A DNA stretch of 39,518 nt from Clostridiaceae bacterium (GTDB lineage Bacteria > Bacillota > Clostridia > DSM-8532), in contig JAAYLX010000043.1 in assembly GCA_012521705.1 (NCBI GenBank), positions 1 through 39,518 on the forward strand, read 5' to 3'. Each line of letters begins with the position of its first letter. Within the stretch, counting starts at the first letter, position 1. The position numbers and the translations under genes were made by a program. The notes under the pieces are model-generated. The model did not search any database and was not told where the DNA came from. It saw only the letters and a program-made list of their open reading frames with translations. Of the stretch, positions 1 to 39,518 are shown in pieces.

Positions 1-359
1 ATTATCATAGATTCACTCATGGTGGAACACGCGCCGAACAAACCAAAATACGGGATATTCGCGTCCCTGAAGGCATAGCTTGCCGCCGTACACTGGTTCA
101 ACAAGTCCCCTGAAAGAATAAGATTGATGTCGGTCGCCGCTTTTCCGCTCTTCTCCAGAACTTTTATATAAGTATCCCTTAATATCCTTGATTCAGCTGC
201 CTCAAAGGTTTTTTCCCCGGCATATTCATCGTCCACTATATCATCGAAATATCTGCCTAAAGGGCCGTCTCCTTCTTTTTTGCCCACTATGGCAGCACCA
301 GCGATAATGATTGGTTGTTTGTCAATGACTATTGTCTGGGTTCCTAACCTCTTGGCCAA
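1..359 (-). CDS. spoVAD: Stage V sporulation protein AD (5' part; runs off left edge)
   Basis: The visible N-terminal ~119 residues match SpoVAD, part of the SpoVA channel that moves dipicolinic acid into the forespore and releases it at germination. Family landmarks seen are DGPLGRYFDD near residue 35, SGDLLNQ near residue 86 and FGACST near residue 109, the thiolase-like motif typical of SpoVAD. The start is inferred to be TTG at 359: in this frame a TGA stop lies three codons upstream, and an AGGTGA Shine-Dalgarno precedes it. The nearby ATG at 364 opens a frame that stops after six codons. The start region abuts the spoVAC stop (TGA at 363-361), so the two genes are translationally close. 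The 3' end is outside the window. Identity is confident; the start codon is inferred. Confidence 0.93.
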   Translation of the reverse strand, partial: MAKRLGTQTIVIDKQPIIIAGAAIVGKKEGDGPLGRYFDDIVDDEYAGEKTFEAAESRILRDTYIKVLEKSGKAATDINLILSGDLLNQCTAASYAFRDANIPYFGLFGACSTMSESMI

Positions 360-360
360 T

Positions 361-828
361 TCATATCACCTGCTTCCAGATAAAATATACGATTCCGGCT
401 ATGACCGAAGCGAATATTCCATATACAAGAACGGGTCCGGCAATTAGAAACATCTTGGCTCCCACGCCCATAATGTAGCCCTCTTTCTTATACTCCATGG
501 CAGGAGAGACAATGGAGTTGGAAAAGCCGGTGATCGGCACCAACGCCCCGGCGCCTCCAAACTTGCTGATGTTGTCATATATGTTAATGCCGGTTAAAAA
601 CGCGCCAAGAAAGATCATGACTATACTGGTCACCGCTCCCTGGGTTTCCTTGTCGGCTCCCAGGCTTCCAACACACATCATGACAACTTGCCCTATTGCG
701 CAAATTGTGCCGCCTGTGATGAATGCTGTTACCACGTTCCGGAGTTTGCGCGATTTTGGAGCTTTTTTCTCAACAAGTTGCTGATACTCGTGCTTTGTTA
801 ACTGTTTCTTCATTTCCAATGCGGACAA
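361..828 (-). CDS. spoVAC: Stage V sporulation protein AC
   Basis: Integral membrane protein of 155 aa, the normal SpoVAC length, with about four hydrophobic segments. In Bacillus this protein is a membrane subunit of the SpoVA dipicolinate channel and behaves as a mechanosensitive pore. Matching landmarks are FITGGTICAIGQ near residue 35, a glycine-rich stretch followed by VPITGFSNS near 97, and the acidic-lysine EYKKEG segment near 112. The open frame begins at TTG 828, about 10 nt after an AGGAGAGGG ribosome site. An in-frame ATG five codons in (813) is an alternative start with a poorer site. It is immediately upstream of spoVAD. No spoVAA or spoVAB lies upstream, as is usual for clostridial spoVA operons. 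Confidence 0.94.
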   Translation of the reverse strand: MSALEMKKQLTKHEYQQLVEKKAPKSRKLRNVVTAFITGGTICAIGQVVMMCVGSLGADKETQGAVTSIVMIFLGAFLTGINIYDNISKFGGAGALVPITGFSNSIVSPAMEYKKEGYIMGVGAKMFLIAGPVLVYGIFASVIAGIVYFIWKQVI

Positions 829-882
829 CCGCCGGTGTCCCTCTCCTTTCCTTTGTATTTAGCAATATATATCTTATTCCGG

Positions 883-1062
883 CTATAACCTGACATGGTT
901 TTTTTCATGAATTGATGCGTTTAAAACATAGGTTCCGCGGTTTTGACTGAAATTGTTGTTTCTCACAAAGATAAAATATAGAGCTGCAGCAAGAATAACA
1001 AGTAGAACAATAACGCCTACGGCCAGATATAAAGGTTTAATTTTCCTCATAATTTTTTCCAT
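883..1062 (-). CDS. Small single-pass membrane protein, unknown
   Basis: Open frame of 59 codons preceding spoVAC by about 55 nt. It has a basic N-terminus (MEKIMRKIK), one strong hydrophobic segment at about residues 10-33 and a short polar tail, predicting a small membrane protein with the tail outside. The ATG at 1062 is chosen because a GGGGTG sequence lies about 6 nt upstream; an ATG four codons later is possible. The Shine-Dalgarno sits in the 3' arm of the hairpin that should terminate clpE transcription, so the gene probably needs its own promoter, or read-through. I do not recognise a family. It could be a spurious frame, but the membrane segment and position before spoVAC argue for a real gene. 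Confidence 0.45.
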   Translation of the reverse strand: MEKIMRKIKPLYLAVGVIVLLVILAAALYFIFVRNNNFSQNRGTYVLNASIHEKNHVRL

Positions 1063-1065
1063 AAA

Positions 1066-1120
1066 AACACCCCGCATGATGAATTCCTGTTTTTTAGGTT
1101 TTCATCTATGCGGGGTTTTT
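1066..1120 (-). terminator. Hairpin downstream of clpE (possibly bidirectional)
   Basis: An inverted repeat with CCCCGCAT-GATGAA and TTCATC-TATGCGGGG arms (one bulged base) lies 35-90 nt past the clpE stop. The minus-strand stem is followed by TGTTTTT and the plus-strand stem by TTTTT, so it could work in both directions. The minus-strand 3' arm also carries the ribosome site of the small ORF at 883-1062. Confidence 0.7.
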
Positions 1121-1153
1121 ATTCTTGACCCGATTTTGACAAAAATTAATAAA

Positions 1154-3523
1154 TTATTGGTTTTCTTTTGCTTTCGTGGTTTGCAACTGAGGGATCTCGC
1201 TTATTATCATTGAGATCTTTCCATCTTCACAGGTTGTGTGAATGAAGCTTCCTTCATGTATTCTGCCTGTCAGGAACAGCTCGGAAAGTTCATCCTCAAT
1301 ATGGCGCTGGATTGCTTTTCTAAGTGGCCTTGCTCCGAATTTTGTATCAAATCCCTTTTCGAGCAGGAATTCTTTTGCCTTGTCGTCAAAACTAATGGTC
1401 ATGCCTTTTTCACGCGTATCGCGGATAATATCTCCAAGCATGATATCAAGTATCTGCCTGAGTTGTTCACGTGTAAGTTCTTCAAACACAATTATTTCAT
1501 CCACACGGTTCAAAAATTCTGGACGGAAGATTTCCCTGACTGCGTTATTAACTTTCTTCTCCAGGGCTTCATAACCTTCCTTGTTGAATCCGATGCCATT
1601 TGTCCTGAACCCGGTTCCGGCATTTGAGGTCATAATAAGGATTGTATTTTCAAAGTTTACTGTCCTCCCATGGCTGTCGGTAAGCCTTCCGTCTTCCATA
1701 ATCTGCAACAGAATATTGAAGACATCCGGATGGGCTTTCTCTATTTCATCCATAAGAATAACCGAATAGGGTTTCCTTCTGACCTTTTCTGTAAGCTGTC
1801 CGCCCTGGTCAAATCCGACATATCCCGGAGGTGCGCCAATTATTTTGGACACTGTATGTTTTTCCATATATTCCGACATATCAAGCCTGATCATCGCATC
1901 ATCGCTGCCGAAAAGTTCAGCGGCAAGAGTCTTGGCAAGCTCTGTCTTACCAACTCCGGTGGGGCCGACAAAGATAAAGCTTGAAGGCCTTTTCTTCCTT
2001 CTGAAGTCGGAACGTGTCCTTCTGATTGCCCTGGCAAGGCTGGTAACAGCTTTGTCCTGGCCTACCACACGCTGGTGGAGCCTGTCTTCAAGGTGTAAGA
2101 GTTTAGCGGCCTCTGTCTCAGTTATTGTCTGTACAGGTATTCCTGTCCAGTGTTCAATGACATAGGCAATATCGTCCACTGTTACATCCAGAGTGCCTAC
2201 TTCTTCTTCAAGTTTACTTATCTGTTCCATCAAGCGGCATTCTTCAACCTTGTAATCAGCCGCCTTTTCGTAATCATCGTTGAGAGCGGCCTGCTCTTTG
2301 AGTTCCTGGATTCTTTTAAGCTCGTTTCTGAGGCTTTCAAGCTCCGCAGAACCGTGATTTTTGAGGTTTACCCTTGACCCGGCCTCGTCTATGACGTCTA
2401 TGGCCTTGTCGGGCAGGAAACGGTCCTGGATGTAGCGGGACGACAATTTGACCGCCGCCTCAATTACTTCATCCGAAAGCCTTACCTGATGGAAATCCTC
2501 ATAGTATTGTCTTATGCCCTTCAATATATCTATGGTCTCCTCAATTGTAGGCTCGTTCACCATTACAGGCTGGAACCTTCTTTCAAGGGCAGAATCCTTT
2601 TCAATGTGCTTACGGTAGTCTTCAAGGGTTGTGGCTCCGATAACCTGGATATCACCACGTGCCAAAGCCGGTTTCAGGATATTTGCGGCATTCATCGCAC
2701 CGCCTTCTGCCTCTCCGGCGCCAACTATATTGTGAAGCTCGTCTATGACAAGAATAATATTCTTCTGGCTCTTTGCTTCTTCAATAATGGCCTTCATCCT
2801 TGCTTCAAACTGGCCCCTGAACTGGGTCCCGGCAACTATGGCCGCAAGGTCCAAAAGATATATTTCCTTGTCCAAAAGTTTTGCGGGTACTTTCTTTTCC
2901 ACTATTCTGACAGCAAGTCCCTCGGCTATCGCTGTCTTACCCACGCCGGGCTCACCTATAAGAACAGGATTGTTTTTGGTTCTCCTGTTAAGTATCTGGA
3001 TAACCCTTTCTATTTCCTTATCCCTTCCAACAATGCGGTCAATCTCACCATTAAGAGCCTTCTCATTGAGATTGGTGCCGAAATTGTTGAGATTCTTCCT
3101 CGGTGCTTTATTTGGCCTGGGTTCTTCTTTTTTTGTATTGTTCTTATTCCTGTCAGCAGCAGGATTTTTGTCAGGAGCCGGAATAAAGCCTGAGAATGCG
3201 TTGTTGAAGAAACGGAGCATTGAGTTCATGTCTTCCCCGGCCTTTTTTTCCTTGCCGTTTTCAGTATCGGTGTCAGATCCCGAAGGCAGGGCCTGGACCA
3301 GGTCCTCAAAACTCATATCCCCAAACATTTCGGACATCTGATTGTTAAGATTCTCCAGGTCTTCCGGGGTCATTCCGGACTGAAGAATCATCTGTTGGAT
3401 AGGTGCGAGGCCCTGTTTCTGGGCACAGCTCATACAAAGCCCCATTGGTTCAGCTTTACCATCTATAACACGCGTTATGAAAACTACCGCGACATTCTCT
3501 TTGCATATTGAACATTTCATCAT
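1154..3523 (-). CDS. clpE: ClpE-type AAA+ protein unfoldase
   Basis: Class I Hsp100 ATPase of 789 aa that should unfold substrates for ClpP. The N-terminus has a C4 zinc finger (C4, C7, C30, C33), the hallmark of ClpE, in place of the ClpC N-domain repeats. A low-complexity linker follows (residues ~85-150). The first AAA module has Walker A GEPGVGKT at ~190 and Walker B VIDELH at ~259. A UVR-like coiled segment lies at ~405-440. The second AAA module has Walker A GPTGVGKT at ~520 and Walker B ILMDEIEKAHP near 590. An IGF loop at ~644 is the expected ClpP-docking tripeptide. The start ATG at 3523 follows GGAGGAG. Probably monocistronic: a promoter lies upstream and a hairpin downstream. An annotation pipeline might call it ClpC; the zinc finger favours ClpE. 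Confidence 0.9.
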   Translation of the reverse strand: MMKCSICKENVAVVFITRVIDGKAEPMGLCMSCAQKQGLAPIQQMILQSGMTPEDLENLNNQMSEMFGDMSFEDLVQALPSGSDTDTENGKEKKAGEDMNSMLRFFNNAFSGFIPAPDKNPAADRNKNNTKKEEPRPNKAPRKNLNNFGTNLNEKALNGEIDRIVGRDKEIERVIQILNRRTKNNPVLIGEPGVGKTAIAEGLAVRIVEKKVPAKLLDKEIYLLDLAAIVAGTQFRGQFEARMKAIIEEAKSQKNIILVIDELHNIVGAGEAEGGAMNAANILKPALARGDIQVIGATTLEDYRKHIEKDSALERRFQPVMVNEPTIEETIDILKGIRQYYEDFHQVRLSDEVIEAAVKLSSRYIQDRFLPDKAIDVIDEAGSRVNLKNHGSAELESLRNELKRIQELKEQAALNDDYEKAADYKVEECRLMEQISKLEEEVGTLDVTVDDIAYVIEHWTGIPVQTITETEAAKLLHLEDRLHQRVVGQDKAVTSLARAIRRTRSDFRRKKRPSSFIFVGPTGVGKTELAKTLAAELFGSDDAMIRLDMSEYMEKHTVSKIIGAPPGYVGFDQGGQLTEKVRRKPYSVILMDEIEKAHPDVFNILLQIMEDGRLTDSHGRTVNFENTILIMTSNAGTGFRTNGIGFNKEGYEALEKKVNNAVREIFRPEFLNRVDEIIVFEELTREQLRQILDIMLGDIIRDTREKGMTISFDDKAKEFLLEKGFDTKFGARPLRKAIQRHIEDELSELFLTGRIHEGSFIHTTCEDGKISMIISEIPQLQTTKAKENQ

Positions 3524-3548
3524 CTATATATCATCTCCTCCCCCCATA

Positions 3549-3576
3549 ATTATAACACAGGTACAGGGTAGTACAA
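3549..3576 (-). promoter_or_regulatory. Sigma-A-type promoter of clpE
   Basis: On the minus strand, a -35 TTGTAC (3576-3571), a 16-nt spacer and a perfect -10 TATAAT (3554-3549) lie about 25 nt before the clpE start. I found no convincing CtsR heptad repeat around it. Confidence 0.6.
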
Positions 3577-3611
3577 AGGCTGAGTTTGTCCTTCCCTTAC
3601 CTTTAATTTCT

Positions 3612-3633
3612 GGAAAAACCGGCGTATGCCGGT
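3612..3633 (-). terminator. Terminator after the RsbW-type kinase gene
   Basis: A perfect 6-bp stem (ACCGGC/GCCGGT, loop ATAC) followed by TTTTT on the minus strand. It lies just past the stop at 3647 and separates the sigma-module transcript from clpE. Confidence 0.75.
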
Positions 3634-3646
3634 AACATATATATTA

Positions 3647-4087
3647 TTATAGTTTTTTTGTCACGGTTATGATATTGCCCGAAGAATCAAATTTCATACA
3701 GTCACAAAGGTTCTGTATAATGCATAATCCTCTTCCGGACTCGTCCATTGACATGGGATCACATTCGTTCTCTCTTGATTTTAAAATCATTGTATTAAGG
3801 GCATCAAATCCGTATCCCTGATCCTTGACGCTGATGCCAAGCACATTATCCTTCAGCCATACTTTAACATCTATTTTTTTATTGTTGTCACAATCGTTTC
3901 CGTGTTTTATTGCATTTTGCAATAGTTCGCTTAAAATTACCTTAATATCAAAATACTGCTCTTTATTCAGGGTAGAAAACATCTGAAGCATCTTAAGGAT
4001 TTTGCCGATTTCGTGGCAAGCCTTGTTTGCATCACTTTCAATTGCTCCGCTATAGACTTCCCTTCCCCTGCTTTTAATTGATTCCAT
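3647..4087 (-). CDS. RsbW/SpoIIAB-type anti-sigma serine kinase (intact)
   Basis: A 146-aa GHKL-fold protein of the anti-sigma kinase family, which sequesters a sigma factor and phosphorylates a STAS antagonist. The ATP-binding boxes are intact: N box SELLQNAIKHGN (E54, N58), G1 box DQGYGFD (~89) and G2 box ESGRGLCII (~116). The start is ATG 4087, 8 nt after GGAGGGTG; a TTG six codons upstream overlaps that ribosome site and is rejected. It lies downstream of the sigma gene with a gap of about 70 bp holding a possible sigma-B-type promoter. In the module it is the only kinase-like protein with its nucleotide motifs preserved, so it probably supplies the kinase activity that the homologue at 4923-5309 has lost. 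The partner assignments are inference. Confidence 0.85.
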   Translation of the reverse strand: MESIKSRGREVYSGAIESDANKACHEIGKILKMLQMFSTLNKEQYFDIKVILSELLQNAIKHGNDCDNNKKIDVKVWLKDNVLGISVKDQGYGFDALNTMILKSRENECDPMSMDESGRGLCIIQNLCDCMKFDSSGNIITVTKKL

Positions 4088-4144
4088 TGTATTTGCACCC
4101 TCCAAACCAATGCATCCACAACAAAGATTATTACCCCCTACTTA

Positions 4145-4169
4145 ATATATACCCTCTAATCACTTTTTT
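4145..4169 (-). promoter_or_regulatory. Possible sigma-B-like promoter before the intact kinase gene
   Basis: Within the last codons of the sigma gene and just past its stop, the minus strand carries TATTAA, 13 nt, then GGGTAT. The Bacillus sigma-B consensus is GTTTAA-N12-15-GGGTAT. The -10 is perfect, the -35 matches 4 of 6 bases and the spacing fits, but a match of this size can arise by chance. Confidence 0.35.
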
Positions 4170-4921
4170 AATAGCAATCTGAATTTTTCTATAGTCTTTT
4201 TCTCAAGCCTTGATATGTACATCTGTGAAACGTTGAACCTTTTTGCTATCTCTTTCTGGGTCATGTTTTCAAAAAACCTCAGCTTGATAAATTCTTTCTC
4301 AGATTCATTAAAGTTTTCCATGGCCTTCATCAGAAAATCTCTGTTGTTGATTTTTTCGAAGGTGTCATCATCTTCTCCGATGGTTTCATGAAGTTCCAGA
4401 TTATCCTCATCGAATACCGACTGATCAAAGGACTGAATATTATATACGTTCCAGGACTCTATTATTTCCAGGACATTTTCAGCTTTCATATTCAGGTAAT
4501 CCGCAATTTCATCTATGCGGGGAGCGCGTTTGTTCTGCTGAATCAGAAATTCCCTCGCCTGGTTCACCTTTTGATAAACTTCATATATCCGCCTGGGAAT
4601 GCGTATTACCGAGGCCTTGTCCCTGAAGTAGCGCTTTATTTCCCCGATTATTGTGGGAGTGGCAAAACTGACAAATTTAACCCTTTCAAAAACATTGAAA
4701 CGCTCAACTGCATTAATAAGCGCGATACATGCTACCTGGTAAATATCTTCATAGTCTACGCCGCGGTTTACAAACTTTTTAGAAAGAATCTCAGGTAAAT
4801 GCATGTACCTTCGCACTATCTCGTTTCGTATATTTATATCACGGGTCTGGCAATATTCATAAAAAAGCTCTTTTTCGGTTTTATCTCTGTATTTCAAAGC
4901 TTCAGGTAATAACTTTCTCAT
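4160..4921 (-). CDS. RNA polymerase sigma factor, sigma-B/F/G family
   Basis: A 253-aa sigma-70 family protein. Region 2 is clear (DYEDIYQVACIALINAVERF, then FVSFATPTIIGEIKRYFRD), followed by the IRIPRRIYE region-3 start. A region-4 helix-turn-helix near the C-terminus reads MTQKEIAKRFNVSQMYISRLE. Size, lack of region 1.1 and company with STAS and RsbW-like genes place it with stress or sporulation sigmas controlled by partner switching. ATG 4921 is chosen; an upstream in-frame TTG would sit inside the previous gene with no suitable ribosome site. It begins one base after the stop of the preceding RsbW-like gene. I cannot tell sigma-B from a sigma-F paralogue; I lean to sigma-B because spoIIAA-spoIIAB-sigF order is not reproduced here. 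Confidence 0.88.
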   Translation of the reverse strand: MRKLLPEALKYRDKTEKELFYEYCQTRDINIRNEIVRRYMHLPEILSKKFVNRGVDYEDIYQVACIALINAVERFNVFERVKFVSFATPTIIGEIKRYFRDKASVIRIPRRIYEVYQKVNQAREFLIQQNKRAPRIDEIADYLNMKAENVLEIIESWNVYNIQSFDQSVFDEDNLELHETIGEDDDTFEKINNRDFLMKAMENFNESEKEFIKLRFFENMTQKEIAKRFNVSQMYISRLEKKTIEKFRLLLKK

Positions 4922-4922
4922 C

Positions 4923-5309
4923 TCAAACTGCCTTTCCAAGCTTCTTTACCATAGTCAAAATGTTTTGGCCATTTTTCTGCATATCAATTTCATCCATCAG
5001 TGAGTTCACAATAGCCAGTGAAAGGCTATCTTCATCACCGTCAAAAATATCTGAGACAGTATTATCTGAAAGTAAGAATTTTATAGTAAGGCCATCGCTG
5101 ATATTTTCAAACAAAATAGCAATTTCTTCAGCTTCGGGCTGTTTTTCAATAATCTTCCCCAGGACCTCAGAAATAGAAACTTTTATATCTTCAATCGCAT
5201 CAAAATCAAAGCCAATTTTACTGGCTATTCCTGAAGCAGTCAGTCTGGCAGTGCTTACGTATTCAGCCTTTACAGGAATCTTGAGTGTAACGGTTTCCGG
5301 CAGTTTCAT
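4923..5309 (-). CDS. RsbW-like anti-sigma homologue with eroded ATP-binding motifs
   Basis: This 128-aa protein follows RsbW closely over its first half (EYVSTARLTASGIASKIGF, then AIEDIKVSISE) and again at SLMDEI near residue 103. All three nucleotide-binding boxes are altered. The N-box glutamate remains (E48), but the invariant Asn is replaced by Lys (~52). The G1 DxGxG loop is replaced by SDNTVSD (~81-87). The G2 glycines are replaced (DEDSLSL, ~93-98). ATP binding and kinase activity are therefore unlikely. It lies between the STAS gene (ATGA overlap at 5306-5309) and the sigma gene (1-nt gap), the usual rsbW place. It may bind sigma or the STAS protein without phosphorylating it. Fold assignment is firm; loss of kinase activity is inferred from missing residues. 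Confidence 0.85.
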   Translation of the reverse strand: MKLPETVTLKIPVKAEYVSTARLTASGIASKIGFDFDAIEDIKVSISEVLGKIIEKQPEAEEIAILFENISDGLTIKFLLSDNTVSDIFDGDEDSLSLAIVNSLMDEIDMQKNGQNILTMVKKLGKAV

Positions 5310-5626
5310 GATTGACTCTCCTCCATAACAAACACCTTGTCCAGACCTGTAATTCTGAATAGTTTTTTCACTGTACTTCCGGCATTTTTAATAACGATAT
5401 CATGACCATGCCCCTTAATCCTTTTAAGAGCACCAACAAGTATCCCAAGGCCCATGCTGTCTATGTACTCAAGATTTGTAAAATCAAGAACAACATCTGC
5501 CGGTACATCTCCAATGGCCGAATAGAGTTTCTCTTTAAAGTCCGGAGCCGAGCAAATATCTATCTCGCCTGAAACCACTATCGTATAGTTTCCGTTCCCG
5601 TTATTAATAACTGATAATTCATACAT
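5306..5626 (-). CDS. STAS-domain anti-sigma factor antagonist (RsbV/SpoIIAA type)
   Basis: A 106-aa single STAS domain. It has the N-terminal strand-turn GEIDICSAPDF (~20-30) and the phosphoacceptor loop EYIDSMGLGIL with the candidate serine at residue 57 (DSxG). In this family the unphosphorylated antagonist captures the anti-sigma factor and frees sigma; phosphorylation of this serine reverses it. ATG 5626 follows a strong GGGAGGGG site; the ATG six codons upstream overlaps that site. The stop overlaps the next start by 4 nt (ATGA), showing tight translational coupling with the RsbW-like gene. Confidence 0.9.
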   Translation of the reverse strand: MYELSVINNGNGNYTIVVSGEIDICSAPDFKEKLYSAIGDVPADVVLDFTNLEYIDSMGLGILVGALKRIKGHGHDIVIKNAGSTVKKLFRITGLDKVFVMEESQS

Positions 5627-5643
5627 ACAGACCCCTCCCGGCA

Positions 5644-6510
5644 TTATTTTACCATTAATTTAACAAATTCAACAGCTTTCTCTGTTTCCTTGCCTGAACG
5701 TGCAAAAGATGCAATTATTCTGTCGCCTGAAAGCCCTGCTTCTTTAAGGATTTCGCTGTCGGTCACGTCAAGGCCGTATAATGCAGGTATTAAGCTTGAG
5801 CCATCGTTTAACTTCACTTCCACTATAAGGTCCTCATAATCTTCTTTATGTACACCCAGCCTTTCAAGGCTTCCCAACAGCTCCTCAACCGGTATAAAGG
5901 CCCCCTGCACGGCAAGGCTTCTGTAACATTCTTCGTCCATAATAAAAATATCGTTGTCCCCCGCCGTAACCTCGGTCACGAATTTTACCTGCATTGCGGC
6001 CTGAAGCTGCGGGTCTTTTGCTCCCATGTAAACATTCTGGACCAGAGCTTCAGAAACACCATCCATCTCATTTTCAATACGTTCTTCAAGTAGTTCTGTA
6101 TCAGGGAGGAGCAGATTTCCTGTTACAATTACTTTCAGATCGGGTTCCACTCGTGTTGTCAGAGATACTATGGTGTATATGACTGCCACAATTACAATCA
6201 GGGCTATTGCAACATGCCATTTATAGTAATAGAAGAAATTCCCGGCTTTCTCCTCATCAATTTTAAGAAGTCTGAACAGGGGGTTGGGATGCTGCTTTCT
6301 TAATTGTTTCTTTTTTTCTTCTTCAGGATCATACACGGATATTCCGCTTGCAATTTTATAGGCCTTGTCAATATCTTCAAGGGTATACCCCTTCTCGTCC
6401 TTTTCTGTCTGCCTGTATTTTTTTAAGAGAACATTCATCCTTCTGTTTATCTCTTCGGGTGTGGCACCCTCTTCCAACCCCAAAATTTCCAAGGCAGTTT
6501 TTCTGTCCAT
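5644..6510 (-). CDS. Membrane protein: J-like N-terminus, one TM helix, solute-binding-like outer domain
   Basis: A 288-aa protein of three parts. Residues 1-60 resemble the first helices of a J domain (TALEILGLEEGATPEEINRRMNVLLKKYR), but the HPD motif is absent. A charged linker follows, then one transmembrane helix at ~99-118. The C-terminal ~170 residues would be extracytoplasmic and contain motifs reminiscent of type-1 substrate-binding lobes (DIFIMDEECYRSLAVQGAFIPVEEL near 190). There is no ABC transporter nearby to serve. It ends about 18 nt before the STAS gene, with no terminator seen between, so it is likely co-transcribed with the sigma module and could be its sensor; that role is inference. 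ATG 6510 follows GGGGGTGG. I recognise the architecture loosely, not a named family. Confidence 0.65.
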   Translation of the reverse strand: MDRKTALEILGLEEGATPEEINRRMNVLLKKYRQTEKDEKGYTLEDIDKAYKIASGISVYDPEEEKKKQLRKQHPNPLFRLLKIDEEKAGNFFYYYKWHVAIALIVIVAVIYTIVSLTTRVEPDLKVIVTGNLLLPDTELLEERIENEMDGVSEALVQNVYMGAKDPQLQAAMQVKFVTEVTAGDNDIFIMDEECYRSLAVQGAFIPVEELLGSLERLGVHKEDYEDLIVEVKLNDGSSLIPALYGLDVTDSEILKEAGLSGDRIIASFARSGKETEKAVEFVKLMVK

Positions 6511-6539
6511 ACAACCACCCCCGCTCAAGAACAGCCATT

Positions 6540-8054
6540 TTAATCTTTAATGGGTTTCATTGTCGGGAAGAGGAGAACATCCCTTATTGAGTATGAGTCG
6601 GTGAGCAGCATAACCAGACGGTCTATTCCTATACCTAAACCGCCCGTAGGTGGAAGACCATGTTCAAGGGCTGTAACGAAATCATCATCCATCATATTGG
6701 CTTCCTCATCGCCCGCCTCACGTTTTCTTACCTGGTCAAGGAAACGTTCTTTCTGGTCAATAGGATCATTGAGCTCGGAGTATGCATTACCGAATTCACG
6801 CCCTGTAATAAACAATTCGAATCTCTCTGTAAGTTCAGGCTGGTCAGGTTTACGTTTTGTAAGGGGCGAAACCTCAACAGGGTAGTCAATAATGAATGTA
6901 GGCTGGATTAAATTCTGTTCTGCAAACTCCTCGAAGAACAGATTCAATACTTCACCTTTAGTAGGTTTACCTTCTATTGTAAGCCCTTTTTCTTTGGCTG
7001 CTTTTATAGCTTCCTCGTCGGTTTTTATATTATTGAAATCAACATCGGCATATTTCTTGACCGCCTCAACCATGGTCAGTCTTGGCCAGGGTGGAGTAAG
7101 ATCGATTTCGGTTCCCTGATAGCTAATTTTAGTAGTACCCAAAACCTCCTGGGCAACTGAAGAAATCATGCTTTCGGCAAGGTCCATCATGCCGTGATAG
7201 TCAGTGTAGGCCTGGTATACTTCCATCATTGTAAACTCAGGATTGTGCTTTATGGACATTCCTTCATTTCTGAACATGCGTCCAAGTTCATAAACCCTTT
7301 CCAGTCCTCCGACTATAAGCCTCTTTAAATAGAGTTCAGGAGCTATTCTGAGATACATATCTATATCAAGGGTGTTGTGATGGGTAATGAACGGCCTTGC
7401 CGCAGCTCCGCCCGGGATGGTATTCAGTATGGGAGTTTCCACTTCTAAAAATCCCCTGTTGTCAAGAAATCTTCTGATGGCGGAAATAATTTTGCTTCTT
7501 ATCATGAAAGTCTTTCTTACTTCGGGGTTAACAATCAAATCAAGATAACGCTGGCGGTAGCGGGTATCGGGGTCCTTAAGGCCATGGAATTTTTCAGGCA
7601 GCGGTCTTAAAGATTTGGAGAGCAGGGTATAGCTTGTTACGTGAACGGATATCTCACCCATTTTGGTTCTGAAGACATAACCCTTTACTCCTATAATGTC
7701 TCCCAGATCAAGCTTTTTAAAGTTTTCATATTCTTCAGCGCCTATATCATTTATCCTGACATAGAGCTGTATCTTGCCGTCCCTGTCCTGAAGGTCGCAG
7801 AAAGAGGATTTACCCATTCCGCGTTTACTCATGAGCCTTCCTGCCAGTGATACATCCTTGCCCTCAAATTCTTCGAAATTCTCAATTATTTCTGCTGTAT
7901 GATGGGTCACATCGTATTTTACTATCTTAAATGGGTCCTGACCCGCGTTCTGAAGGTCTTTAAGCTTCTCCCGCCTTACCAGCAGAATTTCATTCAGATC
8001 TAACTCCTCAGTATTCTTGAGTTCATTATTATTGATTTCATTATTGTTTGACAT
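6540..8054 (-). CDS. lysS: Lysyl-tRNA synthetase (class II)
   Basis: Charges tRNA-Lys. The 504-aa length is normal for bacterial LysRS. Landmarks are the OB-fold anticodon-binding domain (~60-170), [10 protein letters not shown] with [14 protein letters not shown], class II motif 2 [20 protein letters not shown] (~265), and motif 3 [12 protein letters not shown] near the C-terminus. The start at ATG 8054 follows GGGAGGT; an in-frame TTG five codons earlier overlaps that site. It sits downstream of greA, a common Firmicute order, separated here by a terminator-like hairpin. Only about 30 bp separate its stop from the next gene and no terminator is visible, so read-through into the sigma module is possible. 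Confidence 0.97.
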
Positions 8055-8122
8055 ATTAACCTCCCACAAATAGGCTTCATTGCATAGTATATTTTACCAT
8101 AAGCTTTGAATAATAATATGCA

Positions 8123-8160
8123 AAATTAAAAACAGCTTACATATACAATGTAAACTGTTT
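8123..8160 (-). terminator. Terminator between greA and lysS
   Basis: An 11-bp stem with one G-U wobble (arms 8160-8150 and 8140-8130) followed by TTTTTAATTTT on the minus strand, 47 nt past the greA stop. lysS may therefore use its own promoter in the remaining ~70 bp, or partial read-through. Confidence 0.7.
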
Positions 8161-8206
8161 ATATAAGAAAATATTATACATTAATTTGGTTCCAGGGACA
8201 AGTTTA

Positions 8207-8683
8207 TCACTTGTTTATTTCAACTATCTTATACCTTTTTTTGCCCCCTGGAGTAAGAATCTCCACGGTTTCACCGACTTTACGCCCCATAAGCGCGCTT
8301 CCCACCGGTGACTCGTTTGAAATTCTCGCCAAAAGCGGATTTGCTTCTGTTGAACCTACAATCTGATATTCATATTCTTCTTTTGAATCAAGCTCCAGGA
8401 TTTTGACTTTTGTACCCAGATTTACTACTGCGGTATCAACTTCGTCCTCATCTATAACGGTTGCATTCTTCAGCATGTTTTCAAGCTGCATGATTCTCAT
8501 CTCGTTCTGGGCCTGCTCATTTTTTGCTTCGTCATATTCTGAATTCTCAGATATATCTCCAAAAGCAAGTGCTTGTTTAATTCTTTCTGCTATCTCTTTT
8601 CTCTTTTCACCTTTCAGGTATTTAAGCTCCTCTTCAAGCTTCCTCAGACCTTCGTAAGTAAGCAAAATTTCCTTATTGCTCAT
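8207..8683 (-). CDS. greA: Transcription elongation factor GreA
   Basis: A 158-aa GreA, the standard length. It rescues backtracked RNA polymerase by stimulating transcript cleavage. The N-terminal coiled coil carries the acidic-tip signature FGDISENSEYDEAKNEQ (~40-56). The C-terminal FKBP-like domain ends with SPVGSALMGRKVGETVEI. ATG 8683 is used because GGGGAG lies 6 nt upstream; the longer open frame from 8743 begins practically at the predicted transcription start and lacks a ribosome site. Confidence 0.97.
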   Translation of the reverse strand: MSNKEILLTYEGLRKLEEELKYLKGEKRKEIAERIKQALAFGDISENSEYDEAKNEQAQNEMRIMQLENMLKNATVIDEDEVDTAVVNLGTKVKILELDSKEEYEYQIVGSTEANPLLARISNESPVGSALMGRKVGETVEILTPGGKKRYKIVEINK

Positions 8684-8751
8684 TTTACTCTCCCCTTTTT
8701 TATCCGGCACGAAGCCCAGATTATCTGATACCTTTTTTAGCATTACGTTAC

Positions 8752-8781
8752 ATTATAGAGCACGCTGATGATTAATGTCAA
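8752..8781 (-). promoter_or_regulatory. Strong sigma-A promoter of greA
   Basis: Perfect -35 TTGACA (8781-8776), 18-nt spacer and perfect -10 TATAAT (8757-8752) on the minus strand. The predicted start is near 8745, giving a ~60-nt leader to greA. The TGA stop of the upstream gene lies inside the -35 box. Confidence 0.8.
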
Positions 8782-9656
8782 GTTATAAAAGTCAATACCG
8801 TTCCAAGTCGTAAGGATGTTTCCGCAAGATTCATATTCCACATATTAGCACACATGGCAATTACAGCGCTTTCCACATATCCTGCCTTCCATCCCTCAAG
8901 AATACTGAAACCTATTTTTCTCCTGATTCTTTCTGAAAATTCAATCACTATGCTGAATATTTTTCTATTTTTTGTATCAACAATTTTCATCGCTCCCAAA
9001 TCCACAATTATTCCATCATATTTCCGGGGCAGTATGTCAAAGCTCTTGTGGTCGTCAGGAAAACGTATCCATATCGCACTCCTCCCCAAAACCTCAGCGT
9101 CGTTGGTTATATGTACCGGTATTCCTGTTTCCTCAAAAGCCTGTTCTGCCTCGGCAGGTGCAACACTGTCCATGGGCAGAAGGAGGTTTAATACCTTTAC
9201 TTTTGTAATAAGGCTGGATATGGCATATTCCAGATAAGGGGAATTGCCTGTAACCGTAACCTCACGGTCCTCCAAATTTCCTACACCCCTTATTATATTC
9301 AATAATTCCGGAAAGCGTTTTAATGCAACTTTCCGTATTACCTCTTCAAATTCATAATTGGGAAGGCCGCAAAGCCCGTTTATTTTGGGATGTTCCAAAA
9401 GCGGTAAGGCTCCTTCTTTTTCAAAGGCCAATCTGATTCTGGACCTCATTTTCCTGCGGCAGCGCTCGCTGATTTTTTCCGGGTTGTCAAAGGGCACCGA
9501 GCATATCACAAGGCTTAAATCTTCCAGAATGTCCGCTCTTGATACCTCGACACCCGAAGATGAGGAAAAAAACGACCGTATCTTGTCCATCAGTCCCGGA
9601 GGTTTGGTATACTCCTTTTTCTGGAGATTTGAAGGTATGATAACTCCAATGTTCAT
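8778..9656 (-). CDS. Conserved-looking cytoplasmic protein of unknown function
   Basis: A 292-aa soluble protein with no signal peptide or membrane segment; I do not recognise its family. ATG 9656 follows GGGAGA by 4 nt; the longer frame to 9725 lacks a comparable site. The middle contains alternating beta and alpha stretches with a glycine-containing turn (VTVTGNSPYLEYAISSLI, ~153-170) and a later DGIIVDLGAMKIVDT segment. This could be a Rossmann-like arrangement, but I see no diagnostic motif and assign no activity. It lies between the guaB terminator and the greA promoter; its stop codon is embedded in that promoter. Codon use and composition resemble its housekeeping neighbours, so recent transfer is not suggested. 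Confidence 0.75.
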   Translation of the reverse strand: MNIGVIIPSNLQKKEYTKPPGLMDKIRSFFSSSSGVEVSRADILEDLSLVICSVPFDNPEKISERCRRKMRSRIRLAFEKEGALPLLEHPKINGLCGLPNYEFEEVIRKVALKRFPELLNIIRGVGNLEDREVTVTGNSPYLEYAISSLITKVKVLNLLLPMDSVAPAEAEQAFEETGIPVHITNDAEVLGRSAIWIRFPDDHKSFDILPRKYDGIIVDLGAMKIVDTKNRKIFSIVIEFSERIRRKIGFSILEGWKAGYVESAVIAMCANMWNMNLAETSLRLGTVLTFIT

Positions 9657-9757
9657 TTTCTCTCCCGGGAGTAAAGTGAATCCTGATAACATAATACGGT
9701 CATGCCCCTGTAAAGATAACCTCATAATTTCAGGTAAGAAACAATCTGCCCCAGGGA

Positions 9758-9797
9758 GTACAAAAGAGCAGCCCTGAGGAAATTGCAGGACTGCTCC
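9758..9797 (-). terminator. guaB terminator
   Basis: On the minus strand, GAGCAGTCCTG pairs with CAGGGCTGCTC (one mismatch) across a 9-nt loop and is followed by TTTTGT. It begins 22 nt past the guaB stop. Confidence 0.8.
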
Positions 9798-9817
9798 ATA
9801 ATAATATTTCTATATTA

Positions 9818-11308
<1,491 letters not shown>

Positions 11309-11352
11309 TTATAAATCAACAATTCAATGAATTTTGTAAAAATATTATACCC

Positions 11353-11381
11353 ATTATACTTAAAAGGATTTTAAAAATCAA
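11353..11381 (-). promoter_or_regulatory. Sigma-A promoter of guaB
   Basis: Minus-strand -35 TTGATT (11381-11376), 17-nt spacer and perfect -10 TATAAT (11358-11353). A second overlapping TATAAT-like box lies 10 nt downstream. Confidence 0.7.
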
Positions 11382-11394
11382 TTTACTATTTAAA

Positions 11395-11955
11395 TCATTT
11401 GTTGTACCTGCTCATGGCAGTTTCAACCGATGAACAGACAATTGTGACAGCGGCAAGAGCCGCGTTTTCAATGGCCTCATTGATAATTTTTCTCTCTTCG
11501 GGAATAAACCTGCTCAGGACAAAATCAGCGAGATCAAAGTTCTCGGGCGGCTTTCCTATACCTATCCTGATTCGTGGAAAATCGTCTGTTTTAATATGTG
11601 AAATAATTGAACGCATACCGTTATGGGTACCGGCGCTGCCCTTGGTTCTGATTCTTAGCCTTCCCACGTCCAGGTCAATATCATCGTAGATTACAATAAG
11701 ATTCCGGGAAGGGATTTTGTAATAATCAAGTATTTCCTTTATGGCTTCGCCGCTGTTGTTCATGTAAGTCTGGGGTTTTACAAGCATGCATTTTTGACCC
11801 TGTATAATTCCCTCAGCGACCATGGATTTATGCTTGAACTTAAAATTGGTCAATCTGTATTTGGCCGCCAAAAAGTCTATTGTGTCAAACCCCATATTAT
11901 GGCGGGTACCTTCATACTGGGGGCCCATATTTCCCAATCCGGCAAGTACGAACAT
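11395..11955 (-). CDS. pth: Peptidyl-tRNA hydrolase
   Basis: A 186-aa enzyme that frees tRNA from drop-off peptidyl-tRNA. Key residues are seen: the catalytic His in GTRHNMGFD (H19), Asn in PQTYMNNSG (~66), the YDDIDLDVG acidic loop (~90-98) and the Asn in GTHNGMRSI (~112). ATG 11955 follows GGAGG by 5 nt; the longer frame to 11994 lacks a site. It lies downstream of prs. The order spoVG-glmU-prs-pth (spoVC) is the conserved Firmicute block, here without a ctc gene. Confidence 0.97.
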   Translation of the reverse strand: MFVLAGLGNMGPQYEGTRHNMGFDTIDFLAAKYRLTNFKFKHKSMVAEGIIQGQKCMLVKPQTYMNNSGEAIKEILDYYKIPSRNLIVIYDDIDLDVGRLRIRTKGSAGTHNGMRSIISHIKTDDFPRIRIGIGKPPENFDLADFVLSRFIPEERKIINEAIENAALAAVTIVCSSVETAMSRYNK

Positions 11956-12039
11956 AAAAACCTCCGTTATAAAACAAAAGCGGATAAAGAACACTTGCCC
12001 AATATCCGCGCAGTTTTTGTGAATTTGTAAAGAAGCAGT

Positions 12040-13002
12040 TTATTGCTGAGTAAACAATGTAGATATTGAGATATCTCCATAAATTCTTTCTATTGCCTCA
12101 GCAAATACTTCGGCTACTGAAAGCTGGGTAATTTTGTTAATTCTCTTTTCCTTCGTCAGCGGAACTGTATTCAGGGTAACCAGTTCCTTGATGCATGATG
12201 TCCTGATTCTGTCTATTGCGGGACCTGACAATACCCCGTGGGTACAGCAGGCATATATCTCAGTGGCGCCTATGTCCGCCAGAGCGCTTGCGGCATTCAC
12301 GATTGTGCCGCCGGTATCTATCATATCATCAACAAGGATTGCCCTCTTGCCCCTTACATCTCCGATAATATTCATAATTTCACACACATTGGCCTTGGGA
12401 CGGCGTTTATCGATAATTGCCAGAGGCACGTCAAGCTTTTCTGCAAATTTTCTCGATCTTCCAACGCTTCCGATGTCCGGGGATACAACAACTACGTCGT
12501 CAAGTTTATTGTTGAACTTTTTCATAAAATATTGAGCTAAAATAGGAGCACCATGCAAATGGTCAAGGGGGATATCAAAGAAGCCCTGGAGCTGTGGCGC
12601 ATGGAGATCCATTGTAAGAACCCTGTCCGCTCCCGCAGTGGTTATAAGGTTGGCCACCAGTTTGGCTGAAATAGGATCCCTGGCCTTTGCCTTTCTGTCC
12701 TGACGGGCATAACCGAAATATGGCATAACCGCGGTAATACGTCCGGCTGAAGCACGTTTCAGTGCATCAATCAATATCAGCAACTCAACCAGGTTGTCGT
12801 TGACCGGAGTGCAGGTGGACTGGATGATAAATACGTCCGAGCCTCTTACTACTTCGTAAATAGAAATTGCAATCTCCCCATCCGAGAATTTGGAGACTGT
12901 GGACGCGCCTAAAGGCAATCCTACCTTTGCAGCAATTTCTTCAGCCAGCTCTTTGTTTGAGTTGCCTGCAAAAATTTTTATGTCCTTTCCGTGAAGATTC
13001 AT
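12040..13002 (-). CDS. prs: Ribose-phosphate pyrophosphokinase (PRPP synthetase)
   Basis: Makes PRPP from ribose-5-phosphate and ATP for nucleotide, His and Trp synthesis. At 320 aa it matches the class I family. The catalytic flexible loop [18 protein letters not shown] (~98-115), the regulatory flexible-loop region around [10 protein letters not shown], and the PRPP-binding [15 protein letters not shown] (~222) are all present. ATG 13002 is taken as start because the alternative GTG at 13014 overlaps the GGAGGG ribosome site. It directly follows glmU with a short gap, as in Bacillus, and probably shares its transcript. Confidence 0.97.
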
Positions 13003-13038
13003 TTTACTAAACACCCTCCAAAAAATTATCCATACAAA

Positions 13039-14286
13039 TCATTTCTTATCAAGACCTTTTCTTTTAACCCAATTCTCTATAATCGTCTGCCTGCTTCTTG
13101 CAATAGCAAGAGCGTATTCCGGGACTTCCTCTGTAATCGTCGAGCCAGCCGCAATATAAGCATATTCCTTAACTGTGACGGGTGAAACAAGATTTACGTT
13201 GCAGCCAATGAATGCGTGGTCGCAAACTGTTGTCCTGTGCTTCTTTCTGCCGTCATAATTAACCAGGACGCTTCCGCATCCGAAATTAACGAATTTACCC
13301 ACATCCGCGTCTCCAACGTATGAAAGATGGGGTACTTTTGTGTTGTCTCCAATTATAGAGTTTTTAACCTCAACAAAATCACCGATTTTTATATTATTGC
13401 CAATATCACAATTTGGTCTGATGTAGGCAAAGGGCCCTACTGTGGTATTATCACCTATTCGGGACTCAATCATGACAGAATTCATAAATTTGACATTATC
13501 GCCCAACCTGCTGTTTTGAATTCTGGCATAAGGCCCAATTTCACAGTTCTCCCCTATATATGTATCCCCTTCAAGAATTGTGCCGGGGTTAATTACCGTG
13601 TTGCGTCCGATTTTCACATTTTTGTGTATGATGCTTGTGTCGGGCAAATGAAAAACAACGCCGTTTTCCATATGGCTTCTGATAATTCTTTTGCGAATGA
13701 TTTCTTCAGCCTCATTTAGAGAGACGCTGTCATGAACTCTTATAAGTTCTGAGCTGTCGGATGCTTTATAGATGTTGATACTGAAAGAGTCCAGTGCATT
13801 TTCGATTGCGCTTCCAGGAGTATTATTTTCTGAATTGTGCTGAGAAAAAATGGAAAGAAAAGTGTCTATATTTAAGTAATAAATACCTGAGTTAGAATCT
13901 GAGTTGTAAGAAGTAAGAACGGTTATTTGTTTGTCCCCTGAAATATGGTTATTAAAAGCATCTTTAAGTGTTTCTCCGGATATGGCCGGAAGATTTGCAC
14001 CTATAATAAGAAGTACATGCTTGTTTTTATTTATGGATATCTGGTTGTTTAATATTTCTGTGACACTCTTTACTGTGGTGATTTTGAGATTTGTATCGGA
14101 AATTTGGTTCGATTCATCCGGCATATTATTATATACCATTATTATCGAATCTGTACCAATTTGTTTAACTGCATCTGTAATATATGTCAAACAGGGCGCT
14201 CCGCAGATTTCATAACCCGGCTCAGGCCCATATTTATTACTTGCATTACTTTCATCAGCAAGGATTATAGTGACCAGTTCCTGCAT
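13039..14286 (-). CDS. glmU: GlmU-like protein: intact acetyltransferase half, degenerate pyrophosphorylase half
   Basis: A 415-aa GlmU homologue, about 40 aa shorter than usual. The C-terminal left-handed beta-helix (~210-400) keeps the acetyltransferase residues: R290 in YIRPNCDI, K308 in FVEVK, H320 and Y323 in PHLSYVGD, N334 in VNFGCG and N343 in VNYDG. It should acetylate glucosamine-1-phosphate. The N-terminal nucleotidyltransferase half (~1-200) has lost the LAAGxGTRM signature (here TIILADESNASN), the following Lys of the sugar-nucleotide loop, and the metal-binding Asp (GAN at 96-98 where GDxP is expected). Uridylyl transfer is therefore probably absent. ATG 14286 follows GGAGG. Context is the spoVG-glmU-prs-pth block. 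Functional loss is inferred from residues. Confidence 0.9.
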   Translation of the reverse strand: MQELVTIILADESNASNKYGPEPGYEICGAPCLTYITDAVKQIGTDSIIMVYNNMPDESNQISDTNLKITTVKSVTEILNNQISINKNKHVLLIIGANLPAISGETLKDAFNNHISGDKQITVLTSYNSDSNSGIYYLNIDTFLSIFSQHNSENNTPGSAIENALDSFSINIYKASDSSELIRVHDSVSLNEAEEIIRKRIIRSHMENGVVFHLPDTSIIHKNVKIGRNTVINPGTILEGDTYIGENCEIGPYARIQNSRLGDNVKFMNSVMIESRIGDNTTVGPFAYIRPNCDIGNNIKIGDFVEVKNSIIGDNTKVPHLSYVGDADVGKFVNFGCGSVLVNYDGRKKHRTTVCDHAFIGCNVNLVSPVTVKEYAYIAAGSTITEEVPEYALAIARSRQTIIENWVKRKGLDKK

Positions 14287-14380
14287 TATTAGTCTGTCCT
14301 CCTATCATAAAACATTCTCTCATTTTTGTCTTAGTAATGCAATTGTTAAATTAGACATTTTTCTATAAATAACGAGTCTT

Positions 14381-14414
14381 TATCTATAGCAACTGCATAT
14401 CTATAACAGCTGCA
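14381..14414. repeat. Tandem pair of 17-bp repeats upstream of glmU
   Basis: Two adjacent 17-bp units, TATCTATAGCAACTGCA and TATCTATAACAGCTGCA, differ at two positions. They lie in the divergent region between glmU and the inserted gene and could be a pair of same-face protein-binding sites. Confidence 0.6.
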
Positions 14415-14639
14415 AAAGTTTATTAATATACGGATAATTATAATTTAATAAGCAATTAGTATAAAGTCAGTTGAGTTGTTGAATCAAATACAGCATTATG
14501 TTCTTAGTCCAGATTTTAACATATAGAATATAATATTTCTATGCCACATAAGCAATTCCCAAAAATTTTAATTTATAGCTATAAAGTATAGTGAATAACA
14601 ACATAATTATTATATATAAATTTTTCTTGTTTTTGAAAC

Positions 14640-14669
14640 TTTTTCTAATTAATTGCTATCATATATAAT
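14640..14669 (+). promoter_or_regulatory. Probable promoter of the secreted-protein gene
   Basis: A perfect -10 TATAAT (14664-14669) with a poor T-rich -35 (TTTTTC) 18 nt upstream. It sits about 30 nt before the start codon and 13 nt ahead of the AAGGAG ribosome site. Confidence 0.4.
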
Positions 14670-14699
14670 AAAATAATTTTTAAAAAGGAGTGTTTTACT

Positions 14700-15938
14700 A
14701 TGTTAAAGAAAAAAGCTTTAATTTCTATTGGTATATGCGTAGTACTATGCGTATATCTTACTTTATCTGCATTTGCTGCATCAAGCACAAGTTGGGATTA
14801 TGGTTCATCCTATAAAGATCAGTATGGTAGCTATGTGCCATATAAAGGTCGTGCAGGCTATATTCTTACAGGTAACTCAACAACCAAATATTTAACATTC
14901 TATAGTTATATGTATTTTAATCAGACTGTAGTTAATTCAATTAAAAATTATATGAATCAGGGCCTTTACTTCACTTGGGATGTTTCTAATATAAATGATT
15001 ATGATAGAACAATAACTGCTACCGGATGGTATTCTACCAACTTACCTAATCCCAAATTTGATTGTGAAGATGATCCATTTCCATTTGGAAACGGTTTCAA
15101 AGATGAAACAGAAGTAACTGCTCTATCTTTGGTAGAACCAAATAAAGAGTACTATTACATGGTAGACTTTGAGGATAAAAGAGATGGCACATCAGGTGGT
15201 ACTGTAGAAAATAGGGCATGTTTAAGCGAAAAGAATCCTCTTACTGGTGAATATAATACAATATGGTATTCCAGCCGTGCTCAAGCTACACTTACTTATG
15301 GTAAAAATTTCGGTCAATACTCAATAATCAATAATATTAATAACGACACTATAAAATCATCTGAATTAAATGATGCGAAAATTGCTTTAGAAAAAAATAA
15401 ATCTCAAATACTTGATTTGTATAGGTCTATTGATACTTCATCTTTGAGTAGCTTGAAGGAATATAAAAATAAAGTATTATCAAATCAAAAAATTTATAAA
15501 GAAAATAAAAAAGATAATGTTTTAGCAACTATAACTTTTAATTACCCAATAAGCATAGATGTATTTGCCGATTTTGTTAATAAATATGATATAAAAGTTA
15601 ACCAATTTTCAATCAGAGCAATTAATCAAATTGGAGACAGAGTTACAATTTCTGGTAAACCCGGCGAAAACGAAGTAGTCCCGGAAAATATTTTAAATTC
15701 AATGCTTGATAAATCGAAAGCAGAATTTAAAGGTATTATTGACTGCTATGTTGAATTAGATTCTGCATACTTAGATAAAATAAATGATAATGAAAAGAAT
15801 GTATTTTTAGTTGATACCTCAGCTGATAATATGTTTATAACAAATGAAAATAAAAAGCATATTCCATCCTTATATTGGTTTTTGGAAAATACGTCAATAA
15901 AATATAAAGGAGGGGAATTATTTAATGAAGAAATTTAA
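14700..15938 (+). CDS. Secreted protein of unknown function (insert gene 1)
   Basis: A 412-aa protein with a clear Sec signal peptide (basic MLKKK, hydrophobic 6-22, cleavage expected after AFA at 26). The mature N-terminal part (~27-205) is rich in Tyr, Ser, Thr and aromatic beta-type sequence (DYGSSYKDQYGSYVPYKG and similar). A helical Lys/Asn-rich linker follows (~215-260), then a second domain (~265-390) starting ATITFNYPISIDVFADFVNKY. No enzyme motif, anchor, dockerin or cell-wall repeat was recognised. ATG 14700 follows AAAGGAG. Overlaps the next gene by 14 nt, so they form an operon. Low GC and AT-ending codon use differ from the flanking housekeeping genes, and the pair interrupts spoVG-glmU, suggesting acquisition. 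Function unknown; a surface or secreted accessory role is the most that can be said. Confidence 0.8.
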   Translation: MLKKKALISIGICVVLCVYLTLSAFAASSTSWDYGSSYKDQYGSYVPYKGRAGYILTGNSTTKYLTFYSYMYFNQTVVNSIKNYMNQGLYFTWDVSNINDYDRTITATGWYSTNLPNPKFDCEDDPFPFGNGFKDETEVTALSLVEPNKEYYYMVDFEDKRDGTSGGTVENRACLSEKNPLTGEYNTIWYSSRAQATLTYGKNFGQYSIINNINNDTIKSSELNDAKIALEKNKSQILDLYRSIDTSSLSSLKEYKNKVLSNQKIYKENKKDNVLATITFNYPISIDVFADFVNKYDIKVNQFSIRAINQIGDRVTISGKPGENEVVPENILNSMLDKSKAEFKGIIDCYVELDSAYLDKINDNEKNVFLVDTSADNMFITNENKKHIPSLYWFLENTSIKYKGGELFNEEI

Positions 15939-16311
15939 TGTTTTATCTTTTATTCTGATTGTATTAGGAGTTGTATTTATAATAGCAAGTAGATATATAT
16001 CAATAAAATATAACCAATTAATAGATTTGGCAGGTTTTATAATAATATTAATTGGTTTATGTTTCATTAAAATAAAGAAAAACTATACTATTCTCTATGG
16101 GTTATTATACATAGGTCTATTTATAGTAAATCTATGTGTTGAGTACAGTATGTTAAACAAGATAAAAGATGGATTAACTGTACCGTTTTATGAATTTACT
16201 TTTGATAACATTAATTATTTAACTATTTTATTATTATTGATGTACATTACAATTCCCCTCATGCTCAATATAATCAAAAAAAACTCATGTCAGTTAAATA
16301 CAAATAAATAA
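15925..16311 (+). CDS. Four-helix membrane protein of unknown function (insert gene 2)
   Basis: A 128-aa very hydrophobic protein with four predicted transmembrane helices at about 5-22, 32-50, 54-74 and 97-117, short loops and a polar C-terminal tail. ATG 15925 lies inside the end of the previous gene behind a strong AAAGGAGGGG site, so translation is coupled to the secreted protein. A strong terminator follows immediately. No family is recognised. Coupled synthesis suggests a joint role such as membrane partner or immunity-like protein for the secreted product, but that is speculation. Confidence 0.75.
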   Translation: MKKFNVLSFILIVLGVVFIIASRYISIKYNQLIDLAGFIIILIGLCFIKIKKNYTILYGLLYIGLFIVNLCVEYSMLNKIKDGLTVPFYEFTFDNINYLTILLLLMYITIPLMLNIIKKNSCQLNTNK

Positions 16312-16315
16312 AAAG

Positions 16316-16356
16316 TTAGCAGGCGTTCGGATAAGTAGAAACGCCTGCTTTTTTTA
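16316..16356 (+). terminator. Terminator of the inserted two-gene operon
   Basis: A perfect 10-bp stem (AGCAGGCGTT / AACGCCTGCT, 12-nt loop) followed by a run of eight T on the plus strand, directly after the membrane-protein stop. Confidence 0.9.
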
Positions 16357-16382
16357 TAATTTCTATCTAAGAACTTAGGATA

Positions 16383-16416
16383 AAATAAAAAGGCACCTAT
16401 CTTAACGAAGGCGCCC
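16383..16416 (-). terminator. Terminator of spoVG
   Basis: A minus-strand stem GGCGCCT/AGGTGCC (one G-U pair, 10-nt loop) followed by TTTTTATTTT, 30 nt past the spoVG stop. It means spoVG does not read through into glmU as it does in Bacillus. Confidence 0.75.
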
Positions 16417-16445
16417 TTGTTGGTGCAAGAAAATACAGCTATGTA

Positions 16446-16736
16446 TTATTCTTTGCTCATTGTACCTGCTGCTTCTTCCTCAGCCAGCATGGTCTGGTAT
16501 TTTTCCAGAATGGCGTTCTGGATCTTGTTCCTAGCCTCAGCATTAATTGGGTGCGCAATGTCTCTGAACTCGCCTGCAGGAGTCTTGCGACTTGGCATTG
16601 CAATAAAAAGACCACCCTGACTCTCAATGATTTTGATGTCATGGACAACAAACTCATTGTCAAAGGTTACTGAAACAACAGCCTTCATTTTGCTTTCCGC
16701 TTCTACCTTGCGAATTCTAATGTCTGTAATCTCCAT
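16446..16736 (-). CDS. spoVG: SpoVG, RNA-binding regulator
   Basis: A 96-aa SpoVG with the family core [34 protein letters not shown] and [21 protein letters not shown] (~45-65). SpoVG is a small nucleic-acid-binding regulator affecting sporulation septation and, in other Firmicutes, virulence and envelope genes. The C-terminal tail is acidic and alanine-rich. ATG 16736 follows AAGGTGGG. A sigma-H-type promoter lies upstream and a terminator downstream. In Bacillus spoVG directly precedes glmU; here an insert of about 2 kb intervenes. Confidence 0.97.
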
Positions 16737-16789
16737 TAAAGCAGCCCACCTTCCGATAATCCATTGTAGTTTTTTGTATGTTATTATAA

Positions 16790-16814
16790 ATTCGCCAAAT
16801 ATTCCAAAATTCCT
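16790..16814 (-). promoter_or_regulatory. Sigma-H-type promoter of spoVG
   Basis: The minus strand reads GAAGGAATT, then GGCGAATTT, fitting RnAGGAwWW and RnnGAATwW. AGGA (16814-16811) and GAAT (16793-16790) are 17 nt apart, the same separation I recall for the Bacillus subtilis spoVG P1 promoter. It lies about 55 nt before the start codon. Known biology of spoVG (sigma-H dependent) supports the call. Confidence 0.7.
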
Positions 16815-16980
16815 TCTTTATCCAAAAAAAAATTTATACATTTTATATTGATTGGGAAAAATTCAGCTCAGGAGTATTAAATTATAAAGTATATCAATAC
16901 TTTTAATGTAAAGCTTTTTAATAGTAAATACAATCCTCCCGCAAAAACAGGTTATTATTTTAAGGGGGAATCAACAAATA

Positions 16981-17010
16981 TTGTTAATATGTTTTGATAT
17001 GATGTATAAT
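16981..17010 (+). promoter_or_regulatory. Sigma-A promoter of murC
   Basis: -35 TTGTTA (16981-16986), 18-nt spacer and perfect -10 TATAAT (17005-17010), about 30 nt before the murC start. Confidence 0.65.
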
Positions 17011-17040
17011 CTAAGCGAAAACTTAATTGGAGAGTTGTAA

Positions 17041-18444
17041 ATGGGACAAATCTTAACTTTGAACAGCAATAACCTGAAAATCCACATGATAGGTATCGGC
17101 GGAATAAGCATGAGCGGCCTCGCAGAAATACTCATGCATAAGAACGTAACAATTACAGGTTCAGATATAAATGATTCGGAAATAATCCAACATCTTAGAA
17201 ACAAAGGCGCTGTAATATATAATAACCATGACGCAGAAAATATTAGGGACCAGAATTTGGTGGTTTACACAGCAGCAGTTTCCCAGGATAATCCTGAGAT
17301 TGTCAAGGCAAAGAAGCTCGGTATTCCGGTTATTGAGAGGGCAGATCTTCTTGGAGCAATAATGGACCAGTTCAGTGAGAGTATTGCCGTATCAGGTACA
17401 CATGGCAAAACTACAACAACTTCCATGATCTCTTCCATAGCCCTTGAGGCAGGAAAGGACCCCACAATCCACGTGGGAGGCATCCTTGACTTGATCGGAG
17501 GAAACACCCGTATCGGAAACAGCCAGTGCTTTATTGCCGAGGCTTGCGAATACAAGAACAGTTTTCTGAAGTTCCGTCCGTATCTGGCGGTTTTACTCAA
17601 CATTGATTCCGACCACCTGGATTTTTTCCGGAATATTGATCATATAAGAAGCTCTTTTGAGGCATTTTTAGGCAATGTCAGAAATCCCGGGTACATTGTC
17701 CTCAACATGGACGATCCGCAGACAAAAACCCTTTCCAAAGGCCTTAGCCGTTCCTTTATCTCTTACGGAATCCATAGTGCCGGGACTGACTGGACAGCGG
17801 ACGATATAACTATTAAAGAAGGATATTCCAGTTTCAAAGTTATTTACAGAAACTCTCTCTGGGGACAAATAACCCTTGGCGTGCCGGGCGCACATAATAT
17901 TTCCAACGCCCTGGCTGCAATTGCGGCCTGCCACGCAATCTGCATTCCCAAGGATGCAATTGTAAGAGGACTTGAGAAATTCACCGGAGCAAAGCGCCGT
18001 CTGGAGGACAAAGGCACGGTCAACGGAGTAAGGGTTATGGATGATTACGCACATCATCCCACTGAAATACAGGCTACATTGAATGCCGCAAGGTCCCTGA
18101 CTGTCGGCAAACTCATTTGCGTCTTCCAGCCCCATACCTATACCCGGACCTATGAGCTCCTTGATGATTTTTCCCGCGCATTTGCCCTGTGTGACACGGT
18201 TATTGTGACAGATATTTATGCCGCCCGTGAAAAAGACACCGGAATTATTAATTCCAGGACACTTACCGACAGGATAAATGTCAATTCTGGCAACGCTGTT
18301 TATTTATCAACTTTTGAGGAAGTTATAAACTATCTGTCCGAGAATACAAACCAGGGGGACCTTGTTCTTACCATGGGAGCAGGGACCATTTACAGAGCAG
18401 GAGAAATGTTCCTTGCAACTCACAAGGAATGCAGCCTACCATAG
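17041..18444 (+). CDS. murC: UDP-N-acetylmuramate--L-alanine ligase
   Basis: Adds L-Ala to UDP-MurNAc, the first peptide-stem step of peptidoglycan synthesis, in the cytoplasm. The 467-aa length is typical. The N-terminal UDP-binding glycine motif is HMIGIGGISMSGLAE (~15-29). The Mur-ligase ATP loop is SGTHGKTTT (~118-126). Later motifs are HLDFF, the GAKRRLE segment (~317) and DDYAHHPTEI (~332), then FQPHTYTRT (~362). ATG 17041 follows GGAGAG. Its 3' end overlaps spoIIE by 9 bp tail to tail. Confidence 0.97.
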   Translation: MGQILTLNSNNLKIHMIGIGGISMSGLAEILMHKNVTITGSDINDSEIIQHLRNKGAVIYNNHDAENIRDQNLVVYTAAVSQDNPEIVKAKKLGIPVIERADLLGAIMDQFSESIAVSGTHGKTTTTSMISSIALEAGKDPTIHVGGILDLIGGNTRIGNSQCFIAEACEYKNSFLKFRPYLAVLLNIDSDHLDFFRNIDHIRSSFEAFLGNVRNPGYIVLNMDDPQTKTLSKGLSRSFISYGIHSAGTDWTADDITIKEGYSSFKVIYRNSLWGQITLGVPGAHNISNALAAIAACHAICIPKDAIVRGLEKFTGAKRRLEDKGTVNGVRVMDDYAHHPTEIQATLNAARSLTVGKLICVFQPHTYTRTYELLDDFSRAFALCDTVIVTDIYAAREKDTGIINSRTLTDRINVNSGNAVYLSTFEEVINYLSENTNQGDLVLTMGAGTIYRAGEMFLATHKECSLP

Positions 18445-20778
18445 TCTGGTGGTAAGGACTGTCATGTCATCATGATTTCCTTCCGAGCGGGCTACTGCCT
18501 CCTGCAAAATCAAATCAGCCAGGTGTTGCGCATTTACGGTATCGGTATTCTGGATGAATCTCTGCAAAGGAGTAATTTCGCCATCTTCTGAAAAGGCCTC
18601 AATTATGCCGTCGGAGACCATGATGACCATGTCTCCTTTTTTCATGGAAGTACAGCTGTAATGCGGCGTATTTTCTTCATCCATGCGTTTTCCGTGGCTG
18701 AAGACCGATACTCCTTCCTGACCGGTGACAAATGACGGTGCGGCGTCATACTTGTAGAAAGATACATCACCAGTATATAAATCAATAGCGCATATATCCA
18801 TGGTGGCAAGTCTTTCATTTTCGCCCCTGAGATCCAGGTAGAGGTTCAGAAGCCTTATTGCCTGCCCCAGTTCAATTCCGTCTGAAACAAGGTTCTCCAG
18901 CATTTGTATTGCCGTTCTGCTGTATTTTTCAGCAAGGCTGCCCGACCCCGCTCCATCACTTATGGCACTGATATGATAACCTTCCCTTGAGATAAAGAAT
19001 GTATAAGTATCACCTGAAATCTCCTTTCCGGTTCTGCTTACCCTTGCTATTCCGGTCACTGTTTTATAACGGGGCTGTTTCATGTACCTGATTACAGAAT
19101 ACCCCATCATATCCCTTCTGTTTTCCCCTGCGCGCACAAACCTGCTGCTTAATATGCTCTCAACTATTTCATCAATTTCAGAGGGATTTACTTTATGCCT
19201 TGATTCAAGCACCACGTCAAGATATGGTCTGGTATCCTGTTTTTTGTTGTACCTCACAGTGGTCACAGGTATCTTGCTTGATGCAGCCATACCAAGAACG
19301 GCGTCTTCAATTTCACGGTCGCGCACCGACATATCAAGCATTGAGCGTGCGGCAGCCAGAATATTTCCCGAAATCAGAGCCACCTGCCTGGCAAGAAGCA
19401 TACGGCTTTCGCTTATTTTCTCCTTCCAGATGCTTTCGGTTTTATACAGTGAATAGGCTGTGCCAAGATTTTCAAAGAATTTATTGTATTTGGGACAGGA
19501 CTTTTTGAACCATGCCGGAACTTCAAATTGTCCGTATTCATCAGTCTTAAGGCCCGATATCGCGTTTTCCACCAGCTTGTATGTCTTTACAAAGTTCATT
19601 TTCCAGCACCTTACCGAAAAACTGCACTGGGAACATACTCTTTCTGCGGTCATCTCGGCTATCCATTCTGTGCCCGATTTTGCTTCTTCCTCCTCCAAAA
19701 CGGTTTCTTCAATATTCCTTGAAACCCGTGATAATGCCCTGCTCAGAAGCAACAATTTGTCCGCTGCTTCATGTATCTGACCGTACTCGTTGGAGCCCTG
19801 TGGCCGGGGATTGTATTTTATTCCTGTCAGCTTATTTCCAAGATAATTAATTATGGGGGAGGGCATTACCAGGAACAGGACCCCGGCTGCAAGGGACTCA
19901 TAATATATGACAGTAAGATTGTTGGACAAAGATGACAACCCTGAAAAGAAGATCGTAACAATAAGCCACATTGTCGCGTTCAGGGTTTTTGACTTGTCGG
20001 AAATTCCGGATGCAGCTCCTGCCAGGGCAAGCATTCCTGGAATTTGCAAAGAAGACGGAATATCATAGAAGGCTATGACTATGCCTATGAGCGCGCCTGC
20101 CAGTGCTCCTCTGGCACTTCCCTTGTGTCTTGCAATTAAAATCACAGCTATTCCTGCCAGAATAAAACCTGTTTCGAGGTTCAATATTTTTATTCCTTTA
20201 AGACTAATAATAAGACAGCTTAAAAGGACAGATTTGGAGAAAAACACTTTTTCAGGGGCTGATGCTTTATTCTGAGTATTTCTGAAGGATTCCATGGCAG
20301 GGGCCAAAATGGCTGCAAGAGAAAAAACAAGAGCTGCGCATAAAACAGAGACAACAAAATCATATAGATGTATCCCCTGTGCCATTCCCCTGATAATACC
20401 GGTAAAAAACACCACAACTGACATTAATACTGCCCGGCTGTAATCTGTTTCGTTCTTGTTTCCAAGCCTGAAAATAAGATGAGAGAAGGCTTCAAACAAC
20501 AATAAGGCAAGGGTTTGTCTGGCAGTTTCAAAGTAATTTGAAAACAGGGCATTGCCCAGGGTTATGGTAATAATTGCAGCAACTTTGGACATCCGGGTAA
20601 ACCTTGCAGAAACATAGAGTGCTGTGGCAAAAGGTTTAATGACGCCAAAGAAATTGGCTCTTGAAAAGATGAAACATATTATAAACGAAACCACCTGGTT
20701 AAAAGATATCTCGGACACATATCCAAGGAGTTGTTTGAAGATCTTTTTCCCATCCTTAAGTACAGTAATATTTTCCAT
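18436..20778 (-). CDS. spoIIE: Stage II sporulation protein E, PP2C-type phosphatase
   Basis: A 780-aa SpoIIE: N-terminal membrane region with about ten hydrophobic helices (to ~330), a central oligomerisation/FtsZ-interaction region including a Cys-containing CSQCSFSVRCW patch (~385), and a C-terminal PP2C phosphatase (~575-780). Metal-site aspartates are in ISDGAGSG (D608), VSDGI (D723) and HDDMT (~770). SpoIIE dephosphorylates SpoIIAA at the polar septum and releases sigma-F in the forespore. ATG 20778 follows GGAGG. No gene shares its orientation directly upstream (a terminator ends the spoVK-like operon at ~21003), so it has its own promoter. It could conceivably also act on the STAS protein at 5306-5626, but nothing here shows that. 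Confidence 0.97.
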   Translation of the reverse strand: MENITVLKDGKKIFKQLLGYVSEISFNQVVSFIICFIFSRANFFGVIKPFATALYVSARFTRMSKVAAIITITLGNALFSNYFETARQTLALLLFEAFSHLIFRLGNKNETDYSRAVLMSVVVFFTGIIRGMAQGIHLYDFVVSVLCAALVFSLAAILAPAMESFRNTQNKASAPEKVFFSKSVLLSCLIISLKGIKILNLETGFILAGIAVILIARHKGSARGALAGALIGIVIAFYDIPSSLQIPGMLALAGAASGISDKSKTLNATMWLIVTIFFSGLSSLSNNLTVIYYESLAAGVLFLVMPSPIINYLGNKLTGIKYNPRPQGSNEYGQIHEAADKLLLLSRALSRVSRNIEETVLEEEEAKSGTEWIAEMTAERVCSQCSFSVRCWKMNFVKTYKLVENAISGLKTDEYGQFEVPAWFKKSCPKYNKFFENLGTAYSLYKTESIWKEKISESRMLLARQVALISGNILAAARSMLDMSVRDREIEDAVLGMAASSKIPVTTVRYNKKQDTRPYLDVVLESRHKVNPSEIDEIVESILSSRFVRAGENRRDMMGYSVIRYMKQPRYKTVTGIARVSRTGKEISGDTYTFFISREGYHISAISDGAGSGSLAEKYSRTAIQMLENLVSDGIELGQAIRLLNLYLDLRGENERLATMDICAIDLYTGDVSFYKYDAAPSFVTGQEGVSVFSHGKRMDEENTPHYSCTSMKKGDMVIMVSDGIIEAFSEDGEITPLQRFIQNTDTVNAQHLADLILQEAVARSEGNHDDMTVLTTRLW

Positions 20779-20832
20779 TAGTATTCCTCCGACTTCATCT
20801 TTTGCATAAAGGGGTACAAACAGCCCAGATTC

Positions 20833-20888
20833 ATTATATGCCGCACCCCTTGCAAATAGACTTATTCCCGCGGAGGAAGGGAAATAAG
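20833..20888 (-). promoter_or_regulatory. Candidate spoIIE promoter with upstream dyad
   Basis: A perfect TATAAT (20838-20833) lies 55 nt before the spoIIE start, with no good -35 at 17 nt. About 23-50 bp upstream is an imperfect inverted repeat (arms CTTATTTCCC and GGGAATAAG, 20888-20861). A weak -35 with an upstream regulator site fits an activator-dependent promoter, as spoIIE is in Bacillus (Spo0A), but no clear Spo0A box was found. Confidence 0.4.
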
Positions 20889-21002
20889 AAAATAGGTTTT
20901 GAATTTACAAAGAATGCCCTTTTCCAAGAAAGTTCTTCTGTTACTGATTAAATTATTTAATAGTATTTAAGAATAGTAAAAGACTCCCGGGAAATTTGCT
21001 CA

Positions 21003-21043
21003 TAAAAAACTGTATTAACCAACTTGTTGACTGGTTAATACAG
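21003..21043 (-). terminator. Terminator after the SpoVK-like gene
   Basis: A perfect 12-bp stem (CTGTATTAACCA / TGGTTAATACAG, 10-nt loop) followed by TTTTTT on the minus strand, 27 nt past the stop at 21070. Confidence 0.9.
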
Positions 21044-21069
21044 TGTAGCGTCAATTGAACTGTTTTCCG

Positions 21070-22137
21070 TTATCTCATTAATTCTCCCAAATCGATTTTG
21101 TCAGCATCCTCTTCGATGATTGCGGCAAGGTCTTCATTGGAGACTGTTTCATAAGTTGCAAGCCTGTCGGCCTGAATTGTCAGGAGCTTCTCGAACAGGT
21201 TTCTAACAGTTCTTGCATTGGCAAAACTGTCAGAACGGGTTTCATGGAGAAATGACAGCATTTGCTTCACTTTTTCAACAGTGCCTTCGGTTGGTTTGTA
21301 CCCGTTCTTCTCGCACATTCTGTTGAATATGGCAAGCAGCTCTTCAGGTGAATAATCGTCAAAATTAATGTACTTGTTGAACCTGGATTGAAGGCCAGGA
21401 TTGGACTGGAGGAATTCCTCCATTTTGTCCGGGTACCCTGCCACTATGACAATGAGGTCATCCCTGTGGTCTTCCATGGCTTTTATGAGAGTGTCCACAG
21501 CCTCATAGCCAAAATCGTTCTCCCCTCTGCGGGAGACCAATGAGTATGCTTCATCTATGAAAAGCACCCCTCCCATTGCCTCATTGACCACTTCCATAAC
21601 CTGCGGAGCTGTCTGTCCAACATATTTGGCGACAAGTCTTGAACGGTCAACTTCCACAAGATGCCCTTTTGAAAGAACACCTATCTCCCTGTAGATAGCC
21701 GCCAGCAACCGGGCAACCGTGGTTTTTCCTGTACCGGGGTTTCCGGTAAACACCAGGTGCAAAGACATCTCAACTTCGGGAAGTCCTCTTTCCTTGCGGA
21801 TTTTCATGATTTTAACAATATTAATAAGGGATTTTACGTCTTCCTTTACTCTAGTAAGCCCCACAAGACTGTTAAGCTCATTCATGAGCTCGTCAAGGCT
21901 TTTCCTGGGGGTATCATCCTCAGGCTCTTTTGGATTACCAGAAACGTTACCGGGGTCAAACTGGACATTTTCAGAATCAGTGTTTGACTTATTGGTATCG
22001 TCAATAATCGGAAGTTTCCTCTCAAAAATATCATCATAAATGTCGGACATATAATTGCGCCTGAGAATGGAATCCATCTCGTCAAGCAGCGAATTCAATT
22101 CATTTGTAAAACTGTTTTTGTTGGATTTTTCGTCCAT
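21070..22137 (-). CDS. SpoVK/CbxX-type AAA ATPase
   Basis: A 355-aa AAA+ protein of the CbxX/CfqX (SpoVK) family. Residues 1-80 are a charged, poorly conserved extension. The AAA core has Walker A GNPGTGKTT (132-140), Walker B GVLFIDEAYSL (~190) and the pore/second region of homology around NPGLQSRFNKYINF (~247). The family's CbxX lid helix contains NARTVRNLFEK (~313). In Bacillus, SpoVK is needed for spore maturation; many Firmicutes carry several paralogues, so the sporulation role is inferred. ATG 22137 has only a modest AGG ribosome site. Last gene of an apparent pcrA-HAD-spoVK-like operon. Confidence 0.85.
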   Translation of the reverse strand: MDEKSNKNSFTNELNSLLDEMDSILRRNYMSDIYDDIFERKLPIIDDTNKSNTDSENVQFDPGNVSGNPKEPEDDTPRKSLDELMNELNSLVGLTRVKEDVKSLINIVKIMKIRKERGLPEVEMSLHLVFTGNPGTGKTTVARLLAAIYREIGVLSKGHLVEVDRSRLVAKYVGQTAPQVMEVVNEAMGGVLFIDEAYSLVSRRGENDFGYEAVDTLIKAMEDHRDDLIVIVAGYPDKMEEFLQSNPGLQSRFNKYINFDDYSPEELLAIFNRMCEKNGYKPTEGTVEKVKQMLSFLHETRSDSFANARTVRNLFEKLLTIQADRLATYETVSNEDLAAIIEEDADKIDLGELMR

Positions 22138-22152
22138 GGACCCGACCTGCCT

Positions 22153-22800
22153 TTATCCAATAATTGAGTCAAGATCAATTTCAGTAATTGATGCGACCAC
22201 ATAATCCGCCTTGCTTTTTTCCATGTTCCCCGCGTTGGGGTTATCGTAGACTATGCATTTCATACCTGCATTTATAGCCGCCATCATTCCGTAGTATGAG
22301 TCCTCAACTGCTATGCACTCCTCCGGCCTGACCCCAAGTTTTTCAGCTGCTTTAAGATATATTTCCGGGTCAGGTTTTGCCCTTGAAATGTCACTTGCCG
22401 CGATAAGTATATCAAAAAAGCTGTACAGGTTTAATCTTTCCAGTATGATTTCTGCAAGAAATTTGGGTGAAGATGTTGCAAGAGCAATTTTAAGGTTTTT
22501 GCTTTTTGCTTCCCGAATAAGCTCGGGTATTCCTTCAACCGGCTCAATGGGCTCTTCTGTGAAACGCCTTCTCTTATGCTTTTCATGCAGCGCAAGAATT
22601 TCTTCCACTGATTCTTTAAGTTTATGACGTTCCTTGAGAATTGCCCACATTTCTTCGTTTCTTACCCCGACGAATTCATATAATTCGCGTTCTGCGGGTT
22701 GTCCTCCCAATTCTTTGAGGACTCCCTCCGATATTTCGGCGTGCAGAGGCTCGCTGTCTATAATCACACCATCCATATCAAAAACCAATGCCTTAATCAT
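22153..22800 (-). CDS. HAD-superfamily phosphatase (beta-phosphoglucomutase-like subfamily)
   Basis: A 215-aa HAD hydrolase. Motif I is FDMDGVIIDSEP with nucleophile D8 and acid/base D10. Motif II is ATSS (~112), motif III Lys is in RAKPDP (~142), and motif IV is VEDSYYG (~166). A helical cap lies between motifs I and II (~16-85). Substrate cannot be read from sequence; relatives act on sugar phosphates, phosphoglycolate or nucleotides. ATG 22800 follows GGAGGGG; the longer frame starts on the stop codon of pcrA (TAATG) and is rejected. Likely co-transcribed with pcrA. Confidence 0.85.
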   Translation of the reverse strand: MIKALVFDMDGVIIDSEPLHAEISEGVLKELGGQPAERELYEFVGVRNEEMWAILKERHKLKESVEEILALHEKHKRRRFTEEPIEPVEGIPELIREAKSKNLKIALATSSPKFLAEIILERLNLYSFFDILIAASDISRAKPDPEIYLKAAEKLGVRPEECIAVEDSYYGMMAAINAGMKCIVYDNPNAGNMEKSKADYVVASITEIDLDSIIG

Positions 22801-22814
22801 AGCCCCTCCGGTCA

Positions 22815-25031
22815 TTATATCTTTTTAAGTTTTGCAAAACTCTCCATTAACCTTTTTAATCCGTGTTGGTCGAATAAAATGTCAAGCCTGTAGTCACTGT
22901 TTTCTTTAACTTTGGCTGTCACAGTACCCTCACCGAATTTTTTGTGAACTACCCTGTCCCCTACCTCAACACTGTCACCGGCTTCAGTACGGTTAAATTC
23001 CTTAATTCTTTCCTTAAGATCGGAAAGGTCCACCTTTTTTCCACCCGGGACAAAGCTATGACCTTCAGAGGATACTCCAGAGCTTCTTCTCCGTATTCCT
23101 TCCTGAACAGCGTTTTCAATCAGGTGTTCGGGCATCTCTGTAATAAAACGGGACACCCGGTTGTAGGTTGTACTTCCAAAAATCATACGGCATCTGGCGT
23201 TACTTATGTAGAGCTCTTCCTTTGCCCTTGTCATACCAACATAGCACAACCTTCTTTCCTCTTCCAGCTCGGATTCTTCGCCTATTGACCTGTATCCGGG
23301 GAACAGGCCCTCTTCAAGTCCCACCATAAAGACTACGGGGAATTCCAGGCCTTTTGCGCTGTGGAGGGTCATAAGCACAACCCTGTCGCCCACTTCTTCA
23401 GTATCATCTATGTCGGCCACCAGGGATATGTGGGCCAAAAAATCTTCCAGGGTGGGGTTTTCTTCTTCGGAATTTTCCTCAAACTCCCTGGCCACTGAAA
23501 CAAATTCCCTGATATTTTCGATTCTTGTCCTTGCTTCAACGGTCATCTCCATCTCAAGTTCTTTAATCAGCCCGCTTTTCTCCAAAAGAAGCTCAATAAA
23601 CTCAACAAGGCCGGTTCTGGAAGCCAGCTCTTTCATGCTCTCGACAAAACTGAAAAACTCATACAGGGCTTTGTGCTGCCTTGACAGCTCAGAATAATCA
23701 TTGGCCCTGGATATAATCCTGTACATGCTCACATTTTCCATAGCCGCATACTGCTCGACTTTGCCAAGGGTGGTTTTCCCTATTCCGCGTTTGGGCACAT
23801 TGATAATTCTTGTCAGGCTGATATCGTCACTGGAGTTCTGGATAACCCTGAGCCACGCAATAACGTCCTTGATTTCTTTGCGGGCATAGAATTTCAGTCC
23901 CCCATATATTTTATAAGGAATGCCCTGCTTCATGAAAGCTTCCTCAAGGACACGGGACTGGGCGTTTACCCTGTAAAGTACAGCCATATCACTGAATTTT
24001 CTGCCGGAGTTTTTAAGGGTTTTCATCATTCCTGCCACATAATAGGCTTCATCCCGCTCATCATTGGCTTCATATCTGTGGATTGGGGCTCCCTGGACAT
24101 TTTTTGTCCAAAGCTCCTTGCCCTTTCGCCCCTTGTTGTTTCTTATTACCTCATTTGCGGCGGAAAGAATGGTTTTTGTGGACCTGTAATTCTGCTCCAG
24201 CTTTATGACGGTGCAATTTTTGAAATCCTTTTCAAAGTCCAGAATATTCCTCAGATTTGCTCCACGCCATCCGTAAATCATCTGGTCGTCGTCTCCGACT
24301 ACACAAATATTTCCGTATCTTCTCGCCAACATGCTCACTAAAAGGTACTGGGCGGTATTTGTATCCTGATACTCGTCCACAAGGATGTAGCGGAATTTCT
24401 CGGAATAATAATCCAAAACTTCAGGGAAATCAGACAGCACACGGATGGTCAAAAGGATTATATCATCAAAATCCAGGGCGTTGCTGGATTTCAGCTTCCT
24501 CTGGTAAAGGTCGTAAATGGCGGCAATTTTGCTCAGCCGGTAATCGGAGTTGTATAGCTTCTTGTACTCATCAGGAGAAATAAGCTCGTCCTTCGCCCTT
24601 CCGATTTCATATAGCACTGAACGGGGCGGGAAATTCTTGTCGTTAATATTAAGCTGTTCAAGACAGCTTTTAATAAGGCTGACCTGATCGTCTGCGTCAT
24701 AGATTACAAAATTCCTGTCATAACCAAGTCTTTCAATTTCGCGCCTTAGTATTCTCACACAGCAGCTGTGGAATGTCCCTACCCAAATGTCGTTAGCGTC
24801 AGAACCAATAAGGTTTTCTATCCTCTCTTTCATTTCGCGGGCAGCCTTGTTGGTAAAAGTTATGGCGAGTATATTCCACGGTCTTACGCCTGTTTCTTCA
24901 ATCAAATATGCTATTCTGTGGGTCAGAACCCTCGTTTTCCCGGAACCTGCGCCTGCCAGCACCAAAAGCGGTCCTTCGGTATGAAGCACTGCCTTTTTTT
25001 GTTCCGGGTTAAGGCCTTCCAATAGATTCAT
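22815..25031 (-). CDS. pcrA: ATP-dependent DNA helicase PcrA/UvrD
   Basis: A superfamily 1A 3'-5' helicase of 738 aa used in repair, plasmid replication and clearing RecA or RNA polymerase. Motif I is AGAGSGKT (~26-33), motif Ia is ITFTNKAAREM (~57-67), motif II is VDEYQDTN (~218), motif III is VGDDDQMIYGWRG, motif V is VVLMTLHSAKGLEFPVVF and motif VI is ERRLCYVGMTRAKEEL. The C-terminal part (~665-738) is a Tudor-like PcrA tail (VGDRVVHKKFGEGTV) that contacts RNA polymerase in Bacillus. ATG 25031 follows GGAGGAAC. Heads an operon with the HAD and AAA genes. Confidence 0.96.
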   Translation of the reverse strand: MNLLEGLNPEQKKAVLHTEGPLLVLAGAGSGKTRVLTHRIAYLIEETGVRPWNILAITFTNKAAREMKERIENLIGSDANDIWVGTFHSCCVRILRREIERLGYDRNFVIYDADDQVSLIKSCLEQLNINDKNFPPRSVLYEIGRAKDELISPDEYKKLYNSDYRLSKIAAIYDLYQRKLKSSNALDFDDIILLTIRVLSDFPEVLDYYSEKFRYILVDEYQDTNTAQYLLVSMLARRYGNICVVGDDDQMIYGWRGANLRNILDFEKDFKNCTVIKLEQNYRSTKTILSAANEVIRNNKGRKGKELWTKNVQGAPIHRYEANDERDEAYYVAGMMKTLKNSGRKFSDMAVLYRVNAQSRVLEEAFMKQGIPYKIYGGLKFYARKEIKDVIAWLRVIQNSSDDISLTRIINVPKRGIGKTTLGKVEQYAAMENVSMYRIISRANDYSELSRQHKALYEFFSFVESMKELASRTGLVEFIELLLEKSGLIKELEMEMTVEARTRIENIREFVSVAREFEENSEEENPTLEDFLAHISLVADIDDTEEVGDRVVLMTLHSAKGLEFPVVFMVGLEEGLFPGYRSIGEESELEEERRLCYVGMTRAKEELYISNARCRMIFGSTTYNRVSRFITEMPEHLIENAVQEGIRRRSSGVSSEGHSFVPGGKKVDLSDLKERIKEFNRTEAGDSVEVGDRVVHKKFGEGTVTAKVKENSDYRLDILFDQHGLKRLMESFAKLKKI

Positions 25032-25563
25032 TATGTTCCTCCAGTCATTAGAAATACATGTAGTTTTTATTGGACTTTCAGGTAAAATAAATTATAATTA
25101 TTGTAATACATTATATTATACACACAGGGTTCACTTCAAACAAATGTTCGCGGAATGTTTCTGCTTTATGGGTACTACTGAGGATACTATATCTTTGCTG
25201 TTTTATCACTTTAAAGTACAATCACAGTGCCGTTTTACCTTATTTATCAAATTGTTGCTTTATTCAATGAAAGGATTTATAATAAGTCAGTAGTATTTGC
25301 GGGGTATTGTTATATTATATCACGACTAACATGGCTAATTATGGGGTATTGCGGCTCTTGCAGAGCATATATTTTTGCCTGAAAAAAGCGAAAATTCTGC
25401 ATGAGAGGTAAATCCTCCGTTTCCGTTAATGCACCGAAAAAGTTTGGCCGCATCAAGTCAACAGAGGTACATCAAGAATATAAATGTAATACCTTATTTT
25501 CTAAAAGCAATCACTTCCGCATAACAGACTTATTAGATGACGTAATATTGAGGAGTGATAAAT
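25032..25563. other. Divergent pcrA/opp intergenic region
   Basis: About 530 bp without a supported gene. The left part holds the pcrA promoter. The right part precedes oppB and has two small hairpins: GCTCT-TGC-AGAGC near 25351, and a TGCAT...ATGCA arrangement enclosing GAGG/CCTC near 25398-25433. These could be leader-RNA structure, but they do not match a riboswitch core known to me. No convincing opp promoter could be picked out. Confidence 0.5.
25115..25143 (-). promoter_or_regulatory. Probable pcrA promoter
   Basis: Minus-strand -35 TTGTTT (25143-25138), 17-nt spacer and perfect -10 TATAAT (25120-25115), about 85 nt before the pcrA start. Confidence 0.5.
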
Positions 25564-26481
25564 GTGGCAAGGTATTTGGCAAAGAGAGCCGTAATATCAT
25601 TATTGACTCTCTGGCTCGTGTCTACAATTACTTTCTTTCTGATGTTTATGGTTCCCGGTGGACCTTTCCTTGCTGAAAAAACACCTTCGGCAGCAACATT
25701 GGAAGCACTTAACAAAAAATATGGTCTGGACCAGCCGGTCCCAGTCCAGTACAAAAACTATATGCTCAATCTGCTCAAAGGTGAAATGGGCGAATCCATA
25801 AAGCAGAGAGGAAGAACAGTACAGGATATTATTTCTTCCGGGTTTAAAGTTTCAGCGAAACTCGGAGGCATTGCAATTCTTGTAGCCGTGAGTATTGGCA
25901 TTCCATTGGGCTGTATAGCCGCTCTTAACCGTGGCAAATGGCTTGACAATTTAATTATCCTTATTGCAACCACCGGAATCGCTATTCCCAGTTTCGTGGT
26001 CAGTACGGTTCTAATGATTATTTTCAGTGTCAAACTTGATTTGTTGCCCACCTACGGGCTCAGTTCATGGAAGCATTATATATTGCCTGTTATATCATTG
26101 TCATTTTATCCTACTGCCTATATTTCAAGACTTATGCGTTCAAGTATGCTGGAAGTTCTTGGCCAGGATTATATGCGTACTGCCAGAGCCAAAGGACTTT
26201 CCCAGTCCAAATCCTTATTCAAGCATGCCCTGAGAAACGCAGTCCTGCCGGTAGTTACTTATTTGGGACCTCTCCTTGCATACACACTTACAGGCAGCTT
26301 TATTGTGGAGAGAATATTTACCATCCCCGGGCTTGGAAATGAATTTATCAGTTCGATTATTAACAGGGATTACACAATGATAATGGGAACAACTATTTTC
26401 CTTGCTTTCCTTATCATTACCATGAATCTTCTGGTTGATATAGCCTATACAATAATTGACCCGAGAATTAAGCTTAAATAG
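25564..26481 (+). CDS. oppB: Oligopeptide ABC transporter permease OppB
   Basis: A 305-aa inner-membrane permease with six expected transmembrane helices and the N-terminal OppB/DppB signature MVPGGPF after the first helix. The cytoplasmic EAA loop, which docks the ATPase, is the DYMRTARAKGLSQ segment (~205). GTG 25564 is preferred because GAGGAG lies 8 nt upstream; the GTG three codons earlier overlaps that site. First gene of oppBCDFA; spacing to oppC is 15 bp. Confidence 0.93.
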   Translation: MARYLAKRAVISLLTLWLVSTITFFLMFMVPGGPFLAEKTPSAATLEALNKKYGLDQPVPVQYKNYMLNLLKGEMGESIKQRGRTVQDIISSGFKVSAKLGGIAILVAVSIGIPLGCIAALNRGKWLDNLIILIATTGIAIPSFVVSTVLMIIFSVKLDLLPTYGLSSWKHYILPVISLSFYPTAYISRLMRSSMLEVLGQDYMRTARAKGLSQSKSLFKHALRNAVLPVVTYLGPLLAYTLTGSFIVERIFTIPGLGNEFISSIINRDYTMIMGTTIFLAFLIITMNLLVDIAYTIIDPRIKLK

Positions 26482-26496
26482 GAAGGATAGAGTGAC

Positions 26497-27546
26497 ATGG
26501 AAAAGAAGAAGAATATTTTAAGTATGCAACTCGATGTGTCTGACTTCCTTCCTGCCAACGAGGAAGAGAAGCAAAGTCTGGTAGTAATGCGCGAGAGTGT
26601 CAACTTTTGGCGCGACGGATTAAGAAGATTCAGAAAAAACAAAATAGCAATGACAAGTTTATTCGTCATAATTTTGATAATGATTTTTGCGTTCATTATG
26701 CCTAATTTTTACCCATATTCATATGAACAGCAGGTTAGGGGAAGTGAAAATCTTGCCCCCATGGAATACTCAGATGAAGAACTTGCACGAATTGCAGCCG
26801 GGGAAAACGTATTCCCCCATATTCTCGGAACAGACTCCCTTGGTCGTGACACCATGGTTCGCCTTATGATGGGCAGCAGAATCTCACTATTAGTAGGTAT
26901 AATAGCAAGTGCACTGGTTCTTTTGATAGGCTCGCTCTACGGGACCATCGCCGGATATTTCGGCGGCAAAGTGGACCTCGTAATGATGCGAATAGTGGAT
27001 ATAATTTACACAGTTCCTGATATATTGATTATTATTCTGCTGATGGTTACATTAAAATATCCACTCCAGAATCTTGCAAACAATGTAGAAGGTTTTGGAT
27101 GGATTAATACCATCGGCGTAGGTCTTATCTGTATATTCATTGTTTTCTCATTACTCTATTGGGTAAGCATGGCCCGTATTGTCAGAAGCCAGATACTTAC
27201 CATTAAAGAGCAGGAATTTGTTACTGCGGCAAAGGCATTGGGAGCAAGTCACGCAAGAATAATTAAGAAACACTTGCTCACCAATGTAATGGGTACTCTT
27301 ATAGTAACCTCTACACTGCAGATTCCTTCCGCCATATTTACTGAAAGCTTCTTAAGTTTTATGGGAATTGGTGTTGCCGCTCCAATGCCGAGTCTTGGGT
27401 CCATGGCAACCATGGCAATTGACGGCGTTTATTCATACCCCTACAGGCTATTGGCTCCGGCTATTATGATAAGCCTTATAATCCTTTCCTTCAATCTGTT
27501 GGGTGACGGATTGCGTGACGCCTTTGACCCCAAGCTAAAGAATTGA
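26497..27546 (+). CDS. oppC: Oligopeptide ABC transporter permease OppC
   Basis: A 349-aa second permease with a longer cytoplasmic N-terminus (~1-45) typical of OppC, first helix at ~48-66 and the family motif HILGTDSLGRDTMVRLMMGSR (~108). The EAA loop is EFVTAAKALGASHARI (~242). ATG 26497 follows GGAAGGATAGAG. It pairs with OppB to form the peptide channel. The stop is followed within 10 nt by the oppD start. Confidence 0.94.
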   Translation: MEKKKNILSMQLDVSDFLPANEEEKQSLVVMRESVNFWRDGLRRFRKNKIAMTSLFVIILIMIFAFIMPNFYPYSYEQQVRGSENLAPMEYSDEELARIAAGENVFPHILGTDSLGRDTMVRLMMGSRISLLVGIIASALVLLIGSLYGTIAGYFGGKVDLVMMRIVDIIYTVPDILIIILLMVTLKYPLQNLANNVEGFGWINTIGVGLICIFIVFSLLYWVSMARIVRSQILTIKEQEFVTAAKALGASHARIIKKHLLTNVMGTLIVTSTLQIPSAIFTESFLSFMGIGVAAPMPSLGSMATMAIDGVYSYPYRLLAPAIMISLIILSFNLLGDGLRDAFDPKLKN

Positions 27547-27553
27547 GGTGTTG

Positions 27554-28558
27554 ATGTTGAAAAAATTATTATTGGATATAAAAAACGAGCGTCTCTCTTT
27601 CTTCACCCCTGCAGGTGAGGTAAAAGCGCTTAACGATGTGTCTATACAATTATATGAAGGCGATGTATTGGGTATTGTCGGTGAAAGTGGAAGCGGAAAG
27701 AGCGTTACGGCTTACTCGGTAATGCGGCTGTTGCCTGAAAATGCCAAAGTCATTGACGGAAACATTGCCTTTAATGATCACCATATAAATAGTATGAGTG
27801 AAGAAGAAATGAGAAAAATCCGGGGAAATGAGGTCAGCATAATATTCCAGGATCCCATGACCAGCCTCAACCCGGTTTTCACCATAGGAAACCAGATCCG
27901 TGAAGTTATTATGCTTCATACCAATAAGACCAGGAAAGAAGCTCAGGAACGAGCTGAAGAGCTTCTTACCCTTGTTGGTATAAATGAGCCTAAGAAAAGG
28001 CTAAAACAGTATCCTCATGAGTTGTCCGGCGGTATGCGCCAGAGGGTTATGATAGCCATGGCGCTTGCTTGCGAGCCCAAGCTTCTTATTGCCGATGAAC
28101 CAACAACGGCGCTGGACGTTACCATACAGGCTCAGATTCTTGAACTCATGATGGAACTTAAAGAGAAAATCGGCATGTCCATAATCATGATTACCCATGA
28201 CCTTGGAATTGTCGCAAGAATGTGTGAAAAGATTGCAGTTATGTACGCAGGTAAAATAGTCGAATACGGTACTGTGGATGAAATTTTCTATAATCCGCAG
28301 CATGAATATACAAAGGGACTTTTGCGGAGTATCCCTAAACTCAATGAGAAGGAACACACCAAGTTGGTTCCTATTGAAGGCACACCGGTGGATCTTTTGA
28401 ACCCACCCAAAGGATGTCCCTTTGCTCCACGGTGCGATAGTTGCATGAGGATTTGTCTCAGAGAGATGCCTCCTTATACAACCGTAAAAGATGATCATAT
28501 AAGTGCCTGCTGGTTATTGCAGAAAAAGGAATTTGAGCAAGGCGGTGACAAAAAGTGA
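27554..28558 (+). CDS. oppD: Oligopeptide ABC transporter ATPase OppD
   Basis: A 334-aa ATP-binding subunit. Walker A is GESGSGKS (~42), the Q loop is [10 protein letters not shown], the ABC signature is LSGGMRQR (~157), and Walker B is [12 protein letters not shown], followed by ITHDLG. The C-terminal oligopeptide/dipeptide domain holds CPFAPRC...C...C cysteines (~291-311), the site of an Fe-S cluster in some homologues. ATG 27554 is used, with AGG 5 nt upstream; GTG 27548 is within that site. The stop overlaps oppF by 4 nt. Confidence 0.95.
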
Positions 28559-29526
28559 GCAACAAATTAGTAGAAGTTAAAAATTTAAAACAGTATTTCC
28601 ATACCGGCGGCACATTTTTAAAGCCTATATATGTCAAGGCCGTTGACGATGTAAGCTTTTATATTGAACGCGGTGAAACGCTTGGACTTGTTGGCGAAAG
28701 CGGCTGCGGAAAAACCACAGTCGGCCGAACCATCCTCCGTCTGTATGAACCCACAGCCGGAAAGATTTTATATGACGGAAAAGATATTACCAATGTAGAT
28801 ATGCTTCCCTACAGACGCAAAATGCAGATAGTGTTTCAGGACCCTTATGCAAGTCTTGATCCCCGTATGACCGTCGGGGATATAATAGGTGAAGCTATTG
28901 ATATTCATAAACTTGCCCAGTCTAAGAAGGACCGTCAGGACATAATTATAAGTATGTTGCAGCGCGTAGGACTCAACAGTGAGCACGCTAACCGGTATCC
29001 CCACGAGTTCTCTGGGGGCCAGCGCCAGCGTATAGGCATTGCAAGGGCACTTGCGGTAAGCCCTGAGTTTATTGTCTGTGACGAGCCAATCTCTGCCCTG
29101 GACGTGTCCATCCAGGCTCAGATTGTTAACATGTTCGAGGAACTGCAGCAGGATCTTGGCCTGACTTACCTTTTTATCGCCCATGATCTAAGTGTTGTTA
29201 AACATATAAGCCGTCGTATCGGTGTTATGTATCTGGGTAAACTGGTTGAGCTTGCGGATAGTAACGAGCTTATATTCCACAGCGCTCATCCATATACCAA
29301 GTCCCTAATTTCAGCAATACCTATTGCTGATCCCAAGCAAGCCAGGGCAAGCAAGCGAATAATACTTGAAGGAGATGTTCCCAGCCCTGTCAATCCTCCA
29401 AGTGGCTGCCGTTTCAGAACCCGTTGCCCGTATGCAACAGAGCTCTGCGCGCAAAAAGAGCCTGAATTTAAGGAAATTTCCAACGGTCATTTTGCTGCAT
29501 GCCACCATTTGGACAAAGTGAACTGA
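28555..29526 (+). CDS. oppF: Oligopeptide ABC transporter ATPase OppF
   Basis: A 323-aa partner ATPase. Walker A is GESGCGKTT (~49), the Q loop is [18 protein letters not shown], the signature is [15 protein letters not shown] (~149), Walker B is [12 protein letters not shown] and the switch is IAHDLS. The C-terminal segment has [14 protein letters not shown]. It starts with GTG inside the oppD stop (GTGA overlap), so translation is coupled. Followed by a structured 129-bp gap before oppA. Confidence 0.95.
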
Positions 29527-29534
29527 TTGATTTT

Positions 29535-29603
29535 GGGAAATATCCATAAGTAAATACATTTTCAGGTGGTGTATCCTTAGAGATATTTCCCTCCTGAAAA
29601 TGT
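29535..29603 (+). promoter_or_regulatory. Interleaved inverted repeats between oppF and oppA
   Basis: Two perfect inverted repeats interlock: arm A 29535-29544 pairs with 29582-29591 (10 bp), and arm B 29556-29566 pairs with 29593-29603 (11 bp). The order A-B-A'-B' means the two stems are alternative, or would need a pseudoknot. Neither is followed by a T-run. A TATAAT starts at 29604, so a protein-binding role at an internal oppA promoter is another reading. Confidence 0.65.
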
Positions 29604-29629
29604 TATAATAAATTTCGTACAGAGTACGA
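29604..29629 (+). promoter_or_regulatory. TATAAT box and short hairpin in the oppA leader
   Basis: TATAAT at 29604-29609 (no good -35) is followed by a perfect hairpin TCGTAC-AGA-GTACGA (29615-29629), 13 nt before the GGAGGG ribosome site of oppA. It may protect the oppA message or mark an internal promoter start. Confidence 0.4.
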
Positions 29630-29655
29630 GAAGTTTATCAAACGGAGGGATAAGA

Positions 29656-31272
29656 ATGAAGAAAAGAATTGCTTTATTATTGGCAATGGTAATGATCGCG
29701 ATGATCATTTTACCCGCTTGCGGCAACAAAGCCGGAAACGATGGTAACAAAGGTGGTAACAAAGCTGAAGGAATTACTTTGCCAGTCAATGTAGGCCCCA
29801 ACCCGGACACAATTGATCCGGCTCTCAACTCTGCTGTTGACGGCGCAACAATGATTATTCACGCCTTTGAGGGACTTTATACTCTTGATAAAAACGGAGT
29901 ACCCATCCCTGGCCAGGCTGAATCAGTTGACATTTCCGAGGACAAGAGAGTTTATACTTTCCACCTTCGTGACGGCTTAAAATGGAGTGACGGAAAAGAA
30001 GTTACAGCCGAAGATTTCGTATATGCATGGAACAGAGCAATATCTCCTGAAACCGCTGCTGACTACGAATACATGTTTGACGTAATTGAAGGTTATGACG
30101 AAGGAAAACTCAATGTTGTTGCTAAAGATGCCAAGACTCTTGTAGTAACACTTAAAAATGCAGTTCCTTACTTCCTTGAACTGACTGCATTCCCTACCTT
30201 CTCACCTGTTCGTAAGGACATTATCGAAGCCAATGGCGATGCATGGGCAACAAAGCCTGAAACATACATTGGTAACGGACCTTACAAAATAACAGAGTGG
30301 GTACCAAACTCACACATCATTATGTCCAAGAACGAAAACTACTGGAACTATAAAGCACTTGGACCTGATCACATCAAGTTCGTCCTGATGGATGACGATG
30401 TTGCTATCCTCAATGCATTCCAGAAAGGTGAAATCCTTTTTGCTGACACAATGCCCAATGATGAAATCGATGCATGGAGAGACAAACCTGAATTCAACCT
30501 TGAAGGTCAGTTGGGTACCTATTATGTATCATTCAACACCCAGAGAGCTCCCTTTGACAACCCCAAGGTTCGTAAGGCTTTAACACTTGCAGTTGACCGT
30601 GAATTTATTGTAAGAGAAATTGGTAAATCCGGACAGGAGCCTGCAGGGGCATTTGTTCCCACAGGTCTTTCCGATGCTGATCCTACCAAGGAATTCCGTG
30701 AAGTAGGCGGCGACTACTATGATCCATATGATTACGAGGGTAACCTTGAAGAGGCCAAGAAGCTTCTTGCTGAAGCAGGATATCCTGACGGAAAAGGCTT
30801 CCCAACAGTTGAATACCTTTACAATGAAGGTACAGGACATCAGGCTATCGCTGAAGCTCTCCAGGATATGTGGGCTAAGTTAGGTATCAACGTAACCATA
30901 GCTTCACAGGAATGGGGAACATTCCTTAACACAAGAAAGAACGGCGACTACTACATTGCACGTAACGGCTGGCTCTGCGACTACAACGATCCTATAAGCA
31001 TGCTTGATATGTGGATCACAGGTGGCGGTAACAACGACGCTCAGTGGTCAAATGCACAGTACGATGCCCTTATCGCTGAGGCTAAGAAGACTGACGATCC
31101 GGTTAAGCGTTTTGAACTGATGCATAAAGCAGAAGACTTACTCTTCGAAGAATCAGTTCTCTGTCCTATTTACTACTATGTTGATCTCTTCCTCCTCAAC
31201 CAGAAGGTTCAGGGCTTCTACTCCTCACCTCTGGGATACAAGTACTTCATGTACACATCTATTGCTGATTAA
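29656..31272 (+). CDS. oppA: Oligopeptide-binding lipoprotein OppA
   Basis: A 538-aa family 5 extracytoplasmic solute-binding protein. The signal peptide ends in lipobox LPAC with lipidated C22. A Gly/Asn/Lys linker follows, then the mature domain. Family motifs are LRDGLKWSDGKEVTAEDFVYAWNR (~108-131), NGPYKITEWVPN (~209) and GWLCDYNDPISMLDMW (~437). It captures peptides at the membrane outer face and hands them to OppBC. ATG 29656 follows GGAGGG. A separate leader suggests it is made in excess over the membrane subunits, as is usual for binding proteins. The ligand cannot be read from sequence. Confidence 0.95.
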   Translation: MKKRIALLLAMVMIAMIILPACGNKAGNDGNKGGNKAEGITLPVNVGPNPDTIDPALNSAVDGATMIIHAFEGLYTLDKNGVPIPGQAESVDISEDKRVYTFHLRDGLKWSDGKEVTAEDFVYAWNRAISPETAADYEYMFDVIEGYDEGKLNVVAKDAKTLVVTLKNAVPYFLELTAFPTFSPVRKDIIEANGDAWATKPETYIGNGPYKITEWVPNSHIIMSKNENYWNYKALGPDHIKFVLMDDDVAILNAFQKGEILFADTMPNDEIDAWRDKPEFNLEGQLGTYYVSFNTQRAPFDNPKVRKALTLAVDREFIVREIGKSGQEPAGAFVPTGLSDADPTKEFREVGGDYYDPYDYEGNLEEAKKLLAEAGYPDGKGFPTVEYLYNEGTGHQAIAEALQDMWAKLGINVTIASQEWGTFLNTRKNGDYYIARNGWLCDYNDPISMLDMWITGGGNNDAQWSNAQYDALIAEAKKTDDPVKRFELMHKAEDLLFEESVLCPIYYYVDLFLLNQKVQGFYSSPLGYKYFMYTSIAD

Positions 31273-31321
31273 TAGTTCTGTATTAAACAGACTAAAAGCA
31301 TATAGATAACAAACTGAAAAT

Positions 31322-31361
31322 AAAACTGGCAGATGACTTTTGTGGTCTGCCAGTTTTTATT
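31322..31361 (+). terminator. Terminator of the opp operon
   Basis: A perfect 11-bp stem (AAACTGGCAGA / TCTGCCAGTTT, 12-nt loop) followed by TTTTTATTATT on the plus strand, 50 nt past oppA. Confidence 0.9.
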
Positions 31362-31640
31362 ATTATTTTTTTATTGTATTCGCTGGTTCCGGTTTGTTTA
31401 CCTTTCAGGACTCCACAGGCATTTTCGATGATTTCGATGGTAGTTATTATGGCCTTATAATCGTTTCATTCTTTTTGCGTCCATTTTACCTTATTGAGCA
31501 TACAATTTTAAACTTATTCTCTTAAGACAGGTTGAAAATTATTATTAGTCAGATTTCTATTTTCCCAGTGTTTATTTGTCTCTACGCTCTTAAATGATAA
31601 GTTATCTTCAACAACACTTTTGATACCCTTCGGTTTATAA
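31362..31640. other. Convergent opp/rnf gap with no supported gene
   Basis: About 280 bp between the two facing terminators. Short open frames exist on both strands, but none has a ribosome site plus credible sequence. On the minus strand a stop-flanked stretch (about 31460-31380) reads like part of a small helical protein (TTIEIIENACGVLKGK), possibly a decayed gene fragment; too short to identify. Confidence 0.4.
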
Positions 31641-31679
31641 TAATAAAAAGGAGTACCGAGTTTTTCCTCCCAGTACTCC
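31641..31679 (-). terminator. Terminator of the rnf operon
   Basis: Minus-strand arms GGAGTAC and GTACTCC (31679-31673, 31656-31650) with a partly paired interior, followed by TTTTTATTATT. It is about 80 nt past the rnfB stop. Confidence 0.7.
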
Positions 31680-31758
31680 AACATTAATTTCATCCAGATA
31701 TCTCGTACATATTTCAATTACAAAATCAAAATTGCCTGACTTATTTATGCCCTTCTTC

Positions 31759-32568
31759 TCAGACACCTACGGTCTGTCTTACCCTTGCGTCTGAAATGGT
31801 CTTCTGCGGGCACACAGCAGCACATTCGCCGCAGTTTACACACTTCTCAGGATCTATTACCGCAAGATTGTCGTTAACGGTAATCGCCCCGTAATTACAA
31901 GCCTTCTCACATCTGCGGCAGGCAATACATGCAACCTTACATACTTTTCTTGCCTGAGCTCCTTTATCCTTGTTGGAACAGAACACAGTAAATCCGGAAG
32001 TAGTAGGAACAAGGTGTATGATCTTTTTGGGGCACTCGGCAACACATTTTGCACATCCTGTGCAACGTTCCGAAATAACTTTGGCTACACCATTTTCTAT
32101 GACAATGGCGTCAAAAGGACATACCTTTTTACAACTGCCAAGCCCCAGACAACCGTAGCTGCAGGCACTCGATCCACTTGCCAGTGCATTCGCCGCATGG
32201 CAGTCCTCAATACCAAAATACTCATATTTATTCTCAGCATTTTCACAGGTGCCGTTGCACATTACTCTGGCTTCTTTGGCTATAACATCCCCGGCGTCAA
32301 CACCCATAAATTCCGCTATGGCTTTTGCTGTAGCTGCGCCACCCACAGGGCATCTGTCAGGTGAAACACCTTCCATTACTATGGCTTCAGCCAATCCGTC
32401 ACAACCGGAATATCCGCAGCCACCGCAGTTTGCGCCGGGAAGCATTTCCCTGACCTTTCCTATCCTTTCATCTACCTTCACTTCAAAAACTTTGGAGGCA
32501 ATAGAAAGACCTACTCCAAAAACCAGGCCAAGGCCTGATACAATAGCTATTGGTACAACAATAGACAT
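31759..32568 (-). CDS. rnfB: Rnf complex subunit RnfB (ferredoxin-type iron-sulfur protein)
   Basis: A 269-aa electron-entry subunit. An N-terminal membrane helix (~3-25) is followed by the RnfB 4Fe-4S motif (C48, C51, C56, C73). Further cysteine sets for ferredoxin-like clusters are at C135/139/145/149, C168/171/174/178, C209/213/216/219/223 and C242/245/248/252, in keeping with the multi-cluster clostridial form. It accepts electrons from reduced ferredoxin at the cytoplasmic face. ATG 32568 follows a GGGGGGAG site. Last gene of rnfCDGEAB. Confidence 0.96.
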   Translation of the reverse strand: MSIVVPIAIVSGLGLVFGVGLSIASKVFEVKVDERIGKVREMLPGANCGGCGYSGCDGLAEAIVMEGVSPDRCPVGGAATAKAIAEFMGVDAGDVIAKEARVMCNGTCENAENKYEYFGIEDCHAANALASGSSACSYGCLGLGSCKKVCPFDAIVIENGVAKVISERCTGCAKCVAECPKKIIHLVPTTSGFTVFCSNKDKGAQARKVCKVACIACRRCEKACNYGAITVNDNLAVIDPEKCVNCGECAAVCPQKTISDARVRQTVGV

Positions 32569-32585
32569 CCTCTTTCTCCCCCCTT

Positions 32586-33167
32586 CTATGGAATAATAAG
32601 ACTTGCAAAGCCCATAAATGTTACTGAAACAAGGGATGCCGCGATCAGAGTAATTGGCATTCCTTTAAATGCTTCCGGAATATCACATGTTTCAAGTCTC
32701 TCTCTCACACCTGAGAACAGGACCAGAGCCAATGTGAATCCAAGTCCGGCCGCAAAGCCGAAGAATACTGCTTGTACAAAGCTGTACTGACGTTCAACAA
32801 ACAGAAGTGCAGAGCCCAATACCGCACAGTTGGTGGTTATAAGAGGAAGATAAACACCCAGCGCCTTATACAGCGAAGGAATCATCTTTTTCAGAATTGT
32901 TTCAACCAACTGAACCAGCGCAGCGATTGTGAGAATAAACGCTATGGTCTGGAGATATTCCAATTCATTGGGAACCAATAAATAATGGTTTACAAGCCAT
33001 GTAACCGCCTGTGAAAGAACGAGAACGAAAATTACCGCACCGCTCATGCCCACTGCAGTTGAGGTTTTCTTTGAAACTCCGAGGAACGGGCATATACCCA
33101 AAAACTTTGAAAGAACGAAATTCTCAACAAACATAGCTCCAATAAGTATGGCAAAAAGTTCTTTCAT
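32586..33167 (-). CDS. rnfA: Rnf complex subunit RnfA
   Basis: A 193-aa integral membrane protein with about six helices. C26 (FLGICPFLG) and C114 (TTNCAVLG) are the two cysteines that, with those of RnfE, bind an intramembrane iron-sulfur centre in Rnf and Nqr complexes. ATG 33167 overlaps the rnfE stop (TAATG) and follows GGAGGTGAGG. Confidence 0.96.
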   Translation of the reverse strand: MKELFAILIGAMFVENFVLSKFLGICPFLGVSKKTSTAVGMSGAVIFVLVLSQAVTWLVNHYLLVPNELEYLQTIAFILTIAALVQLVETILKKMIPSLYKALGVYLPLITTNCAVLGSALLFVERQYSFVQAVFFGFAAGLGFTLALVLFSGVRERLETCDIPEAFKGMPITLIAASLVSVTFMGFASLIIP

Positions 33168-33859
33168 TATGCCTCACCTCCATGCATAGCTTTGCTGCAG
33201 CCCGGGCATCCCGCTGCACAACCGGCTTCGCTGTCAGCTTCATTTCCGGTCTCTTTCCTCTTGCGCTCGGTAATCTTGTTAAATGCTGCAACCAGTAGCC
33301 CCATAACCATGAATCCTCCCGGAGGAAGAATGAACAGGACTGCCGGATCAAACAAGTTAACTGTAACAGGGATACCCATCCAGGTCCCTGCACCGAGGAT
33401 TTCACGTACAGAACCTATAAGAGTAATTGCAAGAGTAAATCCTATTCCCATTCCTATTCCATCCAATATGGAGGATATAGGGCCATTTTTTTGCGCAAAC
33501 ATTTCTGCACGGGCGAAAATAATACAGTTAACGACTATCAGCGGTATGTAGATACCCAATTGTTTATTTATCTCCGGCAAAAAGGCCGCAAGAAGCATAT
33601 GGACTATTGTAGTAAAACCTGCAATTACAGTTATGAAAACCGGAATACGAACCTTATCCGGAACAATTTTCCTTATAAGAGAAATAACCAAATTAGATCC
33701 AACCAGAACGAATGTCGCTGCTGCGCCCATTCCCAAACCATTTTTGGCCATTGTTGTAACAGCCAGTGAAGGACACATACCCAAAAGAAGTCTGAACGTT
33801 GGATTTTCTTTAATTATTCCGTTGAATAAAATTGACAGAAACCCTTTTTTCTCTTCCAT
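33167..33859 (-). CDS. rnfE: Rnf complex subunit RnfE
   Basis: A 230-aa membrane subunit homologous to RnfA, with paired cysteines C29 (LLGMCPSLA) and C112 (VVNCIIFA). The C-terminal tail is long and polar and ends in a Cys-rich CAAGCPGC motif, an extra beyond the core family that may bind metal. ATG 33859 has its AGGAGGT site inside the last codons of rnfG, so synthesis is coupled. Confidence 0.95.
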   Translation of the reverse strand: MEEKKGFLSILFNGIIKENPTFRLLLGMCPSLAVTTMAKNGLGMGAAATFVLVGSNLVISLIRKIVPDKVRIPVFITVIAGFTTIVHMLLAAFLPEINKQLGIYIPLIVVNCIIFARAEMFAQKNGPISSILDGIGMGIGFTLAITLIGSVREILGAGTWMGIPVTVNLFDPAVLFILPPGGFMVMGLLVAAFNKITERKRKETGNEADSEAGCAAGCPGCSKAMHGGEA

Positions 33860-33860
33860 C

Positions 33861-34475
33861 TCAGTTACCTCCTGCCAATGTGTTCAGAGTAGCCGCAGCA
33901 TCTTCATCAATAATATAATCTATCAGATTGACTGCTTCGGTCACTCCCTTAGTTACGGCTCTCGATGATATTGTAGCCCCGCTTACAGCCTCTATTTCAG
34001 AATCTGATTTGGAGGCGCCTTTAACAACAACAAATCCACCTTCAGGGATTGGGCCAAGATACTGTTCAACGAACTCTGGGTTGGCCGCTTTTGCGCCCAA
34101 TCCGGGAGTCTCGTTATGGCTGGTAAGCTTTACACCCTTAACAGTTTTGTCATTCCCGATACCAACCATCATGTTAACTTCTCCGCCGTAGCCCTTTGTT
34201 GTGACTTCAACTACAAAACCGCAATCAGGAGCCACGTAGATATTCTTAATTGTGCCTGTTACAGGAAATCCTTCTTTTTCAAGGGCTTCGAAGGATACAG
34301 GATCAGAAAAACTTTTTGCTTCCGGGAGCACTTCCGCCATTGCTTCCTGTTTTGCAAGTTTATCGTTTTCAGCGATAATTGGCTTGGTAACTGCAGCAAC
34401 GTATGCAAGAGCTCCTGTTATAACCGCACATACAAGAAACAGTATTATAGAGGGCTTAATTATTTCTTTATACAT
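33861..34475 (-). CDS. rnfG: Rnf complex subunit RnfG (covalent FMN protein)
   Basis: A 204-aa protein: one N-terminal membrane helix (~9-30) and an extracytoplasmic FMN-binding domain. The flavinylation motif is SGATISS (165-171), with T168 the expected attachment residue. The family motif SHNETPGLG (~118) is present. ATG 34475 lies within the end of rnfD, 8 bp overlapping, behind GGAGGTGG; the GTG three codons earlier overlaps that site. Flavinylation would need an ApbE-type transferase, not in this window. Confidence 0.95.
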   Translation of the reverse strand: MYKEIIKPSIILFLVCAVITGALAYVAAVTKPIIAENDKLAKQEAMAEVLPEAKSFSDPVSFEALEKEGFPVTGTIKNIYVAPDCGFVVEVTTKGYGGEVNMMVGIGNDKTVKGVKLTSHNETPGLGAKAANPEFVEQYLGPIPEGGFVVVKGASKSDSEIEAVSGATISSRAVTKGVTEAVNLIDYIIDEDAAATLNTLAGGN

Positions 34476-35451
34476 TCTTGCCACCTCCGAATCTTTTAGG
34501 TTTTGAGTATCTGTCTATAAGCGGAACAGCCACATTCATAAGAAGAATCGCATAGGATACTCCTTCAGGCATATTGGTATATAACCTGAACAGGACGGTA
34601 AGAATACCGCATCCTACAGCATATATGACCATACCCTTTTTTGTCATGGGACTTGTAGTATAGTCAGTCGCCATGTATATGGCTCCCAGCATAAGTCCAC
34701 CGGCAAGAAGATGGAACACCGGGTTTCCTGTAAAGAGCCCTTCCGGACCCATTACCCATGTTAAGACAAATACAGTGCCACAATATATTACAGGTATATG
34801 CCATGATATTACTCCGCGCAATATCAGGTAAATACCGCCAATAATCAATAACATTGCTGAGGTCTCACCCAGCGATCCGCCTATATTGCCAAGAAACATA
34901 TCCATAAGCTCAGGCAGTTTGCCGCCTCCTTTTATCGCCGCAAGAGGAGTGGCATAGGAATCAATGTCTGCCGGAGGTGTGGCAGAAGAAGCAACACCCA
35001 CTGCAATTTTATTGACAGGTTCAATCCAGGATGTCATTTTTGAACCATAAGAAGCCAACAGCATCGCACGAGCCGCCAAAGCGGGGTTAACAAAATTGTG
35101 GCCAAGCCCGCCAAAAAGCTGTTTGACAATAACAATCGCAAAAAACGAACCTACAATGGCCATCCAGACAGGAAGTGTCGGAGGAAGGTTCATGGCCAGG
35201 AGAAGGCCAGTTACAACAGCACTTAAATCAGAGATTGTAGAACTGCGTTTCATAAGTTTCCGGGCTAAGTATTCAAAAAGAACACATGAGACAACTGAAG
35301 TAATTATCAATATTGCAGCTCTTATGCCGAAAAACCAGATTCCGCCAATGGCAGCGGGAATAAGAGCAATAATTACATCCAGCATTAATTTTTGAGTGGT
35401 AATTTCACTTCTTATATGCGGAGAGGAACTTACCAATAATTTCTTATCCAA
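34468..35451 (-). CDS. rnfD: Rnf complex subunit RnfD
   Basis: A 327-aa membrane subunit with about eight to ten helices, homologous to NqrB. The covalent FMN site is most likely T168 in SYATPLA; SSATPP at ~155-160 is a weaker alternative. The start is TTG at 35451: AGGAGG lies 8 nt upstream and no ATG or GTG is better placed. It carries part of the ion-translocation path. The gap to rnfC is 36 bp. Confidence 0.94.
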   Translation of the reverse strand: MDKKLLVSSSPHIRSEITTQKLMLDVIIALIPAAIGGIWFFGIRAAILIITSVVSCVLFEYLARKLMKRSSTISDLSAVVTGLLLAMNLPPTLPVWMAIVGSFFAIVIVKQLFGGLGHNFVNPALAARAMLLASYGSKMTSWIEPVNKIAVGVASSATPPADIDSYATPLAAIKGGGKLPELMDMFLGNIGGSLGETSAMLLIIGGIYLILRGVISWHIPVIYCGTVFVLTWVMGPEGLFTGNPVFHLLAGGLMLGAIYMATDYTTSPMTKKGMVIYAVGCGILTVLFRLYTNMPEGVSYAILLMNVAVPLIDRYSKPKRFGGGKNV

Positions 35452-35487
35452 AGAATATTCCTCCTTATATATATTTTGGATTATTTT

Positions 35488-36795
35488 TTACTTAGCAGAA
35501 GCTCTTCGCAAAGCATCTTTTCCAAGCCTTATTGACTGTACAATCAACCTCTTGGCCGGGCATGCAAAAACACATGAGCCACATTCCATACAGTCCATAA
35601 GGTTATTCTTCTGCGCATCTTCATAAGATTTTGCCCTTATCAGGCGGTCAAGTTCAAATGGTAATAGCCCCATCGGGCAGACTTCCACGCAACGTCCGCA
35701 ACGTATACATGAAGTCTCTTCAGTTAATTTAACCTGCTCTTTGCTGAAAGCCAGCAATGCATTTGTATGTTTTAAAACAGGAATATCAAGAGAATATAAT
35801 GCTACTCCCATCATGGGACCGCCCATAATAAGCTTTGCGGGTTCCTCTGAAAATCCACCACAAAAATCAAATACTTCCTGAATCGGAGTTCCAATTAACA
35901 CTTCCACATTGGTTGGTGTTTTTACACTTTCGCCATCCACTGTGATTCTTTTCTTAATCAAAGGCATCCCGTTTTCCATGTATCTTCCAAGAAACGAAAC
36001 GCTGCCAACATTCATGACTATACAGCCAGCATCTGCAGGAAGTTTTCCGGGAGCAACCTCTCTGCCGGTCAGGGTACGGATCAGCATTTTTTCAGCGCCC
36101 TGGGGGTAAATGGTCTTTACAACGCATACCGTAATGTCAGAATACGGTTTTACAGCGTCTTCAAGTATTTTTATTGCTTCGGGCTTATTGTCCTCTATGC
36201 CTATAAAAGCCCTGGGAATGCCTGTCCATTTAAGAACATGCCTGATGCCTTTAATGATATAATCTGTATTTTCAATACATTCTCTGCAGTCAGAAGTGAT
36301 ATAGGGCTCACATTCTGCGGCATTAATGATCAGAGTGTCTACATTTGCTTCTTTGGGAGGATTGAGTTTAACATGCGCCGGGAAACCTGCCCCTCCGAGG
36401 CCTGTCAGACCGGAGGCCCGGACTGCTTTTAAGAAGTCCTCCCTGGTTTCCACAACAGGAGGTGCCACATCACCGCTCACTTCCTGCAAACCATCAGGCA
36501 CGATTTCTACGCATGTGACAGGCCGGCTTCCAGTAATAATCCGGTCTTCCACAGCAGTAACAGTTCCGGATACGCTGGAATGGACAGGTGCAGATACATA
36601 AGCATCGGTATCCCCTATTACTTGCCCGACTTTTACAGTGTCCCCCTTTTTCACAAGGGGCCGGCAGGGCGCTCCAATGTGCTGAACCATTGGGATTACC
36701 ACCTTTGAAGGCACACCCAATGGAATGGTCGCACAATTTTCAGTGTTCTTTGCGTGAGGCGGGTGAACACCACCTCTGAAAGAATGGAATTTCAT
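35488..36795 (-). CDS. rnfC: Rnf complex subunit RnfC (NADH-binding)
   Basis: A 435-aa peripheral subunit where NAD+/NADH reacts. An N-terminal RnfC barrel-sandwich-like domain (~1-110) is followed by the flavin/NADH-binding glycine loop GLTGLGGAGFPAHVKL (~129-144), a SLBB-type region, and two 4Fe-4S motifs at 363-374 (CIRCGRCVEVCP) and 402-412 (CMECGSCVFACP). First gene of rnfCDGEAB. ATG 36795 has a GGAG site 8 nt upstream. Confidence 0.96.
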   Translation of the reverse strand: MKFHSFRGGVHPPHAKNTENCATIPLGVPSKVVIPMVQHIGAPCRPLVKKGDTVKVGQVIGDTDAYVSAPVHSSVSGTVTAVEDRIITGSRPVTCVEIVPDGLQEVSGDVAPPVVETREDFLKAVRASGLTGLGGAGFPAHVKLNPPKEANVDTLIINAAECEPYITSDCRECIENTDYIIKGIRHVLKWTGIPRAFIGIEDNKPEAIKILEDAVKPYSDITVCVVKTIYPQGAEKMLIRTLTGREVAPGKLPADAGCIVMNVGSVSFLGRYMENGMPLIKKRITVDGESVKTPTNVEVLIGTPIQEVFDFCGGFSEEPAKLIMGGPMMGVALYSLDIPVLKHTNALLAFSKEQVKLTEETSCIRCGRCVEVCPMGLLPFELDRLIRAKSYEDAQKNNLMDCMECGSCVFACPAKRLIVQSIRLGKDALRRASAK

Positions 36796-36826
36796 ATTAT
36801 CAACTCCATCTAAATAATTAATAAGA

Positions 36827-36855
36827 ATAATAGTCTATAACAAATAAACATGCAA
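36827..36855 (-). promoter_or_regulatory. Sigma-A-like promoter of the rnf operon
   Basis: Minus-strand -35 TTGCAT (36855-36850), 17-nt spacer and -10 TATTAT (36832-36827), giving a ~25-nt leader. The -35 lies in an imperfect dyad centred at ~36859 (ACAA-T-TTGT flanked by ATGCA arms, one unpaired base), a possible operator. Confidence 0.55.
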
Positions 36856-37350
36856 CAATTTGTATGCATGCTTAATTCGCACGAAAACAGTTTTTGCATT
36901 CATTATGTATTTAGTATACATTGCGCAGATACCATCAGCAACTTTTAAGCCGCATAAATAAAAAGTTCTACGTTCATCATAAAAACAGCATGTTATATTT
37001 TATTAAACTGCGAATTGCATTTGTATACACAATTGGCTATAATTTAATTGAAGGTAAAAATTCTTGTTAAATTTTTAACCTCTCTTCTTTTCAATTACTT
37101 TTCAAAGGCCATATCATGTTTCAATATTCTGTTGAATACTCAGGATAGTTTCTTGAATGTTTATGACTTGATGTATAGCAAAATATTATGTCAACTTAAA
37201 GAACTGTATGCTTCAAAGTGATTGAATTTCTTCTAAATATACGTTAAAATAATAACAATCATTTTTTAAAATGTCAACATTTATATTGTGACAAAAATAA
37301 ATAATTGAAAACAGCGTGGAATAAAGTATTTTCGCCTTTTTCAGGCGTTG

Positions 37351-37371
37351 TTGACATATATACCCCCCCCC
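37351..37371 (+). promoter_or_regulatory. TTGACA box followed by a C9 homopolymer
   Basis: A perfect -35-like TTGACA (37351-37356) is followed after six bases by nine consecutive C (37363-37371), which would fall in the spacer of a promoter. No strong -10 is present (GAAATT at 18 nt). The tract stands out in this AT-rich gap. Confidence 0.35.
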
Positions 37372-37398
37372 AGGGAAATTAACATCCAATTACGGGAA

Positions 37399-37429
37399 AA
37401 GCGCTTTTTTTATGTTCAAAAAAGCACTT
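37399..37429. repeat. Inverted repeat in the rnf/oad gap
   Basis: Arms of 12 bp with one mismatch (AAGCGCTTTTTT and AAAAAAGCACTT) separated by 7 nt. The 5' arm contains a self-complementary AAAAGCGCTTTT. Not followed by a T-run on either strand, so not an obvious terminator. Confidence 0.5.
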
Positions 37430-37576
37430 CATAATTCAAACAGAAACAAAAAATCTATTGATTCTTTAGGCATAATGAGTTATTACAATACTGGAGGATA
37501 AATTTTAAAATAGTAATTGATGCATCGAGATACAAGAGATTCACAATCTTTGACAGCCCCAATGAACTTTATAAGC

Positions 37577-37596
37577 TCTGATTAAATTTAATCAGA
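37577..37596. repeat. Perfect 20-bp palindrome upstream of the oadA-like gene
   Basis: TCTGATTAAATTTAATCAGA is fully self-complementary, with no spacer, and lies about 70 bp before the start codon. Size and symmetry fit a homodimeric regulator operator. A TTGACA lies about 20 bp upstream, so binding would overlap a promoter. Confidence 0.6.
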
Positions 37597-37664
37597 CTTA
37601 TATTGATACTTTACGAATGGTAATTAAAACAAAAATAAAAATAAATTTGGAAAGGGGATTCGTC

Positions 37665-39041
37665 ATGAAAATTGGCATCACAGAAACCGTCCTGAGAGAC
37701 GCCAATCAGTCTCTGATCGCGACAAGAATGTCCTTTGAAGATTTTGAGGGCATCCTGGAAGCCATGGATAATGCCGGGTATGCTTCCATTGAATGTTGGG
37801 GGGGTGCAACATTCGATTCATGTCTGAGATATTTGTCCGAGGACCCATGGGAAAGGCTAAGAAAAATAAGGCAGAAAGTAAAGAAGACAAAACTTCAGAT
37901 GCTTCTGAGGGGGCAGAACCTGTTAGGTTACAAACACTATCCTGACGATGTGGTAAGAAAATTCGTACAGCACTCCATAAAAAATGGTATAGATATTATA
38001 CGCATATTTGACGCCCTGAACGATTTCAGGAATATTGAGGTAGCAGTAGAAGAGACCTTAAAATGCGGAGGTCATGCACAGGGTGCCATCTGCTATACAA
38101 CAAGCCCGATTCACAATCTTGAAAAATATGTTGAAATGGGAAAAACCCTTGAAAGCATGGGGGTAAACTCCATATGCGTAAAGGACATGGCAGGAATCTT
38201 AGGACCTCAGGAAGCCTATGACCTTTTTAAGGCTCTTAAAAGTACAGTAAAAGTTCCGCTTGTTCTTCACACCCATTCAACCACAGGTCTTGGCCCTATA
38301 ACATGTGTAAAGGCTGTAGAAGCAGGCTGTGACAGAATTGACACTGCTATATCGGTATTCTCCGGCGGAACAGCCCAACCTGCCACAGAAACTCTCAACT
38401 ATGCACTTAAGCAAATGGGATATGAAACAGATCTCAAAGAAGATGTCCTGAAAGAAATAAATGACTTCTTCAGACCCGTTAAAGAGAAATTTATTCAGTC
38501 CGGTGGCCTTAACACCTATGTAATGGGTACTGAGACAGATGCTCTGAAATATCAGATTCCCGGAGGCATGCTCTCAAACCTCATTGCCCAGCTCAAACAG
38601 CAGAACGCATTGGATAAGCTGGATGAAGTGCTGCTGGAAACACCAAGAGTCAGAAAAGATCTGGGCTACCCGCCTCTTGTAACTCCAATGAGCCAGATGG
38701 TAGGTGTACAGGCCGCAACCAACGTTCTTTTGGGAGAAAGGTACAAGAGCGTATCAAAAGAAGTCAAGGCTTATATAAAGGGTGAGTATGGAAAGGCTCC
38801 CGGCGAAATAGACCCTGATCTTATCAAGAAAGTACTTGGCGATGAAGAGCGTATTACCGGAAGGTTTGCCGATACTTTGGAACCAATCTTTGAAAAGACC
38901 AAGAAAGAACTTGGTGATATTGCAGAATCTGACGAGGATGTCCTTACCTATATAGCTTTCCCCCAGATTGCTGAAAAATTCTTCAAAGAACGGGAAGAGA
39001 AGAGATCAAGGGTTGTAAGCTATACTATTACAAAAATGTAA
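37665..39041 (+). CDS. oadA: Biotin-dependent carboxyltransferase, oxaloacetate decarboxylase alpha / transcarboxylase 5S type
   Basis: A 458-aa TIM-barrel carboxyltransferase without its own biotin domain. Metal and substrate residues are visible: TVLRDANQSLIATRM (~8-22), the catalytic Lys in CVKDMAG (K173), metal-binding HTHSTTG (H202, H204) and the family C-terminal segment with GGMLSNLIAQL (~300). It moves CO2 between biotin and pyruvate/oxaloacetate. ATG 37665 follows GGAAAGGGG; the open frame upstream has no site. RDANQ replaces the commoner RDAHQ/RDGQQ. Next to an OadG-like subunit and a carrier protein, it could serve a membrane decarboxylase or a soluble transcarboxylase; the deciding partner gene lies outside the window. 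Confidence 0.9.
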   Translation: MKIGITETVLRDANQSLIATRMSFEDFEGILEAMDNAGYASIECWGGATFDSCLRYLSEDPWERLRKIRQKVKKTKLQMLLRGQNLLGYKHYPDDVVRKFVQHSIKNGIDIIRIFDALNDFRNIEVAVEETLKCGGHAQGAICYTTSPIHNLEKYVEMGKTLESMGVNSICVKDMAGILGPQEAYDLFKALKSTVKVPLVLHTHSTTGLGPITCVKAVEAGCDRIDTAISVFSGGTAQPATETLNYALKQMGYETDLKEDVLKEINDFFRPVKEKFIQSGGLNTYVMGTETDALKYQIPGGMLSNLIAQLKQQNALDKLDEVLLETPRVRKDLGYPPLVTPMSQMVGVQAATNVLLGERYKSVSKEVKAYIKGEYGKAPGEIDPDLIKKVLGDEERITGRFADTLEPIFEKTKKELGDIAESDEDVLTYIAFPQIAEKFFKEREEKRSRVVSYTITKM

Positions 39042-39053
39042 AGGATGATATTT

Positions 39054-39380
39054 ATGACTTTTTTAGATAGTATTTTAATATCGGTCTTTGGTTTGGGCAT
39101 TGTGTTCGCGGTCCTTATAGCCCTCAGCGGAATCATAGGTATACAATCAAAATTAATTAATATTTTTACATCCAAAAAGAATACTTTGCCCGAAAAACAG
39201 GAAATTCCGGCCACAGAAGTTACTGTGCCGGCAGAAGAAGACAATGTTATTACAGCAGGCAATCTCAGATTATATAATGTTGATGAAAAAACTGCAGCCC
39301 TGATAATGGCAATAGTATGTGATGAATCAGGAATTCCATTGTCCGAGCTTATATTCAAAAGCATCAAAGCTCTCGATTAA
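39054..39380 (+). CDS. OadG-like small membrane subunit (decarboxylase gamma family)
   Basis: A 108-aa protein with one N-terminal helix (~5-30, LDSILISVFGLGIVFAVLIALSG), a polar linker with Pro/Glu/Val residues and a C-terminal helical region (DEKTAALIMAIVCDESG). Architecture and position match the gamma subunit of Na+-pumping decarboxylases, which anchors the alpha subunit. ATG 39054 is preferred; the ATG at 39045 overlaps the AAGGATGAT ribosome site. It lies 12 bp after the carboxyltransferase. A gamma subunit normally implies a beta (ion-pump) subunit elsewhere; none is seen here. Confidence 0.75.
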   Translation: MTFLDSILISVFGLGIVFAVLIALSGIIGIQSKLINIFTSKKNTLPEKQEIPATEVTVPAEEDNVITAGNLRLYNVDEKTAALIMAIVCDESGIPLSELIFKSIKALD

Positions 39381-39403
39381 GAGATATCCGGAGGATGATC
39401 AAT

Positions 39404-39518
39404 ATGAAATATATAGTTAATCTTAATGGTAAAAACTATGAAGTTGAAGTTGAAAGAGGGAAAGCCACTCTATTGAGAACCACTGAGGCTCCTGTTCCGG
39501 CACCACCGCCTGCGGCTG
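39404..39518 (+). CDS. Biotin carboxyl carrier protein, N-terminal part (runs off right edge)
   Basis: The first 38 codons read MKYIVNLNGKNYEVEVERGK, then a Pro/Ala-rich stretch (APVPAPPPAA). This is the usual start of small carrier proteins of decarboxylases and transcarboxylases: a short beta-strand segment, then a flexible linker to the biotinyl domain. The biotin-lysine motif lies beyond the window. ATG 39404 follows GGAGGATG. Same operon as the two genes before it. Confidence 0.8.
   Translation, partial: MKYIVNLNGKNYEVEVERGKATLLRTTEAPVPAPPPAA

Follow-up and report, generated by a model that had tools for sequence, protein, structure and literature searches.

What does an RsbW-type protein contribute to a sigma-factor operon once its ATP site is gone? 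RsbW and SpoIIAB are the textbook bifunctional anti-sigma kinases. In the window considered here (the whole 39,518-nt stretch of DNA that was analyzed, from a Clostridiaceae bacterium), a preliminary description had reported an RsbW homologue without ATP-binding boxes and had read it as a pseudokinase that binds the sigma factor or the STAS-domain protein without phosphorylating it, with a second, intact kinase supplying the activity. Read along the minus strand, the genes concerned are lysS, the gene for a membrane protein with weak DnaJ similarity, and then STAS, the degenerate RsbW (PSK), sigma, the intact GHKL kinase (KIN), and clpC. The STAS-domain anti-anti-sigma factor (5306–5626) is of the RsbV/SpoIIAA type (Pfam STAS, E 3.5e-20), with its predicted phospho-acceptor Ser in the motif YIDSMGLG; its reading frame is open from 5644 too, and the start at 5626 agrees with those of relatives. 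PSK (4923–5309) is a 128-aa protein and a predicted kinase-dead anti-sigma factor, followed by a sigma factor of the SigB/SigF/SigG family (4160–4921; NCBIfam TIGR02980, 234.8 bits against a cut-off of 234.35) and by KIN (3647–4087; HATPase_c_2, E 5.3e-18), a predicted STAS kinase. STAS and PSK share an overlapping stop and start (ATGA), and only 1 nt separates the PSK stop from the ATG of sigma, so that the three genes look translationally coupled. Downstream of KIN, the clpC-type ATPase gene (1154–3523, minus strand) is a conserved neighbor outside the switch. Just upstream of STAS, the weakly DnaJ-like protein (5644–6510, minus strand), which has a predicted membrane segment and a sub-threshold Pfam DnaJ match (E 0.11), reaches the cut-off of none of the Pfam or NCBIfam models; it is co-conserved in most family members.

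The similarity of PSK to RsbW claimed in the preliminary description was borne out: the open reading frame and the quoted motifs are present, Pfam HATPase_c_2 matches above its cut-off (E 5e-8), and RsbW in the PDB (6m36) matches at E 3.5e-13. An AlphaFold2 model built with 71 relatives (pLDDT 88.2) has the RsbW-type GHKL fold and is matched by B. subtilis RsbW (6m37; Z 17.8, rmsd 1.8 over 112), by UsfX in complex with RsfB (8ih8; Z 16.7), by SpoIIAB with SigmaF (Z 15.8), and by UsfX with SigF (8jzt; Z 15.1). Chance resemblance of motifs is ruled out by these Pfam, PDB, and fold matches. On the NCBIfam RsbW equivalog models, PSK scores 75.5 and 69.6 bits, well under the respective cut-offs of 145 and 155. 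Aligned with B. subtilis RsbW (RsbW and RsbV of this species served as references, and the RsbW stretch matches the PDB alignment of 6m36), PSK has Lys in place of the N-box Asn (N53), Leu in place of the G1 Asp, a deletion of the G1 Gly, and DSLS in place of the G2 GGLG. PSK lacks the DxGxG loop, the G2 glycines, and the ATP lid, and in the model the lid region is predicted to be short and devoid of a helix. The catalytic Glu preceding the N-box Asn is retained (RsbW E49, PSK E48), as are the STAS-docking residues R23, D42, K44, and E49 of RsbW as a set. The earlier claim that every ATP-binding box had been lost therefore stands for N53, G1, and G2 but not literally for all box residues, since the catalytic Glu is kept in PSK and in all 85 of its degenerate homologues.

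Those homologues were obtained by sorting RsbW proteins by the state of their boxes into 34 intact and 85 degenerate ones. Every protein of either group (85/85 degenerate, and all 34 intact) has R23, D42, and E49, and K44 is present in 84/85 degenerate proteins, being replaced by Arg once in each group. The named loci were gathered with a DNA pattern that covers D42, so the invariance of D42 is partly selected; R23, K44, and E49 lie outside the pattern, and the whole-genome matches (a 61-genome set and a class-wide sample) are free of pattern selection. All 34 intact proteins have N53, the G1 Asp/Gly, and the G2 Gly; these residues are mostly lost in the 85 degenerate ones, of which just 8 still have Asn at position 53, and the ATP-site residues are replaced or deleted differently from lineage to lineage. 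In the RsbV-RsbW crystal structure, RsbW binds RsbV through R23, D42, K44/S48, E49, and Y118, with E49 contacting the RsbV serine that gets phosphorylated (PMC7340262), suggesting that the Glu may be retained for docking. On the partner side, 69/69 STAS relatives at degenerate loci share the acceptor Ser together with the neighboring Tyr and Asp contact residues. As far as alignment can tell, what has been lost in the degenerate group is the ATP site, and what has been kept is the surface predicted to dock partners.

The intact kinase that the preliminary description had noticed downstream of sigma was confirmed by its motifs ELLQNAIKHG, DQGYGF, and SGRGL. Its AlphaFold2 model (pLDDT 89.3) is a complete RsbW/SpoIIAB-type domain with a lid, with SpoIIAB (1l0o, 1th8) among the best structure matches. 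Among 77 relatives of KIN, E49, the G1 Asp/Gly, and the G2 Gly are present in 77/77 and N53 in 76/77, and the column of R23 is variable (K/R/N/D/E/S/G), the mirror image of the pattern in PSK. KIN is predicted to be the kinase of its partner STAS protein, with which the conservation of the acceptor Ser (69/69) is consistent, though not proof.

KIN lies directly downstream at 60 of the 85 degenerate loci, and in a further fetched set it is adjacent at 20/20 loci (16 of them new). For another 15 of the 85, it is found elsewhere in the genome, where it adjoins engB and/or typA wherever the context was read, the fullest cases having the order lon-engB-KIN-typA. Five of the 85 were left unscored because of contig ends or sequence that reads N; in the genome of one of these (L069), KIN turns up on a different contig. 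An N stretch that follows or interrupts sigma kept KIN from being scored in L046, L097, L213, and L214. In the remaining five of the 85 (L144 and L209–L212), degeneration is only partial and the STAS gene is gone as well. An adjacent KIN was found at 0/34 intact RsbW loci; KIN-like matches of at least 60 bits lie elsewhere in three genomes whose RsbW is intact, namely, at lon-engB in Anaeromonas, beside a PAS-PP2C protein in Tepidibacter, and beside STAS and CheA-like genes in genome G284. In the class-wide sample, approximately 18 taxonomic families have a degenerate RsbW with KIN and 9 have an intact RsbW without adjacent KIN, the association being counted on related genomes. Wherever STAS is present and the locus is readable, a degenerate RsbW is accompanied by a separate intact kinase, either adjacent or unlinked. 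The same degenerate protein, which it had been suggested to look for beside sigma in related genomes, thus recurs across Clostridia in the order STAS-degenerate RsbW-sigma-intact GHKL kinase.

Several loci depart from this order. STAS-degenerate RsbW-KIN operons without a sigma gene occur at L117, L122, L123, and L136 (and at L149–L152), and in the three of the first four that were read far enough, the next gene encodes a response regulator with a PP2C phosphatase (SpoIIE domain). The sharing of one operon by kinase, STAS protein, phosphatase, and degenerate binder supports the view that KIN serves a STAS phosphorylation cycle. At the partly degenerate loci L209–L212 and L144, RsbW stands right before sigma with neither STAS nor KIN, and gyrA adjoins in those read far enough; these may be sigma/anti-sigma pairs wholly stripped of phosphoregulation. 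KIN-like GHKL domains are also paired or fused with STAS domains at L164, L226, and L228, a different branch of STAS-kinase pairs, two of which have response-regulator or CheA-like genes nearby.

A sigma-B-like promoter is predicted 5′ of KIN in the window (4149–4173, minus strand), consisting of TATTAA (4173–4168), a 13-nt spacer, and GGGTAT (4154–4149), the last just past the sigma stop. The −35 half of this copy is weak, whereas its relatives are strongly enriched in the bipartite form. GGGTAW at −10 occurs in 53/71 sigma-KIN junctions (shuffled mean, 11), and GTTTA-N12–16-GGGTAW, a sigma-B promoter form, occurs in 18/71 (shuffled mean, 0.07; opposite strand, 0). Within 150 nt upstream of unlinked KIN genes, GNTTA-N12–16-GGGTAW, with a relaxed −35 picked after the sequences had been inspected, is found at 12/13 (shuffled, 0.055), and at engB and the gene after the unlinked KIN it is found at none. 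Intact loci have no bipartite site after sigma, and an autoregulatory sigma-B site upstream of STAS is not enriched (1–2 of 129 loci). Across seven genomes, the strict motif shows no genome-wide excess over a reversed-pattern control; hence, no wider regulon is claimed.

The reading preferred here, considered likely on comparative grounds, is that partner switching has been split between a kinase-dead anti-sigma factor and a dedicated STAS kinase that the released sigma factor causes to be made, as a negative feedback. PSK, translationally coupled with its sigma factor, would dock on it and hold it inactive with no need for nucleotide. Unphosphorylated STAS protein would compete for the same surface of PSK and so free sigma, and phosphorylation of the STAS serine by KIN would stop STAS binding and restore inhibition, with a PP2C phosphatase dephosphorylating STAS on a signal. 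Because KIN has a predicted sigma-B-type promoter in front of it, freed sigma would raise KIN, whereupon STAS would be rephosphorylated and sigma turned off again; if the promoter is read by the same sigma factor, this delayed negative feedback would work through the kinase and not through the anti-sigma factor. A candidate for the STAS phosphatase is a MASE3-membrane PP2C protein encoded in the same genome (G000:C32:48133-48729; L065:4119-5792). Another candidate, a SpoIIE-type phosphatase in the window (18445–18969, minus strand), probably serves SigF. This genome also encodes same-family sporulation sigma factors and SpoIIAB, and the latter might phosphorylate the STAS protein too.

That PSK could instead be a functionless, decaying duplicate is suggested by the loss of its ATP boxes, and the preliminary description had named simple decay among the findings that would undo its interpretation. 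Pairwise dN/dS among near relatives is 0.05–0.22 for PSK, comparable to 0.05–0.23 for KIN and with slightly lower values for STAS and sigma, and the docking residues are invariant. PSK matches occur in 41 of the 61 genomes, with an open frame in nearly all; the frame is open in all close family loci, which share an identical gene order, and dozens of genera are represented overall. Decay is excluded by these ratios, open frames, and invariant residues, leaving it a negligible probability. Relatives with intact boxes, also named as a sign of decay, were found, but they belong to other families and have no adjacent kinase. The same degenerate state in dozens of independent genomes rules out a sequencing artefact. 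PSK might, alternatively, still be a nucleotide-dependent switch that binds ATP or another ligand through unusual residues, with KIN serving some other STAS target. Pseudokinases can retain nucleotide binding, and the catalytic Glu is invariant; however, in the RsbV-RsbW structure that Glu touches the serine of the STAS protein, and docking could therefore account for its retention (PMC7340262), and the adenine Asp, the N-box Asn, the lid, and the G2 loop are all replaced or deleted, differing by lineage. Such a switch is regarded as very unlikely.

A somewhat better but still improbable alternative reverses the two roles, making KIN, a complete GHKL kinase beside sigma, the bifunctional anti-sigma kinase, with PSK titrating STAS or KIN as a decoy or antagonist. 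An RsbW homologue can indeed be an antagonist, as M. smegmatis RsbW3 antagonizes RsbW1 (PMC7693655). It is PSK, however, that occupies the classical rsbW place between STAS and sigma and has R23 in 85/85 homologues, a column that is unconserved in KIN; in lineages where KIN is unlinked, it lies at a distance from sigma and PSK is still next to sigma, and in one family the PSK-sigma pair persists without STAS or KIN. More serious, if on balance doubtful, is the possibility that the split is as proposed and the promoter is either incidental or used by a different sigma factor, in which case there would be no self-feedback and KIN would set a constant level of phosphorylation. The weak −35 in the window, the lack of genome-wide enrichment of strict sites, and the presence of same-family sporulation sigma factors in the genome all fit such a view. 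Yet bipartite sites are far above shuffled expectation at both linked and unlinked KIN genes, with none at neighboring genes, and GTTTA-GGGTAW corresponds to the sigma-B consensus, not to those of sigma-F or sigma-G.

On the sigma tree, the loci with a linked KIN form one well-supported group (support, 97), and those with an unlinked KIN fall apart from it, among intact loci. Forcing all degenerate loci into one group is rejected only at p 0.032. This rejection and the placement of the unlinked-KIN loci make at least two losses likely, although not proven; an independent-pairs test on the sigma tree found few supported pairs, with few independent changes well supported. The Anaeromonas gelatinilytica genome (L139 and L161) has an intact RsbW beside sigma together with an unlinked lon-engB KIN that has a sigma-B-like promoter. 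It is tentatively proposed, at slightly less than even chances, that RsbW kinase activity was lost more than once in Clostridia, once phosphorylation had passed to a stand-alone STAS kinase under the control of that sigma factor, that the split lets active sigma make kinase on demand with the sigma:anti-sigma ratio fixed, and that the Anaeromonas arrangement is a surviving intermediate.

Clostridial genes of the PSK type are likely to be annotated as bifunctional anti-sigma kinases by similarity. If the proposed split is correct, the anti-sigma factor would be unable to phosphorylate in many Clostridia, including the cellulose degraders Ruminiclostridium and Thermoclostridium, and the real STAS kinase would be the as yet unassigned GHKL protein encoded after sigma or near typA. 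The locus would then be a circuit of four small proteins with built-in negative feedback, as well as a natural experiment on the division of a bifunctional regulator, in which a mycobacterial solution is repeated in another phylum.

No description of a binding/kinase split in Clostridia was found in the open-access literature, and the nearest known systems each share part of the arrangement. The B. subtilis RsbV-RsbW-SigB system has the same STAS-RsbW-sigma order, docking residues, sigma family, and form of sigma-B-type promoter. There, in contrast, RsbW itself is the kinase, sigB is followed by the rsbX phosphatase gene with no second GHKL gene, and the whole operon is autoregulated, whereas at the clostridial loci the predicted site stands on the kinase only. 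In Streptomyces coelicolor, BldG, a STAS protein, antagonizes the anti-sigma factor UshX, and several RsbW homologues other than UshX phosphorylate BldG (PMC8346170); UshX-BldG-SigH is a looser case, a many-to-many, genome-wide network with no dedicated kinase in one operon. M. tuberculosis UsfX resembles PSK in fold (Z 16.7 and 15.1) and, by alignment, has likewise lost the G1 loop, the glycines of G2, and the Asn of the N-box. UsfX has been cocrystallized with both its STAS partner RsfB (8ih8) and SigF (8jzt), and partner binding by PSK is predicted; UsfX is, however, actinobacterial and only 17–18% identical, the clostridial proteins being nearer to Bacillus RsbW (30–34%).

A precedent exists in M. 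smegmatis, whose RsbW1 lacks kinase activity but binds SigF; RsbW2, which retains the N, G1, and G2 motifs, phosphorylates RsfB at Ser-63 without binding SigF (PMC7693655). As proposed here, anti-sigma factor and STAS kinase are thus two RsbW-type proteins, and a STAS phospho-serine (here predicted) controls binding. The pseudokinase and separate-kinase reading given in the preliminary description fits the docking residues, the KIN association, and the signs of purifying selection, as judged from the sequences, but the split that it had called unusual has this mycobacterial precedent. Neither the class-wide spread of the split nor the predicted sigma-B-type promoter of the kinase had been noticed in that description. 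M. smegmatis belongs to another phylum and has rsbW1-sigF and rsfB-rsbW2 at separate loci, whereas most clostridial lineages have one four-gene block with a predicted sigma-B-type promoter on the kinase. The clostridial loss looks independent of the mycobacterial one, because the degenerate loci lie near intact clostridial RsbW loci on the sigma tree. With the split itself known from M. smegmatis, what looks new here is how widely it occurs in Clostridia, together with the compact layout of four genes, the apparently repeated loss, and the predicted kinase promoter.
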